The notes under the pieces: model-generated
What the model was told of the DNA's origin: nothing
What the model saw: only the letters and a program-made list of their open reading frames with translations
Databases searched by the model: none
Program-made: the position numbers and the translations under genes
Shown: positions 1 to 64,000 of the stretch, piece by piece
Layout: each line of letters opens with the position of its first letter
Numbering within the stretch: the first letter of the stretch is position 1
From: Bacillota bacterium
Lineage (GTDB): Bacteria; Bacillota; SHA-98; Ch115
Direction: 5' to 3'
Length of the DNA stretch: 64,000 nt
NCBI GenBank assembly: GCA_013178415.1
Contig: JABLXA010000013.1
Span: forward strand, 1 to 64,000

Positions 1-14
1 GGGGGTTTGGGACA

Positions 15-632
15 ATGGCACAAGCTGCTACACATTTGCCTAGCATCAAGTACCTTGGCCATGCCAGCGTGAGGATCAAGACCGCTCAGAATGTAGTCAT
101 TTACATCGACCCTTTTGCCGGAGATGATTATGGCGAGCCGGCCGACCTCATATTGGTCACACATGACCATGGTGACCATAATAGGGTTGATAAGGTCACA
201 AAGAAACCCGGTTGCAGGGTAATCACCCACCGGGAAGCCATCGAAAATGGCGTTTACCAGGCCTTTACTGTGGCAGGCGTACATATTCGGGCGGTCGCCG
301 CATATAACCGTAATCATAAGAAAGACGCCTCGGTCGGCTACATTTTGGAGTTTGACGGCATAAAGCTCTACCACGCTGGCGACACCTCAAAGATCAAGGA
401 AATGGCCGATCTGGCTTCGGAAAATATCACCTATGCCCTACTGCCCATGGACGGCGTATATAACATGGGCCCTGAGGAAGCAACTGAATGCGCGGAGCTG
501 ATTAAAGCCAAATATTACATTCCCATCCACACAGGTCCCAACGGCATATTCAGTGAGGCTAATATCGCCAGGTTCAAGGCTACGGGCAAGCTTGTTGTAA
601 AACCGGGCGACACACTTGAACTCACGATCTGA
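15..632 (+). CDS. MBL-fold metal-dependent hydrolase
   Basis: This is a single-domain metallo-beta-lactamase-fold hydrolase of the UlaG-like/Lactamase_B_3 type, 205 residues, cytoplasmic (no signal peptide). The N-terminal strand reads KYLGHASVRIKT, followed by YIDPFAGDDYG and the metal-binding motif THDHGDHNRVD at about residues 50-60. Later ligand candidates are H119 in LYHAGDTSK and the histidine in PIHTGP near residue 172. Enzymes of this group hydrolyse phosphoesters, lactones or related substrates; the substrate cannot be told from sequence. The frame is open to the window edge, so an earlier start is formally possible, but the ATG gives a standard family N-terminus and has a G-rich stretch in front of it. 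Confidence 0.85.
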   Translation: MAQAATHLPSIKYLGHASVRIKTAQNVVIYIDPFAGDDYGEPADLILVTHDHGDHNRVDKVTKKPGCRVITHREAIENGVYQAFTVAGVHIRAVAAYNRNHKKDASVGYILEFDGIKLYHAGDTSKIKEMADLASENITYALLPMDGVYNMGPEEATECAELIKAKYYIPIHTGPNGIFSEANIARFKATGKLVVKPGDTLELTI

Positions 633-659
633 CATTGCTACAAGGAGAGATGGTCGTAA

Positions 660-854
660 GGTCCCATTACCAGTTCCATTTTGTTCGTATTCAAGGTCAT
701 ACATGAAGGTCGGCTTATTTACGTTCATAACGAGGAGCGTATCTGGAACGTTGTTGAATACGTAAGCCGCCGCTATCCTGAACCCTACTTCCGCTATCAG
801 CAGGCTCTCAAGGATATCATGGCTGAGGTGGTTGGCAATGCGGGTCGATCCTGA
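660..854 (+). pseudogene. Remnant of MntA-like nucleotidyltransferase (antitoxin), C-terminal part
   Basis: The plus frame ending at TGA 852-854 reads VIHEGRLIYVHNEERIWNVV and then RRYPEPYFRYQQALKDIMAE. This resembles the C-terminal third of minimal nucleotidyltransferases of the MntA family (the consensus contains V-x-x-E-G-x-x-I/L-Y followed by a basic helix). The catalytic GSxxxGxxxxxSDxD part is missing upstream: the frame is closed by a stop at 657, and a well-placed start at 650 leads into a different frame that stops after 18 codons. I infer a decayed gene. The downstream HepT-like start overlaps its stop, the arrangement typical of HepT/MntA pairs. Confidence 0.5.
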
Positions 855-1011
855 TAGGATTAGGAGCAAGATCGCCTATATCCATAATGGCATTTGGCGA
901 TTTCTACATCAAAGTAATATACAGGCCGGCAATACATTGATAAAATGCTGTATAAAAAGACCGCAGGTGGGACCCGCTGGCAGCATGATAACTCAATATC
1001 TATGGCGCTGA
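838..1011 (+). pseudogene. Remnant of HepT-like (HEPN/DUF86) toxin, N-terminal part
   Basis: An ATG at 838, overlapping the stop of the MntA-like remnant, opens MRVDPDRIRSKIAYIHNGIW, which resembles the first helix of HepT/DUF86 HEPN ribonucleases. The similarity fades after about 25 codons and the frame stops at 1011, whereas the family is about 130-140 residues and needs an RxxxxY motif near its C-terminus that is not present. Between this stop and the next gene (1012-1247) only short fragments such as MSAKLEHVRATPSETQYIEV can be read and I recognise none with certainty. Confidence 0.4.
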
Positions 1012-1247
1012 AGCACGTATGTGAAGAGGCGAGCATATCATGAGCGCAAAACTCGAACATGTCAGAGCGACTCCAAGCGAAACCCAGTATATAGAGGTTG
1101 AGAGAGTCTTCGGATGATTTGCTATAGATCGCCAAGTCCAGAGTTGAAAGATAATCTGGTTATGTCATCATGCGGTTGCCAGGCGCGCCGCGCAAGATCA
1201 GCTCATATTCTTAGATTTGAGCTTGGTCGTCTATAGAGGTGAGCCCG

Positions 1248-2084
1248 ATGAGGTTCATGAGCTACAACATCAAAGCCTGCATGCGCAAGTCCCATAACCC
1301 GAAGGATCAGAGTGAAGTCCCCGGGATAATGGGTATCGCCGAGGTAATAGCCGCACAATCCCCGGATGTAGTGGCCTTGCAGGAAGTGGACCGATGGCGA
1401 TTGCGCTCGGGCCGCGTTGACCAGGTTCGCCAGCTGGGCGAATCCCTGGGTTATCATTATGCATATGCGCCTGCCTTCAGCTCCCTTGAAGCCGACGGAA
1501 GAAAGGGCGAATATGGCAATGCCTTGCTTTCGAGATTGCCAATTCTGTCGTGGGATGTTGTGCGGCTATGGCACCGGAGCATTCCATTCCCAGGGGAGCC
1601 ACTCTGGGTTATAGAGCCACGGTGTTGCTTTATAGCCCAATTACAATTGATTCCTTCAGGTTTGCCAGATTTACCCGTCCCATCTCAGGCTGACCTGCCC
1701 ACACAAATTGATTCCTCTACTCAAGACATCCCGAATATCACAGTAATGGGACTACATCTTTCAACTACCGAGGATCAGCGCGCCCGCCAGCTAGAACATA
1801 TAGCTGACCTTGTGTCTGAGCGCTGTGACTTCCCGCTCGTGCTCATGGGGGATTTCAATGCGGGGCATGAAGAACTCAATACATCTCGATTATCGGGATT
1901 GCTTACAAATATCCTCGCAGGTAATCCTATACCGACCTTTCCTGAAGGGGAGGCTGCTCAGACAGCCATTGATCACATCTTCGTGAGCCGGCAATGGGCA
2001 ATCAACGCAGTATGGGTAGTCTCGGATCGGTTGGGCCGGTCTGACCATAATCCGATTGTAGCCGACCTGGAGCTAAGGGGATGA
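1248..2084 (+). CDS. Endonuclease/exonuclease/phosphatase-family hydrolase
   Basis: The protein belongs to the EEP superfamily (DNase I/exonuclease III/synaptojanin fold), metal-dependent phosphoesterases. The four family blocks are in order: SYNIKA near the N-terminus, ALQEVDRWR with the metal-binding glutamate at about residue 45, MGDFNAG near residue 205, and a C-terminal DHIFVS followed by SDHNPIVADLEL carrying the catalytic Asp-His pair. At 278 residues it is a normal single-domain size, without a signal peptide. A GTG nine bases upstream (1239) is in frame, but AGAGGTGA at 1235-1242 is correctly spaced only for the ATG at 1248. The substrate (nucleic acid, phospholipid or sugar phosphate) is not determinable. 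Confidence 0.82.
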   Translation: MRFMSYNIKACMRKSHNPKDQSEVPGIMGIAEVIAAQSPDVVALQEVDRWRLRSGRVDQVRQLGESLGYHYAYAPAFSSLEADGRKGEYGNALLSRLPILSWDVVRLWHRSIPFPGEPLWVIEPRCCFIAQLQLIPSGLPDLPVPSQADLPTQIDSSTQDIPNITVMGLHLSTTEDQRARQLEHIADLVSERCDFPLVLMGDFNAGHEELNTSRLSGLLTNILAGNPIPTFPEGEAAQTAIDHIFVSRQWAINAVWVVSDRLGRSDHNPIVADLELRG

Positions 2085-2144
2085 GCTATGTTCCTTGATC
2101 AATAGATTTCACATAGACATAATCAACCAGCAGGGGGGATCGAT

Positions 2145-3236
2145 ATGCCTATTGGGCAACTGCCCGATAAAATGAAAGCAGTAGTAGTGCATGGGCCTGA
2201 AGATTATCGGCTAGAGGAACGTCCCGTGCCGAAGGCGGGCCCGGGAGAAGTACTGGTCAAGGTTCTAGCTACAGGGGTTTGCGCAAGCGATGTAAAGACA
2301 TATTATGGAATGCGTGTCTGGGGATCGGAAGATATCCCTCCATATATCGAGGTTCCGGTTGTTCCTGGCCATGAGTTTGTCGGAGAAGTGGTTGCCCTGG
2401 GGGAAGGATCTGAAAAATATGGCCTCGCAATCGGTGATATGGCGGTTTCCGAGCAGATTATCCCATGCTGGGAGTGCCGCTATTGCCGGCGTGGCCAATA
2501 CTGGATGTGCCAGAAGCATGACATCTATGGATTCAAGCGGGGGCGCGCGGAGGGCTCGTGGGCACAATATATGAAATTCCCAGCCAATGCTATCAACTAC
2601 AAGGTGCCGAAAGAGATTCATCCAGAGATCGCCGCCACTATCGAACCATTGGCATGTGCAATCCATACTGTCGAACGCGCTGATATTCAGTTGGGCGATG
2701 TAGTCGTCATCGCCGGTATGGGTCCAATTGGACTCTTCATGCTGCAGGTGGCTAGAATGAGGGGGCCGGGGCTACTGGTCGCGCTGGATTTGAAGCCACA
2801 TAGGTTGGGGCTCGCGCGGCGCCTTGGGGCAGATGTGGTTATCAACCCTGCCACTGAGGATGCTGTAGAGAGGGTCCTGGATCTGACAGAAGGGTACGGA
2901 TGTGATGTATATATCGAGGCAAGCGGAGCCGGCGCAGCTGTGCCACAGGGGCTGAAAATGATACGGAAGTTGGGCACTTTTGTTGAATTCAGCGTCCATG
3001 CAGGACCTGTAGCAGTAGACTGGTCCGTTATCGGGGACCTGAAGGAACTCAATATTCATGGCGCACACCTGGGACCATATGCCTATCCCAAGGCCATCAA
3101 ATATCTTGAGGAAGGTAAAGTATCAGCTGATCTTATCGTCACACACAAGCTACCTTTAGAAGGCTATAAGGAGGGCATCCGGCTGGTTCATGAAGGCAAT
3201 GAATCGGTCAAAACTATCCTCTTGCCACATGCCTGA
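2145..3236 (+). CDS. Zinc-dependent alcohol dehydrogenase, erythritol/threitol dehydrogenase-like
   Basis: A medium-chain dehydrogenase/reductase of 363 residues that oxidises an alcohol or polyol with NAD. The catalytic zinc site is shown by GVCASDV and GHEFVGEV, and the structural zinc lobe by CWECRYCRRGQYWMC (C-x2-C-x2-C-x7-C). The Rossmann fold follows with AGMGPIGL and an acidic residue in VALDLK, which favours NAD over NADP. The sequence looks closest to the erythritol/L-threitol dehydrogenase branch, but this rests on recollection of family members. A GGGGGGA ribosome binding site lies seven bases before the ATG. No transport or kinase genes for a polyol lie beside it. Confidence 0.85.
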   Translation: MPIGQLPDKMKAVVVHGPEDYRLEERPVPKAGPGEVLVKVLATGVCASDVKTYYGMRVWGSEDIPPYIEVPVVPGHEFVGEVVALGEGSEKYGLAIGDMAVSEQIIPCWECRYCRRGQYWMCQKHDIYGFKRGRAEGSWAQYMKFPANAINYKVPKEIHPEIAATIEPLACAIHTVERADIQLGDVVVIAGMGPIGLFMLQVARMRGPGLLVALDLKPHRLGLARRLGADVVINPATEDAVERVLDLTEGYGCDVYIEASGAGAAVPQGLKMIRKLGTFVEFSVHAGPVAVDWSVIGDLKELNIHGAHLGPYAYPKAIKYLEEGKVSADLIVTHKLPLEGYKEGIRLVHEGNESVKTILLPHA

Positions 3237-3344
3237 TAGGCCCCTCATGACGCTGGGGCAGCGCCATCAAAGGACTAGAGATGGCAGCTGCCTATTTGTA
3301 GGGTAGTTGGCCAGGATGGGCGTTGCCCGGCACCATCAAAAGAA

Positions 3345-3369
3345 TGAAAATGGCCATCGGCTATTTTCA
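3345..3369. repeat. 25-bp A/T-flanked palindrome (copy 1 of a dispersed element)
   Basis: TGAAAATGGCC and GGCTATTTTCA form a near-perfect inverted repeat with a 3-base loop, lying between two convergent genes. Its A-tract/T-tract layout fits a bidirectional terminator. The element matches 48342-48366 at 22 of 25 positions, including both arms, and a degenerate relative occurs just upstream at about 3267-3300. It may therefore be a small dispersed repeat used as a terminator. Confidence 0.55.
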
Positions 3370-3419
3370 AAATGGTAGGGTTTTGAAGATACCTGGCAGG
3401 GGGCCGGAAAAACCAGAGC

Positions 3420-4607
3420 TCACCCCCTGCTTGCCCTCTCCCGGAGCCAATTGCGTTCGATGAGCACTTTGCCGGCAGTCCATATAGGTAGGCGTGGCAA
3501 GACTCTAAACCTTGGTGCAGGATTATAAAGATTTCCAAAGATGACGAAGGCCTTATATTTCCCTATCTCAATGATGCATGGGATTGTCCCTGAAAAGGAT
3601 CGCGGTTTCCCCTTTCCCGTAATCTTTCTGATGATATTCCCCGCAACCACAAGCGACTGGAGGTGCGCAACTGCTCCCATCTTCGGAATCGGCACCCCTG
3701 AGGGGAGCAAGATTTCTGCTACATCTCCTATTGCGTACACATTTTCATAGCTGGTTCTCAGGTAATTAGGATCTACATGCACGAATCCACCGTCGCTCGA
3801 AAGTCTGCTTCGCCTTGCGATCGCAGGGGGACTATGGGGTGGAATGCAAACCAGAAGGTCATATTGAGCTGTTCCCTCTCTAAACCTCAAGAGACGCCGT
3901 CCGGGATCAACGCTCGTAAGGTGGCAACCTCCTGTATGTGTAATCCCAGAGTTTCGAAGGCTGCGCAGAATTCCATTTGTGGCCTGCTTCCCCTCGAATT
4001 CGAATGGCTTATATTCAGGCGTGAATACGCTTATCCGTATCTTATCTCGCTTTCCAGCCTTTCGGAAATAGCTATCCAAAAGCATAGCAGCTTCATAGGC
4101 CACCGGGGGGCACCTATAGGGTCCCGGAGGGGCCACAATAGCAACATCCCCACCCTGGAAGACCCGCAGAGCTCCCCGCAGGCTTAGCACGCCCTCCATC
4201 GTGTAGAGATTGAAGCCCGCGCCCGAATGATCAGACACGCCTCCTGGCCCCAGGCATGCTTTCAGACCAGGGATGGCCTCCAGATCATATTCGATGCCAG
4301 GGGAGAAAATGAGGAAGTCATAGGACAGCTGCCCTGATCTCGTTGAAATGGTACGCCGGTCGAGATCTAGATCGGTCGCTTCATTTAGCTCGAGGATGAT
4401 CCCTCGTGATGTAACCGGTTCTATATCTCTGGTTATTGCCTCAGCAGTACGTCGGCCGTCCATCACCCATAGTAGAGAGGGCGGAAAATACTGGGTACAC
4501 TCTCGTTCCACAACAATCACTTTGTGTTCGTTTCCGAGGCCTTTTTTGAGAGCGATGGCCGCAGAGAGGCCTCCAGTTCCGCCGCCGACGATAACAATGG
4601 TTGCCAT
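3420..4607 (-). CDS. FAD-dependent oxidoreductase, sulfide:quinone reductase-like
   Basis: A 395-residue flavoprotein of the two-dinucleotide-binding-domain family. The FAD-binding motif VIVGGGTGGLSAA opens the protein, followed by VVERE; the second flavin motif is VYAIGDVAEI near residue 293. Two cysteines sit where SQR and flavocytochrome c sulfide dehydrogenase carry redox cysteines: C166 in PYRCPPVAYE and the one in PCIIEIGKY near the C-terminus. The C-terminal region is short and could form the amphipathic membrane anchor of SQR. The likely role is oxidation of sulfide to sulfane sulfur with transfer to quinone, although related NADH dehydrogenases and CoA-disulfide reductase-like enzymes share this layout. 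An AGGGG site precedes the ATG. It is monocistronic and convergent with the dehydrogenase. Confidence 0.7.
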   Translation of the reverse strand: MATIVIVGGGTGGLSAAIALKKGLGNEHKVIVVERECTQYFPPSLLWVMDGRRTAEAITRDIEPVTSRGIILELNEATDLDLDRRTISTRSGQLSYDFLIFSPGIEYDLEAIPGLKACLGPGGVSDHSGAGFNLYTMEGVLSLRGALRVFQGGDVAIVAPPGPYRCPPVAYEAAMLLDSYFRKAGKRDKIRISVFTPEYKPFEFEGKQATNGILRSLRNSGITHTGGCHLTSVDPGRRLLRFREGTAQYDLLVCIPPHSPPAIARRSRLSSDGGFVHVDPNYLRTSYENVYAIGDVAEILLPSGVPIPKMGAVAHLQSLVVAGNIIRKITGKGKPRSFSGTIPCIIEIGKYKAFVIFGNLYNPAPRFRVLPRLPIWTAGKVLIERNWLRERASRG

Positions 4608-4781
4608 AATTCTTACCCCTGGATTCCACGCTTCTTACTCTTGGATATAGTATCGTACAAATATATGTGAGACTTTCAGGTTTTTATCATCCAGGGAGGT
4701 TGACCGCGAGGCCAGCTGAGGGAAACAGAGGAACATCTTGTCGGTGGGCTCTAGCGAGGAAAATGCAAACCTAAAAAATAC

Positions 4782-4826
4782 TGGCTGGGGAGGAGGGACT
4801 CGAACCCCCGCACTCAGATCCAGAGT
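4782..4826 (-). other. attL: displaced 3' end of tRNA-Gln
   Basis: These 45 bases are identical to 48108-48152 and correspond, on the minus strand, to the anticodon-distal half of tRNA-Gln including the T-arm, acceptor strand and CCA. Identity stops at 4827. The fragment has no 5' half and is the displaced host end left by integration. Phage DNA between it and the first gene (4827-4938) is AT-rich and contains three ATCCCC motifs at 4839, 4859 and 4900. Confidence 0.93.
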
Positions 4827-4938
4827 AGGAAGGCATACATCCCCGCATCTCCCGCCTTATCCCCAAAGCCTTTATATATCTATATTTTTACCGTACTGTA
4901 TCCCCGCTAAAATTAGCTTTTTACATTGAAAATTATCT

Positions 4939-4963
4939 GTCGGATTGCCATGGGATTGCCACA
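4939..4963 (+). repeat. Left integrase arm-type repeat (candidate)
   Basis: GGATTGCCA occurs twice with an 11-bp period at 4942 and 4953. The 25-bp block matches 48036-48060 near the other prophage end at 23 of 25 positions, in the same orientation. Paired short repeats on both sides of the core are what arm-type binding sites of tyrosine integrases look like, so this is inferred to be the P' or P arm of attP. Confidence 0.6.
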
Positions 4964-4965
4964 AG

Positions 4966-5640
4966 CTAGAATCCAACTTGCAGCGCGACCAACGCCCCCG
5001 GCTTGATGGTGCCCAGGGTGTCCCCTGGCTGGACGATTAGGCCGCCTATCACCCCGAGATTCTTCTTGCCCGCCAGCTTTAAGATGATGTCATGCTGCTG
5101 GTCTATGACACCCTGCAAGGTCTTGATCGTCTCCATCAACTGGCTCACAGAAGCTTCTGCGCTATCATACTGAATCTTGAGTTTCTCATAGGTGGCCTGG
5201 TATCCCTCCGCAATAGCGATAGCCTCGTCGCGCTGGGCCTTCAACTCCACGATCTGATCCAAGGCAGCGAAGTAAAGTTTCGCCAGCGCCGCATAATCTG
5301 ACGGGAGCTGTGGGGCCTCGGCGCGCACCACCCCAGTGGTAATGATAGACATCGCCAGTAGAATCATTAAGGTCTTTGCTGCCCGCTTCTTCAGGTCCTC
5401 CAACCTCTTATCCAGGTCTTTCTTCTCAGTCTCGATCCCCTCGACGGCCCGTTTGCGGTTCTGCTGCCTCTCAGCCTCGACCGCCACCTTCTCTCTTCCG
5501 TCGTCGGCCTTGCGTTTGGCCCTTCCAGCATCTTGCACGGCGCGCCCGGTCTGATACCTGTTCCACCCGAGAAGTATGGCGCCGATCGCGGCCAACACAC
5601 CGAAAACCCACTTAGCCGCGTTCTGTATCTTCGCCCACAT
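4966..5640 (-). CDS. Double-membrane-segment coiled-coil protein of the lysis cassette
   Basis: I do not recognise a named family. The 224-residue protein has an N-terminal membrane segment (WVFGVLAAIGAILLG, about residues 12-26), a highly charged coiled coil to about residue 88, a second hydrophobic stretch (LMILLAMSIITTGVVRA) that looks like a signal sequence, a second long coiled coil, and a glycine-rich tail ending in ALVALQVGF. It is the last gene of the lysis cassette and overlaps the holin-like gene by 29 bases. The pattern resembles two small membrane/coiled-coil proteins fused together, as in Rz/Rz1-type spanins, but that is only an analogy. An internal ATG at the second hydrophobic stretch lacks a close ribosome binding site, so one polypeptide is favoured. 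A GGGAGGG site precedes the ATG. Confidence 0.7.
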   Translation of the reverse strand: MWAKIQNAAKWVFGVLAAIGAILLGWNRYQTGRAVQDAGRAKRKADDGREKVAVEAERQQNRKRAVEGIETEKKDLDKRLEDLKKRAAKTLMILLAMSIITTGVVRAEAPQLPSDYAALAKLYFAALDQIVELKAQRDEAIAIAEGYQATYEKLKIQYDSAEASVSQLMETIKTLQGVIDQQHDIILKLAGKKNLGVIGGLIVQPGDTLGTIKPGALVALQVGF

Positions 5641-5830
5641 TATACTGATCCCTCCCGACCAAGTTTATTTTTTGAAACACGTTCCCCCCGACATAGATAG
5701 CAAATGCCGCTATCCACCACTCAGGGTCGAATTTCCCGGCGAATAATGCCACCGTCGCTATCATAAATCCCAGGAATTTACGGCTGCCGATCTTGCTCAA
5801 CCATGGCTGAGGCTTATATTCCTTCCCCAT
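5612..5830 (-). CDS. Small membrane protein, putative holin
   Basis: A small protein with one or two hydrophobic segments (FLGFMIATVALFAG and WWIAAFAIYVGG) between charged ends, directly downstream of the lysin gene, the position and topology expected for a holin. The frame can be opened at 5848, but GAAGGGG lies eight bases before the second methionine at 5830, making 72 residues the better call. It overlaps the next gene by 29 bases, suggesting translational coupling. Homology to a named holin family is not evident. Confidence 0.65.
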   Translation of the reverse strand: MGKEYKPQPWLSKIGSRKFLGFMIATVALFAGKFDPEWWIAAFAIYVGGNVFQKINLVGRDQYNVGEDTERG

Positions 5831-5931
5831 TTTCTTAACCCCTTCCATTAATAAAAAATGGCCTTCTAGTTTCGCTTAGAAAGGACCTTTACGACGTTAT
5901 AGGTATAATATAGACCTGCGCGGGATTAAAA

Positions 5932-5964
5932 CGCGCCAGAATCGATCCTGACAACGCAGGCGCG
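5932..5964 (-). terminator. Possible terminator after the lysin gene
   Basis: On the minus strand CGCGCC and GGCGCG form a 6-bp stem with a 21-base loop followed by TTTTAAT, 4 bases after the lysin stop. The loop is long, so this is weak. The rest of the 5831-5967 gap contains a TATTAT-like -10 on the minus strand but no convincing -35. Confidence 0.3.
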
Positions 5965-5967
5965 ATT

Positions 5968-6453
5968 CTATGAGCTTGCCCGATTCATCCATCCTCTCTC
6001 GAAGACCGCTAGTTTCGGATTCCGGTCGATCAGCCGCCTGTAATGGGTCTTTTGCTCGACTCTCATTGCTTCCAGGAGCAACCCTGAGTCAGCCTCATTC
6101 ACCGCCTTAATCGTCTGCGGTCCCAATATCCCATCGACAGCCACCGGTTTCCCGATCGTAGCCAGAGCGCGCTGCAATAGCTTGATGCCCGTCCGCGCCC
6201 CGACGTTTACACAGGTGTCCAGCGCCTTGGTAGCCACGGCATCATCCTGAATCTCGTCCAAGCGGAGCCTCTCCCACCAGTCACGCCGGTAGATCTCAAT
6301 GGCCTCTTCTTGCGTAAGATTCCCGATATCCAGGTTAGGATAGCTCCGCTTGGAAATCCCATATTTCGTCTCGCCTCCCGGGTCTTTAGGATCGTTCACG
6401 TACCCACCTTCATGCCGTAACACTGTTTTGATTATCCGGGCGAACCTGTCCAT
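5968..6453 (-). CDS. Endolysin, glycoside hydrolase family 108 N-acetylmuramidase
   Basis: A 161-residue phage lysin that cleaves peptidoglycan. The N-terminal GH108 domain shows the family signature HEGGYVNDPKDPGGETKYGI with the catalytic glutamate at residue 15. The C-terminal half (LLQRALATIGKPVAVDGILG onwards, then RRLIDRNPKLAVFERGWMNR) matches the PG_binding_3 domain that usually accompanies it. There is no signal peptide, so release depends on the neighbouring holin-like membrane proteins. AGGGG spaced eight bases precedes the ATG. Length and domain order are standard for the family. Confidence 0.92.
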   Translation of the reverse strand: MDRFARIIKTVLRHEGGYVNDPKDPGGETKYGISKRSYPNLDIGNLTQEEAIEIYRRDWWERLRLDEIQDDAVATKALDTCVNVGARTGIKLLQRALATIGKPVAVDGILGPQTIKAVNEADSGLLLEAMRVEQKTHYRRLIDRNPKLAVFERGWMNRASS

Positions 6454-6457
6454 CCAA

Positions 6458-6652
6458 TCACCCCTTTAATAGATTGACTATCAGCAAAGCCAACGATACA
6501 ATAGCCGTGCCGAGTAACCCCATGATCCAGTTTTTTATGCTATCCACCTTTTTGTCTAGGCTTCGTAGATGCCCATTTTGGGACTTCTGCCAACCTTCCA
6601 GGTTTGTAACCCGCGCTTCAACCGCAGCCACTGCCGCTTCTATGCTAGTCAT
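6458..6652 (-). CDS. XhlA-like membrane-associated lysis protein
   Basis: A 64-residue protein with an N-terminal heptad-type helix (AAVAAVEARVTNLEGWQKSQ) and a C-terminal membrane helix (WIMGLLGTAIVSLALLIVNLL), the layout of haemolysin XhlA/holin-associated proteins of Bacillota phages. It lies four bases upstream of the lysin in transcription order. AGGGG precedes the ATG by nine bases. It probably sits in the cytoplasmic membrane and assists lysin release. Confidence 0.75.
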   Translation of the reverse strand: MTSIEAAVAAVEARVTNLEGWQKSQNGHLRSLDKKVDSIKNWIMGLLGTAIVSLALLIVNLLKG

Positions 6653-6722
6653 GCCACAACCCCTTTCAATGAGCAGGACCGCCCGCAGGCGGTCCCCTTG
6701 TCGGGAGCTTGTCGGGAGTACG

Positions 6723-9700
6723 CTAACGCAGCGCCTCCTTCCCCATCGCCTCCCGTGCCATATTTGTCATACGCACCTGAATTTCATAGAGTAGCTTCTT
6801 CTTTTCCGCTGCTGGAATGCTCTTGTCTGCCAGGACACGGTTTCGCTCATCTCGATACATCTTGAGCAGATCGTTATACACCTTGAAGACTTCATGCCGT
6901 GCAATATTCTTTGGTATAGTCGCATCCTGTCCGCGTTCTAACCGCCGGTTGAATGTGTTCCACTCGCGGTCAAGCCTGGAAAGCTCCTCGTAAAACTGAT
7001 CCAGACTGCGGGGGCTGGATAGGGGCCTCCCCACAAATGCCCTTGCTCCCGGTATAAGCTCCGCAGCCGTCTTTTTCTGGGTAGCTTCGCCCGCGAGCAG
7101 GTCGAGAGTCTCCAGCCCCATCATGCCCAGGCCACCGCTATACGCCCTCACCGCCGCCTCAATGCGTCGAGGCGAGATATTGAAGGCCCTCCCCAGGGCC
7201 TTTGCTGGCGCCGTCGTGTACGGGCCGTACTGCTCGGCAGACTCCAGCAGCTTCTCGCTCTCAGGGACAATCGGTGCGCCGGTCAGCAGGCTCTTGTTGG
7301 CATACTGCTCCACAATCCCGATGAACGCTGTGGGCAGTATCGACGGAGTCACCATATCCCACGCTGACTTGGCGAGATCTTTCATCGCCTCGGGGTCATG
7401 CTCGTCGAGCCATTCCAGGAACCTCTCGGTCAGGCTCCCGAACAATAACCCGGCCTCGTGCGGCTTCGGGATATATATGGCTGTGCCTTCCTCGGGATAG
7501 AAACACCAGTATTGATCCTTGCGCCATCTGGCCTCCTCCTTGTATTCCCGCTTGTCACGGTTGATGAGATATACCAGGAGGCTGATCATCATGAGGAAGG
7601 AACCGCGCGCCAAGACCTTGACCGGAGCGCGCCTGAATTCCCGCCCGAGTCTGTCAATGCCTTGTATCTGCGGGTTCAGGAACCGCCAGGCCATGTTTAA
7701 TTGCCGACCTACCGTGCCCGCCCGCTGGAAGTCGAGAGAAACCTCTCTCGACGCATACGCGGCTTTGAGCTTCGCTTCCCGGCCCGTTTTACCTTCGGTA
7801 TCACGCAGGTACTCAGCCATCCTGGAGACTTCATCTGATATTTCCAGGATCGTTTCGAGGAATGTCAGCGGCAACCGGACGGTCCCTACTACTTTTTCGG
7901 CGAATGTAGTTTTACCTGTCATGCGCATGGCCCGCCGCTCTAGTTCCGGCCTGGACAGGCTGACCATGGCGGCTTGCGCGCCGCCGGCAGCTTCCCATTC
8001 GACGTATTTGTCACTCTTGCCCAGGATGTTCGCCAGCGCCCTAACCGTGTCTACGGGGATTAACCACGGCTTTTGGGCATACAATACCCGAGAGCCTGTA
8101 TCACGAGCTATATTCCGGGCCGCAAACTCAGGCGTGCTGAGAGCGCCTATATGGAGCAGTCTACTCGTAACGGCAAGCAGCCGCGTCACGAAGTCTGCGG
8201 CTTGCACGTCCAGACCCTGGAGTGCCTTATATAGCTCCGGATGGACCTGGTAGAAAACTGCTTCTTTCCCGCGCCGGATCACCAGGATGTTTTCTTTCTG
8301 CTCTTTGAAGCGCGCAAACCTGACCGGCTCAAATACCGTTGCTATCTTCTCCAGATCAGCCAGGTCAAGCTCGGACTCGGGCACACCCGCGTCAATGAGA
8401 TCCTTCTTTAACCGCTCTAGCTCAATCCTGTTTGCTTCGATCGGAGCGGGGATTTTCTCGATGAGCCATCCTGCACCCTTGGCCTCATCCGCAATCTCTG
8501 CGAGAGCCTTGCCGACATACGCGCGTTTGGCTATGTCCATGAAGTAGAAGGTATCCCGGATGTCAGACTGTATCGGATCCCAAATCGGACGTTCGGAACC
8601 TTTATACCGCTTGATGGCCTGTGGCAAGTCCGCAAGGCGTTTCCCGCGTCCTGGCCCACCCTTGTCTCCTGCTAACACCCGGTAGAAGGGGACGTGATGC
8701 TCATTTAATTCGCGCATCTTATCTGCCATGTCGGATGATAACGCCCCGGAATCTACTAGCCAGCCGATGAGGTTGTCCTTGAACTTTTCCCGTTCCTCTG
8801 CGGCCTTGCGGAATTCTAGGCTATCCAGCTCCCTGACGATAGCCTCGGCTTCGTCCTTTGTAATGCCCAGCCCGGAAGGTTTTCCTTGCTCCTCTAGTTC
8901 GACGACACGCCGCGCCACGATGTATTCAACGAATTCATCTATTCTATCTTTGACCGGCTCCAGTATCTTCTTATAGGAGGGGCCTGCTACTTTGAGATCC
9001 GGCGTAACCATGCCATGTTCAAGCATGGCAGATGCCGCTCTCGATGAGGACCTGGCGAGCCTGGCAAGGATATACGGGTTCTTCCGTATCTCCGCGTCGA
9101 ATTCGCTATGCAGTTCCTGCGGCAGCAACACCTGCATGGCTTTATACACAACATGGAGATCGTCGAAGGCCGCCTTATAGAACATCTCTTTTCGGTTAAG
9201 GAAGGTTTCTTCCTCTGGCGCCTTCTTCACGATGTGAGCGCGCATGGTTTCCCTTGCACTTTGGGACGCATATCTGCGATAGAGGGATTGGGCCTCCTTC
9301 AGCTTGCCCAGCATCTCATCGCCAACCCTGTGTTCGAATTCATCCATGAACAAGGGAGCTGCCGTCTTAGCTGCCCTGGGATCTGACAGATACAACCGGA
9401 CGAAATCGGCTGCACCTTCTGTTAGCTGCACCCCTAGGCCAGCCTTTGGATACAGCTTCTCACCTAGCGGTTTCAACTCTGATTTGAATTGCTTCAGATC
9501 ACTCGGTTTGATCCCCAGGATTCCCTGTATATGGTGCCCCAGTTCATGGAATGTCGCCTGGAGATCTCCTGGGGATTTGGTGCGCGCTACCTGCTCACGG
9601 CCCTTGTATTCGCCCCTCGCTTTTTTCTTGATCATGTGCCCGGTCCGCATCGGCACCAGGAATTTCCTCTCGATATAACTGATAATGCTCTGTCTGCCTA

Positions 9701-12700
9701 CAGGGGTCCCCGCTCCTTTACCGGTAGCGGGGCGTGAAGGGGCTGAAGGAGCCGTAGGTTGGGCAGGCATCCCGTGGATTTCCTCCTCGCCCATATCCTC
9801 ACCTGCAGTCTCGCCACCGCCCGTGATCTCCTCCTTTTGCCCTAATCCGAGTTCATCCGCAATGGCGGCGCTGCGCCTCTCCAGATCGGCCAGCTCTTCC
9901 TTGTGTTCAAAGCCCTTGGCAAGTTCCTTTTGCAGCTCTGACAGATTGTGTTTGGCTTTTTCCATCGCTGCGTTGAGGTCAGCAAGGTCTTTTTCCATGT
10001 TCCTGATTACATATTCGACACCTGCCAGGGTTCCTGTGGCCTGATATTCACCTTTCCCGACGATATATAGCTCATTGCCGCGCGCAGATTCGCTCCATCG
10101 GGTTACCAGATCAAACCCGGCTATCCGGCCTATTTTGCCAGGTTTCCCGTTGACAGCCTTCTGTAACGCCTCATCTGCATCTTTCCGGCTGGTATAAGTC
10201 TTGCCTTTGACCTCCATTTTGAATTTGTCCTTGGAGATATCCTCGCGGGTAGCGATGTCCGCCTCTAACGCGGAGATTTCTGTTTCCAGGGATTTGATAT
10301 ATGTCGGCAATCTCCGGGTTACCTGGTCCTCAGCATCGCGTCGATTCTCATAATAGTGGGATTCAAGCATCTTCAGACGGCGTATCTCAGATTGCAGCTC
10401 CATGTATTCTTTGATCTTGGGGTTGCCGGATGCAATCGCCGCCATCTGAGCGTAGCTTAGGGCTTCATCACTGATGTCTTCCATCTCACGAATGCTCGTG
10501 TCACCGCTCATAATCCGGCTGAATGATTGAGCCTTCGTCGCTATTAAATCCCACATGAATGAGTCAAATGATCCCTCTGTGGCGTAGGCGTATACCTGTA
10601 CTTCTTCATTCTCATTGCCCTGGCGCAGGATGCGGCCCTCGCGCTGCTCTATGTCGCACGGCCGCCACGGAGCATCCAGATGGTGTAATGCGACTAGCCT
10701 CTTTTGGACATTTGTCCCCATGCCCATCTTTTGAGTGCTACCAATGAGTATCCTTATGGTGCCAGCATTCACGTCGTTAAATAGCTCTTGTTTGGCTGCG
10801 TCATTCTTCGCTTCCTGTATGAAGGCTATCTCCTCTTTGGGCACGCCTCTAGCGATGAGTTTATTCCGGATATCTTCATAAACATTGAGGAAGCGCGCAT
10901 CGTCATCATCCGCTTGAGATTCCGCTTGAGTTTCTTGCGCCTCGGTATCTGCGGCCCCTCTGGGGGTTGACAGGTCGAGGAAGACTATTTGCGTCAATCG
11001 CTTGTCGGCAGTTTCCCGCCATATTTGCGCTATTCTATCGGCGGCTACAGCGATTTTGCTATGGGGTTCTTCCGGTAAAGATGGATCCACCAGACGCATG
11101 TCAAGAGCAGCCTTGCGACCATCACCGGTTACCTTTAGCGCATTATCTTCATCCGGTTTAACTTCCCCGCGTCGTATGGCTTCCATGCGTTCTACAAGCT
11201 TCTGAATATATGCTTTCAACCGCTCTGAAGCTGGCGCGGACAACATTTTGCGCCCCCCGCCAGCAATCTTGGGTACAGGTAGCTTCAACATTTCCTGCGT
11301 CTGGACATCCGCGAACGAGCGGAACATCATTAGTAATTCGCCTAGATTGTTAAACTTGGCGAACCTATCTGTTTGGCGGTAACCGCTTCCTGTCGGAGAC
11401 ATTTCCCATACAGAGATGACCTCTCCAAACGCTTTTGCCCACGCATCGAAATTGTGTATGCCCTTGGCCTTTAGCTCATCGGGTTGCAAATACCGTTGCA
11501 GGGTATACATTCCAGCCATTGAATTGGCAATTGGCGTGCCGGTCGCGAAAACTACCCCGCGTCCTCCGTTCAGTTTTTGTAGGTAGCGGACCTTCATATA
11601 AAGGTCGAAGGCTTTAGCTGACCCTTCTTTCGACCCTACTCCCTTTACCCGGTTCATGCGAGTGGTAAAGAAGAGATTCTTGAACTCATGGGCTTCATCG
11701 ACAAACAGCGCATCAACTCCGAGATCCTCAAATGGCAATGCGTCTTTGTCACGTTTGATTTTGCTGAGTTTCTTTTCCATCTCTGTCTCAAGCCGCTTTT
11801 TCGCCTTCTCCAGGTTCTTCACATACCCTTTGGAGGACCGTGTTCCAGATTGGACCTCTAGTTCTATTGCCGTTTCTAACTCTCTAATCTGCTCGTTGTA
11901 AAAATCCTCAATTGCCTGGGAGGACATCGGGATCATCCCGAAACTGGAATGGGAGATGATGATCGCATCATAGTCTCCCGTCGCGATCTTACTGAGGAAC
12001 TCTTTGCGATGCGCGGCATCCATATGTTTCGCGTCTGCCACGAGAATGTTCGCGGCGGGGTAAAGCTGCAAGAATTCCTCAGCCGTGCCCTGCACCCTGT
12101 TGTTTGGCACCACCATCATCGACTTCTTGCATATTCCCAGACGCCGCAACTCCATTGCACCTGCGACCATCTCAAAGGTCTTGCCAGCTCCCACTACATG
12201 CGCCAGCAGGCAGTTCCCACCCTGCAGGATACGCCATATGGCATTCTTTTGGTGAGGGCGCAGGGTAATGGCCGGATTCTGACCCGGGAGAGTCAGGTGA
12301 CTGCCATCATACGTTCTCAGGCGTAGATTATTATATTGATCGTTGTATAGTTTCATAAGTCTATTGCGACGGTTTTCATCAGACCAAAGCCATCGCTCGA
12401 ATTCTTCCTCGATGGCGCGCATCTTTTCACGCGCTGCTTCAGTCTCCTTGGGGTTAAAGATCCTATCGCCATCAGAGGTAGTATCGTATATCTCTGGTTT
12501 CTTGTTTTGCAGGATGCACTTTTTGATAATATCGAGACCATCCATCCGGTACGTGCCCCATTTTTGAGTAGCTTCCACCGACCGGTGAGCCCATCTCGAC
12601 GTCTCTTCAACGATCCAATCGCCGGTATTCTGCATGTATCGCACTTTGAAGTTGCTATATGATGTATCGAACAGATATGCCAGGAAATCTTGCATCACAT

Positions 12701-15700
12701 CTTCCGGTATCCAAGGCGCCCCCAGTCTCGCCTTGATTTCCGTGTGTTTTAGGTCAACAGGCTGCACCGCCTTGAGAGCCTCGACATTCTCCTTGAATGA
12801 CGGGTCATTCTGCGCGGCGGCTTCTGCTGCACGCAGCTTCGCCCGAACATCGCCAGAAAGATAATCGTCCGCTGTACGCCAACCATCCTGTGGATCATGG
12901 TATATAACGCCTTTTAGCTCGCGGATCATGTCGGCTACAGTCTTTCCGGAGAGTTTTGACATACGGTCAAGGTCCACGGTGCCAGTTTCATTCAGTGATA
13001 CGACGAGGGCCTCCTGCGCGGTGTCAACATGTTCAACCGGCTTATATCTCTGCAGGGTCCGTACATGAAAGACGTCCGCTTTCTCAGCGGACGCCTGCCG
13101 ACCCTTGGCTTTGTTCGGCGGCCTGTAGTTCTTTTCTAGGGACATTACCAGATGGTAGTCCGGATCGTTGGCGAAGATGCTATTGTTGGCTTTATCATGG
13201 AGATAACCATATTTCTTGACGAAGTTATCGTAAAGCGTATTGAGCGCCTTCATAGATGCTTTGATCGCATTGGGTGAAGCATCTTCCGAGAGTTGGAGGC
13301 GCAAGTGGGTCCTTAGCGCGTCGCGCAATGCCATCATCCCACGCACACGTTTCTCTGCCGTATCAGATAGACCCGCTGGGACTAGCACGTTCCCTTTCTT
13401 TACATGGAGCTTGCCGCCTACGTCCACAAATGCGTCTTCCTTGACATCCCCTGGAGCCGGTATCAGTTCGCGTGGTTCCACTGCTTCCGTGGCCTTGTGG
13501 ACTGGTTTTGTAATGATATTTTCCGGCAACCTGCCAAAAGCCTCGGATAATGCTGCCCCTAGATCGCGCCCATCAGATTCAAGGGCGGCCCGGCCAGGAT
13601 GTAGCTTATCATCCACGATTTTCCCCAGCATCATCTCCGGATGACGCACGAAGTATTCGTTGATACGGAGAGGATCCCCATATTTGCCGCGTACACCCGA
13701 ATCTACAGTTCCTTGCCATGCCTCGCCAGCAGGCGGTGTTCCCGGTTCCCTCTTTTTGAGGATCAGGATATCTGTCGTGACTTCAGTGCCAGCATTTTCT
13801 TTGAAGGCGTTGCCAGGTAATCTGATAGCACCGATAAGGTCTGCCTTCTGCGCGATCAGCTTGCGGGCAAGCCCACTCCGCCCGCTATTCATAGTTCCAG
13901 CGGTGGTGATGGTCATGACTACCCCACCAGGACGCACCTTATCGAGCGATTTGAGGATGAAGTAATCATGAATGTATAGTTTGTATTTGTTGTATTCTGG
14001 GTCATTGACAGAATAGTCGCCAAAGGGAACATTGGAGATCATTACGTCGTAATAGTCGTTCGCTAGGTTCGCTTCCTCAAACCCTTGGACGCGCACGTCG
14101 GATTGAGGGTATAGCTGTTTGGCAATACGCCCTGTGATGGAATCGAGTTCGACCGCTGTAAATCTAGACCTTGATGCCACATCTTCCGGCGCCAGCCCGA
14201 TAAAATGCCCGATGCCTGCTGCGGGTTCCAGAACGCGCCCGCCCTTAAATCCCAAACGCCGTAATCCGCTCCACATGGCTTTTACGACGGTAGGCGAAGT
14301 GTAATGCGCGTTAAGAGTTGAACCTCTTGCGGCTTCATACTCCTCATTACTTAGTAGCTCGCGCAATTCCTTGTATTCATTTGCCCATTCTTCGTTGCGA
14401 TCCCAACTTGTTGGTGGTTGGAATGCCCTTGATAGACCACCCCACCCAACATACTTCACCAGGACCTTCTGTTCCTCTGGCGTAGCTTGTCTGCCTTCGG
14501 ATTCAAGCTGTTTGAGCAAACGAATAGCTTCTACATTGGCACGGTACTTTGTCTTGGCCCCGCCTTCACCGATACGATCCTCATTAGAGATACGATAGTT
14601 TACTCCTCGTTCTCCTCGTCTCTCAGCGGCGGTTCTAATGTCGCTGGGTTTCTGTGGCCCAGGTCCTTCTGTTCCTTCTCCTCCGGCAGGTCGATGTACT
14701 CCTGTATCGCTAGGCTCCGTGCTAGATACGGTTCCACGCCCTGCTGCGTCAGAAGGCTGCACATTTCCGCTGCGTTCTCCTGCGCCGCGTATGCCGCCTT
14801 GTAGAGTCTCCCCGCCTTCTTGAGGTCGCGGTACATTTTCGGCCTGAATTCCTTCCAATGGTCCAGCGCCCTCAGTCCTAACCCGAGGAGCTTCCGCCTG
14901 TACTCCTCCTCGGTCATCTCCTGTGGCATGCTCCTTCACCTCCGATTTGATTATAGCACTAGACGGCTCTGTGGCGGGAGATAGCTCCCTTGGTGGCACC
15001 TGTAGAGTTGGAACAGACCCCTCAGCCTGCGGCACTGGCGCTTGTTGACCTGCCAGGCTATTTGCGAATTCTATACGTTCCGGTGTACGCTTGCCATACC
15101 ACATCTTCTGTTTCGGACTCCACCGGAATCCCAGATGATGGAGCTGACTAATGACGGATGCGTCCGGCTTACTCTGGAAGCGTATCTCGACCCCGTCCTT
15201 TTCCTCATTCTGAGTGACCTGAACGCCCGTTGTTCCATGAGTTGGAGCGACCGAAGCAGGTGCAACTGGGGCCTCATGCGCAGCCGGAGCGGGCGCAGGT
15301 GATGTTTCAGAAATCTCTAGTTCCCTAATCTTCCCAGACGCTTTGAGATCCTTGACATAGCTGTTCCATTCATCGGCGGAGATCGCGCCATCTACTAGTT
15401 TAAGGCGCATACGTCCGGTTTCCTCCGCATCCTGAAGCCTTACGCCTGGGACAGCCGCATTCCCAAGCAGTTGATATAGCTTTGTTTTGACTGGTGAATA
15501 GTCACCACCCTTATACGCCCTCAATTGGTCGATAAACATCTTCTCTTTCGCCGTATATGTCTCTGGTTTCACGGAAGCCTCTGTTTTGATCTCTGGAGCC
15601 TTTGCAATCTGTACCGAAGGTGATTCTGCCTCGGGTATTCTCTCAGGGGTTTGGACGGCCTCCCGGTGCATTACAGAGGCAGACGTAAAGACTGCTGGAG

Positions 15701-18700
15701 GCGTTTCTGCCACCGGAGCTGTAGGTGCTGCATCGCCCTTCTTGGGTTCAATGTTGGTGCCATCGAGCAGATGAATCGTGTGCGGACGGTTCTCCAGACC
15801 GGCGTAGCGTGGCGATATCGTCCCTTTGTCGAGCAGCCGCTCAATCCCTTTGTTAAGGCCATCTATGCCATTCTTATTAAGTGCCTTTTCCGCTTCTCGA
15901 ATAGCCTCTTCTCGAGAAAAAGCGCCTGGTATGATGCGATATCCGGTTATCCCTTCCGAAACGAGCCATTCATCTGGACGTGTCGGATCGTGATGCACAA
16001 AAAATTCATAGCCCTCAAATCCGGGGAAATTGACTTTTTCACCCCTGACTTCGCTATATCTGCGAGTTCTCCCATCGTTATCAATCACCGCAGAGAACAT
16101 CCTATCCGGGAGAACAGGTTCTTTGGGCGCTAAGGTTTTCGGCTCCGGGGCGGCAGTGGCCTCTTGAGTAGGCTCCGGAGAGACAGCAGTTACCTTAGTG
16201 GTTACGGCTGTTTCTGGGGCGTTGATTTCTCCTGCTGTTTCTTGTGGGCGACTCGCTCTTTCGACCTGCGGCACCTCTACCTTGCCCTCTGAAGCTTCCG
16301 GAACTTGCACCGAAGGTGTTTCTACCTTGGGGACTTTTACAGGGGCTTGTTCGGGTACTTTGGCCTTTTCCACCAGCTCAGGATAATCCTTCAGCACCTC
16401 GCGGGAGACGGGCTTGCCTGCGGCAAGGGCCTCCTCGACCGCACGGCGATGCGCTTTTTCCATCAAAGGCCGGAACGTTGCCGTATCAACCATGTAGCGC
16501 AAATCCGGCTCTGTATTCTCACGGGCCTGTTCAATCCACTCCTCCTGCGTCATCTGCCAGGGTTCCTTCTGACCCTCTATTTTGACCTCTGGAGTCTCCG
16601 GAATCTGTACTGAAGGTGTTTCTATCTTCGGCACTTCTACCGGGGCCTGTGTGGCCTCCTGGCGCGTTGGTAGAACCTCTGTCTTAATGGATTCTTCAGC
16701 GCCCGTTTTTACAGGAACCTCTGGGGTTTCTTGCGTTTGGGCCTCATGTGCCACTTGCGGCACTTGAGTTATCTGGGTCTCTTGCGCTCCCGGTTTTGCC
16801 GCTTCCTCTACCCGTGCCTGATGGACTTTAGGAGTGGGAATAGGGGTCTTCGAGACTAATAGACGCCCAATCTGAAATTCATTCCCGGTTACGGGATCTG
16901 CCCCTCTGATTAAACTGGGATCATTGGCGCCCGTGACCTTAAACTGCCTGCCGTCGATGTCGTAGACTATATCTCCTGGCTTGATTGATCTATCAATCTG
17001 CCGCTTCAAGACAGAACCGCGATCAAGGGTAACCTTCTTATGATCCTTGTCCTCAGCAATTAACACATTCGGATCTCTGGCATCAACGACATGATATATG
17101 TTCCGATTCGAATCTATTACAGCGTCACCCGCATTGATCCGGTCAGAGGGGGGATTAACTATTTGTGGCGCTGATAATGCCATTTCATCGGGTGTTCCAG
17201 CCTTGATTACCTCTTTGACCCTTGCTGTCCTGGGCCGTGGCACAGATTCAGGTTGCGCTGTGGGGGCCACGGGTGTTACAGGCTTAGCCGGTTCAATCTC
17301 TATCTTTGTCAGATCCTTGGTCGGGACAAGCCAGGTTTTTCTCTTGCCATCCAATGGCTTATCACTTTTCACTTTGGCGGCAGGAGCCTTATCTCCGCTG
17401 AGAGCCTCTATTGTCCCAGTCACGGTATTGCCTTTATGCTGCCAACTCACTCTATCTCCAGGCTTTAAGCCAATCGCCTGTATTGTCTGCGCGGTCTCGG
17501 CTGTCGAACTGGGAACTGTCTGCGTGCCTTTAGCCGGAACCGTTACAACGGGGGCAACCTGGACAGGGGCAACCTGAGCTGGAGCGGCCTTCTGTTTCTT
17601 GGATGGCTGGACCTGTGGAGCCTGTTGTGTTCCCTGTTGTAGCTGCTTTACGACATTGTTGGCTATTCTACGTGCCTGGAGTTCTTCAGCCACTTCGTTA
17701 GCAACGCCTGTCGCGCCCATACCCATGCCCATCAAAGCGCCGATAACCCCCGCCTCTTTCATGGCTGGATCCCACGCAACCTTCTGGCCTTGCGCCTTGC
17801 GTTGGAATACCTCTTGCGCGACTTCCTCCGCGCCCTCCTGAATGCCGGTGGTCGCGAGACGGCCTGCTCCGCGCATGATGGGATTGAGCTTGCTCAACCC
17901 AGGCACCTTTGCGAACGAAGTTAACAACTCACCTGCGTCGAGAGCGATAAGGCTCAGGTTGTATTTGAATGTCTTATCAGCGGCTTTGTCTGCTTCTTGA
18001 GGCGACATTCCGCGCTGGATCATATCATTATAGGTCCCGCCGGCCTCCATAGCGCTTTCAATCGCCCTGGACATGGCGCCACCAGCGACAGAACCTATAA
18101 TCTCTGATGTAACTGCGCCAGCTCCAGCGGCTGCCGCCGCTTTTGTGCCTAGTTTCATGCCTCCGATACCAACCGGCAGGAGAGCAAGCATAAAGGGTAT
18201 TGACCTTGCGACTGGGCCGGTATAGAAACTGGGATCGAGGAGATCTCGCCAAGTGAAGTCCTTTATCTGCGGCTTGCCGACCTTCTGAATCTCTGCTCCA
18301 ACAGAGATAAGCGTATCACCTAACTGCTTAGCGCCGAGCCACTTGGCTGCACCACCAGCAGATGCGGCAACATCGCCTACGCCTGCTGTGATACTCCGTA
18401 ATATTTCAGTGAGTGGTGGTTCAGCCGGCGCGTTTGCCACCTGGGGCATTCCCTGGTAAAAACTCGGTGAACGTGGGGCTGAACTTTGCACGGAGAATGA
18501 CATTGGCGTAGGTTGCGGTATCGTGGAGGCGGCATATGGAGTGGCATTCACCCTTGGGACCGATGGGGCTGGCGAAGCCGCCTGCATACGATTGATGCCG
18601 CCCATAATTGCGGCTAGATACGGATGATGCGCAGCAAAGCCAGGGTCTATACCCTGGCCCTGCCATTGTTGTTCATATTGGGCCTGTAGAAGGTCCAGCA

Positions 18701-18782
18701 ATTCATCTACAGAGTCCTTCTTCTTTTTGTCTTTGTCCTTCTTTTGGTTCTGCTGAAATAGCAGATCTATAGAAGAGGGCAT
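6723..18782 (-). CDS. Giant polyvalent virion-type protein: methyltransferase, SF2 helicase, metallopeptidase, LPD38-like
   Basis: A single frame of 4019 codons with a strong AGGAGGTG site five bases before its ATG. Residues 1-400 hold charged low-complexity sequence and Ala/Gly-rich hydrophobic stretches (about 190-235) that could contact membranes. Residues 400-1190 are Pro/Val/Glu-rich linkers with small folded islands. Near 1190-1235 is a short domain containing [19 protein letters not shown], seen in other phage antirestriction proteins. A methyltransferase follows (SAM motif [10 protein letters not shown] at 1518, catalytic NVPF at 1584-1587), then an SF2 helicase (GAGKT lysine about 2200, DEAH 2362-2365, [20 protein letters not shown] about 2712) with coiled coils. 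A HELGHH zinc-peptidase motif is at 3079-3084, and an LPD38-like region lies around 3700-3830. The helicase-methyltransferase pair recalls P1 DarB, and giant proteins of this kind occur in Bcep22-like podophages. Inferred role: packaged, injected and protective of phage DNA, possibly self-processed. Confidence 0.88.
14600..14929 (-). CDS. Overprinted small gene embedded in the giant gene
   Basis: A 109-codon frame, same strand as the giant gene but shifted by one base, covering codons 1285-1395 of the latter. The protein is acidic and helical ([60 protein letters not shown]) and has normal protein-like composition. The giant frame over the same bases reads Gly/Arg/Glu/Pro-rich low-complexity sequence. 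GGAGGTG lies seven bases before the ATG (14937-14943), and an extended -10 TGCTATAAT lies at 14950-14958. Its TAA abuts the point where the recognisable methyltransferase-helicase sequence begins. I recall similar short proteins in other mobile elements but cannot name a function. Confidence 0.6.
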
Positions 18783-18793
18783 TGCCGCACCTC

Positions 18794-21181
18794 CTATTTC
18801 TTCTTCTTGCTAAATAGGCTAGTCACCCAGTTTATAATCTTGGATACCGTGCCCTCTTGGTTCTGATTACTCAGCGCTTCCGTTATCGCCTCCGGCGTCG
18901 TGCCATATTCCTTCGCAACCTGCGCACGTATCGCTTCCCCTCTAGGCGTTAACCATATAGAACGAGCCTGGGCAACATCCCCATTTGCGCGCGCCAGTAT
19001 GTCAGCAGCCGCTTTCATCGCCCCGGATCTCACTGGGTCATCTTTAGTGTGGATAGTAGCTTTCGGGGAAACCCATTCGGGTGGGGTCTTGCCTTGCATC
19101 GCTGCCGCTATATTCTGAGCGACGTTAGCCGAGAATACCTCTGGGTCAGGGATTTCTTCGCCTTTGCTTTTCATATATAATTGGACCTTTGGGTCACCGT
19201 ATTGCGCATTCCATATTTTCAGTCCAAAGTCCATAAGCTCCTTCATGTTTATTGGCTGCCCGGAGCTTACCTTGGTCTGGAGGTTTTTCAATGTTTGGGC
19301 GGCAATTTTGGCATTGTTCTCGGCTTCTTGCACTCTAGCGTCCTTCGTCTTCATGCTGACATACGCTTCGTCAAAGGAGATTTTCGCCTTATTAGCCGTT
19401 ATCGCAGCTTCATTCTTCAAATTCTCTGGGAGGAACTTGAGAATCAGATCTTGCTCCGTCGCTTTCCCTTCCGCGATCCTGGTATTGGCAGCTTGTTCGC
19501 GAATCCTAAGCCCCTTGGTAGCCTCCGCGACCTCGGCTTCTGCCGCCGAGATCTTTGCCCCACTTTTGGCTTTCTCGGACTCGGCCCTTAGTTGGTCTAT
19601 GAGATCTTGCATAGTGGTTACGGCTACTTGAGCGTTAACCCCTGCTGTGGTGGCATTGGCCGCGGCAGTGTCTGCTTCTGCCCCTGCAGTCCTAATGACG
19701 TCATCCTTGGTGGCCTCATCAATGTCTGCCTTCACGTTTGCACTTCTTGCCCCAGCCTCTTTGGTCGCCACCTCAAGGTCAATCGCACCCGGCTGGTGCC
19801 CATGCGCTATCAGCCAATCGTCTACATATTTCCTGATATACGTGTCATATGCCGTTGCGTCGTTACTTAAATCAAGACCCTTTTTCTGTGCCTCTTTGAT
19901 CGCAATATCAAGGTCGATCGCTCCTGGAGCATAGCCTTTATCTTCCAGCCATTTGTCTATCTTTTTTTGCTGTTCGAAAGCGTAACTTTTGGTCTGGTTA
20001 TCTAGCTCTTTCCCTGCTACCTCCAGCTCAGCCCCCTTAATTCTTGCGCCTTCAGTGGCGTTCGCAACCCTCGCGTCTGACCCAGCGATCTCTGCGTTGG
20101 CTTTTGCCGTTGCCGTCTCGTAGGGGGCCAGTTCCTTGGAGTGCTCCAGATTAAACAATATAGTGTCAAGTTCTGCCTTCAGCCTCGGTTCGCGGGTTTG
20201 GTTCTCGATAATCGCCGCCTTCACATCTTCCCATGCCTTCTGGACCTCAAGCGGTCCTAGCTCTTTGGCATGCTCCAAATTGTATTTCAGTGATGCAAGG
20301 TTTGTACGAAGTGTATCGTCGAGATATTTGTTCTCTGTGATCAGACGATTCAGTTCTTGAACCGCTGATAGATTCGCGATCCTCTTGCCCTCAGTTTCTA
20401 GCTTAGCCCCCTCAATTCTTGCCTTTTCGGTGGCCTCCGCAACCCTCGCGTCTGACCCAGCGATCTCTGCGTTGGCTTTTGCCGTTGCCGTTTCAGATGG
20501 AGCTAGCTCTTTGGCGTGTTCAAGATTAAATGTCCCTGTGTCAAGTTGCAGCTTAAGCTGCGGTTCAAGGTATTTGCCTCGCGTGAGTAGTTGATTAAGC
20601 TCTTCCGCCGCAGTTTTATTGGCGGTCTGCTTCCCTTCAACATCTAGCGCGATCCCATTAGGTCCTAACCCCAGTTTGTCATAATAATCTTGCATGCTCT
20701 TTTTAAGACCAAGATCAAACCTTGCCCCTTCATTACTCAGTCCCTGTCCCGTTACTTGTTCGCCTAATAGCTTATTAGATAGTTCTAACCTCGTGGGCAG
20801 GTATTGTCTCTCAATTCCCCATTTATCCTGCTCGCGGACCTCCTGCCCCTTGACCGCCGCAGTATTAGCTTCCGTGTTAGCTATACCGGTCTCCTGGGCC
20901 TTTACTATCAGGTCGATCATCTCCGGGCCATAACCATGGTCTTTAAGCCACTGTCTTTTGTCTGATTCATTCATATTCTTGATCGCTTGAAACGCATTCG
21001 CTAGTTTTATGCCTTCTACAGTAGCCTGAGATTGCGGCAATGTCACTTCATTAAATATCTTTTCCTGAAGTTCCTGCGCGCGCCTTCGCAATTCTTCATC
21101 CTTAGCTTGCTGCAATTGCGCCCTATACTGGTTATACCCTTGCAGGAACCCCTGCAACAAAGGTCCCAAACCTATCGCCAT
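18794..21181 (-). CDS. Large helical internal virion (ejection-type) protein
   Basis: A 795-residue, Ala/Glu/Lys-rich, almost entirely helical protein of no named family. A short hydrophobic N-terminus ([19 protein letters not shown]) is followed by heptad-like repeats and the protein ends in [11 protein letters not shown]. Two internal repeat families are visible: a block containing [18 protein letters not shown] present twice (about residues 230-270 and 355-395), and a motif of the type WLxxxGxxPxxIDL present at about residues 78, 400 and 440 with a degenerate fourth copy near 170. Its place between the short upstream virion gene and the giant polyvalent gene suggests that all three are packaged inside the capsid and ejected. 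GGGGAGGGG precedes the ATG. Confidence 0.75.
20063..20491. repeat. 54-bp perfect direct repeat inside the 795-codon gene
   Basis: Bases 20063-20116 and 20438-20491 are identical over 54 bp, 375 bp apart and in frame, within longer diverged copies (about 20027-20157 and 20397-20530). They encode the duplicated [12 protein letters not shown] block. The high identity indicates recent duplication or gene conversion. Confidence 0.85.
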
Positions 21182-21196
21182 ACAGACCCCTCCCCC

Positions 21197-22096
21197 TTAC
21201 ATCTTGAACCCTGGGAAGGCGTTCGGGAACATCATCGGAAGCCACATTCCGGCTAACCCGCCCAGACCACTCCAGAAGTCGCTCTGGTTTTGCATCGAGT
21301 TCTGGTATTGAGCCAGCTGTCCCTGGAACTGCAGGTTGCTGCCGGGTTGCATGGCTGCGAATAGCTGCATTGCTTGCTCAATAGGTATCTGTGCGGCCTG
21401 CTGCTGTCGTATCCATTCCTGGTAGGGGGCTAATACCCCCTGCTGCGCCTGCGCCTGTTCAGCTTGCGCTAAGTTCCACAACTGACCTAACCCGGCATCC
21501 TGATATTGTCTCTGGACATTCCCCAGCTGCTGGCCCATCGCCATCGCATTGGCTATGTCCTCCCTCGTCATCTGGGAGCCCTGGATGGCTATGTCTCGCG
21601 CGAGTTCCCTGATCTGCTGCCCTTCCTGCTCACCCAGCTTCTGCTGCGCGCCAGTGAGGAGTCCAGACTGGTATAAACCCCTTCGCGCATAGTCCTCAGC
21701 TTGCCGGTTCCGGGCCTCATTGAAATATTGGGACACCCTATCCTTAGCCCGGCCCCATAGCGCATCCTCCAGCTCATTGGACATGGCGTTATATCCAGGT
21801 TGCAACCGCTGGTTGATGAGGTTCTGGATCCGGTTCTCGATGTCCGTCAATCCGGTGCCGGTCCGGCCCATGATAGCCTCGCGCATCCGCTGCCAACTCT
21901 GGGTAGGGCCTGCGGTCAATGGCCCCTGATATGACGCAGGAGGTTTGCCTATCTGGTTCTGGATGTATGGCATAAGCGTGCCTAATAGCTGTTGCTGTTG
22001 TGGTGAGTATGAAAACTGTGGGGGTTTTGGCGTTGGCCTTGTGGCGCCAAAAAGCCCGATACCCCCCATAATCGTCGGTATCAACCATGGAGGCAT
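21197..22096 (-). CDS. Gln-rich internal virion protein
   Basis: A 299-residue, strongly glutamine-rich protein with hydrophobic ends (LIPTIMGGIGLFGA at the N-terminus; GLGGLAGMWLPMMFPNAF at the C-terminus) and a helical, Gln/Ala-rich middle. There is no recognisable catalytic motif. Proteins of this build lie between the tail and internal-protein genes of many short-tailed phages and are ejected with the DNA; that is the inferred role here. It starts the three-gene block of putative ejection proteins and follows a terminator. GGAAGG lies about eleven bases before the ATG. Confidence 0.7.
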   Translation of the reverse strand: MPPWLIPTIMGGIGLFGATRPTPKPPQFSYSPQQQQLLGTLMPYIQNQIGKPPASYQGPLTAGPTQSWQRMREAIMGRTGTGLTDIENRIQNLINQRLQPGYNAMSNELEDALWGRAKDRVSQYFNEARNRQAEDYARRGLYQSGLLTGAQQKLGEQEGQQIRELARDIAIQGSQMTREDIANAMAMGQQLGNVQRQYQDAGLGQLWNLAQAEQAQAQQGVLAPYQEWIRQQQAAQIPIEQAMQLFAAMQPGSNLQFQGQLAQYQNSMQNQSDFWSGLGGLAGMWLPMMFPNAFPGFKM

Positions 22097-22200
22097 GTTA
22101 TCACATCCTTCCGTTGCATTATCGAGACTACGATGGCTGTACCCTTACCCACGCGCCGCCCGAACGCGCGTAGAGGTAGGTCGCACCTGTGAAGGCAAAT

Positions 22201-22221
22201 AAAAAAACGGCCTAAGCCGTT
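22201..22221 (-). terminator. Rho-independent terminator
   Basis: On the minus strand AACGGC-TTAG-GCCGTT is followed directly by TTTTTTT. It separates the fibre genes from the block encoding the three internal virion proteins. A 6-bp stem with a long U-tract is adequate though short. Confidence 0.7.
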
Positions 22222-22251
22222 CAGGAATATCCGTCAATTGAAATTCATACT

Positions 22252-22332
22252 TCACTTAGCTTCAAGCACGGCAACCCGCGCCTGCAAGTTCTCCACCTTC
22301 GCGTTAAGCTCCTTAATTACCTCCACTTGCAC
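22252..22332 (-). CDS. Possible 26-residue leucine-zipper peptide
   Basis: A short frame from GTG 22332 reads VQVEVIKELNAKVENLQARV followed by AVLEAK, a clean heptad repeat. No ribosome binding site precedes the GTG, so it is either a tiny coiled-coil peptide or the 3' end of a lost fibre gene. It is kept at low confidence because the amphipathic pattern is too regular for random sequence. Confidence 0.25.
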   Translation of the reverse strand: MQVEVIKELNAKVENLQARVAVLEAK

Positions 22333-22367
22333 TTAAAGGTTCGAGTCTCATATAGTCGTCCAGTTTC

Positions 22368-22637
22368 CTACGGAAGCTGAAAGCCCAGAGATTTCGCCCA
22401 TTCGATAAGAGCATCCAACTTCTTGCTCGGTGGAAACACGGCTGTGCTGGGGCTAGGCGGTTTAAGATTGCGTCTAACAACCCACCGATCACCTGCCCTA
22501 GCTGCTTCAGCAACCTCCAGCGGAATTTCCTCTGCTTCAACAGCAAGTTCACCTCTGGACCGTAGGTCTTGCTCGTCTGGTTTACCACTACACGTAGCCA
22601 CAACACACCCAGTTGATGTATTTATCACATACCACAT
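22368..22637 (-). CDS. Small phage protein of unknown function (tail region)
   Basis: An 89-residue protein, MWYVINTSTGCVVATCSGKP at the start and ALIEWAKSLGFQLP at the end, with a proline/serine-rich linker before the last helix. The N-terminal half looks like a small beta-rich fold (WYVINTSTG, WVVRRNL). It follows the fibre gene by 15 bases and has a GAGGTG site before its ATG. I do not recognise the family; the place suggests a fibre-associated or chaperone role. Confidence 0.6.
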   Translation of the reverse strand: MWYVINTSTGCVVATCSGKPDEQDLRSRGELAVEAEEIPLEVAEAARAGDRWVVRRNLKPPSPSTAVFPPSKKLDALIEWAKSLGFQLP

Positions 22638-22652
22638 AGGTCAACACCTCAA

Positions 22653-23927
22653 CTAAGGCTTTTTAATTCCCAAGATCCAGTAGCGCACCCGACAGTTTGC
22701 ATCGGACTTCCATACGCCGCCATCCATACGATAGAGGGTGACAGTACGCCCACTCCAGTCAATACGAAAACCCCCGAAGTCTAGTGTGGTCTCTGGGTCG
22801 ACAGCATAAATCCACTCTGCTCCCCACAAGCACTCCGCTTCAGTAAATCCGGAAGGAAGGGGAATCGTGCCAGACTGAGAAATGGTGCCTGTAAGCCACG
22901 CTATGTTAGCGTTACCCGCGTGCCAAACGGAGAAACTATTTTTCATTAGGTTGGTACACTCAATATTCAGAGTGCCACCACCAGACACACCGTTACCACC
23001 GCTTGCTATAATACGAGAGTCATAATCAACAACTGCTGCGCCGGTGTGAAAATCAATGTATGAAAGCGAGGCTACCCCATCTGTCCGGCCCAGCTCTATC
23101 CCGGTATTGGCAGAAACCCCTTTGATTCGTAGTTGCCCTGCATTGGGGGAAGCCCCCTCATTCCCTCGAATTGTCAGCGGCCCACTATAAGCTGTGTTCG
23201 GAGCCTTATATAATTCTAGCCATCCGATCACCGTCTCAGTAGGCGTCACCGTCCCGTAGTAATTACAGATGATTATGAGGTCGAAAAACTTCGCTTCAGG
23301 ATCAAACTTGTTAGGATTGCCTTCCGTCGTGGCGTTGTAGCCAGAGATAATGCCCTCAGCATAGTATACAGAGCCAGCAGGAATGGAAACATTTGAGGCA
23401 CCGAAGTAGTTATATGACATAGCCAGGTCGGTGGAGAGTTCGTTATAGTTCTCATCGAGCGATACAGCCCCAATAAAGAAGGTTCCGTCGCCGCTCTTCT
23501 TCTTGACTTTGGCCCGCACGAAGTAGAGACTCTCCGGATCAACCGGCATTCGCACTCGCACTTTAATCCAGTTGCTGATACCGGAGACGAGCACGCCACG
23601 GTCCGCTGCGCTATAAACCGGCATTCCCGCCGAGGCGGCGTAAATGAGCGGGGTCCAGTCTTCGTTTCCGAGGATCAACGCAGGAATATGCTCTAGCCTC
23701 TCGTAGACCGGCACATTCTTGATGGACAGCTCCCCACTCATCGCGCCCCCAGTGGTGGGCACAGCGTCTGCCTGGTTCGCCGGCACCTTGCCGTTGCTAT
23801 CAAGCGTTGCGACACCATTGGGCTGGCCCTTCTCGGTGGAGGGGATGGAGGCGTTTATGCCTCGCACAAGCTCCACAACCTGACGCTCTAAGTTTGGGTC
23901 AGAAAAGCGTGCCACTTTGTTGGCCAT
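22653..23927 (-). CDS. Tail fibre / receptor-binding protein
   Basis: A 424-residue beta-rich fibre. The N-terminal part contains GVATLDSNGKVPANQ, a common tail-fibre linker motif, then GGAMSGELSIKN of the kind repeated in phage fibres. The middle is a carbohydrate-binding-like beta region (SLYFVRAKVKKKSGDGTFFI). The C-terminal part (ISQSGTIPLPSGFTEAECLW to the end) resembles a fibre tip or collar-type domain. It is expected on the virion exterior contacting the host surface. AAGGAG lies nine bases before the ATG. Confidence 0.75.
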   Translation of the reverse strand: MANKVARFSDPNLERQVVELVRGINASIPSTEKGQPNGVATLDSNGKVPANQADAVPTTGGAMSGELSIKNVPVYERLEHIPALILGNEDWTPLIYAASAGMPVYSAADRGVLVSGISNWIKVRVRMPVDPESLYFVRAKVKKKSGDGTFFIGAVSLDENYNELSTDLAMSYNYFGASNVSIPAGSVYYAEGIISGYNATTEGNPNKFDPEAKFFDLIIICNYYGTVTPTETVIGWLELYKAPNTAYSGPLTIRGNEGASPNAGQLRIKGVSANTGIELGRTDGVASLSYIDFHTGAAVVDYDSRIIASGGNGVSGGGTLNIECTNLMKNSFSVWHAGNANIAWLTGTISQSGTIPLPSGFTEAECLWGAEWIYAVDPETTLDFGGFRIDWSGRTVTLYRMDGGVWKSDANCRVRYWILGIKKP

Positions 23928-23939
23928 GAGATCAACTCC

Positions 23940-24326
23940 TTAGAATCGCCAGCGGTAGGATAGGCCCCAATACTGCGGGAAACCATACGTCTTGGAAAAT
24001 CCATTGTTCTTTGCCACATTCGCTAGAGCCGACAATGCCCATGCGCCAAGTAAAAGCGTGGATAGCGGCGGCTCCATGTATTGCGTCATCAACTCCGTCA
24101 TGTCGCCCAGGAAACGAAAATACGGTTCTCGCAACTCTGGTCTGCTTGCGACGATCGGATTCACCTCATAAACGGGAAACCCGTTAGGGCTTCTAACGGG
24201 TTTCTGTTTGGTGCCGTCTATCCAGTGCTGGGTCTGTAACTTGTCGGTATAGAGTGCAGACTGGGCGATTAAATTCAAAATAGGATTTAGCGCTGCTGGC
24301 ATATCTATTCCCGATGTCTGCAGCAC
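23940..24326 (-). CDS. Hydrophobic phage protein of unknown function
   Basis: A 128-residue protein starting at GTG 24326 (AAGGGGTGATC upstream). It has a helical N-terminus, a segment VYEVNPIVASRPELREPYF, one membrane-like segment (LSTLLLGAWALSALANVA) and an aromatic end, YWGLSYRWRF. The NPI and HW motifs recall small integral membrane proteins of the DUF5658 kind, but the match is weak. It sits among fibre genes and might be a superinfection-exclusion or lysogenic-conversion membrane protein. Confidence 0.5.
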   Translation of the reverse strand: MLQTSGIDMPAALNPILNLIAQSALYTDKLQTQHWIDGTKQKPVRSPNGFPVYEVNPIVASRPELREPYFRFLGDMTELMTQYMEPPLSTLLLGAWALSALANVAKNNGFSKTYGFPQYWGLSYRWRF

Positions 24327-24337
24327 CGATCACCCCT

Positions 24338-24757
24338 TCAGGATTTATTCGCTAGCCTCTTAAGTGCCTGATTGAGTATCAGCATATTGGCTCGCTGGAT
24401 GGCAATCTCATTAAGATGCTTCTTTGCATAATCATGGACGCTGGTTCCATCCATACGTACGAAACCGGTCTCTTGCGGCGCGTGCGGCTGAAAATAGATT
24501 ACATTATTAGTCGCGGTGTCACGAATCAAATAAATCTCCGCATTTGGGTCTACGTCACTTCTAGCTAGCATCGTCTTCGCAGACACTCCATTTATGTCAC
24601 TCTTCTTGTCCCAAACCTCATATTTGAACTTGCTTTTCTCTTCGGCCTCAATCGCGGACTGATCAATACCAGCTAGGGCAGCCTGGGCTTCTGTGATAGT
24701 GACCACTCGTCCTTGCCTTGCCAGCACATTTACGATGAAATCTGGGCTAATCGCCAT
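24338..24757 (-). CDS. Phage tail-region protein of unknown function
   Basis: The frame could begin at 24871, but that would run into the Kelch gene. GAGGAGG lies eight bases before the ATG at 24757, giving 139 residues beginning MAISPDFIVNVLARQGRVVT. The protein is mixed alpha/beta and ends in a helical segment (AIQRANMLILNQALKRLANK). The motif PQETGFVRMDGTSVHDYAKK is notable. No family is recognised. It lies between the Kelch protein and the membrane-like protein. Confidence 0.6.
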   Translation of the reverse strand: MAISPDFIVNVLARQGRVVTITEAQAALAGIDQSAIEAEEKSKFKYEVWDKKSDINGVSAKTMLARSDVDPNAEIYLIRDTATNNVIYFQPHAPQETGFVRMDGTSVHDYAKKHLNEIAIQRANMLILNQALKRLANKS

Positions 24758-24791
24758 AATCATAGCCTCCTCGCATAAATTCTCGCATGAA

Positions 24792-25793
24792 TTAGCTATC
24801 TGGGGTGTACTCTTGGACGTTTGCCAGGTAGATGCTATCTGCATAACCTCCAAACGCATAGATTTTGCCATTTTTCCCTACTGCGATACAGCCAGGCATC
24901 CCAGATACGGGTATTTGTGCCTTTACTGCCCATGTATTTGTATTTGGATCGTATTCCTCAGTGGCGGAAGGGCTGATTTTATATACCTTTCCATTTCCAG
25001 GAGACGCTGCGTCGCAATCTCCACTTGTAGGAGCGGGGGCTTTTGCTGTCCAGGTATTAGTCGCTGGGTCATATTCTTCATTAGCGTTAGAGGGAGTGGG
25101 CATGAGCACACTACCAGTGGAGCCTCCAACGGCATATATTTTACCATTTCCAGGTGAGGCTGCACCTAAACTGCGCCGTGCTGTGAGCATATTAGCCTTT
25201 TGCGTCCATGTATCCGTCACTACGTCATATTCAAGAGTGTAACCATTGGGAGAAGGCGTTCTAGCATTCACATCCCAACCCCCGATTGAATATATTTTGC
25301 CATTACCTAGCGATACTGCGGCTGCTAATTCTTGTGGCCCAGGCATATCCGATATTTGGGTCCAAGAATTTGTTGCAGGATTATATTCATAATTATGGCT
25401 ATAATCATCAGGGTCTTCTCCTCCAATTGAGTATACCTTGCCATTCCCAGGTGAAGCTGCCGCATGGCCGCTTAAAGACAGAGGCATCGATGCTTTCGTC
25501 GTCCAGGTATTCGACATAATGTCGTATTCCTCATTGGCGTTAACGTTATAAGGAGAAACGCCATTATAGCCTCCGAATACATATATCTTATTATTCCCTG
25601 GAGATGCCGCTGCCGCCCCATTTCGTGCGGTCGGCATTGGTGCCCTAGCTACCCATGTATTCGTCGCCCATAGTCTCTTCCATATTCCTGAGATGTTTAC
25701 CCAGGCCTCTTTCGCCAGTTTCCATGCTCCAGCTACATTTATATAAGGCTTGCCTTCACTCCAAACCCCACCTGCATTTACATATATCGGCAC
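24792..25793 (-). CDS. Kelch-repeat beta-propeller tail protein
   Basis: A 333-residue protein of about six Kelch blades. Each blade carries GNGKIYSIGG-type strands followed by EYDPATNTWT-type strands, for example NNKIYVFGGYNG, GNGKVYSIGGED, GNGKIYAVGGST and NGKIYAFGGYA. Before the propeller (residues 1-45) is a short triple repeat, GVWSEG, GAWKLA and GIWKRL, seen at the N-termini of some phage tail proteins. No signal peptide or membrane segment is present. A Kelch propeller among fibre genes is probably a binding module for a host surface ligand. No upstream ribosome binding site better than a weak GGGGGAA is seen before the ATG. Confidence 0.85.
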   Translation of the reverse strand: MPIYVNAGGVWSEGKPYINVAGAWKLAKEAWVNISGIWKRLWATNTWVARAPMPTARNGAAAASPGNNKIYVFGGYNGVSPYNVNANEEYDIMSNTWTTKASMPLSLSGHAAASPGNGKVYSIGGEDPDDYSHNYEYNPATNSWTQISDMPGPQELAAAVSLGNGKIYSIGGWDVNARTPSPNGYTLEYDVVTDTWTQKANMLTARRSLGAASPGNGKIYAVGGSTGSVLMPTPSNANEEYDPATNTWTAKAPAPTSGDCDAASPGNGKVYKISPSATEEYDPNTNTWAVKAQIPVSGMPGCIAVGKNGKIYAFGGYADSIYLANVQEYTPDS

Positions 25794-25805
25794 CGTAATT
25801 CCCCC

Positions 25806-26174
25806 TCACGCATAAACAATCCATACATCTCCATCTGCGCCGCCCGATGGAGGTGCAGTTGATATGGTGATTTTCCGCAATCCCGGGGTGTTAGATGGAG
25901 TCACATCTAATCCGTCTACTTTATCGGCATTAACGGCGCTTGTCACGGCAGATGTTATATCATTACCGCTATGCTGATGCGCACTTGGAGGGTAGCTCTC
26001 AGGCTTATTTGCTATGTTAGCAAAGTCCACAGGAGGAGCATCCGTTCCGGCGCTTCCGGCATGTGTATGAGCATTATATGCATCTCTTAGTGCATAAAAG
26101 TCTGCCATCACTTCATCCGCATCATGTGGATGGGTTGGACCATTCTGCAGAATATTCGGCAGCGTAACCGGCAT
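25806..26174 (-). CDS. Fibre-like protein with HxH motifs
   Basis: A 122-residue protein starting at ATG 26174 (GGGTGATC upstream); a GTG at 26183 is possible but would overlap the preceding stop. It contains HPHDADEV, NAHTHAGSAG and AHQHSGNDI, the His-x-His patterns that bind metal ions on the threefold axis of trimeric tail fibres and needles, followed by NADKVDGLDV and a beta C-terminus, GDVWIVYA. It probably forms a slender trimeric fibre or its adaptor. Confidence 0.65.
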   Translation of the reverse strand: MPVTLPNILQNGPTHPHDADEVMADFYALRDAYNAHTHAGSAGTDAPPVDFANIANKPESYPPSAHQHSGNDITSAVTSAVNADKVDGLDVTPSNTPGLRKITISTAPPSGGADGDVWIVYA

Positions 26175-26179
26175 AAAGA

Positions 26180-27667
26180 TCACCCTTTCAATTGTCGTTT
26201 CGGACGATAGAAAATACTCATAGACGTTATACCGGAATCCGATACGTCATCATTCATTCGAATATTGAATTGCGCCGCCCGACCTATTACACCCTGAGGA
26301 AAACTCTGAATTAGCCTAATTGGGACAGCGGCATTCCATGTCCCGCCATCTCCCCACGTCCCACCATCTCCCCAGCATCCGAGACCTTGTGTGGATTGCA
26401 CATTTATCGTGCCTGCCACAGCCCCATAGTCGATTACATAATCGACAGCGACAGCAGGCCCAGATTTCTTCTGACCAATAGCCAATCGTCGCCACATTTT
26501 GGCGTGGCCTGGCATCCCGAATATATCCTGCTTGCTTTTCCAATAAGCCGAAATGTTTGTCCCGTCATCCGTCGTTCCGGTTTCAAGCCAGTATAACTGT
26601 CCTTGATCTTCACATCCCACAAGGAATTCTCCGGAATCTACTCGACCATCTAACACAGCTGCTGCCCCAACAGAAAAGGCCCGGACATCTCGCGTCCAGA
26701 CCCCTGTCTTCAAGTCGAGAATATATGCCTCTGTATTCTGGGTTCCCCCGAATGGCGTCATGAACAACCAGTATTCATTTTGTCTTACCACTCCTACGGC
26801 AGCCGATGGCCTGGGGCTCTTGCGAATCAGTGTGTCTATCCCGCTCCCGTCCGGTCTGGAGGATAGCTTAGTCAGACTACCACCATCATACGAGTACACT
26901 CCGTCCTGGGCAAGCCATATGACTGATGTTCCATAATGCGCTATCGTCTTGGGGGCGACACACCCCACGGAGAATAGTTTCCTTATTTGCACGTTACTTG
27001 TGGCAGGATCAAAACTGTCGCCATAAACCATAAATGTAGAGCGATTCTTGAATACCAATAACCCTACTGGCAACACAGCAAGCCCGGTTATGACATCGCC
27101 ATCGTCGGTCGCTATCCTAGCGAAATTGAAGGCATCCCATGTCGCAGGGTCTCCGAGGTTAGACCACCAGACGAAACTCTGCATGTCCGGCCCGACATTA
27201 GCTACAAATATCCGCTCCATATAATCAGCTATATACTTGCCCTTCCTGGCGTTCGCCAGGTCAGTTATCGTCGCGCCGTCATACTGCATTACCGGATCTA
27301 TGCCGTTCGTGATATAGCACTTATCCAACCAGACAGTAAAGGTAAAGTCAGATGCGGCATTGAGACCGGATTTGATTGCCGCTCCAATCGTGCCGTCTTT
27401 TGCTCCGGTATAGAGATACCCGCCCCAAGTTATCATGATCTTTCTTGTGTCGTCGGCCTTGTAATACGGGTAGATGCCCCTCACTGCGTCTGCACCTAAA
27501 CTAGCGACATTATACTTGGTGCATCCTAACCGTCGCATAATGCTGCCGCTGCCGAACCTGACATTCGCGCAGTCGGGGGTGGCACCATCGGGTAGGGCAT
27601 AGGGATCTGTATCTGTATCTAACCCCTTGGAGAAGTTGGCTATTTCTTTGACCATTTCCTCAGACAT
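26180..27667 (-). CDS. Tail stabilisation / tail hub protein, P22 gp10-like
   Basis: A 495-residue beta-rich protein. Blade-like repeats are visible, such as GVYSYDGGSLTKL, GLLVFKNRSTFMVYG and DLKTGVWTRD. This is the pattern of the packaged-DNA stabilisation and beta-propeller proteins that close the portal channel in P22-like phages. It follows the three adaptor proteins, the usual gene order for this component. GGAGGTAG precedes the ATG. The family assignment is by architecture and order; the sequence signature is not strong. Confidence 0.65.
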   Translation of the reverse strand: MSEEMVKEIANFSKGLDTDTDPYALPDGATPDCANVRFGSGSIMRRLGCTKYNVASLGADAVRGIYPYYKADDTRKIMITWGGYLYTGAKDGTIGAAIKSGLNAASDFTFTVWLDKCYITNGIDPVMQYDGATITDLANARKGKYIADYMERIFVANVGPDMQSFVWWSNLGDPATWDAFNFARIATDDGDVITGLAVLPVGLLVFKNRSTFMVYGDSFDPATSNVQIRKLFSVGCVAPKTIAHYGTSVIWLAQDGVYSYDGGSLTKLSSRPDGSGIDTLIRKSPRPSAAVGVVRQNEYWLFMTPFGGTQNTEAYILDLKTGVWTRDVRAFSVGAAAVLDGRVDSGEFLVGCEDQGQLYWLETGTTDDGTNISAYWKSKQDIFGMPGHAKMWRRLAIGQKKSGPAVAVDYVIDYGAVAGTINVQSTQGLGCWGDGGTWGDGGTWNAAVPIRLIQSFPQGVIGRAAQFNIRMNDDVSDSGITSMSIFYRPKRQLKG

Positions 27668-27672
27668 CGCAA

Positions 27673-28266
27673 CTACCTCCGCTCAATCCCCATGCGGTCA
27701 GGCATCCTCCGTAGAGTGTTGGCCCGGCGTTCAGCGCAGGCTCTATCATAGGCCGCCATGAACACGGGCGCACGTTCATCGCCTTTTACCGAAAGGACAT
27801 TAGCCAGGGCCAGATTGACAGCAGCCTCGCACCATTCGTCGGTAAGGTCCACGGCCGAATTCAAGGAGTCAATCGCTATTGCGGCAGGCCGTTTCAGGTA
27901 GTAGATCCTGAGCGTCCCTGTTTCTGCCGGCGTGGGATACAGCCAGATCTCATCCGCGAATACCCCGAAGGCATATGGCATTCCGGATGCAGCCTCGGAG
28001 TCAAGTATGGTTGAGATCGCATGTTCGGTGAGTCGTTTCCCGTCATACTCGGCATGCAATATCCTCATGCAATCCGTCGGTATTTGGTATTTCTGCACAC
28101 CTTCGAAAGTATTGATATTCGCCGAGTCTACAAGGCACTTGGTTCTTGCGACCAGAGCATTCTGCGCCGCGTTCAATTCCTGAATAAGATAGGAGTCGGT
28201 GAAGTTATCCGGGCACACCTCCCGGAGCCTGTCTCTCATCAATGATAGAATCTGTTTTCCTGTCAT
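27673..28266 (-). CDS. Head-tail adaptor-like protein, third of three paralogues
   Basis: The 197-residue protein starts at ATG 28266, which overlaps the stop of the preceding gene (ATGA). Shared family features are an N-terminal helical part (SLMRDRLREVCPDNFTDSYL, ELNAAQNALVAR), a beta part with YQIPTDCMRILHAEYDGK, then IWLYPTPAETGTLRIYYLKR and EWCEAAVNLALANVLSVKGD. The two genes upstream have the same layout. Proteins of this type bridge the portal and the tail hub in podoviruses. A longer frame to 28323 exists but would overlap the neighbour and lacks a ribosome binding site. Confidence 0.7.
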   Translation of the reverse strand: MTGKQILSLMRDRLREVCPDNFTDSYLIQELNAAQNALVARTKCLVDSANINTFEGVQKYQIPTDCMRILHAEYDGKRLTEHAISTILDSEAASGMPYAFGVFADEIWLYPTPAETGTLRIYYLKRPAAIAIDSLNSAVDLTDEWCEAAVNLALANVLSVKGDERAPVFMAAYDRACAERRANTLRRMPDRMGIERR

Positions 28267-28892
28267 TGCGTTAGCGTCACCGCTTTCTCCCCAGCCATTT
28301 TGATAGACAGCGCATCGGTCCATCCCTGGCGAATGATCTGGAACGCGCGTTCGTAGCTCTGTTCAAGCGCCGCAGTTGGTTTATCCACCTTCTGCATAGC
28401 TAAGATCTGGGCGTAGAGTACGATCAGAGCATGGTATTCGACGGGGATTTCGCTTATATCAGCGTCAGCCGTGAGGTCTGAAAGTCTCTTGAAATACCAC
28501 AATTTTGCCGTCCCGGCTGCTGTCGGTGTCGGAAAGACCGATATCTGCTTTCCCCATTGATGGTAGAAGGGCTGTGCTGCGGATGGCGTGTGGTTCACAT
28601 TGGTTTCAAGCGCGCCCAATTTGGTCACATCCACTGCTTGCGCCTGAACATTGTTTATTGTCACACGCATGATTTTGCGGACATCGGCGGGTAAGTCATA
28701 GTCTTGAGTTCCAGACACCAAACTTATGTCACCTGTCTTGCCGAACCAGACAGAGGATATATTGTCTAGCCTGCAGGCAACGTCCTGCTGTCCCAGGTTG
28801 AGCCAGGATTTGAGCTCAATATCGGTATACTTGTCTGGCGCAACGTCGCCTATCCTGGACCTTAAGTCAGAAAGCATTTGTTGAAATGTCAT
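28263..28892 (-). CDS. Head-tail adaptor-like protein, second of three paralogues
   Basis: A 209-residue protein with the same build as its neighbours: LRSRIGDVAPDKYTDIELKS then WLNLGQQDVACR, a beta strand region YDLPADVRKIMRVTI, the conserved AAQPFYHQWGKQISVFPTPT, and YFKRLSDLTADADISEIPVE. Its ATG overlaps the stop of the upstream paralogue, and its own stop overlaps the next start, so the three are translationally coupled. It is probably a component of the ring attached to the portal. Confidence 0.72.
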   Translation of the reverse strand: MTFQQMLSDLRSRIGDVAPDKYTDIELKSWLNLGQQDVACRLDNISSVWFGKTGDISLVSGTQDYDLPADVRKIMRVTINNVQAQAVDVTKLGALETNVNHTPSAAQPFYHQWGKQISVFPTPTAAGTAKLWYFKRLSDLTADADISEIPVEYHALIVLYAQILAMQKVDKPTAALEQSYERAFQIIRQGWTDALSIKMAGEKAVTLTQ

Positions 28893-29479
28893 GCTTTTAC
28901 ACCCACATTCGCGGCTGCGACACCCTCCCGGTAGAGCCCGAGGAGCGCGCCCGCCTCGTTGTATTTCTCGTCCTTCTGAAGGGCGATGGAACAGGCGTAG
29001 AGCACAAGGAGTTCATGCAATGTCACCGGGAATAATGGGATATCCGCATCAGCAACAAGCTGCGTCGGACGTTTAACATACCAAATCTGAATTGCTGTGC
29101 CGTCTACCGCTGGGATGGGTCGCACGTTGATTCTGCCGCTCCACTCGTAGAAAAATGGCTGCGCTGATGACGGCGCATAATTGAGATTGCGGCTGAAGGC
29201 TTCAATCATTTCCGGCGTGGCTTTCATGCAGGTGACACCGGAGAGACGCACCATCCGCGTCCTCACCCAGTCAGCGGGAAGCGCATAACTCTCGACGCCT
29301 GCGCTGGAGATGCGGTTGTCAAGGACGCACAGCGCAGGGATGCTCTCATCCCGCAGTACCTCAACGAGATTGTCCTGGGCGAGGTTTAACCATCTATTCC
29401 ATTCCGCGTCCGTAAAATATTCGGTCCCTGGCTCTGAGAGCCGAGACCGACATTCTGCCCTAAGTTCCGCGAGGGTCAC
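28889..29479 (-). CDS. Head-tail adaptor-like protein, first of three paralogues
   Basis: The first of three consecutive paralogues. Motifs are LRAECRSRLSEPGTEYFTDA, WLNLAQDNLVEVLRD, YALPADWVRTRMVRLSG, SAQPFFYEWSGRINVRPIP and YVKRPTQLVADADIPLFPVT, aligning one by one with the next protein. The start is probably GTG at 29479 with AGGGGG eight to nine bases upstream; a GTG at 29488 is also in frame but too close to that site. About 196 residues, no membrane segments. Confidence 0.72.
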   Translation of the reverse strand: MTLAELRAECRSRLSEPGTEYFTDAEWNRWLNLAQDNLVEVLRDESIPALCVLDNRISSAGVESYALPADWVRTRMVRLSGVTCMKATPEMIEAFSRNLNYAPSSAQPFFYEWSGRINVRPIPAVDGTAIQIWYVKRPTQLVADADIPLFPVTLHELLVLYACSIALQKDEKYNEAGALLGLYREGVAAANVGVKA

Positions 29480-29529
29480 ATGACCCACCCCCTTAATCCC
29501 AAACCGCTAGTCCCGCTGTGCCAACCGGC

Positions 29530-29679
29530 CTACCTTTTTCGCTTTCTGTTTTTGCGCTCGGGCAGCTTTGATATGCTGGGAGTGTGCCTTTCCCACTCCT
29601 CAAACTCCCTCTTCGAGATCTCCCCACGCTCCGCCATCGCCGCGAACTTACGCATTTGAGCCTTCGACTTGAATGGCAT
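29530..29679 (-). CDS. Small basic phage protein (MPFKSKAQ family)
   Basis: A 49-residue gene too short for most gene callers. GGAGGACC lies four bases before the ATG. The protein starts MPFKSKAQMRKFAAMAERGE and continues with EEWERHTPSISKLPERK, which I recognise as a short protein recurring near capsid genes of many tailed phages, with the conserved core KSKAQMRKF...W..HTP..LPE. The function is unknown; the strongly basic tail (KNRKRKR) suggests nucleic-acid or capsid contact. It overlaps the 3' end of the zinc-finger gene by 32 bases. Confidence 0.75.
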   Translation of the reverse strand: MPFKSKAQMRKFAAMAERGEISKREFEEWERHTPSISKLPERKNRKRKR

Positions 29680-30043
29680 CGTCGGTCCTCCCTTTGCACG
29701 CCCTCATATGCAAGGCAAGCGCCCCAGCGTTGGCGAATTGCCTACCGCATTTAGGACACGTAGCCACGTTGTCCTTATCCACCGGCCCGCCATCCGGCGC
29801 TGCCATAGCGGACAATATCTCTGCAGCAACTGCCTTCGGGTCTTTGTCCTCCCAGAAGTCAACCCCGAATGCAGGATTTGCCTTGAGCATTTCTGCAAGC
29901 TCTACATCATCGGTCTCGAATTTACCATCCTTGAATTTCGCGACCTTGCCATAATTCAGCATGACCTGCCCGTCTATCATCTGCGAGTAATGTGGTTTCA
30001 ACTGGACTGTGTATCCGCTATACCGCGAGTAAAACTTCGGCAT
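29648..30043 (-). CDS. Capsid-associated protein with C-terminal zinc finger
   Basis: A 131-residue protein starting at ATG 30043 (GAGGGGTGG upstream). The N-terminal part (KVAKFKDGKFETDDVELAEM, then NPAFGVDFWEDKD) resembles the small proteins found directly after phage capsid genes, possibly decoration or head-completion proteins. The C-terminal end carries a zinc-finger pattern, CPKCGRQFANAGALALHMRAC (C-x2-C-x12-H-x3-C). Whether the finger binds DNA, protein or only stabilises the fold is open. Confidence 0.68.
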   Translation of the reverse strand: MPKFYSRYSGYTVQLKPHYSQMIDGQVMLNYGKVAKFKDGKFETDDVELAEMLKANPAFGVDFWEDKDPKAVAAEILSAMAAPDGGPVDKDNVATCPKCGRQFANAGALALHMRACKGRTDDAIQVEGSNA

Positions 30044-30099
30044 ATGATCCACCCCTCATATAGATTTAGGGAGCGGGATTCCTCCCGCCCCCATTCTGA

Positions 30100-31242
30100 T
30101 TATCCGGTGACGCCCTTGAGGACCGCATGGGTTTCCTCTAGTTTGACCTGCCAGCCAGCTTCCGTCATGAACATATCTTGTTCGATGTCCATTCCGGATT
30201 CCTGGACATTGGTGAGTAGCTTCGTATCCCTGCCTCGCAGTGGACGATACGCAACATTCTCGAAGTCCACGACAATGGCATAGCCACCAAACACATCCCC
30301 GGTAAGCAGCTCATCCTGCGCGAGCAGGAGAGTCCCAAACGGGGTGAGGTATTTCTGCACACTCACGCCGTATGTTTCCTCTCCGCTGGCGGTCTGTAGC
30401 TTATTCTTGGAGAACGAGTTTATCACCGCTAGCACTAAAGGCGAACACAGCATGAGTTTCTTCTTGGAACCACGGTAGAACGCCATTGGAACGAATTCCT
30501 TATCGAAATTCGCTTCAGTGAGCACCCCTCCAGCGTTATATACATTCGTCTTTATTGCCTCTAGGATACCGCCCGTGGTGCGGATTATCTGGTCACCAGC
30601 GACATACTCCTTCTTCTGGCCGAATATCCCAGCATACTCGATCTTCTTCTTGTGTTCGCGATTGAAGATCATCCGCTGATGGGACAGTTCCTTTGGCCCG
30701 CGCTGCTCGGACGCGATCACCGTTCCGGTTGCGCCGATGATGGTCTTGAAAATCTGGGTGTAGTTATACTGCTTCACTGGTTCACGGAACTTCTGAGCAG
30801 GCTTCCCAGAGCCTTCAGGCATGGCGTTATCCAGGATCATGAGGTAATCGTTATCCTGGATAGCCGCTGCAGAAACGGTTCCGAATCCGCGTATGACAGT
30901 CAGCGTGTTGGTACCTGTATCGACGGCAGTTACCAGGACGATCTCTCCGGTCCGCTCGATCAACACGCGATCATACGGCGCGAAATAGGAAGCATGATCG
31001 ACTACTAGGTTGACAGCGGCAGGGTCATAACCGACAGCGTTATTGATCTGGTCCCTAACAGCGCCTTCCGCTTCCTCGAACCAGTTATACTCTGGGTCTA
31101 CTGTAGGTTTCCTCTGCGATTTCCCAGTAAACTGGAGCAAGGGTGCTATGTCTGGCCAGGAGTTGTATATTTCCTCCGACCAATCGACTATATACCGATC
31201 CGGATGTAGACCGTATGTTCCTTTAGTTGATCTTACTGTCAT
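30100..31242 (-). CDS. Major capsid protein (SU10/DUF5309-like)
   Basis: A 380-residue major capsid protein. The place directly after the scaffold gene, the strong AGGAGGGG site and sequence features (KQYNYTQIFKTIIGATGTV, SEQRGPKELSHQRMIFNREH, NKLQTASGEETYGVSV, FGTLLLAQDELLTGD, DMFMTEAGWQVKLEETHAVL) fit the SU10-type/DUF5309 capsid family with the HK97 fold. The segment around residues 78-135 is a beta-rich insertion. It is expected in hundreds of copies in the shell. Confidence 0.85.
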   Translation of the reverse strand: MTVRSTKGTYGLHPDRYIVDWSEEIYNSWPDIAPLLQFTGKSQRKPTVDPEYNWFEEAEGAVRDQINNAVGYDPAAVNLVVDHASYFAPYDRVLIERTGEIVLVTAVDTGTNTLTVIRGFGTVSAAAIQDNDYLMILDNAMPEGSGKPAQKFREPVKQYNYTQIFKTIIGATGTVIASEQRGPKELSHQRMIFNREHKKKIEYAGIFGQKKEYVAGDQIIRTTGGILEAIKTNVYNAGGVLTEANFDKEFVPMAFYRGSKKKLMLCSPLVLAVINSFSKNKLQTASGEETYGVSVQKYLTPFGTLLLAQDELLTGDVFGGYAIVVDFENVAYRPLRGRDTKLLTNVQESGMDIEQDMFMTEAGWQVKLEETHAVLKGVTG

Positions 31243-31264
31243 GGTGCTTTCCCCTCCTTACGAG

Positions 31265-32131
31265 TTAAAAGCCACCTCCCCGCGCCTTCCAGGCTTCACG
31301 GACACCTTGGATAATCTGCTCTTGCGGGGAAAGTGGACCTTGCATTCCTGATCTGCCTCCGCTGCCTGCAACCGCTGAAGCTGCCTTAGCCGCCATCGCT
31401 GATGTAGCTGCGTCTGCCCCGGCATTGCGAGCCAGGATTACCGCGTCTTCGGCATACTGCGCCTTAGCGGCGAGGTATGCGATCTTCCAGCCGGCGTCGC
31501 CATACTGCCTGAGTTCTGGGACATACTGCATGATCTGCTTTACCGCGCCCTCGATATGTCCGAAATCAGGATCGGAGCGGAATTGGCTCAATACAGCCTC
31601 ATCCCTCATGCTCTGCAACTGTTTTTCTAGTGGGGTTAGCCGTTGCGCTATGGCGGCTTCCATGAGCATTAGCTGGGTCTGTAATGGATTGTCATAGAAG
31701 CTCTGCAAATACTTCTCATTTAGTTCTTTTGGGTCAATCTGCGGCGCAGCCTGTGCCGGTTGCATAGGCATCTGAGGCATCTGTTGCGGCACTTGAGGTA
31801 TCATCTGCGGGTATCCCTGCGCGGGGTATCCCGTATTCCCTAGTCCAGGGATCGGGGCCTGCGCCCGATACTTCGAGAGTTCCTCTCCTTGCCGGCTGAT
31901 TAACCGCTGAGATTCAATGTAGGCCCTCTCTAGTTCTTCCGGTGACGCATACTTTCCAGCGTATTTCCTTGGCTGTGGCTGTTCCGTTGTTTCGCCAGCA
32001 TCACCGGCTTCGGCGGGTGTCCCCTCTGGGGCCGCCATATCATTGGTTTCGTCTACCTGGTTCTCGGCCTCGGCTGACTCGTATCCTGCATCCTGTGCCG
32101 GGGAGCCGCCTTGGGTTTCGAGATCATCCAT
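31265..32131 (-). CDS. Scaffolding protein
   Basis: A 288-residue acidic, low-complexity and helical protein between portal and capsid genes, where phages with HK97-fold capsids encode their scaffold. The N-terminal 60 residues are very acidic; then come KYASPEELERAYIESQRLIS, a Pro/Gln/Met-rich linker near 100-135, and a helical C-terminal half (PLEKQLQSMRDEAVLSQFRS). The C-terminus is Ala/Gly-rich and basic, as needed to contact coat subunits. AAAGGAGG precedes the ATG and a terminator lies upstream. Confidence 0.78.
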   Translation of the reverse strand: MDDLETQGGSPAQDAGYESAEAENQVDETNDMAAPEGTPAEAGDAGETTEQPQPRKYAGKYASPEELERAYIESQRLISRQGEELSKYRAQAPIPGLGNTGYPAQGYPQMIPQVPQQMPQMPMQPAQAAPQIDPKELNEKYLQSFYDNPLQTQLMLMEAAIAQRLTPLEKQLQSMRDEAVLSQFRSDPDFGHIEGAVKQIMQYVPELRQYGDAGWKIAYLAAKAQYAEDAVILARNAGADAATSAMAAKAASAVAGSGGRSGMQGPLSPQEQIIQGVREAWKARGGGF

Positions 32132-32156
32132 CGTAGTAGCCTCCTTTGTGTAAATG

Positions 32157-32181
32157 AAAAAGCGCCCCTTGCGGAGCGCCT
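32157..32181 (-). terminator. Rho-independent terminator upstream of the scaffold gene
   Basis: On the minus strand AGGCGCTCC-GCAA-GGGGCGCTT is followed by TTTT. It lies between the small gene at 32209 and the scaffold gene and may reduce read-through from the terminase-portal part, or act as a processing hairpin that sets the capsid-scaffold dosage. Confidence 0.65.
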
Positions 32182-32208
32182 TCTCTGCGCGATTAGATTA
32201 GAAACGGA

Positions 32209-32466
32209 TTATATGCCCACCTGTTCTATCTGTTCGGTCTTGGCCTTGCGCTTCCACTCCTCCACTTTACCTAAGAGGGTCTGGAGCGCATGGAACTGGC
32301 CGCGCGCGAACTCTACCCTGTCATGATCTCCTCTTATCAAGCTGTATGCGATAACATTGCAGTAACTCTCAATCCATGCCTTTATCACGCCCCATCCTTC
32401 CGTTTGCGCGATATTGGCTACTTTTTGCGCATCATCCTTATCCTTGTCACTGGACAACCTCACCAC
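32209..32466 (-). CDS. Small phage protein of unknown function
   Basis: About 85 residues, starting at one of two adjacent GTG codons behind GGAGGGAGG and overlapping the end of the portal gene by up to 20 bases. It is helical throughout: WGVIKAWIESYCNVIAYSLI then FARGQFHALQTLLGKVEEWK. Small genes in this place often encode head-assembly cofactors, but no family is recognised. Confidence 0.6.
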   Translation of the reverse strand: MVRLSSDKDKDDAQKVANIAQTEGWGVIKAWIESYCNVIAYSLIRGDHDRVEFARGQFHALQTLLGKVEEWKRKAKTEQIEQVGI

Positions 32467-34282
32467 CTCCCTCCACCGGCATCTGACCTCCAGGTGCTAT
32501 CGGCGGTCCTTCCGGTGGCACCGGTCCTCCCGCCATAGGCGGGGCTGGCGAGCCGGGAGGTGTCGGACCCGCCAGCAGTTGAGGAGGTATTATCTGCGCT
32601 AATTGCACTTGGCGTAAGATGTCAAATATCTGCTTATTGAGTATCCTATCGGCGTCTTTGATCTCGAACGCCTCATAGATGTCTTTGATCATCTCATACT
32701 CATCAACACCAGGATGACCTTTGACGATACCATACAGCGTGGTGAGGGCCGTCTGTTTCATCTGTTTATTCGCGAGAGGCTCTACAGCACTCCCTGCAGG
32801 TTCAAGGTCATACTGGCCCGCAATGTCCTCCGGCCTAACAGGCACCCAGTTGAATCCCTCGTTCTCGGTGATGCGCAGGACGCGGTCCTCTGAAATGAAC
32901 TGCTGGTCCAGCATAAGGAAAAACTCCGCTATCTTGCGGAGTCCTTCGCGCTCCATGCGCCTAATCTTATGCCGGAATCGTATCTCTGCAACCTCCTGGA
33001 GGCTCACAACCTCCGTGGCTGTCGCCCGTCGCGGAGCAGACTGGCCCCTTGCGAAGTCATAGACACCCAGGCTGCGCTGGATGTCCTGTTTGATGATTTG
33101 CTCCTCGTTGTAGCTTGACGCGGATACATCCATCATCTCAAGCGGCTCCACATCCGTCATAGAGTTGACCTCGACGAACCCTCCTGGCCGACTCACCAGC
33201 TGGTCTGGGTCAATATCCGCGCCCCGTAGTATCTTCCACATGCGGTTGATTATCAAGGATACATTATCAATGCGCTGGTTGCGGGTCGTGTTCAGTTCGG
33301 CCTGGAGGTATTTAATAACCTCCACCTCACCGATCCCATAAAACTCATGCGGGACAATCACATCCCGAATGGCCACAAACGGCTTACGCCCATGCCAGTA
33401 CGGGTTCGGCTCGTCCCGTATCACGACAGAACGGTTGGCGACCGTGACGATGCGGTCGTCCTCCCAGTACTCGAGCAACTCGACGGGCTTGGCGTCCTCG
33501 TCATACTGCTCGCCCGATCCGAGTCCGACGACCGATAGCCGCTCCCGCTGTGGGGGGCTGGTGCCGTCATTCTCGCCCTCTGCAATGGCGGCGATGTTGT
33601 GATAGATACCCTGCCTCTCAGCCTCAAGCAGCTCATCCATGTCGGCGCGGGAGCGATGGATGACATACCGCGCCTGGTCAATGCTTGTCGCGTCGGGGTC
33701 AATCCAGAAATCCATAAGATCAATCGGTTCGAAGGTCGGATCGTCATATAAGACGATCGGCACCTCGACCGTCCTCCAACCAACACGAACGCGGAGGAGC
33801 GGGATCTGCACTGGCTGACGCCGCTTGGTGACCTTAGTCTGGACCCGCCAGCGGACCTTGCCTATGGCCGTGCCGTATATAAGACACTCCTTGACCATCT
33901 GTTCAAACCGGTCAACCAGCTCCGACCGGTCGAATTGATAGTCCAACAACATCTCTGCCGGTTTGGTCTTCTTTACATCCTCCGGCCCGCGTGGGAGGAC
34001 CGTCACGACAGGCGATGCCTGGAATATCGCCTCGATGATACGCGGGACGATAGTCTCAACGGCGCTAAACGTCTCAGGGATAAATAGATTGGCCCTCCCA
34101 TCTACCTTTTGTTTGTCTACAAATGACCGGTAGAGCCGATAATACTCGCGCCACCCATCAACCCTGTGCGCCCGGTCATCGTCGGCTCGCTGAAACCGTC
34201 GCATAACCATATCGAGAGTGCGTTTGTCATCTGAAGCGTTCAGGTCAGCTCCTTCGCCCCCAGGCGGCATAGGCAGCGCCAT
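32447..34282 (-). CDS. Portal protein
   Basis: A 611-residue portal (head-tail connector) subunit that forms the dodecameric DNA channel. Typical features are the N-terminal helices RVDGWREYYRLYRSF, ETFSAVETIVPRIIEAIFQA, YQFDRSELVDRFEQMVKECL and YGTAIGKVRWRV, and the stem region IVPHEFYGIGEVEVIKYLQA with a following wing. The C-terminal 60 residues are Pro/Gly-rich. The length fits P22-type portals of short-tailed phages better than the roughly 400-500 residues of many siphophages. GAGGTGG precedes the ATG. A diverged fragment of a related portal occurs at 37862-37915. Confidence 0.87.
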   Translation of the reverse strand: MALPMPPGGEGADLNASDDKRTLDMVMRRFQRADDDRAHRVDGWREYYRLYRSFVDKQKVDGRANLFIPETFSAVETIVPRIIEAIFQASPVVTVLPRGPEDVKKTKPAEMLLDYQFDRSELVDRFEQMVKECLIYGTAIGKVRWRVQTKVTKRRQPVQIPLLRVRVGWRTVEVPIVLYDDPTFEPIDLMDFWIDPDATSIDQARYVIHRSRADMDELLEAERQGIYHNIAAIAEGENDGTSPPQRERLSVVGLGSGEQYDEDAKPVELLEYWEDDRIVTVANRSVVIRDEPNPYWHGRKPFVAIRDVIVPHEFYGIGEVEVIKYLQAELNTTRNQRIDNVSLIINRMWKILRGADIDPDQLVSRPGGFVEVNSMTDVEPLEMMDVSASSYNEEQIIKQDIQRSLGVYDFARGQSAPRRATATEVVSLQEVAEIRFRHKIRRMEREGLRKIAEFFLMLDQQFISEDRVLRITENEGFNWVPVRPEDIAGQYDLEPAGSAVEPLANKQMKQTALTTLYGIVKGHPGVDEYEMIKDIYEAFEIKDADRILNKQIFDILRQVQLAQIIPPQLLAGPTPPGSPAPPMAGGPVPPEGPPIAPGGQMPVEGGGEVVQ

Positions 34283-34297
34283 TCAATCACCACCTCA

Positions 34298-35698
34298 TCA
34301 ATACCCTGTATATGGATCGTGTTCGACTGCCTTTGGCTCCCGTGTCCGCTTCGGAGCCACGCGGGACAGTAGGCCATATCGCAGCGCGTCATATAAATGG
34401 TCCTCAGCGTCCGTATCGACGTCCTCGGGGTGCGTCTCGTCATGCGGCAGCTCTGGCAGTGTGCGTATCAGCTCGGTGCAAGTCGAAAAGACCACAAGGT
34501 CCGGGACGCCGCCCTTGCGGACCCGTAACATCTCGTGGACCTTGGCTAGACCCTGCATCCTATCGTTGTCTGCCTTTTGGAACACTGCGCCCCCCTTGGC
34601 AAGGCTCTCCGCGATCGTCGGCCCCTCGTGGCCCGCCTTCGACCAGCAGGCCGGATCAGCATAACCGAGATGGACAACCTCTCCAGCACGCCTCTCTACC
34701 TCTGCAATACGCCGGCCTACCTCCTCGGCATCGAGCCTGACTCCTGTATCCGGTTCGCCTGGAACGCAACCGTAAAGCTCACGGTAGACAACCGTCATAC
34801 CCGCAGGGTCCTTCGCGAACCAGAGGACCGCAAATGGCTTTGCGTAACCCCAGTCCAGGCTCCTCCACCTGCGCCAGCCTGGGGGGATAGCGAATGGCTC
34901 GATGACATGTATCGCATAACGCCACTCGGTGAAGACCTGCCCGGCGAAGATGTTCCAGTCACCATCCATGAGCGCCTTGCGTGTGTGTTCCGGCAGCTCC
35001 ATCAGCCGCGCTAGGTAGCCAGGGTCGGCCTGCATCAGTATCTGATTATCCTCCAGCTTGGCAGGTACAAAACAACGACGCCTGGGTGTAATCCCAAGCG
35101 CCGCCTCTTCGACTGTCTGTGGCGCCGCCCAGATCGTCTCGGGCGGTGCAGGATCAATCCATCGTCGTTTTACCCATCCGTGCCCTGGCCCGCCAGGGTT
35201 GGTGCCACCCGCCATTTTCGGCCTCACCCGGGGGTCCGTGGTCCGGTTTCGCGAGAGCAAGTAGAGATACTGGCCCTCCTGGAAATGTGTCAGCTCGTCA
35301 AATACGATAAGCGCAAACTCAGCAGATTGGTATCGTATCTCATCTCCAGATCGGTCGAGAGACCCGAACTGCAAGACAGAACCATTGGCAAACTGCCAAC
35401 GATGCTTAGTCTCATTATAGGTAGCCCACTTCGCCGGGATAAGCTGCTTCGAGCGGGGGATCGGCTTCTGCTCCAGCTCGGGAAACGTCCGGCGTAGGAA
35501 CAGCGTCCACACGCCCGGGTATAGCCGACAATACGTGATGCAGGCGATTAGCAAGGCATCAGTCTTACCACCGCCAGCCGCCCCGCCGTAAAGGATCTCA
35601 TCTGGCCCTTGGGGATCGAGTAGCATTTGCAAAAATGTCTCCTGCCGGGGCTGAGCCTGCCAGACTCTACGTTTGCTCTGGCTTTGAGGTTGTGACAT
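34298..35698 (-). CDS. Terminase large subunit
   Basis: A 466-residue DNA packaging motor. The ATPase domain has Walker A GGAAGGGKT at about residues 38-46, an adenine motif region FLRRTFPELEQ, Walker B LIVFDELTHF and a coupling motif further on. The nuclease domain carries RSLDWGYAKPFAVLWF and YADPACWSKAG with the metal-binding aspartates expected for the RNase H-like fold of Terminase_6C. The start overlaps the small-subunit gene by 32 bases. Confidence 0.9.
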   Translation of the reverse strand: MSQPQSQSKRRVWQAQPRQETFLQMLLDPQGPDEILYGGAAGGGKTDALLIACITYCRLYPGVWTLFLRRTFPELEQKPIPRSKQLIPAKWATYNETKHRWQFANGSVLQFGSLDRSGDEIRYQSAEFALIVFDELTHFQEGQYLYLLSRNRTTDPRVRPKMAGGTNPGGPGHGWVKRRWIDPAPPETIWAAPQTVEEAALGITPRRRCFVPAKLEDNQILMQADPGYLARLMELPEHTRKALMDGDWNIFAGQVFTEWRYAIHVIEPFAIPPGWRRWRSLDWGYAKPFAVLWFAKDPAGMTVVYRELYGCVPGEPDTGVRLDAEEVGRRIAEVERRAGEVVHLGYADPACWSKAGHEGPTIAESLAKGGAVFQKADNDRMQGLAKVHEMLRVRKGGVPDLVVFSTCTELIRTLPELPHDETHPEDVDTDAEDHLYDALRYGLLSRVAPKRTREPKAVEHDPYTGY

Positions 35699-36086
35699 CC
35701 TTGCCTCCGATTATGATGGTGAGGCCATCATCCCCGGCAGATAGCTCGTTGGCGACACGCTCCTTATATTTATCCGGCAACGCGCCCTTGAGGAGGAAAA
35801 TCAGAAGCGTGTCGCTGTAACGCCTCACCGTCCCGCATACCTGACCTTGGTAGTAAACAGGCTCTTCGACCCCTTCGACTGCTCGACGGCGAGCCTCAGC
35901 TTCGAGGCGATCAGCAGCCTCTTTCTTGGCGACCTCAAAAGCCTCAGCATACTCAGGATCCTGCATCCAATCATAATGCGTATTGCGATTGATCCCCGCG
36001 ATCTCAGCGGCCTGCGTTAGATTTCCGACCTGGCCGAAGGCGGCCAGGAATGCTCGCTTTTTAGGGTGCTGTATTTCGCTGGCCAC
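35667..36086 (-). CDS. Terminase small subunit
   Basis: About 139 residues. The N-terminal HTH is typical: KKRAFLAAFGQVGNLTQAAE, IAGINRNTHYDWMQDPEYAE. A helical segment ADRLEAEARRRAVEGVEEPV with YYQGQVCGTVRRYSD and LLIFLLKGALPDKY follows, a common pattern in Bacillota and proteobacterial terminase small subunits. GTG at 36086 is preferred because GGGAGG stands eight bases before it, while GTG at 36095 is too close. It recognises the packaging start site and lies directly upstream of the large subunit. Confidence 0.85.
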   Translation of the reverse strand: MASEIQHPKKRAFLAAFGQVGNLTQAAEIAGINRNTHYDWMQDPEYAEAFEVAKKEAADRLEAEARRRAVEGVEEPVYYQGQVCGTVRRYSDTLLIFLLKGALPDKYKERVANELSAGDDGLTIIIGGKDVTTSKPEQT

Positions 36087-36108
36087 TCCTGGCACCTCCC
36101 ATCACAAC

Positions 36109-36198
36109 TGGCGGAGGGAGTAGGATTCGAACCCACGAGGGTCGTAAGACCCTGACGGTTTTCAAAACCGCTGCGATCAACCGCTCTGCCACCCCTCC
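36109..36198 (-). tRNA. tRNA-Ser(TGA)
   Basis: A 90-base class II tRNA on the minus strand, 5' GGAGGGG at 36198, encoded CCA at 36111-36109. The anticodon arm is GCGGT-TTTGAAA-ACCGT, giving anticodon TGA. A long variable arm (AGGGTCTTACGACCCT) and the T-arm GGGTTCGAATCC are complete. It is inside the prophage, between the terminase small subunit gene and a terminator. Confidence 0.93.
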
Positions 36199-36204
36199 GG
36201 CAAA

Positions 36205-36231
36205 AACTAAAGCCCCGGATTGCTCCGGGGC
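36205..36231 (-). terminator. Rho-independent terminator before tRNA-Ser
   Basis: On the minus strand GCCCCGG-AGCAAT-CCGGGGC is followed by TTTAGTTTTTG. It ends transcription of the small-gene block and separates it from tRNA-Ser and the terminase genes. Confidence 0.75.
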
Positions 36232-36303
36232 CATCTCTATCCTCAAAATACCTCTGGTACCAGTATATCACGCCGCTGTCAATGCATACGCGTCATATGC
36301 GTA

Positions 36304-36726
36304 TCAAATATGCGCCAAATTCGAGTCACATAACAATTGTGCGCACTTAACCATTACGCCATTCTTAACCCGCCTAACCGTGGTCCGTGATAGCCCCCAC
36401 TGTCGAGCGATCTCTGCTATGCTAAACCCCTTGAAATAGCGTTGTACCACGAATTCATACTCTCGCTTGTTTAACGCCAGCAGACACGCCTCGCACATGG
36501 CAATGGAATTTGAGATAGTAGCCAGCTCCATGCGCATGATGGTCTCGCTCTCGACAGGACTGCCGGAGCGGGATGTCCCATCGACCTTTACCCAGCCTGC
36601 ATGCATTTCAGCCAGCAATATCTCCAGGACAGCTTTCCGTGCGCACCAGCGCGGATACTGTCGGAACATGCGTTCCACGGCCTTACGCCGCTGCTTGCCT
36701 ATATCGCCCGTCTGTATTTGCTCCAT
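36304..36726 (-). CDS. Phage late transcription regulator with sigma-70 region 4-like HTH (ArpU-like)
   Basis: The frame is open to 36933, but the ATG at 36726 with GGAAGG upstream gives a compact 140-residue protein. The C-terminal part, LNKREYEFVVQRYFKGFSIA then EIARQWGLSRTTVRRVKNGV, is a sigma-70 region 4-type helix-turn-helix as in ArpU/DUF1492 proteins encoded just before terminase genes. The N-terminal half is helical (RKAVERMFRQYPRWCARKAV). It probably activates the late (packaging, structural, lysis) operon. The start overlaps the end of the small gene at 36699-36854. Confidence 0.72.
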   Translation of the reverse strand: MEQIQTGDIGKQRRKAVERMFRQYPRWCARKAVLEILLAEMHAGWVKVDGTSRSGSPVESETIMRMELATISNSIAMCEACLLALNKREYEFVVQRYFKGFSIAEIARQWGLSRTTVRRVKNGVMVKCAQLLCDSNLAHI

Positions 36727-36854
36727 GTTGCCTTCCACAGCCGCCTCCGGTCCGCGCGGGACAGCCGGCGTATATACTTTGCCGCCGCCAGCTTTGGCTT
36801 CGGCGCAAAGCTCGATACTACGCGCCGTATCACATCGACGATCCATGCCATCAT
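36699..36854 (-). CDS. Small basic amphipathic phage protein
   Basis: A 51-residue gene below usual length cut-offs. AGGAGG lies five bases before the ATG at 36854, which itself overlaps the stop of the upstream gene as ATGA. The protein starts MMAWIVDVIRRVVSSFAPKP and ends LWKATWSKYRRAI. It is strongly basic with an amphipathic N-terminal helix. No family recognised. Its 3' end overlaps the start of the late regulator by 28 bases. Confidence 0.55.
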   Translation of the reverse strand: MMAWIVDVIRRVVSSFAPKPKLAAAKYIRRLSRADRRRLWKATWSKYRRAI

Positions 36855-37129
36855 CTATGCCTCCTCTCGTATGCTCTAATCGCCGCCTCGACCTCTTGCC
36901 GCCGCTCCCTGTCTGCCCACGACTTGCACTCACCCAGCTCGTTGCGCCAGGGATCGCGCCGATCGCGGAACACTATGCACCCGCCCTCGATCCCGTTAGA
37001 CTGCCAGGCGCATCCCTGGCAATAATCGGGGGAGGGCCCTGGAACATCATTAGCCCACTGTGTCTGCACGATCGCGCCGCGTCGCCTGGTGTAGGCATCG
37101 TGTCGCATCAACTCCTTTAGCTCGCTCAC
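36851..37129 (-). CDS. Small cysteine-rich phage protein
   Basis: A 92-residue protein with four cysteines in DYCQGCAWQSNGIEGGC and ELGECKSW, consistent with one zinc site or a small redox fold, followed by a charged helix (WADRERRQEVEAAIRAYERR). It has no recognised function. An AGGGGGAGGT site precedes the ATG closely. Confidence 0.65.
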   Translation of the reverse strand: MSELKELMRHDAYTRRRGAIVQTQWANDVPGPSPDYCQGCAWQSNGIEGGCIVFRDRRDPWRNELGECKSWADRERRQEVEAAIRAYERRHR

Positions 37130-37152
37130 ATCTACCTCCCCCTTAAAACAGT

Positions 37153-37190
37153 GAGGCCGACCCAGCTCCGTCAGGAGCCGAATCGGCCTC
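37153..37190 (-). terminator. Stem-loop terminator or attenuator
   Basis: GAGGCCGA and TCGGCCTC form a perfect 8-bp stem enclosing a second hairpin (GGCTCC/GGAGCT). On the minus strand it is followed by ACTGTTTTAAG. The imperfect U-tract makes it a partial terminator or a processing site between two small zinc-protein genes. Confidence 0.5.
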
Positions 37191-37213
37191 GCGTTCTGCG
37201 CGTCAGCCTATCT

Positions 37214-37432
37214 CTATCTACCAACTGCCTTCGTTAGTTCAGCGGTGTCCGCCTTATAGGGATTATCGCCTACCCTATGATCCCCACACCAATCGTTATA
37301 TGGATATACAACCGGATATCCGGCCATAGTTGGGGCGTGCCGTCTACAGCGCCCAATTCCCGGATTCTTCGGGGCATAATAAGCACACGAGGCACAACAG
37401 AAATCCGTCTTTCTATCCCATTTATCTAGCAT
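37214..37432 (-). CDS. Small zinc-binding phage protein
   Basis: A 72-residue protein with CCASCAYYAP, RCRRHAPTM and DWCGDH, a Cys/His arrangement suited to bind one or two zinc ions. It resembles short Cys-rich proteins scattered in early regions of Bacillota phages, without assigned function. It lies upstream of the 92-residue cysteine-rich gene, with a stem-loop between them. Confidence 0.65.
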   Translation of the reverse strand: MLDKWDRKTDFCCASCAYYAPKNPGIGRCRRHAPTMAGYPVVYPYNDWCGDHRVGDNPYKADTAELTKAVGR

Positions 37433-37443
37433 AGATTTCCTCC

Positions 37444-37587
37444 CTAAACCTGGTATCCCTCAGTAATTCTGATCCGGACAGGCTTTCCGTCTTGGACAAT
37501 GATCTCTACTACTCCATATCGCATGCCCCCGATTTTCTTTGCAAACCGCGTAATTTCGCGGATGATAGACTTCACCAGCTCTGGCAC
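37444..37587 (-). CDS. DUF2292-like small protein
   Basis: A short frame ending IGGMRYGVVEIIVQDGKPVR, IRITEGYQV matches the small DUF2292 (YezG-neighbour type) family, whose core is YGSVEIxIQDGxVVQI. About 47 residues from GTG 37587. The strongest ribosome binding site (GGAGG, within the end of the upstream gene) sits about 18 bases before that GTG, so the true start could be a rarer codon slightly upstream (up to 37605). Function unknown. Confidence 0.55.
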   Translation of the reverse strand: MPELVKSIIREITRFAKKIGGMRYGVVEIIVQDGKPVRIRITEGYQV

Positions 37588-37598
37588 CAGCTCTTGGA

Positions 37599-37787
37599 TT
37601 AGAATCCCTCCTCTTTTGCCTCAAGTGGCGCCTTAATATAAACAACCACGGACGCTGAATCATAACCATCCAGACATTTAAGCACCCACGCTTTAGCTTC
37701 ATCCAAAGCATTTAAGATCTCTTGTCGATTTCTAGGCCGATTCCCACCATCTCGACGTAGTTCCAGACTCATTTCCTTGTAACGCAT
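37599..37787 (-). CDS. Small phage protein of unknown function
   Basis: A 62-residue protein, MRYKEMSLELRRDGGNRPRN then EILNALDEAKAWVLKCLDGY and VVVYIKAPLEAKEEG, helical at first then with one beta strand. AAGGAGG lies six to seven bases before the ATG. Its stop overlaps the ribosome binding region of the DUF2292-like gene, suggesting coupling. No family recognised. The gap to the thymidine kinase (37788-37861) contains an 8-bp inverted repeat ACCCCCAC/GTGGGGGT without a U-tract. Confidence 0.6.
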   Translation of the reverse strand: MRYKEMSLELRRDGGNRPRNRQEILNALDEAKAWVLKCLDGYDSASVVVYIKAPLEAKEEGF

Positions 37788-37861
37788 TCAATGCCTCCTT
37801 CCATGTGTTTTACCCCCACCAATACTTATGCTGCAAATAGTGGGGGTTCTATCCGGTTTCT

Positions 37862-37915
37862 TTACGGCTTGATGGCTTCTACCTCACCGATGCCGTAGAA
37901 TTCTTGTGGCGCCAC
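37862..37915 (-). pseudogene. Fragment of a foreign portal gene
   Basis: In the frame ending TAA 37862 the minus strand reads VAPQEFYGIGEVEAIKP, which aligns with IVPHEFYGIGEVEVIKY of this phage's own portal (DNA 33305-33358). The nucleotide differences are mostly third-position changes, so the fragment comes from a diverged, functional portal of a related phage and is not a recent local copy. It overlaps the last codons of thymidine kinase in a different frame. It is not expressed as a portal. Confidence 0.7.
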
Positions 37916-38510
37916 CCACGTGGCACCTCCAGCACCGCGCCTCATAGCGTACGTTGCCATCATCCAACACCACCCTGGGTTCATCCCTACGCGCCGGGGC
38001 CCCATCGAGATGGAGACGCTGGGTGCATAAGGCGGGACTGCCACAGACGGCACATTTCCCTTTCCTGAGTATATCTACATCAGCGATATTGAGAAGGTCC
38101 CACGTCGTCTCCCAAAAATCTCCCTTGAAGTCATAATTTAACCCTGAACATAGAATGGTCCATCCCCACTCGCGCGCAGCCCGCTCCACAACGGGAATGA
38201 TAGACCTATCAAAAAACTGCACCTCATCTATACCGATAGCAATTGGTTCCTTAATCTGTCCCTCACGGGCATGAAGATCAATAAATTCTCTCTCAAGATC
38301 CTCAACGGGATGAACAACAATCTCTCGACCATCATGTGTCTTCATTTTAGCGAGTTTAAATCTCCCAGATTTTGCAACCGTCGTAGGGACAATCACATTA
38401 GGGACATACGCAGTTCTCCGTTGATACTCCATCCTCATAAGCAATTCTGTCGTTTTCCCTGCACCCATTGGTCCCGAAATGACCTCTACACTACCAGGTA
38501 TTTCAGACAT
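37884..38510 (-). CDS. tdk: Thymidine kinase
   Basis: A type II thymidine kinase of 208 residues that phosphorylates thymidine to dTMP. Motifs are the P-loop SGPMGAGKTTELL (12-24), Walker B-like GIDEVQFF, the substrate-binding lid region CSGLNYDFKGDFWE, and two zinc knuckles, CAVCG and CWRCH. The last dozen residues (VGGATRILRHR) are not family-like: they are read out of frame through the portal fragment at 37862-37915, so the C-terminus has been replaced by recombination. Family members end close to the second knuckle, so activity may be kept. GAGGAGGT precedes the ATG. Confidence 0.88.
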   Translation of the reverse strand: MSEIPGSVEVISGPMGAGKTTELLMRMEYQRRTAYVPNVIVPTTVAKSGRFKLAKMKTHDGREIVVHPVEDLEREFIDLHAREGQIKEPIAIGIDEVQFFDRSIIPVVERAAREWGWTILCSGLNYDFKGDFWETTWDLLNIADVDILRKGKCAVCGSPALCTQRLHLDGAPARRDEPRVVLDDGNVRYEARCWRCHVGGATRILRHR

Positions 38511-38900
38511 TTATGATACCTCCTCAATCTCTATCACCACGCGCGGACGTTTAGGGTCCACTCCTGCTATCAATGATCCGTCCACGCACACGATATCCCG
38601 GTCGTTTGCGATTATCCCCGCCGCCTGGAGTATGTCATGTGTCGCCTGCATGAGTCCGACTAGGTCGGGCCAGGATCGGCGGTCGGGCATGTAATACTGT
38701 GCCGTCACCCGCACCGGCCCGGAGAACCGAGGGCCTTGATAGGCCCTCAGCTCCCGCAATGCGCTCTCCTCATACTCCTTATACGCCTTCGACGGGACCA
38801 CAAACCGCTTGCCGCTCTTCCGATTTTGCCACACCTGCTGATGGTTCTTCTTCGTCACCGGTCTCCCTGGAATGACGATCTCAGCTCGCACAAAAGCCAC
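38511..38900 (-). CDS. RusA-like Holliday junction resolvase
   Basis: A 129-residue RusA-family endonuclease. The N-terminal VIPGRPVTKKNHQ and the acidic motif RRSWPDLVGLMQATHDILQA, GIIANDRDIV carry the conserved aspartates that bind metal at the resolvase active site. It cuts four-way junctions made during replication and recombination. It begins at GTG 38900 and overlaps the sigma-like gene by 20 bases. Length is typical of the family (about 120-135). Confidence 0.87.
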   Translation of the reverse strand: MAFVRAEIVIPGRPVTKKNHQQVWQNRKSGKRFVVPSKAYKEYEESALRELRAYQGPRFSGPVRVTAQYYMPDRRSWPDLVGLMQATHDILQAAGIIANDRDIVCVDGSLIAGVDPKRPRVVIEIEEVS

Positions 38901-39510
38901 CCCGCTCTCGCACCGCCGCCAACGACCGGGACACCTGCGCCTGGGAGCATCCCACTTTCGCGGCTATCGCCGTTTGCCCTAATCCTTTTGCCCGCAGACG
39001 CACAATCTCTGCGACGCGAGGATGGAGATCTGACACCGCCCGCGTCATGTCTACTTGGGTTGTGACGATGTCCTCCCAATCCTCATCCACCGCCAGGGTT
39101 TCACCAAGCGGAAGTTCCTCGCCATGCTTATTGACGGCTAGGGGCGCATCCAGCGATACAATTATCGCATCTCGCCGTCCATCTTTGCCCCGCCAGGGGC
39201 GAATAAGCTGACCATCTCGAAACGCTCGAAACATGAACCCCTCTATGTATGGCATCGCATATGTGGAAAAGGCAGTACCACGATCGGGATCGAAACGTCT
39301 CAATGCCTTCATACATCCGATCATACCCGACTGAAATAGATCCTCTTTCTCTATCCTGGCCGCCGCCAATTTCTCCGCCGCATTCCCAAAATGCCGCCAG
39401 TAACAGCTCCACACCAGATCGTGCATTTCCCCCGCCAGGGCCTCCAGAGCAGCAGAATCATGCTGCGCTCGTTTAATTGCTTCAAGATCAGATAACAACC
39501 TCTGCTGCAT
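38881..39510 (-). CDS. Phage-encoded RNA polymerase sigma-70 family factor
   Basis: A 209-residue protein with a sigma region 2, EDLFQSGMIGCMKALRRFDP then GTAFSTYAMPYIEGFMFRAF, and a C-terminal region 4 HTH, HPRVAEIVRLRAKGLGQTAI, AAKVGCSQAQVSRSLAAVRE. It lacks a full region 3 and is like sporulation or SigB-type factors in region 2. It should redirect host RNA polymerase to phage promoters, probably middle or late genes. AGGAGGG spaced eight bases precedes the ATG. Confidence 0.82.
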   Translation of the reverse strand: MQQRLLSDLEAIKRAQHDSAALEALAGEMHDLVWSCYWRHFGNAAEKLAAARIEKEDLFQSGMIGCMKALRRFDPDRGTAFSTYAMPYIEGFMFRAFRDGQLIRPWRGKDGRRDAIIVSLDAPLAVNKHGEELPLGETLAVDEDWEDIVTTQVDMTRAVSDLHPRVAEIVRLRAKGLGQTAIAAKVGCSQAQVSRSLAAVRERGGFCAS

Positions 39511-39522
39511 CTCTATACCCTC

Positions 39523-40461
39523 CTACGCTGTCGCAATGCGGTGATCCGGTCCATCTATGACCACGCCCTGGCACATGCCGGCTAAACGCGAAGCGATACG
39601 TGGTCCCAGGAGCTGCTCTATTTCTTCTAAACTGTTGTTTGATGTCAACACGGTCGGGAGCATCTCTTGATATCGCGCGTCGACCAGGAGGAATAGCTGC
39701 TCACGAACCCATTCCGTTATCTTCTCCGCGCCCAGATCGTCCAGAATCAGTAAATTCGCATTGGCATATCGTTCAAGTGCGATGTGGGCATTCTCGTCCC
39801 CGCGACTTATGGCAGCCCGGATCTCCCCCAGGACCTCCGGCACCTGCCGTATAACTACATCCCCTATGTTGACTTTTAGCGCCTCCCTCGCGATCGCAAC
39901 CGCCAGGTGGGTTTTCCCGACTCCGCAAGGTCCGATGATGAGCAGACTCTTGTCACAAGGTAGGCTCTCGGCGTATTGCTGGGCCATTTTCAACGCGACG
40001 GATTGTGATGGCGTGGCGGGCACATACGTTTCAAACGAGCATCCCAAGAATCGTTGCCCTACACCGGCATCTTTGAGATACTCGCGTAATTGCCACTCTG
40101 CATATTTGGGGCAACTCTCCATATCAAGTTGCCCCAGCCGTACGGTCATTCGGCAGCCTGGGGCAATACTAAGGTTCAAGCTAGTCCAGGGGACGCAGCG
40201 CGGTCTGGGCGGATCTGGACGTTCTGCTAAACACCGTTGGCAATCATTTTCGCGCAACTCACCGTCATGCAGGATGCGTGGATCAATTTCCGCTAGTGCC
40301 TCCGGGGACAGCCCCGCCAGCCTCTCCTTCAGCATCGGAAAGTGATCGCTTAAATATTGCTCCGTACCGCCCACCGACGTAATGAGAGATATCCGGTCTA
40401 CACGTTTCTGCTCGATCTCCTTTAGCCGTTTCTCCAGGAAATCCGTTACTTGTCTTTCCAC
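39523..40461 (-). CDS. DnaC/DnaI-like replicative helicase loader
   Basis: A 312-residue AAA+ protein. The N-terminal region has a coiled coil and a cysteine group (C74, C77, C89) as in zinc-containing DnaI-type loaders. The ATPase part has Walker A GPCGVGKTHL (177-186), Walker B LLILDDLGAEK and a sensor-1 PTVLTSNN. It should load the host replicative helicase at the phage origin with the initiator encoded upstream. The start is GTG 40461 behind AAGGGAGG. This lies inside the 3' part of the initiator gene: the two frames overlap by 179 bases. Confidence 0.83.
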   Translation of the reverse strand: MERQVTDFLEKRLKEIEQKRVDRISLITSVGGTEQYLSDHFPMLKERLAGLSPEALAEIDPRILHDGELRENDCQRCLAERPDPPRPRCVPWTSLNLSIAPGCRMTVRLGQLDMESCPKYAEWQLREYLKDAGVGQRFLGCSFETYVPATPSQSVALKMAQQYAESLPCDKSLLIIGPCGVGKTHLAVAIAREALKVNIGDVVIRQVPEVLGEIRAAISRGDENAHIALERYANANLLILDDLGAEKITEWVREQLFLLVDARYQEMLPTVLTSNNSLEEIEQLLGPRIASRLAGMCQGVVIDGPDHRIATA

Positions 40462-41500
40462 TATGTTCTGCCTCCCTTTCTAGGCGGCGCATAATGCCGC
40501 GTGTGTATTCCTCCCGTTTGGTTTGGCACTTACGGATATGGATCTCCAGTGCCTGCATCACAATCCCCACGGGGAACCGCTCCCAGTAGTCCATCTCGCG
40601 TGCGACGATGTTATCCGCGACCTGTCCGGTTTTGCGTGTGAAGCGAATCACATCCCAATACTGCCGGATCACGGTCCACTGCTCATTGGTGTAACGCGGG
40701 AAGCGTTTCTCCAGGGGAATTGATTCAGGTTCCGTTTTTTCATCCCCACCCTCAGCCCCCTCCACAACCCCGTCAGGGGTTGGGGAGGGAGGGGGAGGGG
40801 TACTAGTACTGGTACTGTTAGGTACGGTACTGGTACGGTTAGGTACGGTTGGTGTAGATTCAGGTTTGATTTTTACTTGATTCTGACTAGATATTTGTAG
40901 ATATTTAGTTGGAGCTGGTAAAAGCCTATAGCCTGCCGCCTCGGGAGTTCGCCGTCCCTTCCCAGCATTACAGGCACGACATGCTACGACTACGTTTTCA
41001 ATTGTCGTAGGGCCATTCGGGTCAATATAATCATAGGTAGCACCGGCTGGGCTCTTTCGGTCTTTCCAGTCTACTAACCGCCCGCAATATCTGCACCTAT
41101 TTTGATCTCTCTCTCGGATCGCCTGCGTGAGCGGCTTGTTGGCATACAACTCCCGGTGCCGTTTCTTTTGGCTGGCAGCATGTTCCCTTTGCTCCAGAAG
41201 ACGCCCGGCATAGTCGTACCAATCGTGGATAGATAGGTTGCCCTGTCCATCATCATCGAAGAAGCCAGCCGCCAAAGCAGCGCGGCAGAAAGTGTCCGGA
41301 TCGCCCGGCCATCCAGCCGCAATTGCAATAACACGCGGAGGGATGTTGATGAGACATCCGTTCGGTACATTATCGATTGCCCAACACCAGAACTGCGCCA
41401 TGTGCCCAACCGCGTAAATCGATGGGATCTCTAGCTCAGCCGCAAGGCGCAATGTCTTACGGTGTGTCCACACGCTTTGATGCAACTCAATCCATGCCAT
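40283..41500 (-). CDS. Replication initiator (replisome organiser) with embedded HNH domain
   Basis: A 405-residue protein. The N-terminal 110 residues (WIELHQSVWTHRKTLRLAAE, YAVGHMAQFWCWAI) form a winged-helix region like the N-terminus of phage replisome organisers. Residues about 122-188 are an HNH-type zinc module with CRYCG (136-140) and CRACNAGKGRRT (174-185); the usual histidine of the DH motif is replaced by tyrosine (YDYIDPNG). A Thr/Pro/Ser-rich linker coded by iteron-like DNA follows, then a DnaD-like helical region (NEQWTVIRQYWDVIRFTRKT). The far C-terminus is low-complexity and overlaps the loader gene. It should bind the origin and recruit the loader. Confidence 0.75.
   Translation of the reverse strand: MAWIELHQSVWTHRKTLRLAAELEIPSIYAVGHMAQFWCWAIDNVPNGCLINIPPRVIAIAAGWPGDPDTFCRAALAAGFFDDDGQGNLSIHDWYDYAGRLLEQREHAASQKKRHRELYANKPLTQAIRERDQNRCRYCGRLVDWKDRKSPAGATYDYIDPNGPTTIENVVVACRACNAGKGRRTPEAAGYRLLPAPTKYLQISSQNQVKIKPESTPTVPNRTSTVPNSTSTSTPPPPSPTPDGVVEGAEGGDEKTEPESIPLEKRFPRYTNEQWTVIRQYWDVIRFTRKTGQVADNIVAREMDYWERFPVGIVMQALEIHIRKCQTKREEYTRGIMRRLEREAEHSGKTSNGFPGETAKGDRAETCRPDISHYVGGRYGAIFKRSLSDAEGEAGGAVPGGTSGN
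40799..40910. other. Candidate phage replication origin
   Basis: Two 21-bp tandem units, 40811-40831 and 40832-40852, share GGTAC-GTTAGGTACGGT with 4 mismatches and are preceded by a partial GGTACTAGTACT. Next to them 40861-40910 is AT-rich and has a direct repeat of AGATATTT. A G-rich stretch (40779-40800) lies on the other side. Iterons beside an AT-rich segment inside the initiator gene is the classical layout of lambdoid and many Gram-positive phage origins. Confidence 0.5.
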
Positions 41501-41527
41501 ACCTCTACTCCCTCGCCGTAGGCATGT

Positions 41528-41671
41528 TCAATGCCTTCCTTCCGCCATCTTCAGTATCAGATCCATGATCATGAATGCAATCCCAACACCTGCCCCGAAA
41601 GCGCATACGCCAAAGGCCAGCTCCAGGCACAGGTCTGAGAACTCACGCAACTTCTCATACAGGTTTTTCAT
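41528..41671 (-). CDS. Small membrane protein
   Basis: A 47-residue protein from ATG 41671, MKNLYEKLREFSDLCLELAF then GVCAFGAGVGIAFMIMDLIL, with one membrane helix. GGGGGGA lies seven bases upstream. The ATG overlaps the stop of the upstream small gene (TGATG). A longer frame to 41899 would cover two other small genes and is rejected. Function unknown; early-region phage membrane peptides often act in exclusion or host takeover. Confidence 0.55.
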   Translation of the reverse strand: MKNLYEKLREFSDLCLELAFGVCAFGAGVGIAFMIMDLILKMAEGRH

Positions 41672-41781
41672 CAATCTGTCCCCCCGATCTTGAGCTGGCG
41701 ACGGATACGGTGCAATTCCCATGTGTGCCAGATCTTCGCAATGATAGCGCCGCACAGGAAACCCAAGGCGAAAACCATCAT
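41671..41781 (-). CDS. Tiny membrane protein
   Basis: A 36-residue frame starting MMVFALGFLCGAIIAKIWHT and ending RQLKIGGTD, one membrane helix followed by a basic tail. Its ATG overlaps the stop of the upstream coiled-coil gene and its TGA overlaps the start of the downstream membrane gene, so it belongs to a tightly coupled set. GGTGAGCGGGG is just upstream. Function unknown. Confidence 0.5.
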   Translation of the reverse strand: MMVFALGFLCGAIIAKIWHTWELHRIRRQLKIGGTD

Positions 41782-42002
41782 CCCCGCTCACCGTCTTCCA
41801 GTGACCTAACTGCAATGAAGAGCCGATTAAAGGCTTTACGCCCCTCAAATTTCCGCCTATCGGGGCAGGCAAGGAAATCTCTCGCCGCCTCTGCCACAAC
41901 CTCTAATCTCCGTATCCGCTCATGGTGCCTTTTGAGATTGCATTCTATTTCCTCTAAGGTTTTTAGATACATCATGCTCCTATTTTCACTAGCTTCAGCC
42001 AT
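41778..42002 (-). CDS. Small coiled-coil phage protein
   Basis: A 74-residue helical protein from ATG 42002 (GGTGA eight bases upstream): MAEASENRSMMYLKTLEEIE, CNLKRHHERIRRLEVVAEAA, RDFLACPDRRKFEGRKAFNR. No catalytic motif. It is coupled to its neighbours on both sides by overlapping stop and start codons. Confidence 0.58.
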   Translation of the reverse strand: MAEASENRSMMYLKTLEEIECNLKRHHERIRRLEVVAEAARDFLACPDRRKFEGRKAFNRLFIAVRSLEDGERG

Positions 42003-42333
42003 TCTGCTGCTCACCGTCCTTTAATAAATCCCAGGGCTGCAACGCATCCCATCTATTCTCCCTTGCTACCTCATCTACATATGGGACAGCGAGCCGAGGC
42101 CAATCATCATTACTACGGTACCGTATCGCTTTAATACCGTAGCCTTCGCCATCGCCAACAAAAACGCCATCGGACATTTTGTCGCTATCGGCAGTTCCTC
42201 TTGCGAGCGCAGCTTTTATAACTCTACATAAAGTTTCCAGCCCTTCTTTATTTCCAACAATGTAAACGTCATCGTGCCAATCCCTTTGCGCGTAAATATG
42301 GAGAAATGCCGGATCCTTCAGCATTTTAGGCAT
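41995..42333 (-). CDS. Phage protein of unknown function
   Basis: A 112-residue protein from ATG 42333 (GGCGGTGA upstream). It reads MPKMLKDPAFLHIYAQRDWH, DDVYIVGNKEGLETLCRVIK and YGIKAIRYRSNDDWPRLAVP. The mixed alpha/beta pattern with VYIVGNKEGLETL resembles small proteins found in early regions of several Bacillota phages; no function is assigned. Its 5' leader carries a long inverted repeat (42355-42432). Confidence 0.6.
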   Translation of the reverse strand: MPKMLKDPAFLHIYAQRDWHDDVYIVGNKEGLETLCRVIKAALARGTADSDKMSDGVFVGDGEGYGIKAIRYRSNDDWPRLAVPYVDEVARENRWDALQPWDLLKDGEQQNG

Positions 42334-42354
42334 CCTGTTCACCGCCTTCTAAGC

Positions 42355-42432
42355 GGATGCCTTCCCCCCATAACCGCCCCATTAAAGAAGCCCGGGAGAA
42401 CAATGGTTCTGTGTTGTGGGGAGATGGCATCC
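42355..42432. repeat. Long inverted repeat in the leader of an early gene
   Basis: 42355-42374 and 42413-42432 are inverted copies matching at 17 of 20 positions (two of the differences allow G-U pairing). The 38-base loop contains a further small hairpin, AGAAC/GTTCT. On the plus strand it is followed by CTTTTTT. It lies 22 bases before a start codon on the minus strand. The rest of the 42334-42559 gap holds no gene that I can support. Confidence 0.6.
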
Positions 42433-42559
42433 TTTGTGCTTTTTTATCCTCGCCCTTCGCTCTTTCTGCGCCTGATGCCCGGTCTTCACACCCCTCCGGC
42501 GCAGAATTCATCGCAAAGAGTTACTTTGGTTGGGTATCGTATTTTAGCGAGGCTGGGGG

Positions 42560-43570
42560 CTATTGCCCCACAGCTTTTGCCTCAGACGTTTCGGCTTTCT
42601 GACACTTCATGCACAATGCCCTACCCCAATGTTCCTGGCTGTATTGCAGCACCTTCTCCGAGATGCTCGCCCCGCACTGGTCGCAAAAGGCGACGTTTTG
42701 AGATGCTTTCTTTGTCGTCCTTGCCAGCTCTGACGTGGATTCCGGCGGGGGAGTAAGGCCCATCAAGTCCGGGAACATCCCACTAGAATCACGCATATCC
42801 GAGGGCGTAGTCGCGGATGTCGCAGGTGCCGGCGTGGGTTGCGCTGGCTTGACTGGTGGCTGCGCCTGTGCCTGTGTTTGTGGCGCACCGTCTGATAGCC
42901 ATGCCATGATTTCCTTCGCCAGGTCTTCGCCAGGGAGTTTGAACACACGGTCAGCCAGGGCCTTACACCGGCTCTTGGTGATCACCATGGTGTGATCGAG
43001 GTCCATTTCTCCGACGATATCAAACTCGTATTCCGCGCCTTCGCGGGTGATCGGCGCCATGCCGACTTTCTTGATTTCGGTCTTCCCGCGCTCATTCTCG
43101 GTCTGGATGTAATCCATTTTTGAACGCATGGTGGCGATGATATGCAGCTTACTGGCGTGTATAGCTTCGATGAAGTCATTGTGGAGTGGCGTGACGTCTG
43201 CCCAGGCAGCATATTTGTTCCCTCCCCGATTGCGCTTTGCATACAGCTCCACAAGTTCAAGACAGCCATTCTTGCCGTTCCACTCGTGGGAGATCGAGTC
43301 GATGATGAGGCCGTCATAGCCGGCTGCCTCGGCAGCCTTGATGGCCTCGATGTAGTTGTTGGGGTGGAAATCGTCCAGTTCCAGGACATCGAAGCTGAAC
43401 TCGTCAGCATATTTGCTTGCGCTGCCGTGTTCCGTGTCAATCACTGCGACCTTCTTGCACATGGCGGTAGCTAACTTCAATGCGGTGTAGGTCTTGCCCG
43501 ACCCCGCTGGGCCACTTATGCCTATTCGGGCCTTCGCCTGTCGCTTAGTGGCTTTTTGAAATGTTATCAT
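42560..43570 (-). CDS. Phage RecA-fold recombination ATPase (AAA, Sak4-like)
   Basis: A 336-residue ATPase from ATG 43570 (AGGAGG nine bases upstream). P-loop GPAGSGKTYTALKLA (20-34) and Walker B GLIIDSISHEW indicate a RecA/Sak4-type nucleotide-binding core; the segment ATMRSKMDYIQTENERGKTE with GMAPITREGAEYEF is typical of the phage AAA_24 group linked to single-strand annealing systems. After a Pro/Thr/Gln-rich linker the C-terminus has a zinc finger, CDQCG and CMKCQ. It should act with the Gam-like protein upstream in phage DNA recombination. Confidence 0.78.
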   Translation of the reverse strand: MITFQKATKRQAKARIGISGPAGSGKTYTALKLATAMCKKVAVIDTEHGSASKYADEFSFDVLELDDFHPNNYIEAIKAAEAAGYDGLIIDSISHEWNGKNGCLELVELYAKRNRGGNKYAAWADVTPLHNDFIEAIHASKLHIIATMRSKMDYIQTENERGKTEIKKVGMAPITREGAEYEFDIVGEMDLDHTMVITKSRCKALADRVFKLPGEDLAKEIMAWLSDGAPQTQAQAQPPVKPAQPTPAPATSATTPSDMRDSSGMFPDLMGLTPPPESTSELARTTKKASQNVAFCDQCGASISEKVLQYSQEHWGRALCMKCQKAETSEAKAVGQ

Positions 43571-44153
43571 CGCTGACATCCTCCTTTATGACCACTCTGA
43601 ACGTAGGAGGCTTTGGATTGACCATGATCCCCGGCACCTGCTCGCCCTCGTAGACGGTCTTCGTGCCCTCAACCTGCAGGGCCTTTTTCAGTTCCCCCCA
43701 CTGGGGACGTTCAATGGTCTCGACATATTGGGTTAGATTCCGCTCCTTGAGCCAGCGTAATAGGATTTGATCATCCCGGACGAATTCAGGTTGGGTTTCA
43801 CGCATCTGCAACTGTCCATTCGGGAGCTTGTGAGTTTTATGCTTGGGGTCCTCAGCCAATAGCCCCATGTGATATTCGCGGAGCAATCCTGCGAAAAAGC
43901 TCTCCTCCCGTTCGGCACTTTTCTCGATATCATCCAGCCACGCCTGGATCTTTCGGACCTCGAGCATTGCAAGTTCCTCAGCCTCAGCGAAACGTCTCCG
44001 CGCCTTGGCTATCTTCCTCAGTGCCCAGTCAGCCTGCGCGTCGTCTTTGATCCGGAACCTCTCGCGCAGAACCTCCTGCGCCTGTTGATCATCCGGGATT
44101 TCCTCGGGGGCCTCGTAGGCCCCCAGCAGAACGTCCTCTAACGGCATTACCAC
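43545..44153 (-). CDS. Gam-like host-nuclease inhibitor
   Basis: A 202-residue protein resembling the Gam family of Mu and Bacillota phages: an N-terminal helical part, ADWALRKIAKARRRFAEAEE, then IQAWLDDIEKSAEREESFFA, LLREYHMGLL and a C-terminal beta part with THKLPNGQLQMRETQPEF and EGEQVPGIMVNPKPPTF. Gam binds double-stranded ends and blocks RecBCD/AddAB-type exonucleases. The start is GTG 44153 with GGAGG eight bases upstream. The end overlaps the ATPase gene. Confidence 0.78.
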   Translation of the reverse strand: MVMPLEDVLLGAYEAPEEIPDDQQAQEVLRERFRIKDDAQADWALRKIAKARRRFAEAEELAMLEVRKIQAWLDDIEKSAEREESFFAGLLREYHMGLLAEDPKHKTHKLPNGQLQMRETQPEFVRDDQILLRWLKERNLTQYVETIERPQWGELKKALQVEGTKTVYEGEQVPGIMVNPKPPTFRVVIKEDVSDDNISKSH

Positions 44154-44549
44154 TTACAACGCCTCCTTTGCGGGTATTTCTATCAACCCAGCGCACAGCA
44201 GGCGATTTACTCGGTTCCGCAAGTCTACATACGGACTGATGACATCATTCAAGATCTGGTCGATGGCCTCGCGGAGTTGCTTCAAAAACGCAGGTGAGAT
44301 AGATGAGATCGAAAAATCTTGAAACGGATCGGTCTTGATGTTTGCCTTCACATAACCTTGGCCATCAATGAGAAACGTCACGCTAAACTTGTATCCGCCA
44401 AGTTCAAAGCGCCTACCGCAGGTCTCAGGGGCATGGACTTCATGGAGATATTTAATGAGCTGGGGAGCGATCCCATGGGTAGTAGGTAATTGCTCGAAAC
44501 TGATGCCTACTACTAACCCACTTTCGTTATTCAACAACATACCTACCAT
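44154..44549 (-). CDS. Phage protein of unknown function
   Basis: A 131-residue protein from ATG 44549, overlapping the stop of the preceding gene, with GAGGAGG about ten bases upstream. Segments are GLVVGISFEQLPTTHGIAPQ, KYLHEVHAPETCGRRFELGG and FSVTFLIDGQGYVKANIKTD, mixed alpha/beta with a helical end. It lies directly before the Gam-like gene. I recognise no family. Confidence 0.58.
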   Translation of the reverse strand: MVGMLLNNESGLVVGISFEQLPTTHGIAPQLIKYLHEVHAPETCGRRFELGGYKFSVTFLIDGQGYVKANIKTDPFQDFSISSISPAFLKQLREAIDQILNDVISPYVDLRNRVNRLLCAGLIEIPAKEAL

Positions 44550-44812
44550 AGCTCGTCGTCCTCCTCGGGGTCCCATTCTTGTATCTCAGCCTCAGTGAGA
44601 CGATCCTCAAGATCCTCCAAATCTTCCTCAGCAAGGTTCGGCGCGTATTTCTTGATACAGCGTTTGTGAACATAACCGTCTTCCATCGCATATACGCGCT
44701 CGGCTGCATATATCTCCCGTCCACATTCCGCGCACATAGCCGCGACTGGAGCCTCGTCAGGGCAGGCGGTGCGCCAGGAATCGTAGCTAACCGGCAAATC
44801 ATCCCACAGCAT
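44543..44812 (-). CDS. Small zinc-binding phage protein
   Basis: An 89-residue protein with a LIM/treble-clef-like zinc motif, CAECGREIYAAERVYA followed by YVHKRCIKKYAP, and a very acidic C-terminal tail (LEDLEDRLTEAEIQEWDPEE). GAGGTGATC precedes the ATG, which overlaps the end of the upstream gene. Similar proteins are common in early phage operons, without defined function. Confidence 0.62.
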   Translation of the reverse strand: MLWDDLPVSYDSWRTACPDEAPVAAMCAECGREIYAAERVYAMEDGYVHKRCIKKYAPNLAEEDLEDLEDRLTEAEIQEWDPEEDDELW

Positions 44813-45050
44813 TAGTGATCACCTCACCGGCCACCGCGACTACATACGGCTTCTGATCTTTCTCGATCTTCGCGGCAAGTTCTTTTGTAAGCGTAATGAG
44901 CCGGTGGCAGTCCTCGATTGTCATTCCAAATAGAGATAGCTCAGCATTCGAGTAAACAATATCCAGGACGGGTGTGCCGTCGCTCAATATGATGCAACGT
45001 CCCTCCAGTGGCCTATCACCATCGTGCTTATGTATCGAGATCATATCCAT
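44799..45050 (-). CDS. Small phage protein of unknown function
   Basis: An 83-residue protein, MDMISIHKHDGDRPLEGRCI, SDGTPVLDIVYSNAELSLFG, MTIEDCHRLITLTKELAAKI, alpha/beta, without recognised motif. GGAGGG precedes the ATG. It is the third gene of the leftward early operon after the HTH regulators. Confidence 0.58.
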   Translation of the reverse strand: MDMISIHKHDGDRPLEGRCIILSDGTPVLDIVYSNAELSLFGMTIEDCHRLITLTKELAAKIEKDQKPYVVAVAGEVITNAVG

Positions 45051-45088
45051 TTTCTCTACCCTCCTTACCTCTCCCTAGCCGTAGAACC

Positions 45089-45328
45089 TTAAGCCTTCTT
45101 CCCCTTCCCGTCAAAGATCTCCCAGGTCGGCTTCTTTCCTTCATCCATTCGCCGCTTTAGTGCCGCCTTGGGGATCCTCCACAGCCGACCCAGCTTGATG
45201 GCGATGTCGCATAGCTCGCCATACCTAATTTCCTCGTAAACTCGATTGCGCCCGATCCGCAGGATGCGGGCCACCTCCAGCGGCGTTAGCATGTCTACCT
45301 TGCAATCCTCCAGAGTTAGCGGTCTCAT
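45089..45328 (-). CDS. Excisionase-type helix-turn-helix DNA-binding protein
   Basis: A 79-residue protein from ATG 45328 (GGGAG upstream). The middle part, MLTPLEVARILRIGRNRVYE, EIRYGELCDIAIKLGRLWRI, PKAALKRRMDEG is the HTH_17/excisionase family winged helix. It may be the Xis partner of the integrase or a general early regulator. It is not adjacent to the integrase but is the second gene of the opposing early operon. Confidence 0.72.
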   Translation of the reverse strand: MRPLTLEDCKVDMLTPLEVARILRIGRNRVYEEIRYGELCDIAIKLGRLWRIPKAALKRRMDEGKKPTWEIFDGKGKKA

Positions 45329-45381
45329 AATGCCATCTCCCATCATATTGCTACAGCGAACTTTGGTTGCAGATGCAATCA

Positions 45382-45591
45382 TTAAGTGTAAAAAATATCC
45401 TCAAATCTGCAGTCCAAGGCTTTTGCCAATTTCATCGCCGTTTTCGGACCGGGGTGCCTTGTTCCCCGGTCAATCTGACTCATAAATGGGCTGGATATCT
45501 TACTACGCCGGGCCAATTCGTTCAGCGTAAGCCCTTTTTCTATCCTACGTCTCAGAAATTCCTCGAACCTGACATTGATCTGGTTTCTCAA
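45382..45591 (-). CDS. Cro-like XRE-family regulator
   Basis: A 69-residue HTH protein, first gene of the leftward lytic operon. The core is IEKGLTLNELARRSKISSPF then MSQIDRGTRHPGPKTAMKLA, a standard XRE fold. The likely start is TTG 45591, behind AAGGGGGG about eleven bases upstream; a longer frame to TTG 45633 would run through operator site 1. Faces the CI-like gene across the operator region, so it is inferred to be the Cro-like antagonist. Confidence 0.72.
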   Translation of the reverse strand: MRNQINVRFEEFLRRRIEKGLTLNELARRSKISSPFMSQIDRGTRHPGPKTAMKLAKALDCRFEDIFYT

Positions 45592-45621
45592 TCTATCTGT
45601 TTCCCCCCTTTCGACCAGGTT

Positions 45622-45752
45622 TTGCTTCTGCAAACACTATATCATATTCCGATTGCTAATGCAACCACTTTTTTAAAAAAATTTCTTAACCCAGGTGACG
45701 CACATATTTTTCGGTTGCACTAGCAAATATACGCATTGATATGCACTTGCAA
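45622..45752. promoter_or_regulatory. Lysogeny-switch operator region with four related sites
   Basis: Four 12-bp elements of the form TTGCTNNTGCAA occur between the divergent repressor genes: 45622-45633 (TTGCTTCTGCAA), 45653-45664 (TTGCTAATGCAA), 45715-45726 (inverse of TTGCTAGTGCAA) and 45741-45752 (ATGCACTTGCAA, looser). Sites 1 and 2 flank or overlap the leftward promoter, sites 3 and 4 the rightward side. They are the expected targets of the two XRE proteins. The stretch between sites 2 and 3 is A/T-rich (TTTTTTAAAAAAATTT). Confidence 0.62.
45636..45664 (-). promoter_or_regulatory. Leftward early (PR-like) promoter
   Basis: On the minus strand TTGCAT (-35, 45664-45659) and TATAGT (-10, 45641-45636) are separated by 17 bp. 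The -35 lies inside operator site 2 and site 1 lies just downstream of the -10. Repressor bound here would block the lytic transcript. A rightward promoter for the CI-like gene is less clear: TTGCAA (45747) with TACATT (45771), 18-bp spacing, is one option. Confidence 0.5.
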
Positions 45753-45810
45753 GCATATAGATATACGTGCTACATTATTCCTGTGGGAGGGGCAAAAAGG
45801 GGGATAACAA

Positions 45811-46167
45811 ATGAGTGCTTTTGGACGTTATCTAAAGAAACTACGTGAAGATAGGGACATGTCGATAAGGCAACTAGCGCTTCGTTCCGGCGTTTCAAGC
45901 CCCTATATATCTCAGATAGAAACTGGCGCGCGCGGGGTCCCCAGACCCGAGGTGCTGAAAAAGCTGGCAAGGGGCCTCCGCGTCCCATATATGGAATTGA
46001 TGAAGGTTGCCGGTTATATCGACGAGGAAGGAGATAAGGATAAGCTATCTACTCGCAAGGCAGCCTCACGCAAAGATGGTTACGACACCCCACTATCCCC
46101 AGAAGCTCAACGGGCAATCGAAATCATTCTGAACGAACTACGGGAACGTGACAAGGAAGGGTTATAA
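45811..46167 (+). CDS. CI-like XRE-family prophage repressor
   Basis: A 118-residue repressor with an N-terminal XRE HTH: LREDRDMSIRQLALRSGVSS, PYISQIETGARGVPRPEVLK. The remainder is a short charged region ending in a helix (PEAQRAIEIILNELRERDKE), without the LexA-type autoprotease domain. Inactivation on induction is therefore likely to depend on the ImmA-like protein encoded next, as in ICEBs1. AGGGGG lies seven to eight bases before the ATG. It is the first gene of the plus-strand lysogeny operon. Confidence 0.82.
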   Translation: MSAFGRYLKKLREDRDMSIRQLALRSGVSSPYISQIETGARGVPRPEVLKKLARGLRVPYMELMKVAGYIDEEGDKDKLSTRKAASRKDGYDTPLSPEAQRAIEIILNELRERDKEGL

Positions 46168-46197
46168 GCTTGCAGATATAACTGGGGGGCGGCGCCT

Positions 46198-46677
46198 TTG
46201 AGTTTCGATCCTTTTGAATATGCAGATAGAATGAAGGTCCGGTGGTTTACACGTGATCTACCGGATCCTCTTCTTGGCCTCTATGTTGTCGCAAAAGATA
46301 TCCGTCCAACTATTATCCTTTCTCCTGCATTAAAAGATAACGCGCGGCTTCGACGCTGCGTGATGTCGGAAGAACTAGGGCACCATGAAACATCGAGCTT
46401 TGACAGCCTGCAATCATACCTTACATATCAAGATCTATTACGGGTCTCCCGTGAAGAACACCGCGCGCGCCGCTGGGCGGTGATGCATCTCATACCGGAC
46501 GATGCGTTGTGGGAACTCGCAGTATCCAATTCAGTGATTACTGTCGAGGAAGCCAGCGAAATGTTTGATGTTATTCCTGCTTATATGAATTTGCGACTAC
46601 AGATATTTCTGTCGGACCATTCTTCCATATTTACCCTCGGAGAGGGGAGGATATGGGTTTACCAGAAAGAAGCCTGA
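46198..46677 (+). CDS. ImmA/IrrE-like protein, putative anti-repressor metallopeptidase
   Basis: A 159-residue protein in the place and with the size of phage ImmA, which cleaves the adjacent CI/ImmR-type repressor. The zinc motif is MSEELGHHET: the first histidine of HExxH is glutamate here, a variant that I recall from other phage ImmA-like proteins. C-terminal segments (ARRWAVMHLIPDDALWELAV, TVEEASEMFDVIPAYMNLRL) are family-like. The start is TTG 46198, seven to eight bases after GGGGGGCGG. Whether the variant site is still catalytic is open. Confidence 0.75.
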   Translation: MSFDPFEYADRMKVRWFTRDLPDPLLGLYVVAKDIRPTIILSPALKDNARLRRCVMSEELGHHETSSFDSLQSYLTYQDLLRVSREEHRARRWAVMHLIPDDALWELAVSNSVITVEEASEMFDVIPAYMNLRLQIFLSDHSSIFTLGEGRIWVYQKEA

Positions 46678-46703
46678 GTGCGTAGCATGAAGGGGGTGAG
46701 ATT

Positions 46704-46889
46704 GTGAGGCTCCCGGACAAGTGGAAGCCTATCATTATCGGTGCATTATTGGGCGCGGTTCTGATGGCGCTCGTCCTCGGACGTTATAAGATCGTCGGAG
46801 ACGCGGAATCAGTCTACAAGCTAGATCGGCTCACAGGGCGCGTATGGTGGGTGCTCTATGATTCAATGAAAGAGGTGGAGGTAAGATGA
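46704..46889 (+). CDS. Small membrane protein of the lysogeny operon
   Basis: A 61-residue protein from GTG 46704 with AGGGGGTGAG upstream. It has one membrane helix, IIIGALLGAVLMALVLGRY, and a C-terminal polar domain (YKLDRLTGRVWWVLYDSMKE). Its stop overlaps the integrase start (ATGA). Expression from the lysogeny operon suggests a superinfection-exclusion or signalling role; this is inferred from position only. Confidence 0.6.
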   Translation: MRLPDKWKPIIIGALLGAVLMALVLGRYKIVGDAESVYKLDRLTGRVWWVLYDSMKEVEVR

Positions 46890-48022
46890 AGGGCCACGTC
46901 CGTAAGCATGGGGACGGCTGGCAGGGGGTCGTCTACCAGGGCAGGGGACCCGACGGCAAGAAGCGGTATAAATATCTGCCTGTCGCCCAAACCCAAAAGC
47001 AAGCCCAAAGGATGGTAAACGACATCATTGCTGAGATGAACAAGGGAACCTACATAGAACCCACACGGCAGACTGTCGCCGAGTGGTGCCGGGAGTGGCT
47101 GGAACTATACACGCGCGGAGTCTCTGAGGGTACCAGGGTGTGGTATAAAGATGTGATAGAACGTCTCATCGCGCCCGCGATCGGCGGTATACCTCTCGCA
47201 AAACTCACAGCAAGCGATGTCCAACGCTGGCTCAACAATGAGTTAGATCAGGGGTATGCGCCAGATACAGTGCATGGACATTATCGGGTGCTTCGGGCCG
47301 CTTTGTTGAAGGCAACCCGCATGAGGAAATTAGCTGTCAACCCGCTCCTCGAAGTTGAACCGCCAGCGCGGAAACGAGAGGCGGGGAAAGCCATTACCGC
47401 AGAGCAGGCTGAGGCATTCCTAGCGGCCGTACGAGAGCATGCCCCATATCGTTATACACTCTACCTAACCGCCATGACAATGGGGATGAGGCGGGGTGAA
47501 ATCCTGGGGTTGCGCTGGTCGGATGTAGACTTCGCGCGCGGCATGATAAACGTGAGGCAACAATTACATAAGTCATCGACCGTCGCGAATCCTAAGTTCA
47601 AAGAGGTAAAAACAAAACATGGCCGACGGGACTTGCCCATGCCGAGGATGCTGGCAGAGGCCCTAGCGATATATAAAGTTGAACAGGATATGATCAAGCA
47701 GGCTCTAGGTAAATCTTACAACCCGTATAATCTCGTGTTCACTACGTCTAAAGGAACGCCTATCATGCCGTGTGACCTGACCCGCCAATATAAATCCTTG
47801 CTCAAAAAGGCAGGAGTGCCCGAAATACGATTGCATGATCTGCGTCATACCAACACTACATGGTTGCTCGAAGCAGGAGTCTCTCCAAATGAAGTCGCAC
47901 GATTCGCCGGGCACGCTGACCCTGCGTTCACCGTGCAAAAATACGGCCATACCCTTGAGGATCACTTAACTAGGCCAGCGCGGGTGATAGATGAAATATT
48001 GCGTAAAAAAATAGGGGGGTAG
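46886..48022 (+). CDS. int: Tyrosine-type site-specific integrase
   Basis: A 378-residue phage integrase. An N-terminal arm-binding part (HVRKHGDGWQGVVYQGRG) precedes the SAM-like core-binding domain (about 60-160) and the catalytic domain with R202 (GMRRGEILGLRW), H317 and R320 (LHDLRHT), H343 (GHAD) and Y353 (QKYGHT). It should catalyse recombination between attP and attB in tRNA-Gln. It lies next to attR and is cotranscribed with the repressor, so it is expressed in lysogens. The stop lies 14 bases before a candidate arm site. Confidence 0.93.
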   Translation: MKGHVRKHGDGWQGVVYQGRGPDGKKRYKYLPVAQTQKQAQRMVNDIIAEMNKGTYIEPTRQTVAEWCREWLELYTRGVSEGTRVWYKDVIERLIAPAIGGIPLAKLTASDVQRWLNNELDQGYAPDTVHGHYRVLRAALLKATRMRKLAVNPLLEVEPPARKREAGKAITAEQAEAFLAAVREHAPYRYTLYLTAMTMGMRRGEILGLRWSDVDFARGMINVRQQLHKSSTVANPKFKEVKTKHGRRDLPMPRMLAEALAIYKVEQDMIKQALGKSYNPYNLVFTTSKGTPIMPCDLTRQYKSLLKKAGVPEIRLHDLRHTNTTWLLEAGVSPNEVARFAGHADPAFTVQKYGHTLEDHLTRPARVIDEILRKKIGG

Positions 48023-48035
48023 CAGGGACTTTATC

Positions 48036-48060
48036 GTCGGATTGCCACAGGATTGCCACA
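48036..48060 (+). repeat. Right integrase arm-type repeat (candidate)
   Basis: GGATTGCCA occurs twice with an 11-bp period at 48039 and 48050. The 25-bp block matches 4939-4963 at 23 of 25 positions in the same orientation. It lies between the integrase stop and attR, 48 bases from the core. Confidence 0.6.
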
Positions 48061-48071
48061 GGGACAAAAAG

Positions 48072-48098
48072 AAGGGGTCGCGCGATCTGCGACCCCTT
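48072..48098 (-). terminator. Terminator for tRNA-Gln supplied by the prophage
   Basis: AAGGGGTCGC and GCGACCCCTT form a perfect 10-bp stem with a 7-base loop; on the minus strand it is followed by CTTTTTG. It lies just after the tRNA-Gln 3' end in transcription order but inside phage-derived DNA, and may also stop integrase transcription from the other side. Confidence 0.72.
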
Positions 48099-48107
48099 GA
48101 AAATACT

Positions 48108-48181
48108 TGGCTGGGGAGGAGGGACTCGAACCCCCGCACTCAGATCCAGAGTCTGATGTCCTACCGCTAGACGACTCCCCA
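48108..48181 (-). tRNA. tRNA-Gln(CTG), prophage attachment site
   Basis: A 74-base tRNA gene on the minus strand. Acceptor TGGGGAG pairs with CTCCCCA, the discriminator is G and CCA is encoded. The anticodon loop CTCTGGA gives anticodon CTG. The 3' 45 bases (48108-48152) equal attL, so this is attR: host 5' half joined to a phage-borne identical 3' half, which keeps the tRNA functional after integration. Confidence 0.95.
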
Positions 48182-48218
48182 GCATCAAAAGACAAGTAAT
48201 AAGAAGTTGTCATCTATA

Positions 48219-48247
48219 ATGATACTTTCCCCAGCTAGAAATGTCAA
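48219..48247 (-). promoter_or_regulatory. tRNA-Gln promoter
   Basis: On the minus strand a perfect TTGACA (48247-48242) and TATCAT (48224-48219) are separated by 17 bp, 37 bases before the tRNA 5' end. It is host DNA, so it is unaffected by integration. Confidence 0.75.
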
Positions 48248-48742
48248 TATGTATGGCGAAACGGCGAAACTACATGCGCGAAATCCTACATCATCCTTTG
48301 GCGGTAGTCCCCCGCGCCGCCCAGGCGGCACCGACGGGGAATGAAAATGGCGCCCGGCTATTTTCAAGACAGCATGGCTGCCCGGAACCCTGGACAGGAG
48401 GAATCTTGCTTGACATGTCGAAAGTAGAGTTATCAAAATAAGCCGAATTCAATATCGTAATGAACTGGAATCAGAATAGGCATTCATTAACTCTCTCTCG
48501 CTATTGTTGTTACCCAATGTCATATTACACTTTGCTGCTTTAAACCCCTAAATTTATATAATCAGGCATCATAGGCCCCTTGCCTTTTCACCCACTGCAT
48601 TGCTGACAGGAGCAATGTTCAGTAATTGTCGAGGATCATTGGATCTTGGCATGAAAGGGGGAAGGCCCAAATGTAGCCAGCTGTGCCCACTTAAGTTGAA
48701 TCAGAGACGTCGGATTCCCAACAAACAGGAGGTAGGCGAAAT
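48248..48742. other. Intergenic region before the solute-binding protein gene
   Basis: This stretch of 495 bases has no supported gene. It contains the dispersed palindrome at 48342-48366, preceded by a GC-rich inverted stretch (CCGCGCCGCCCAGGCGGC), then AT-rich sequence (48430-48570) suited to hold a promoter. I cannot pick a convincing -35/-10 pair for the downstream gene. Confidence 0.5.
48342..48366. repeat. 25-bp A/T-flanked palindrome (copy 2 of a dispersed element)
   Basis: TGAAAATGGC and GCTATTTTCA are inverted copies around GCCCG, matching the element at 3345-3369 at 22 of 25 positions. The GGCACC...GAATG sequence in front is also similar in both copies. It lies on the other side of the prophage, in host DNA. 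Confidence 0.55.
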
Positions 48743-50650
48743 ATGAGATCTTCTGCAAAACCTGTTTTCGCTCTGATCATCTCGCCAGCCCTTCTATGCG
48801 TTACCGCGCCATTGACAAGCGCAGCTACCCAATATCACGAGTCACCTCAGCTTGCTCAGTTGGTAAAGGAAGGGAAGCTTCCTGCTGTTGAAAAGAGGCT
48901 TCCCAAGGAACCTCTTGTAATAAAGCCAGTCGAGGAGGTGGGGCAGTACGGAGGCACATGGCGACGAATTGCGATAGGGCCGGGTGATGCGGGGATAATA
49001 AGCAATCGGCTGTCCTATGAAAACCTGGTGCGATGGAGTCCAGATGGTAAGACTGTAGTCCCGAACGTGGCAAAAAGTTGGGAAGCTTCTAAGGACGGGA
49101 AATCTTTCACATTCCACCTTCGCGATGGCATGAAATGGTCGGACGGTCAACCATTTACCGCAGATGATATTCTATTCTGGTACCAGGATGTGCTTTTGAA
49201 CGAGGAGCTCACACCGACTTTCCCCACATGGCTCTGCACTCGCGGTGTGCCCGGTAAGGTAGAAAAAGTTGATACCAATACCATAAGATTCAGCTTTGCC
49301 CACCCATATGGCCTTTTCCCTATGATGCTCGCCGGACCCGTGGGTGGAGGAATCACCCAATATCCAAAGCATTATCTGAAGAACTTTCACCCCAAATATG
49401 TCCCCAAGGCAGAACTTGAAAAGGCTGCAAAAGCCGCTGGTTTTGACTTGTGGTACCAGTTCTTTTGGGATAGACAAAGCTGGCAGAACCCCAGCTGTCC
49501 CAGGATATGGCCTTGGATACCAAAACGTGTGCCTCCATCAACGCCAGTAGTCTGTGAAAGGAATCCATACTACTGGAAGGTAGATACAAAGGGTAATCAG
49601 CTTCCGTATATCGATAACATAAGTTTTGATATCGTATCGGACATCGAGACGCTCAACGTGAAGGCAGTCGCCGGCGAAGTAGACATGCAGCTCCGTCACA
49701 TCTTGTGGGAGAACTATACATTGTATATGACCAATCGAAAACAGGGAGATTATAGGGTGCTCAAGTGGACATCCGCCGAAGGCTCAAATGCGCTTTTGAT
49801 GTTCAATCTCAATGATAAGGATCCGGTATTGAGAAAACTCATTGAAGATCGACGTTTCCGCATCGCGCTTTCCCAAGCTATAAATCGCGATGAGATCAAC
49901 GAGATATGCTACCTCGGCATGGGTGAACCGAGACAGGCAGCCGTCATCAAAGAAAGCCCCTATTATGAGGAAGAATTCGCAAAGGCTTACGCACAGTATG
50001 ACCCAGCCCGAGCCAACAAGATCCTTGATGAGATGGGTCTCATGAAACGAGACAAAGAAGGATTCAGACTCCGGCCAGATGGCAAGACATTAAGCCTTAC
50101 CATAGAATATGCGCCTGTATTTGGACCATGGCGTGATGTTGTGGCCATGGTGAAGAAATACTGGGAGACTGTGGGAGTGAAGACGATCGTCAAGGAAGAG
50201 AGTAGGGATCTATTCAGCCCACGGGCCATGGCTGGTGATTTAGATGTCGGCGTGTGGACTATGGATCGCTGCTTCACGCCGCTCATCGAGATGCTCTACT
50301 GGATGCCGATAGAGGGTGGCACCCCGCCGAGCACTGGTATTCAGTACTGGAGGTGGTATAGAACCAGAGGGAAAGAAGGAGAAAAGCCTCCTGCTGAGAT
50401 TCAAAAGATCTATGAACTCTATGATAAAATAATTGAGGCGATTGATGATAGTGAGAGGATTCGCCTTGCAAAGGAGATTATGCGCATTAATGCAGAGAAC
50501 ATCTGGAATATCGGCCTGGTGGGAGGGTTGCCTCACATTGTGATCGTGAAGAATAACTTCAGGAATGTCCCGGAGAAGGCCATTTCTGATTGGCTCCAGC
50601 TGACCCCGGGCAACACTGCGCCAGAGCAGTACTTCATTAAGAAGAAATAG
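48743..50650 (+). CDS. ABC transporter substrate-binding protein, family 5
   Basis: A 635-residue extracellular solute-binding protein. The signal sequence MRSSAKPVFALIISPALLCV is followed by an alanine-type cleavage region (TSAATQ); no lipobox cysteine directly follows. Family features are EVGQYGGTWRRI, YENLVRWSPDGKTVVPNVAK, FHLRDGMKWSDGQPFTADDI and FRIALSQAINRDEINE. Family 5 proteins capture peptides, oligosaccharides or metal chelates. No permease or ATPase genes are adjacent, so it is either an orphan or serves a transporter elsewhere. AGGAGG lies nine to ten bases before the ATG. Confidence 0.88.
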   Translation: MRSSAKPVFALIISPALLCVTAPLTSAATQYHESPQLAQLVKEGKLPAVEKRLPKEPLVIKPVEEVGQYGGTWRRIAIGPGDAGIISNRLSYENLVRWSPDGKTVVPNVAKSWEASKDGKSFTFHLRDGMKWSDGQPFTADDILFWYQDVLLNEELTPTFPTWLCTRGVPGKVEKVDTNTIRFSFAHPYGLFPMMLAGPVGGGITQYPKHYLKNFHPKYVPKAELEKAAKAAGFDLWYQFFWDRQSWQNPSCPRIWPWIPKRVPPSTPVVCERNPYYWKVDTKGNQLPYIDNISFDIVSDIETLNVKAVAGEVDMQLRHILWENYTLYMTNRKQGDYRVLKWTSAEGSNALLMFNLNDKDPVLRKLIEDRRFRIALSQAINRDEINEICYLGMGEPRQAAVIKESPYYEEEFAKAYAQYDPARANKILDEMGLMKRDKEGFRLRPDGKTLSLTIEYAPVFGPWRDVVAMVKKYWETVGVKTIVKEESRDLFSPRAMAGDLDVGVWTMDRCFTPLIEMLYWMPIEGGTPPSTGIQYWRWYRTRGKEGEKPPAEIQKIYELYDKIIEAIDDSERIRLAKEIMRINAENIWNIGLVGGLPHIVIVKNNFRNVPEKAISDWLQLTPGNTAPEQYFIKKK

Positions 50651-50686
50651 GAGAAGAATTAGGATGAATTCTGAATAGGAAGCGAC

Positions 50687-50730
50687 GGCCTGGTGATCTG
50701 CAACTTATATCCCGGATCGCCAGGCCTTTT
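50687..50730 (+). terminator. Rho-independent terminator
   Basis: GGCCTGGTGATC and GATCGCCAGGCC form a 12-bp stem (one G-U) with a 16-base loop, followed by TTTT. It lies 36 bases after the solute-binding protein gene and shortly before the convergent phosphoesterase gene. Confidence 0.75.
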
Positions 50731-50747
50731 GGTTATCACCAGCGCGA

Positions 50748-51407
50748 TCATAGGGCACCTATGGGTACTGTCGAGCAATCTCCAGGCCCGTCACTGGTTT
50801 CGTAATTCAGTATATAAAATCCATGCCCATTTACCACGCATGTGGATGCGACTCTGGTGATACGTTCCTGTCTGGCTTTGTAGTTCAAATGAACATGACC
50901 ATGGAGAAAGTAACGCGGTTTGTAAGATTTGATCATCTTCAAGAAGACCTTGAACCCCTGGTGGCAAACGTCCGGAAGGTCGTGGACGCTGTATGGGGGG
51001 GCATGGGTCACGAGTATATCGATCCCACGTGATAGCCAAAGCTTTGGTTTCAAGGCTATCAGTTTCCAGAACATCTCTCTTTCGGAATATTGAACTGCAT
51101 CATCTGTATAGCGTCGGGATCCTTCTAATCCTGCGATCCTGATCCCCTTGTAATTGACGACACGCCCGTCTATGTTCGTACACCCTTCAGGCGGGCGTGA
51201 AGCGTAGGAGACATCGTGATTCCCCCGAACATAGAATACTGGCACATTGAGCATGGTGGCGATGAAGGAGAGATACTCCCCTGGCAAATCACCGCAAGAG
51301 ATCACCAGGTCTATGTCGGAGAAACGTTCGGGATTGAAGTAATCATATAGGAGGGGTTCCTCCCGATCGGCGACAACCAGGATTTTCAAGTGTGACCGCT
51401 TCCTCAC
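50748..51407 (-). CDS. Calcineurin-like metallophosphoesterase
   Basis: A 219-residue binuclear metal phosphoesterase. Motifs in order are LKILVVADREE (the usual D-x-H is D-R-E here), ISCGDLPGEY, VRGNHDVSY, LVTHAPPY and FLHGHVHLNY. The first metal motif lacks its histidine, which may alter but need not abolish the site. Substrate unknown; family members act on nucleotides, cyclic nucleotides or phosphoproteins. No ribosome binding site as strong as in the neighbours is visible before the ATG. Confidence 0.78.
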   Translation of the reverse strand: MRKRSHLKILVVADREEPLLYDYFNPERFSDIDLVISCGDLPGEYLSFIATMLNVPVFYVRGNHDVSYASRPPEGCTNIDGRVVNYKGIRIAGLEGSRRYTDDAVQYSEREMFWKLIALKPKLWLSRGIDILVTHAPPYSVHDLPDVCHQGFKVFLKMIKSYKPRYFLHGHVHLNYKARQERITRVASTCVVNGHGFYILNYETSDGPGDCSTVPIGAL

Positions 51408-51695
51408 GAAAAAATGCGTATCAGTGATTATCTTGCCATTCAGCCTGCGACATCTGTTAATATTGTGTCACATTTTGGCGGCCATGGCAACATCAATAGC
51501 GCCTGATTATAGGTCGTCGATAATGCCACCGGTAACGGTTAATTGTGAATAAGCCTCTGCAGGGATAGCAATTGCTATGTGGAATAGAATAAGATGCGGC
51601 GCGGTTCGCATCCGGACCATGAAGATTTGTATGAATTGTGATACTCGGTATGAGTTATGGCGTTTCAACTGTTTAGCTATAGGGAGGGCACTAGT

Positions 51696-53135
51696 TTGAG
51701 AGCACTCAAGGCCGCTCTGGAAAGGGCGCGGCGCCTGGGGGCCAGCTACGCAGACCTCCGGGTCGTCAAACGCAGAGATGAAGGTATAGTAGTCAAAAAT
51801 GGAAGGGTGGATTCTGTAGAATCTTCAGAAGAAGAAGGCGTGGGTATCCGTGCCTTGGTAAATGGGGCATGGGGATTTGCGTCTTGTTCGAGCTTAGAGC
51901 AGGAAGACATTGAGAGGACAGCCGAACTTGCCGTTCGGATAGCAAGGGCCAGCGCTCGCGTGAAGACAGACGATGTGACCCTGGCGCCAGTAGATGCTAT
52001 CTGTGATTCCTATAAAAGTGCCTATGATATCGACCCGTTTACAGTGTCTCTCGATGAGAAGATAGGGCTTCTCATGGACGCGGAAAGGCTCGCGAGACAA
52101 AATCCGAAAATCCGGGTCGCCACCGCAGATATGGGATTTCGCAGGGAGGAGAAGATCTTCCTGAGCAGTGAAGGCGCAGATATAAGACAGGAGATAATTG
52201 AGTCTGGGGCTCATATGTCGGCTATCGCCACCGATGGCGAGGAAATTCAAGAAAGGTCCTATCCTTCGATCTTTGGGGATTACGCTACCAGGGGGTATGA
52301 ATTTGTAAAGAGCCTGGATCTTGCCGGACACGCGGAGGAAATAGCCGACCAGGCGGCAGAACTGCTTTCCGCCCCTCAGTGCCCGAGTAAAGTCACTGAT
52401 CTCGTGCTGGGGACAAATCAGCTCGCCCTTCAAATTCATGAATCGTGTGGTCACCCAAGTGAGCTTGACAGGGTGCTCGGCACTGAGGCCAGCTTTGCCG
52501 GTACAAGCTTCCTTACACTGGAAAAGCGGGGAAATTTCAGATATGGTTCGGATGATGTCACGATTGTGGCTGATGCAACCATTCCTGGTGGACTTGGGAC
52601 TTTTGGATATGATGACGAAGGGGTTCCAGCTCAGCGAGTTGAGCTGGTGAAACGCGGCATTTTCTCTGATTATCTCACGTCAAGGGAGACTTCCCCCTTA
52701 GTCAACCAGAGAAGCAATGGATGTATGCGCGCGGACGGGTGGAACAGGACTCCAATAATTCGAATGACCAATATAAACCTAATGCCTGGAGATTGGACGC
52801 TTGACGAGATAATTCGGGACACTAAAGATGGAATATATATGGAAGCGAATAAAAGTTGGAGTATAGACGATAAGAGGCTAAATTTCCAGTTCGGCACTGA
52901 AATCGCATGGGAAATCAAAGACGGTGGACTCGGCAGGATGCTCAAGAATCCCACATATACTGGCATAACGCCGGAATTCTGGAGAAGCTGTGATGCAATA
53001 GCCAATAGGGATTTTTGGCATCTGTGGGGGCTCCCATCTTGCGGGAAGGGCGAACCCATGCAGGTGGCGCATGTGGGGCATGGAGCATCTCCGGCTCGTT
53101 TTCGCAAGGTAAGGGTAGGTGTGGGGAAATGGTGA
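51696..53135 (+). CDS. tldD: TldD-family metalloprotease
   Basis: The catalytic subunit of the TldD/TldE(PmbA) protease. The zinc motif HESCGH lies at about residues 248-253 within QIHESCGHPSELDRVLG. Other conserved parts are AEEIADQAAELL, FGYDDEGVPAQRVELVKRG and RSNGCMRADGWNRTPIIRM. A TTG at 51696 with AGGGAGG eight bases upstream is the best start; an ATG at 51657 is in frame but without a good site. The stop overlaps the start of the PmbA gene. The complex degrades unfolded peptides and matures some peptide toxins or antibiotics. Confidence 0.88.
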   Translation: MRALKAALERARRLGASYADLRVVKRRDEGIVVKNGRVDSVESSEEEGVGIRALVNGAWGFASCSSLEQEDIERTAELAVRIARASARVKTDDVTLAPVDAICDSYKSAYDIDPFTVSLDEKIGLLMDAERLARQNPKIRVATADMGFRREEKIFLSSEGADIRQEIIESGAHMSAIATDGEEIQERSYPSIFGDYATRGYEFVKSLDLAGHAEEIADQAAELLSAPQCPSKVTDLVLGTNQLALQIHESCGHPSELDRVLGTEASFAGTSFLTLEKRGNFRYGSDDVTIVADATIPGGLGTFGYDDEGVPAQRVELVKRGIFSDYLTSRETSPLVNQRSNGCMRADGWNRTPIIRMTNINLMPGDWTLDEIIRDTKDGIYMEANKSWSIDDKRLNFQFGTEIAWEIKDGGLGRMLKNPTYTGITPEFWRSCDAIANRDFWHLWGLPSCGKGEPMQVAHVGHGASPARFRKVRVGVGKW

Positions 53136-54505
53136 GATTGTCTGGGAATGATTCGACCTTCGGAGCCGGGCGGACCTCTGGGGCTGGCCGCGCTATGGAA
53201 ATCGCTGAGATGGCTCTTGCGATGTCCCAGGCCGATCAAACAGAGGTGCATTGCATAGAAAAGGAATCCTTTCTTACCCGTTTCGCGAATTCAGAGATCC
53301 ATCAGAATACGGCCGAAAGCGCTGTACTGGTTACAGTACGGGCCGTTGTTGGGAAAAGGATCGGGATAGCATCCACCAGCAGGTTTGATGAAGACTCACT
53401 CCAATCTGTGGTGTCGCGGGCCTTTGAGATCGCAAAGAGACAGCCCGAGAATCCCCGGTTTGTGTCTTTGCCAGGGCCAGAGGCGCATGATTCTTCTGTA
53501 GAGACCTTCTTTCCTGAGACTGCGAACTTCGGACCTGAGGACCGTGCACTTGCCGTAGATGCTATAATAAAAAGGGTGCGCAAGGCCGGGCTCCTGGGAT
53601 TTGGTTCATTCAGCACGGCTGTCTATGATATAGCCACGGTGAATTCCCTTGGTGTGGCGGCAGGAGAAAGGTCAACGCTGGCGAGTTTCGTCACAGTGGT
53701 GATGGGAGAAGATGGTACAGGCTATGCTGCTCGCACGTCGCGAAATGTCGCTGCCCTGGATCTGGAGGATGCAGGGAGGGAAGCGGTGGAGAGATGCCTT
53801 GCCTCCCGGGGAAGCGTTGCCATAGAGCCCGGGGAATATACAGTCATCCTTGATACCTATGCCGTTGCTGACATGATAGACATGCTCTCATATATGGGAT
53901 TTGGCGCCCTCGCCTACCAGGAAGGCAGGAGCTTCATGTCCGGAGCCCTCGGAAAGCGTATCGCCGGTGAGAATATCTCCATCTGGGACGATGGACTGGC
54001 CGAGGAAGGGATTCCTATCGAATTCGATTATGAGGGCGTTCCCAAGGAGCGTGTCGAGCTCATAACAAATGGCATCGCCAGAGGGGTTGTATATGATTCA
54101 TATACTGCTGGCATAGAGGGAAAGAAGTCGACCGGGCACGCGACATCGCCATCCTTTGCCAATGGCCCTTACGCTACGAATCTTTTCATGGCGCCTGGTC
54201 AATCTGATCTCGATGAGATGATAGACTCGACAGATTATGGTATTCTGGTAACGAGGTTCCACTACACGAATCCAGTTCATCCTATTAAGACATTGTTTAC
54301 TGGGATGACGAGAGATGGAACATTCCTGATCGATGGCGGGAAGATCTCAAAACCATTGAAAAATCTCAGGTTCACTCAGGGCATTCTCGAGGCGTTGTCC
54401 AATGTTGAAATGATCTCAAAGGAGCGCAGGGTCCATGAAGGGGTGGCTTGTGTTCCTGCGCTGAAGATAAAGGGCTTTAATTTTACGGGGGTAACAGAGT
54501 ATTAG
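53129..54505 (+). CDS. pmbA: PmbA/TldE-family protease subunit
   Basis: The non-catalytic partner of TldD: the same fold (AMEIAEMALAMSQADQTEVH at the N-terminus, RFANSEIHQNTAESAVLVTV, IEFDYEGVPKERVELITNGI, GIEGKKSTGHATSPSFANGP) without a HExxxH zinc motif. The ATG at 53129 overlaps the TldD stop. A longer frame to 53015 lies wholly in the TldD C-terminal coding region and is not used. 458 residues, usual family length. The two subunits form a dimer enclosing the active site. Confidence 0.88.
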   Translation: MVRLSGNDSTFGAGRTSGAGRAMEIAEMALAMSQADQTEVHCIEKESFLTRFANSEIHQNTAESAVLVTVRAVVGKRIGIASTSRFDEDSLQSVVSRAFEIAKRQPENPRFVSLPGPEAHDSSVETFFPETANFGPEDRALAVDAIIKRVRKAGLLGFGSFSTAVYDIATVNSLGVAAGERSTLASFVTVVMGEDGTGYAARTSRNVAALDLEDAGREAVERCLASRGSVAIEPGEYTVILDTYAVADMIDMLSYMGFGALAYQEGRSFMSGALGKRIAGENISIWDDGLAEEGIPIEFDYEGVPKERVELITNGIARGVVYDSYTAGIEGKKSTGHATSPSFANGPYATNLFMAPGQSDLDEMIDSTDYGILVTRFHYTNPVHPIKTLFTGMTRDGTFLIDGGKISKPLKNLRFTQGILEALSNVEMISKERRVHEGVACVPALKIKGFNFTGVTEY

Positions 54506-54508
54506 ACG

Positions 54509-56557
54509 ATGGCGAGTTTCATAGATCAATTGAATCCGCAACAAAGGGAAGCGGTTTTGCATGTTGAAGGCCCTCTCCTCATTTTAGCGGGGGCAGGGAG
54601 TGGGAAAACAAGAGTAATCACCTATCGTATAGCGCATCTCTTGGGAGATCTCAAGGTTGCTCCGGTGAATATACTTGCAGTGACTTTCACTAACAAGGCA
54701 GCCAATGAGATGCGGGAGCGGGTGATATCGCTGGTCGGGCCCGCCGCAGTGTCTGTATGGATCAGTACTTTTCATTCGTTTTGTGTCCGTGTGCTGAGAA
54801 GAGATGCCGAGAGACTGGGATTTAGAAGGGATTTTTCCATCTTTGACCGGGATGACCAAATGACTGCAATAAGGCAGGCGCTTCGGGAACTGAGTCTCAA
54901 TGAGAAAAATTATCCCCCTGCTGATTTGCTTTCGACTATCAGCAGGGCCAAAAATGATCTGATAGGACCAGATGAATACGATGCGACCGCCAGCGGCCCC
55001 TGGGAGAACACTGTGGCTCGGGTGTACAAGCAATACCAGAACATTTTGCGCGCAAATGGCGCAATGGATTTCGACGACCTTCTTATCGAGACAGTGCGTC
55101 TTCTGAAGGAACACTCGGAAGTGCAAAGACGATATCAGGAAAGATTCCGGTATATCATGGTCGACGAGTATCAGGATACAAACCGCGTTCAGTATATGCT
55201 GGTGAGGATCCTCGCCGCAAGGTACAGAAATCTCTGTGTTGTCGGAGACGAGGATCAGTCGATCTATGGATGGCGGGGGGCGGATATCCGCAACATCCTG
55301 GATTTTGAAAAGGACTATCCTGACGCTAAGGTGGTAAAGCTCGAGGAGAATTATAGATCGACGAAGTGTATCCTCAATGCTGCAAATAATGTGATAACCA
55401 ATAACTCCGAGAGGAAGAAGAAAAAACTATGGACCAGAAATCCTGATGGCGATAAAGTCATATGTTGCTATGTGCCTGATGAACACGGCGAGGCGCGATT
55501 TGTTGCTGAGCAGATAGCGGAAATGCGCCTTCGTGAGCATAGGCCATGGACGGATTTTGCCATTCTGTATCGAATGAATTCGCAATCCCGCGTCATTGAG
55601 GATGAACTGCTGAAGCAGGGTATACCTTATCAGGTGGTAGGCGGGGTGAGGTTCTATGATCGTAAGGAGATCAAAGATATCCTGGCTTATCTGAGACTCC
55701 TGGTGAACCCTGACGATTCGGTGAGTCTGAGGAGAATCATCAATGTGCCCCGGCGTGGTCTCGGGGATTCCACTGTGGAGAAGTTGGCTACCTTCGCGCG
55801 CCGTGAGGGTATTTCCTTGTATGGCGCGATGCTCAGGATCGACGATGTACCTGAGATAAGCGCCAGGACGCGGAAGCCCATCGCTGCATTCATTCAGATG
55901 ATGGAATCCCTCCGAAATGAGGTAGACGATCTGTCATTGCCGGAATTGATCGACAAAGTGGCAGATGCAACAGGTTATCTGAAAGCGCTCGAGGACGAAA
56001 AGACCGTGGAGGCAGAGTCAAGGATAGAGAATATAAAGGAGCTCCTGTCTGTTGCACAGGAATTCATCGTCCGTCATGGCGGCGCAGTTGAGGAGATTGG
56101 TGCGGGAGCTGGGGATGATGAGCGCGATGGCCAGGATGGCGGGTTTGATGTCATGCAGGAGCATCAAAACGGTGCCCCGGGAAGAGAACAACTCGCTTCT
56201 TTTCTCGAGGAAGTAGCCCTGGTCTCCGATATTGACAATTTCGATGACAGGGTGGAAGGTGTCACTTTGATGACTCTGCACTCGGCAAAGGGGCTAGAGT
56301 TTCCGATAGTCTTCATGGTGGGAATGGAGGAAGGGATCTTCCCTCACTCCCGGGCGCTCGAGGATTATGGCCAGATGGAGGAAGAACGCCGGCTCTGTTA
56401 TGTGGGCATGACACGCGCTGAGGAGCGGCTGATACTTACATGCTCTCACCAGAGGCTGCTTTTCGGACAGCGCATCGATTCGGTGCCTTCTCGATTTATA
56501 GGGGAAGTCCCAGAGGATCTTTTGGAAATCGTTGAGAGATCATATGGATGGTCCTGA
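54509..56557 (+). CDS. pcrA: PcrA/UvrD-type ATP-dependent DNA helicase
   Basis: An SF1A helicase of 682 residues. All motifs are seen: Q motif LNPQQREAV, Walker A LAGAGSGKTRV (26-36), TFTNKAANEMRERV, VDEYQDTN, GDEDQSIYGWRGAD, ENYRST, VTLMTLHSAKGLEFPIVF and YVGMTRAEERL. It unwinds DNA in repair and removes stalled complexes. It is shorter than the 720-740 residues usual for PcrA: it ends at IVERSYGWS and lacks the C-terminal Tudor-like domain that binds RNA polymerase. It starts 4 bases after pmbA and leads an operon with ligA. Confidence 0.9.
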   Translation: MASFIDQLNPQQREAVLHVEGPLLILAGAGSGKTRVITYRIAHLLGDLKVAPVNILAVTFTNKAANEMRERVISLVGPAAVSVWISTFHSFCVRVLRRDAERLGFRRDFSIFDRDDQMTAIRQALRELSLNEKNYPPADLLSTISRAKNDLIGPDEYDATASGPWENTVARVYKQYQNILRANGAMDFDDLLIETVRLLKEHSEVQRRYQERFRYIMVDEYQDTNRVQYMLVRILAARYRNLCVVGDEDQSIYGWRGADIRNILDFEKDYPDAKVVKLEENYRSTKCILNAANNVITNNSERKKKKLWTRNPDGDKVICCYVPDEHGEARFVAEQIAEMRLREHRPWTDFAILYRMNSQSRVIEDELLKQGIPYQVVGGVRFYDRKEIKDILAYLRLLVNPDDSVSLRRIINVPRRGLGDSTVEKLATFARREGISLYGAMLRIDDVPEISARTRKPIAAFIQMMESLRNEVDDLSLPELIDKVADATGYLKALEDEKTVEAESRIENIKELLSVAQEFIVRHGGAVEEIGAGAGDDERDGQDGGFDVMQEHQNGAPGREQLASFLEEVALVSDIDNFDDRVEGVTLMTLHSAKGLEFPIVFMVGMEEGIFPHSRALEDYGQMEEERRLCYVGMTRAEERLILTCSHQRLLFGQRIDSVPSRFIGEVPEDLLEIVERSYGWS

Positions 56558-56577
56558 TTGCATGTAGACGGTCTTGA

Positions 56578-58611
<2,034 letters not shown>

Positions 58612-58616
58612 GTTCC

Positions 58617-58913
58617 TTGCCTATTTCTAAAAAGGATGTTGAGCATGTAGCAAATCTGGCCAGGCTTGAGTTGGACGAAGCTGAAAAAGAAGAATTCACG
58701 CGCCAGCTCGCGAGCATTCTTGAATATGCGGACAAGCTCAAGCAACTCGATACGGAAAAAGTGAACCCAACGGCTCACCCTCTCCCTGTCCGGAATGTCT
58801 TCCGGGAAGATGAAGTGAGGCCTTCTCTCCCAATTGAGGAAGTTTTGCGAAATGCACCTGAGCGGAGCGGGAATTTCTTTAAGGTGCCAAAAATCATGGA
58901 GACAGAGTCGTAG
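58617..58913 (+). CDS. gatC: Aspartyl/glutamyl-tRNA amidotransferase subunit C
   Basis: The small subunit of GatCAB, about 98 residues: KKDVEHVANLARLELDEAEK, FTRQLASILEYADKLKQLDT, VNPTAHPLPVRNVFREDEV. TTG 58617 is the preferred start because AGAGGTGAG lies just upstream; GTG 58608 overlaps the ligA stop. GatC wraps around GatA and GatB and stabilises the complex. Confidence 0.93.
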   Translation: MPISKKDVEHVANLARLELDEAEKEEFTRQLASILEYADKLKQLDTEKVNPTAHPLPVRNVFREDEVRPSLPIEEVLRNAPERSGNFFKVPKIMETES

Positions 58914-58993
58914 CATAGTTGGTATAGTCTCGGTCGCTGAACCAGCTGGATCAGCTGGTCATTCGACTGGTGTGGAAGGGTCGGTGAGATTAT

Positions 58994-60466
58994 TTGGAGC
59001 TTTACTCTTACACAGCTCATGAGCTACATGACCTCCTAATTCGAAGGGAGGTCACCGCTCGTGATATAGCAGAATCGGTTTTCAAGAGAATTGATGAGGT
59101 AGATCCGTCAGTGAAGGCATATATAACGCTGACCCGGGATCTTGCATTTTCGCAGGCGGATGCTGTTGACCGAAAGATTGCGGCAGGCGAAGAGATCGCT
59201 CCGCTTGCTGGCATACCTATAGCATTGAAGGATAATCTATCCACCAGGGATATTAGAACCACATGCGCATCAAAGATCCTAGACAATTATGTCCCGCCGT
59301 ATGACGCCACTGTGGTGGAAAAGGTCCGCGATAATGACATGGTTGTCATAGGCAAGACCAATATGGACGAATTCGCTATGGGTTCATCCACTGAGAATTC
59401 CGGTTTCTTTGAAACCCGTAATCCATGGGATCTTGACAGAGTGCCTGGCGGGTCGTCGGGCGGGAGCGCTGCAGCCGTGAGCGCCCGGGAAGCGATTCTG
59501 GCGCTGGGGTCTGATACCGGCGGGTCAATCCGGCAACCAGCTTCCTTTTGTGGCGTGGTCGGCCTCAAACCAACCTATGGCAGGGTATCTCGATATGGGC
59601 TAGTGGCCTTTGCCTCATCTCTGGACCAGATAGGCCCAATTACCAGGGATGTGACGGATTGCGCGCTTTTGATGAATATCATCGCAGGGCGCGACATTCG
59701 TGATTCGACGTCAGTTGATCAGCCATGTCCGGATTACACGGCATTTCTCATTCCAGACATAACCGGGTTCAAAATAGGCGTTCCAAAGGAATACTTCGGA
59801 CCCGGCCTATCCCCGGATGTGAGGGATGCCATAGAAGCGGCTATGGGGAAATTTGAAGATATGGGGGCGACCCTAGTGGAGGTCACCCTCCCTCATACAG
59901 AATATGCCCTTGCTACCTATTATCTGGTGGCCACCGCTGAGGCGAGCTCCAATTTGGCCCGGTATGACGGAGTGAGATATGGCCTGAGGGTCAAGGAAGC
60001 TCCGGATTCTGTCATGATGACCAAGCGGACTCGCAAGGAAGGCTTCGGAGCCGAGGTGAAGCGGCGCATAATGCTCGGGACATATGCCCTCAGCTCCGGC
60101 TATTATGATGCCTATTATCTGAAGGCATTGAAGGTCCGGACCCTTCTCATCGAGGACTTTGATAGGGCCTTTGAATCTTGTGACGCCATAATATCCCCCA
60201 CATCCCCTACCGTGGCCTTCCGCATCGGCGAGAAGATTCAGGATCCGCTGTCCATGTATCTTTCAGATGTTTATACCGTAACTGCTAATCTGGCGGCCCT
60301 ACCTGCGATTTCCATCCCATGCGGATTTGCCGCAGATGGAATGCCGGTGGGATTACAGCTTTTAGGAAAGCATTTTGATGAACCTACACTATTCCGTCTT
60401 GCGTATGCTTTTGAGGCTGCAAGCGGCCTCAGGTCTCTCTCGCCGCCATTATGCGCGGTCAGATGA
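58994..60466 (+). CDS. gatA: Aspartyl/glutamyl-tRNA amidotransferase subunit A
   Basis: A 490-residue amidase-signature enzyme. The catalytic Ser-Ser-Lys triad is present: K in [14 protein letters not shown] and the serines in [11 protein letters not shown] and [15 protein letters not shown]. It releases ammonia from glutamine for transamidation of Glu-tRNA-Gln and Asp-tRNA-Asn. TTG 58994 follows GGTGAG. Its presence with gatB implies that this host makes Gln-tRNA indirectly, at least in part; the tRNA-Gln used by the prophage is a substrate of this pathway. Confidence 0.94.
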
Positions 60467-60489
60467 CCTGTATAAGGGAGGTATCCTGG

Positions 60490-61977
60490 TTGACCATAGC
60501 TTTAGAATCCACCCTGCCTCGGGAAGTAGAGGAGAAATATGAGACTGTCATTGGACTTGAGGTCCATGTGCAGCTTTTGACGGAATCAAAGATTTTCTGC
60601 GGGTGTAGCACCAAATTTGGCGCAGATCCAAATACTCATACATGCCCGGTCTGTTTGGGACTTCCAGGAGTCTTACCCGTGGTGAATAAGAAGGCGGTGG
60701 AATTTGCCATTTTGACCGCTCTGGCGCTCAACTGTGAGGTGAGCAATTTCAGCAAATTCGACCGCAAAAATTACTTTTACCCTGATCTGCCCAAGAATTA
60801 TCAGATATCACAATATGACCTTCCATTAGGGTTCAAGGGCTCCATCATCATTTCTGTAGATGGTGAACAGAAAAGGATAGGAGTGCGCAGGGTCCATCTT
60901 GAGGAAGAGGCTGGGAAATCAATCCATGAGGGGTCAGATATCATGGGATCCAGATTTTCGCTGGAGGACTACAACAGGGCCGGCATACCACTCATGGAAA
61001 TTGTGAGCGAGCCTGATATTAGATCGCCTCATGAGGCATATATTTACTTGAACACCTTGCGCAATATCCTGAGATACATTGGGGTTTCGGATTGTAAGAT
61101 GGAGGAGGGGTCTCTCAGGTGTGACGCCAACATCTCTATCAGGCCAGCAGGATCTCAGGTATTCGGAGCGCAAACAGAGCTCAAGAACCTCAATTCATTC
61201 AGGGCAGTGGAGAAGGGGCTTGAATACGAGAGGGTCAGGCAGATAATGGCCCTGGAACGAGGGGAAAAGGTGGTAAGGGAGACCCGGCACTGGGATGAAG
61301 GTAAGGGCGTCACAATGCCTATGCGAAGCAAGGAAGAGGCCCACGATTATCGTTATTTCCCTGATCCGGACCTGGTTCCAATGGTGATCGAACGGGAATG
61401 GGTCGAGAAGCTGAAAAGATCCATGCCGGAGCTTCCTGCAGAGAAGCGCGATCGATTCATGCGGGAATATGGGCTTCCTGAATACGATGCGGAATTCCTC
61501 ACTGAATCCAGGGCTCTTGCTGATTTCTTTGAAGAATGCGCACGCAAGTATAAAGACCCCAAGGCGGTCAGTAATTGGATGATGAGCGAGCTCCTGAGGC
61601 TGTTGAATTCTGCGTCCAAATCCATAGAGGAATCTCCTGTGGGACCCGGGCATTTGCTCAGCTTACTCGAACTTATTGATAAAGGGACGATAAGTGTCAG
61701 GATCGCGAAGGAGGTTTTTGAGGAAGCCTTTAAGACTGGGAAGATGCCTACGGAGATAGTGAAGGAGCGTGGGCTCATCCAGATTTCAGACGAATCCGAG
61801 CTGTCTTCTGCCATAGATGAAGTGATCCAGGCAAATCCCGGCCCTGTGGCGGACTTTCATTCGGGCAAAGAAAAGGCCCTGATGTTTCTAGTTGGGCAGG
61901 TGATGAAGAAGACCCGTGGCCGTGCCAATCCTCAGGTGGTGAATAGGATCTTGCGCGAGAAGCTTTCTAGGTCATAG
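60490..61977 (+). CDS. gatB: Aspartyl/glutamyl-tRNA amidotransferase subunit B
   Basis: The tRNA-binding and kinase subunit, about 495 residues. The N-terminal cradle has [20 protein letters not shown], a zinc site in FCGCSTKFG and [10 protein letters not shown], and [20 protein letters not shown]. The C-terminal YqeY-like tail domain ends [15 protein letters not shown] 60490 with AGGGAGG eight bases upstream is preferred over an in-frame ATG at 60451 that lies inside gatA. It activates the Glu/Asp-tRNA by phosphorylation. Confidence 0.94.
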
Positions 61978-62082
61978 ACTCCATGTCCAGAAATCGTGAT
62001 TTATGGCGTGATGATGATTTGCGAAGCGATGAATCGAAAGGTATGATGCAAAACGTCCAATACTCATGATTTTACGGGCGGA

Positions 62083-63036
62083 ATGGAGGGGACGCTGAGT
62101 GAGGAGGAGGGTAATATCAGCCCGAAGCCGGCAGCGAGTGAGGGTCTCCGGGCTCCTAGGCTGTCTCAGGCCAACCGGAGGCGCCTGGCTGACGCTTCTC
62201 TCCTGCTGGTGACCGTCATTTGGGGTTCCACGTTCCCTCTGGTAAAGAATCTTGTAGTAAGCATAGACCCGATGGTCATAATCGCCATCAGGTTTCTAAT
62301 TGCTTCTATTCTGATGGCATTTGTTTTATTCAAAAAATTACGATCCATCAGCCATAGCTTATTGATGGCAGGGGCGGTCCTTGGGGGATTCCTGTTCTCC
62401 GGGTATGCTCTGCAGACCATAGGGCTCAAGTACACCACAGCATCCAAGGCCGGATTCATTACAGGACTTTCGGTGGTGATGGTGCCGTTTCTTTCTGCAA
62501 TGATTCTCCACCGAACACCCGGGAAGACGTCTATAATGGGCGCTATCCTTGCTGCCATCGGACTTGGACTTATGGCCATCGAACCGGGCTCGAGGCTGAC
62601 GTTACAGATAGGCGATGTGCTAGTATTTCTCTGCGCTTTGGGATTTGCCTTTCATATTGTTTTCGTGGCGCGATACGCGCCGGCGATGGATGTTCCCCTC
62701 CTGGTCCTGGTTCAGGTCACTGTGGCGGCGGTTATAGGCCTTGCCTATACGGCAATTGTTGGAGATCTTCTGCCTGTTTTCAAACCGCCGGGCTTTGGCT
62801 GGGTAGAATGGGGCTCCTTGATCTTTCTCGGGGCGTTTGCGACGGCAGGCGCGTTCTTTGTTCAGAATTCCGCGCAGAGAATCACGACGCCAACTCGCGT
62901 AGCCATCATCCTGGCGGCGGAACCCATTTTCTCTGCACTATTTGCATGGATATTCTTGGGTGAAAGTCTCGGGATCAGGGGCATATTTGGAGCGGCTTTG
63001 ATCATAGTAGGGATCCTTGGCGCTGAGCTAGGTTAG
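62083..63036 (+). CDS. EamA/DMT-family transporter
   Basis: A 317-residue membrane protein with ten predicted helices in two EamA repeats, after a polar N-terminal extension of about 35 residues. Signature parts are LLLVTVIWGSTFPLVKN, RFLIASILMAFVL, GLKYTTASKAGFITGLSVVM and in the second repeat NSAQRITTPTRVAIILAAEP, IFSALFAWIFLGESL. It probably exports or exchanges small metabolites such as amino acids. The stretch 61978-62082 between gatB and this gene shows no clear terminator. Confidence 0.88.
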   Translation: MEGTLSEEEGNISPKPAASEGLRAPRLSQANRRRLADASLLLVTVIWGSTFPLVKNLVVSIDPMVIIAIRFLIASILMAFVLFKKLRSISHSLLMAGAVLGGFLFSGYALQTIGLKYTTASKAGFITGLSVVMVPFLSAMILHRTPGKTSIMGAILAAIGLGLMAIEPGSRLTLQIGDVLVFLCALGFAFHIVFVARYAPAMDVPLLVLVQVTVAAVIGLAYTAIVGDLLPVFKPPGFGWVEWGSLIFLGAFATAGAFFVQNSAQRITTPTRVAIILAAEPIFSALFAWIFLGESLGIRGIFGAALIIVGILGAELG

Positions 63037-63154
63037 CTAGTTGCCCTGTTCTATGCATTTTCAGGGGATGCATTTTACCAGGATAATTCCGCCAAGCGTA
63101 AGTCTATTGTGCGGGGAATTTCTCGAGGAGTAAAAATAGATTGGAGGGTTTCCT

Positions 63155-63697
63155 ATGCAGGGTCAAGGTGCTATTGGCCGTGAAGTTACATGGAGGCAGG
63201 GGCTTATCTGGTTGACCCGGACTGCGGTGCTCCTGGCGTTGACGCTTGCGTTTCAGATGATGGGCCTTCCGCAGCCTGTGACAGGTCCGGTTGTGAATGC
63301 AATGCTATTATTATCATGTATCTTTGTGGGTCCTCTGGGAGGAGTTGTAGTTGGCCTCTTTACCCCATGGATTGCCTTTGTGCGGGGTATCCTCGCCCCG
63401 CCGCTTGGGCCTATGATTCCATTCATAAGCCTGGGGAACGCTGTCCTGGTGCTGGTGTTCGGTGGGATAAGATATGCTGGGAAGAAAGCTCTTTTGGCAT
63501 CTATAGTGGGTGTTATAGCAGGGGCTGTGGCTAAGTTCCTCGTGCTTTCCTCCGCCGTGCGGATGGTTGTCCAAGTGCCTCCCCCTGTGGCGAAGGCGAT
63601 GCAGACTCCACAGCTTGTCACAGCCCTCATAGGCGGCGCTGTCGCCCTGGCAGTCGCGCAAGGGCTTCATAAGGCGTTGCCTGGCAAGGGGCGCTAG
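63155..63697 (+). CDS. ECF transporter S component-like membrane protein
   Basis: A 180-residue integral membrane protein with five or six helices. TLAFQMMGLPQPVTGPVVNA, LLLSCIFVGPLGGVVVGLFT and APPLGPMIPFISLGNAVLVL resemble S components of energy-coupling-factor vitamin transporters, which bind the vitamin and pair with a shared EcfAAT module. The substrate cannot be assigned. GGAGGG lies six bases before the ATG. The 118-base leader shows no riboswitch that I recognise. Confidence 0.72.
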   Translation: MQGQGAIGREVTWRQGLIWLTRTAVLLALTLAFQMMGLPQPVTGPVVNAMLLLSCIFVGPLGGVVVGLFTPWIAFVRGILAPPLGPMIPFISLGNAVLVLVFGGIRYAGKKALLASIVGVIAGAVAKFLVLSSAVRMVVQVPPPVAKAMQTPQLVTALIGGAVALAVAQGLHKALPGKGR

Positions 63698-63735
63698 GGA
63701 CCATCCACTTATCCGCTTGATCCGACATGCAATAT

Positions 63736-63753
63736 GGGCCCCTTCGGGGGCCC
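63736..63753. terminator. Strong hairpin between convergent genes
   Basis: GGGCCCC-TTCG-GGGGCCC is a 7-bp GC stem with a UUCG tetraloop, lying between the ECF-like gene (plus) and the GH18-like gene (minus). There is no U-tract on either side, so termination is probable but not certain. Confidence 0.55.
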
Positions 63754-63783
63754 AGTATACGCAAATGAGATGGTTTTTCGTGA

Positions 63784-64000
63784 TCAGGGAGCAAGCAGGA
63801 TGCTCGCCACCAGATCCCAGATCCGGGGATCTTCCTGCCCAAGCTCCCAGATCGCTGTCCCCCTCACGCCATTTTGCCTGATCAGCCTAAACTTCCATTC
63901 AGCAGCCTCGGGGCACTGGAACCAGACCACATGCCACCGGCCTCCGGGGACATCCGGAGAACGGTAGGCAAGGGTACATTCCCTTATTCCTGGCGCAAAG
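63784..64000 (-). CDS. C-terminal part of a GH18-like glycoside hydrolase (partial)
   Basis: The minus frame running in from the window edge and stopping at 63784 encodes about 71 residues, including YRSPDVPGGRWHVVWFQCPE, KFRLIRQNGVRGTAIWELGQ and EDPRIWDLVASILL. The G-x-x-G-x-x-x-W-x-L-G pattern near the end is how family 18 hydrolases such as spore-cortex N-acetylglucosaminidases end their barrel. The catalytic DxxDxDxE motif would lie beyond the window, so the family call is tentative. Confidence 0.55.
   Translation of the reverse strand, partial: FAPGIRECTLAYRSPDVPGGRWHVVWFQCPEAAEWKFRLIRQNGVRGTAIWELGQEDPRIWDLVASILLAP

Follow-up and report, generated by a model that had tools for sequence, protein, structure and literature searches.

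A giant DarB-LPD38 polyvalent protein in a Bacillota prophage, and comparisons that suggest exchange of cargo on a conserved peptidase-bearing end

A prophage within the 64,000-nucleotide stretch of Bacillota DNA analysed here (hereafter the window) encodes a 4019-residue polyvalent protein whose C-terminal end recurs in other phages joined to unrelated domains. Comparison of these proteins points to exchangeable cargo on a conserved chassis, with a metallopeptidase domain where the two meet. The original prediction, which described a methyltransferase, a helicase and a peptidase motif combined in one packaged and injected chain, is partly supported as a whole. By sequence comparison the combination itself was already known, from the Vibrio podophage VvAW1, and what appears to be new, and constitutes the most useful addition of the analysis, is that the cargo is exchanged whereas the peptidase-chassis end stays fixed.

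The giant reading frame and its prophage

The protein is encoded on the minus strand by a frame that opens with ATG and contains no internal stop. Its parts, with positions in the window, are as follows.

6723..18782, minus: polyvalent protein ORF, 4019 aa, intact single frame
17481..18413, minus: N-terminal module, residues 124-434 (phmmer E 8.3e-29 to locus L021, 2e-8 to L020)
14349..14669, minus: LPD36-like region, residues 1372-1478 (aligned with VvAW1, E 8.6e-25)
13623..14345, minus: N6-adenine DNA methyltransferase, residues 1480-1720 (motifs, profile, P1 DarB alignment)
10443..12395, minus: SWI2/SNF2-type SF2 helicase/translocase, residues 2130-2780 (Pfam, motifs)
9708..9830, minus: linker between cargo and peptidase, residues 2985-3025, candidate self-cleavage zone (composition)
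9129..9740, minus: zincin-type metallopeptidase domain, residues 3015-3218 (HMM from 18 rows including the window; AlphaFold model, pLDDT 86)
9534..9548, minus: HELGH zinc-binding and catalytic motif, residues 3079-3083 (motif)
9417..9419, minus: E3122, predicted third zinc ligand, in EGAADF (motif/alignment)
6726..9200, minus: C-terminal chassis, residues 3195-4019, mostly helical, holding LPD38 (homologues, model)
7065..7547, minus: LPD38, residues 3746-3906 (PF18857, E 1.7e-37)

The motifs predicted for this frame were all recovered where they had been placed: an 11-residue SAM motif I at residue 1518, NVPF at 1584, VGAGKT at 2197 (GAGKT at 2198), DEAH at 2362, an 11-residue helicase motif at 2713 and HELGHH at 3079; the minus strand was absent from that description. 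In 20 shuffled versions of the window stop-free runs reached 281 aa at most, and profile matches reach E=0 for 'DarB-like antirestriction' (phrog_10089, residues 1333-2984, PHROGs profile search) and 1.7e-37 for LPD38, so the frame is not a product of chance. Pfam matches above cut-off are to LPD38, Helicase_C, SNF2-rel_dom and ResIII, in agreement with the helicase and the LPD38-like C-terminal region that had been anticipated. No close relative suited to a dN/dS calculation was found. The chain unites several unrelated activities, lies in a phage late-gene context and carries LPD38, a domain named as phage-only in the account that proposed the class (Iyer 2017, PMC5512222), and it is thus properly called a phage-type polyvalent protein.

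The prophage is delimited by the following features.

4782..4826, strand not assigned: att repeat, left, 45-bp perfect direct repeat
48108..48152, strand not assigned: att repeat, right, within the 3′ part of tRNA-Gln, 45-bp perfect direct repeat
46886..48022, plus: integrase, next to tRNA-Gln (phrog_1, E 5.6e-73)

The repeat copies the 3′ part of a tRNA-Gln gene (48108-48181) and bounds a unit of 43.3 kb, 28% of which is the giant ORF; the expected tRNA-Gln prophage was in this way borne out, as was its assignment to Bacillota, the phylum to which the relative G043 also belongs. Upstream of the giant ORF and in the same orientation, PHROG matches identify TerS, TerL, portal, major head and tail/head-closure type genes, with a gene in the scaffold position for which there was no PHROG match. 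The giant ORF forms the end of this virion-gene operon of a podovirus-type prophage, an endolysin gene adjoins it downstream, and the far side of the prophage holds matches to a DnaC-like loader, replication initiation, Gam-like and repressor proteins and the integrase. An intact Bacillota DarB-LPD38 polyvalent protein accompanied by an integrase and att sites provides a clear example of the type.

Within the cargo, an N6-adenine methyltransferase of the EcoKI/TaqI type, with motif I and an NPP[YF]-type motif, is followed on its C-terminal side by a SWI2/SNF2 ATPase for which SNF2-rel_dom and Helicase_C both score above cut-off. Three stretches of P1 DarB align with this dyad, one over the methyltransferase (30%) and two over the helicase (22% and 35%), a homology that together with the PHROG match supports the DarB-type assignment. 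Residues 1372-1478 are homologous to other dyads and include a GEGG at 1405 that fits GxG[GAS], and no LPD36 profile gave a match; both the dyad and LPD36 were described with the class (Iyer 2017, PMC5512222). Of 50,697 phage records, 121 were hit in a tblastn search with residues 1333-2985, and in 53 of these the hit covered at least 80% of the query. Dyads were detected at E <= 1e-100 in 17 of 398 sampled Bacillota genomes and LPD38 at E <= 0.001 in 10 (8 above cut-off), and the two occurred together in the window's genome only. In a tree of 21 dyads, a quick and unrooted one with long branches (those of the window and JC1 among them) that included all 15 Bacillota loci tried, the three fused to LPD38 (window, VvAW1, JC1) were split from the 18 others with an SH-aLRT of 99. 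In the Streptococcus phage phi-SgaBSJ31_rum (MN270259.1, 76902-84174), a DarB/SNF2-like coding sequence is fragmented, the matched stretch also bearing an annotated retron-type reverse transcriptase, and the split is possibly an intron-like insertion.

The combination had been thought little described in short-tailed temperate phages, a view not supported in the light of VvAW1 gp1 (2012; NC_020488, 3640 aa as annotated), which has the same order of LPD36-like region, methyltransferase (NPPF), SNF2 helicase, HExxH zincin and LPD38 and lies, like the window ORF, at the end of a virion operon. It is co-linear with residues 1305-3921 of the window protein (33.7% identity, 2858 alignment columns), and so supplies the homologue of like domain order that had been sought, although its N-terminus is different and its chassis belongs to another clade. 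VvAW1 is a podophage thought to be temperate, in which its authors found no integrase (PMC3558961). The Bcep22-like DarB proteins, including JC1 gp69, likewise combine the dyad with LPD38 at the end of the virion module; gp69 is a 4515-aa DarB-LPD38 protein detected in purified virions by 51 unique peptides (PMC9144972), and differs from the window protein in an N-terminal lytic transglycosylase and LPD3 and in giving no match to the window-type peptidase HMM. P1 DarB (2255 aa) has, like the window protein, a methyltransferase with NVPF and a SNF2 module; no HExxH was found in it, the peptidase and LPD38 parts did not align with it, and the GxGKT and DEAx regular expressions did not match it. 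A Firmicute prophage polyvalent protein of Acetonema longum (WP_004096050.1), described as having SNF2, adenine methyltransferase and zincin domains (PMC5512222), also carries GGDEF and ART, and its likeness to the window protein is by description only.

The peptidase domain and the exchange of cargo

Pfam gave no peptidase match to the 4019-aa protein, and the assignment of a peptidase therefore depends on an HMM, motif conservation and a structural model. The HMM, built from 18 rows with the window among them, recovers residues 3015-3218. HExxH with a downstream EGxA[ED][FYW] is found in 19 of the 22 peptidase-bearing chassis proteins, the window's included; the three others (L085, L090 and L047) have only the first motif and were left out of the alignment in which it appears invariant, so that this invariance is partly a matter of row choice. 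Retention of the HExxH-E set in 19 of 22 divergent relatives nevertheless suggests selection on catalysis. The AlphaFold model (pLDDT 86.1) comprises a helix, three strands, the HExxH helix and further helices, one with the glutamate (H21-32, E36-38, E48-51, E56-59, H65-80, H84-101, H107-124), an order much like that given for polyvalent zincins (Iyer 2017, PMC5512222). The HELGHH domain that had been predicted is thus, on the conserved motifs and a confident model, a conserved zincin with a glutamate as its putative third ligand, for which proteolysis is predicted. In VIA-align the model aligned with the catalytic part of lethal factor (1zxv; Z 9.0, 124 aligned, 3.5 A), PPEP-1 (Z 7.8, 115 aligned, 2.9 A) and IrrE (Z 6.4, 91 residues, 3.5 A), values that are middling by that program's own note. 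Foldseek returned no match to the model at E <= 0.001, and a fold relation to lethal factor and PPEP-1 is therefore suggestive only. The linker that precedes the domain is 78% P/A/G/T/S/E, vs 43% for the whole protein. A zincin-like motif, HEFGHMLD, appears by sequence to occupy another place in L086 (about residue 1353) and L089 (about residue 1105), inside the LPD38 chassis rather than before it.

A scan of viral contigs with the single C-terminus found no relative, and a search with a three-row alignment retrieved 65 viral loci and 1 genome-contig locus. At the level of structure, 71 viral models match the chassis model at E <= 0.001; no clear fold was seen among PDB entries, for which the best Z was 6.4 over 72 residues. 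The chassis, as the final 825 residues, served as query against ORFs of 250 aa or more from the relatives' loci, leaving out a host stretch (L024) and short loci. From the resulting 74 chassis ORFs, including the window's, 5 were dropped (two duplicates, two truncated at the 5′ end and one incomplete), as were a further 14 that were at least 85% identical to another, and 55 were kept. Sought from 250 residues before to 20 after the chassis start, HExxH was present in 22 of these, 95-162 residues ahead of the chassis, and 33 were without it. All 22 were scanned, and 10 proved to have recognised domains on the N-terminal side of the peptidase.

DarB dyad: window, VvAW1
Zeta toxin and ddrB-ParB: L016
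PBECR3: L018, L084
Strawberry-notch helicase: L020, L021
SLT: L043
ddrB-ParB: L085
RadC-ART-GGDEF: L093

Among 13 of the 33 peptidase-less proteins that were scanned (not a random choice), three had an effector domain: ART in L075, PBECR3 in L023 and Zeta toxin in L098. A split gene at L094, considered as a cargo/chassis boundary, was not counted, because the overlap between its two frames lies within the chassis.

The protein at L016, on a Syntrophomonadaceae MAG contig (G043), belongs to a prophage of the same terminase, portal and capsid lineage as the window's (TerL 2.4e-147, portal 6e-93, MCP 1.1e-90; the scaffold weakly). Its chassis is the sister of the window's (SH-aLRT 100) and the two peptidase-chassis ends are 41% identical, whereas its cargo is a Zeta toxin with ddrB-ParB instead of the dyad. 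Homology begins at residue 2979 of the window protein and continues to the C-terminus; upstream of that residue nothing significant aligned. The two phages therefore amount to a natural swap experiment, one that makes the 2017 peptidase-processing proposal directly testable on a short fragment, and the sharpness of the breakpoint should be useful for mapping packaging signals.

Across the wider set, 118 of 162 pairwise alignments over HExxH start 40-110 residues before it, 30 start nearer and 14 farther, and the extension between VvAW1 and the window is by far the longest, at 1888 residues. Some relatives also have an N-terminal module in common. The window protein's own module matches those of L021 and L020, so that within the loci compared each of the protein's three parts is closest to a different relative. 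A single hydrophobic segment (191-209) lies in this module, for which a membrane or ejection role is possible. We would entertain only tentatively the broader idea that short-tailed phages have in LPD38 proteins a general plug-in platform for delivery. On this view effectors unrelated to one another (DarB dyad, Zeta-toxin kinase, ParB nuclease, RNase, Strawberry-notch helicase, ART, GGDEF) would be swapped at a fixed breakpoint upstream of a conserved C-terminal virion chassis and junction zincin, and the zincin would free the cargo in the new cell. None of the titles and abstract openings surveyed in the open-access literature describes an LPD38 chassis with exchangeable cargo.

Proteins with the peptidase have longer N-termini (median 846 vs 475 after subtraction of 230 residues for the peptidase; Mann-Whitney p 0.001, n=22 vs 33), and N-termini above 600 aa occur in 16 of 22 with it vs 8 of 33 without (Fisher p 0.0007). 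With phylogeny controlled for, only two independent pairs remained on branches with support. The association therefore demonstrates nothing beyond common descent, and the junction-peptidase model is accordingly treated as plausible. A strict rule, by which the peptidase would be present exactly when cargo is, fails on L075, L023 and L098, on L052 and L102, which have long N-termini and no peptidase, and on L044 and L062, which have a peptidase and a short N-terminus.

A possible mechanism and its alternatives

The best explanation, to which we assign a probability of roughly 0.5, is that this is a virion-built DarB-LPD38 polyvalent protein that is ejected with the DNA, its dyad countering restriction and its zincin freeing the dyad. 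The protein would be built into the virion, held by the C-terminal LPD38 chassis and perhaps also by the N-terminal module, and would be ejected together with the phage DNA. Once inside the new host, the methyltransferase-SNF2 dyad would track along the entering DNA and protect it from restriction by modification or shielding, and the zincin at the cargo-chassis junction would cut the adjacent Pro/Ala/Gly-rich linker. By analogy with the known systems, packaging and ejection of the 4019-aa protein are highly probable and antirestriction by the dyad is likely; self-cleavage in the linker at 2985-3025, judged solely from position and conservation, has about an even chance. Several observations weigh against the picture as a whole: the phylogenetic control and the exceptions among the relatives described above, the missing peptidase HMM match in the JC1 protein, the packaging of N4 virion RNA polymerase in uncleaved form, and the absence of HExxH from P1 DarB. 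P1 DarB is packaged and believed to enter the cell (PMC9024508), where it protects DNA in cis from type I restriction (PMC5512222, PMC9024508). Three HsdR_N matches occur in the host genome, two of them in 1073-aa frames, so type I restriction is probably met by such a phage.

It is very improbable that the giant gene serves lysogeny or defence from within the prophage and is not a virion component: DarB-like dyads do exist outside LPD38 proteins, the window's genome being the only one of the 17 with a dyad that has LPD38 too, but the terminal place in the virion operon, LPD38 itself, the same operon position of VvAW1 gp1 and the JC1 virion proteome all argue for a virion component. As to the peptidase, it might after injection cut host proteins, for example repressors or defence proteins, in the manner of IrrE/ImmA-type zincins, sparing its own chain. 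In favour of this, the model aligns with IrrE as well as with lethal factor and PPEP-1, and host targets are an option raised by Iyer (2017, PMC5512222). Against it, the Z values and the Foldseek result are as limited as described above, and in the 22 peptidase-bearing relatives HExxH stands beside the chassis whatever the cargo; we consider cleavage of host proteins unlikely.

A rather unlikely alternative has the peptidase domain mainly structural or needed for encapsidation, with the giant protein working uncleaved. The precedent is the N4 virion RNA polymerase, which is packaged unprocessed despite a peptidase domain whose region is needed for encapsidation; N4 and DdrB are set as contrasts to zincin processing in the same source that proposed peptidase self-processing for the class (Iyer 2017, PMC5512222). 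The retention of HExxH-E among divergent relatives speaks against this and for catalysis. The dyad could also act otherwise than in antirestriction, its SNF2 motor helping to pull DNA into the cell or its methyl mark regulating phage DNA, a reading that seems improbable to us: the translocase motifs are intact, and function tests of DarB-like proteins, in the portions of PMC5512222 and PMC9024508 drawn on here, concern P1 only, yet homology to P1 DarB, the PHROG annotation and the type I HsdR genes of the host genome favour antirestriction.

Further features of the prophage

Two virion-operon genes immediately upstream of the giant ORF are candidates for ejection proteins.

18794..22096, minus: two genes, of 795 and 299 aa, candidate ejection proteins (no PHROG match and one weak PHROG match)

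The 795-aa gene (18794-21181, minus), the one without a PHROG match, contains an internal duplication of two 134-nt copies, 85% identical, together with a 43-nt family, and possibly encodes a coiled ejection protein. A second repeat, of 25 bp (92%), lies beside the att repeats at 4939-4963 and 48036-48060 and is perhaps an integrase arm site. Inside the prophage, adjoining the terminase genes, is a tRNA-Ser(TGA) at 36109-36198 (minus); a serine tRNA is carried by each Bcep22-like phage according to the JC1 paper (PMC9144972). The prophage also carries thymidine kinase and sigma-factor-like genes, at 37884-38510 and 38881-39510 (minus).

Follow-up and report, generated by a model that had tools for sequence, protein, structure and literature searches.

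Does a small open reading frame (ORF) lying wholly inside a giant phage-type gene encode a protein of its own and, if so, what might that protein do? The question is raised by a 64,000-nucleotide stretch of a Bacillota contig (hereafter the window), in which terminase, portal, capsid and tail-type genes lie upstream of a giant gene and on the same strand. Within this gene, an ORF of 109 codons runs on the minus strand from an ATG at 14929 to a stop codon at 14600-14602. The features concerned are the following:

6723..18782, minus strand: giant polyvalent (DarB-like) gene, 4,019 aa, containing the nested ORF (Pfam LPD38, SNF2-related and Helicase_C matches)
14600..14929, minus strand: nested gene for a 109-aa TnpV-like helical protein, in the +1 frame of the giant gene (homologues, family dN/dS, AlphaFold core)
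14937..14943, minus strand: Shine-Dalgarno (SD) sequence GGAGGTG, 7 nt 5' of the nested ATG (sequence; SD enrichment in relatives)
14950..14958, minus strand: TGCTATAAT, proposed extended -10, not significant
13704..14600, minus strand: start of the methyltransferase block of the giant protein (45-53% identity to DarB-like phage proteins)
10616..12392, minus strand: SF2/SNF2 helicase part of the giant protein, residues 2131-2722 (Pfam matches)
7065..7547, minus strand: LPD38 polyvalent-protein domain of the giant protein, residues 3746-3906 (Pfam, E=1.7e-37)

The first-pass annotation of this DNA had described the ATG, the GGAGGTG seven bases upstream of it, a -10-like sequence and the 109 codons, and all of them are present in the sequence. 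It had also remarked that the giant frame is rich in Gly, Arg, Glu and Pro over the same bases, which it is, and that the nested ORF ends where the methyltransferase begins. Alignment with DarB-like proteins agrees, placing the nested stop directly against the conserved N-terminal part of the giant's methyltransferase block. The adenine methyltransferase block is followed by a SNF2-type helicase (alignment and Pfam), the arrangement that makes the giant gene DarB-like.

Two of these cues carry little weight on their own. The length of the ORF is not significant: the +1 frame remains open across the 109 codons in 44% of synonymous resamplings, because the amino-acid composition of the giant protein suits an open +1 frame. 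The ORF might hence be a chance frame kept open by that composition. A second long +1 open stretch (113 codons; 12353-12695, minus strand) is found inside the giant gene near the helicase part. The -10 box that had been claimed is not supported either, the -10-type sequence TGNTATAAT being at chance level (three copies in the window versus 1.9 expected). The case for a gene thus rests on conservation (same-frame homologues, a reversal of codon-position variability, dN/dS and SD enrichment) and not on ORF length or the -10. From these lines of evidence we conclude, with high confidence, that the gene is real, nested, related to TnpV and independently initiated.

Homologues of the nested protein (about 25-46% identity) were found in the same +1 frame, just 5' of the methyltransferase-helicase part, in phages of Ochrobactrum, Agrobacterium, Sinorhizobium, Vibrio, Erwinia, Klebsiella, Pseudomonas and Microcystis. 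As an example, tblastn searches with the small protein hit viral contigs and, at about 40% identity, phages of Ochrobactrum, Agrobacterium and Microcystis, where the annotated CDS is named DarB-like or methylase. A profile and further queries extended the set to 11 distinct phages in the annotated collection, in which all good matches fall inside giant genes, and to 26-39 viral loci. In every phage or viral locus examined except one (Sinorhizobium phage PBC5, see below), a giant open frame contains the ORF in its +1 frame, immediately ahead of the methyltransferase block, and in most of them the start codon is found about 12 codons before an HWKEF motif. The nested ORF is also present in Burkholderia phages JC1 and BcepIL02 and in Pseudomonas phage USP_25. 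Relatives that keep the giant frame therefore keep the small one too, rather than interrupting it with stops. Nowhere in the annotated records inspected does the nested gene have a CDS of its own. In the record of Pseudomonas phage Itty13 (L044 1899-12219), the methylase block falls in a giant open frame exceeding 3,700 codons that is itself unannotated, and antisense hypothetical CDSs are annotated opposite to this frame.

An independent set of 80 viral loci was gathered with the methyltransferase piece alone (about nine contigs are shared with the training set; 62 sequences are new relative to the first set after deduplication). The small-ORF profile recovered a homologue in 57 of these loci in the first pass and in 72 after iteration. 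All 72 nested homologues are in the +1 frame and none in another, typically 250-430 nt before the methyltransferase match. In six of the eight profile-negative loci (L163, L167, L185, L189, L190 and L194), a +1 ORF spanning 80-117 codons occurs at about this position together with an SD-like sequence, and several of these ORFs look family-like by eye. At the equivalent place, +1 ORFs of 87-98 codons are also seen in Bacteroides phage BKO1-TP3 (L233), Pseudoalteromonas phage Y7 (L227) and Pseudomonas phage 8P (L226); they give no significant profile match and are possibly divergent members. No nested homologue was found in P1 darB or in the first 20 kb of P1. Other searches gave little: in the genome contig collection a single-sequence scan with the small protein had no match and an alignment scan retrieved one locus, the plasmid collection had no match, and NCBIfam offered no consistent match for the family.

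In PBC5 (L037, about 5727-6300) an indel joins the upstream part of the giant to the small frame. As a result, the small domain forms the end of the annotated gp22, and the methylase-helicase is listed apart as gp21. This could be either a sequencing error or a real frameshift. The nested protein also matches the C-terminus of the phrog_938 'endolysin' profile. We rejected an endolysin identity, as that profile probably includes a PBC5-like joined protein that accounts for the match.

We sought to establish which of the two frames is constrained across the overlap. Outside the nested ORF, the giant gene varies most at its third codon position; within the ORF, this variability collapses and the third position of the small frame becomes the most variable one. 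The reversal is seen in three phage clades, one gut clade and two clades of integrative conjugative elements (ICEs), and is weaker in the window's own clade, because that clade is divergent. An overlap-aware dN/dS estimate of our own, applied to five clades other than the window's, gave 0.14, 0.46, 0.48, 0.32 and 0.44 for the small frame (all confidence intervals below 1) and 0.88, 1.42, 1.30, 0.84 and 1.15 for the giant frame in the overlap in the same five clades (none significantly below 1). Purifying selection on the small frame thus coincides with near-neutral evolution of the giant frame. These values refute a chance open frame, which we consider practically excluded given also the conserved frame-specific protein, the SD enrichment and the standalone homologues described below.

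Structure prediction points in the same direction. AlphaFold yields a confident helical core for the small protein (pLDDT above 90 at about residues 20-79), while the giant frame over the overlap scores 37-48, climbing to about 90 where the methyltransferase block begins, and is predicted to be disordered there. Taken together, dN/dS, codon positions and AlphaFold identify the small gene as the constrained sequence and the giant frame as a passenger linker. The first-pass annotation had proposed that the embedded gene is the older sequence; the small frame is indeed the conserved one, and probably the older, with the giant frame under low constraint. A PDB sequence search with the nested protein returned designed helical proteins and a weak chance match only, and Foldseek found no match in the PDB. 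In the Foldseek viral set the best match was Q8W6J4_2, which we take to be the frame-joined PBC5 protein.

If the small protein is made independently, its start should carry translation signals. We scored the nearest upstream in-frame ATG for an SD match of at least 4 nt. Such a match precedes the nested ATG in 91% and 77% of two phage sets and in 47% of the ICE set, compared to 13.8% of 5,352 control +1-frame ATGs, bearing out the claim of a ribosome-binding site (RBS) of its own. We infer that the small protein is translated by internal initiation on the mRNA of the giant gene. Alternatively, programmed +1 frameshifting during synthesis of the giant protein could lead ribosomes into the small frame, as the constant relative frame and the joined frames of PBC5 might suggest. 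Yet in the window and in several phages, including those of Erwinia and Klebsiella, a stop closes the small frame two or a few codons upstream of the ATG, which argues against frameshifting, as do the conservation of SD and start codon and a cassette copy that would work outside the giant context (see below). We regard frameshifting as very improbable. We rejected the idea that the giant frame restarts where the small one stops: a giant-frame ATG lies within -20 to +25 nt of this stop in 1/72 loci, versus 169/720 random positions.

What family does the small protein belong to? The window protein matches the TnpV family (PF14198) with 21.9 bits (E=1.8e-4), below the gathering cut-off of 27 bits, hence our label TnpV-like rather than TnpV. 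Among its relatives, 18/37 match PF14198 at E≤0.1 (best E=1.8e-4). Aligning the enlarged phage family, which includes members with a TnpV-like C-terminus, to the TnpV alignment with hhalign gave a probability of 98.1 (P=7e-14), against 82.9 for the narrow family. By these profile comparisons, the nested protein is a remote homologue of TnpV.

TnpV is carried by 14/249 genomes of the window's phylum. When loci were oriented and classified, 17 distinct TnpV ORFs proved to be nested in the +1 frame of giant ORFs; others are standalone, with no giant gene nearby within the short loci seen. Three TnpV-containing giants that we checked encode an Eco57I-type methylase and a SNF2 helicase (about 2,450-2,990 aa). 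A search with the N-terminal piece of one ICE giant found 19 unbroken examples, and 19/19 have a nested TnpV in +1 (we call these elements ICEs on the basis of the genes they carry and of published work on genes of this kind, PMC5512222). In ICE giants the nested TnpV follows the N-terminal domain and precedes the methylase by several hundred codons, so the site differs from that in phages. In a Streptococcus element (L232, phi-SsuZKB4_rum; 8600-8833) a truncated TnpV ORF lies directly after a SNF2-family methylase-helicase gene, outside that gene. As ICEs of this kind acquire TnpV-carrying insertions in snf2 (PMC9815147), this fragment, probably the end of such an insertion, was not counted as linkage between TnpV and a giant.

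In the open-access papers searched, TnpV figures only as a postulated excision factor or a 'transposase' (PMC3158075, PMC9815147), the excision role of the Tn4451 protein being postulated from its likeness to lambda Xis (PMC3158075). Homology to TnpV therefore raises the option that the nested product is an excisionase-like DNA-binding regulator. We find this unlikely, as structure comparison finds no DNA-binding fold and the window copy sits in a late structural region.

The first-pass annotation had supposed that the small gene could once have been separate, and independent copies of its product do exist, namely the standalone TnpV genes and one copy outside a giant gene. In genome G260 (L122 8223-8575) the RBS and the small gene lie outside any giant gene, showing that the small gene can stand alone. 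This block, which runs from near the SD to the end of the gene, is 95% identical in DNA to the nested copy in viral contig L143; beyond it the two loci show no similarity, the flanks being unrelated. The block overlaps the start of a 479-aa ORF by 8 nt, and the frame corresponding to the giant frame of L143 is still mostly open, likely a trace of nesting. In a 71-column tree the nested and standalone copies are interspersed, favouring neither direction of change. The nesting could have originated either when an upstream frame read through an older pair of tnpV-like and darB-like genes, or when a tnpV-like cassette landed in the linker.

How, then, might the nested gene work? We propose that ribosomes start at a separate SD and ATG in the +1 frame of the linker preceding the methyltransferase-helicase dyad, and there make a TnpV-like helical protein of about 109 aa. 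With internal initiation on the giant mRNA, the small protein would be made whenever the methylase-helicase is made, and late co-expression is plausible because the giant gene lies downstream of the structural genes on the same strand. The overlap would also keep both genes linked. Since the small gene and the giant co-occur in nearly all phage and ICE giants tested, the small protein may be a co-expressed partner of the methylase-helicase: a chaperone for its assembly, packaging or ejection, or a modulator of its activity. We put this forward tentatively, at somewhat less than even odds; standalone TnpV genes without a giant nearby in the short loci seen, and a P1 darB without such an ORF, speak against it. 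Alternatively, the nested gene could have an independent role (e.g. in anti-defence or host interaction), the giant linker being only a conserved and well-expressed site. Standalone TnpV genes and the G260 copy with its own RBS favour such a role, but all good matches in the phage collection lie inside giants and nearly all giants tested carry the nested gene. We regard an independent role as the main rival, somewhat less likely than the partner role.

To a broader picture we give about an even chance. Methylase-helicase conflict proteins of phages and conjugative elements would have an almost obligatory small partner, drawn from a single family and read from the +1 frame of the very gene that encodes them. 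The two genes would then be among the most widespread and oldest nested same-strand pairs in mobile DNA, so far unreported, and the nesting would either predate the split between phages and ICEs or have been repeatedly re-established by a mobile cassette of RBS and ORF. We found no report of this nesting in the open-access literature, an absence that is not proof; the polyvalent-protein paper mentions neither TnpV nor an overlap (PMC5512222). The nested gene is missed by routine gene calling because the giant gene occupies the same DNA, yet the small protein is the conserved one there. It is a possible missing component of DarB-like antirestriction proteins, and the little-understood TnpV family gains a shared genomic context. 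More generally, an annotated polyvalent protein can in places consist of passenger sequence that is read across a gene older than itself, and this frame-fixed overlap, spread over phages and conjugative elements, offers a clean test case.

Comparison with known systems places the pair as follows. DarB of P1, the archetype of DarB-like polyvalent proteins, is incorporated into virions and has antirestriction activity (PMC5512222). The window giant resembles DarB-like proteins in its methyltransferase and SNF2-type helicase parts and in LPD38, and differs from P1 darB in having a nested gene. With TnpV, the window family shares a homologous helical domain, and ICE TnpV is likewise nested in +1 in a giant methylase-helicase gene. 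In contrast to TnpV, the window protein falls below the Pfam cut-off and has an HWKEF-type motif and a different C-terminus; the phage copies directly precede the methyltransferase block, whereas ICE TnpV lies several hundred codons earlier. A formal parallel is offered by nested pairs such as Rz/Rz1 of phages, where a small gene is likewise wholly enclosed by a larger one of the same strand and read in another frame. Unlike in Rz/Rz1, the outer gene here encodes a 4,000-aa polyvalent protein and its frame evolves almost neutrally where the two overlap, and the pair occurs both in conjugative elements and in phages whose hosts belong to several phyla.
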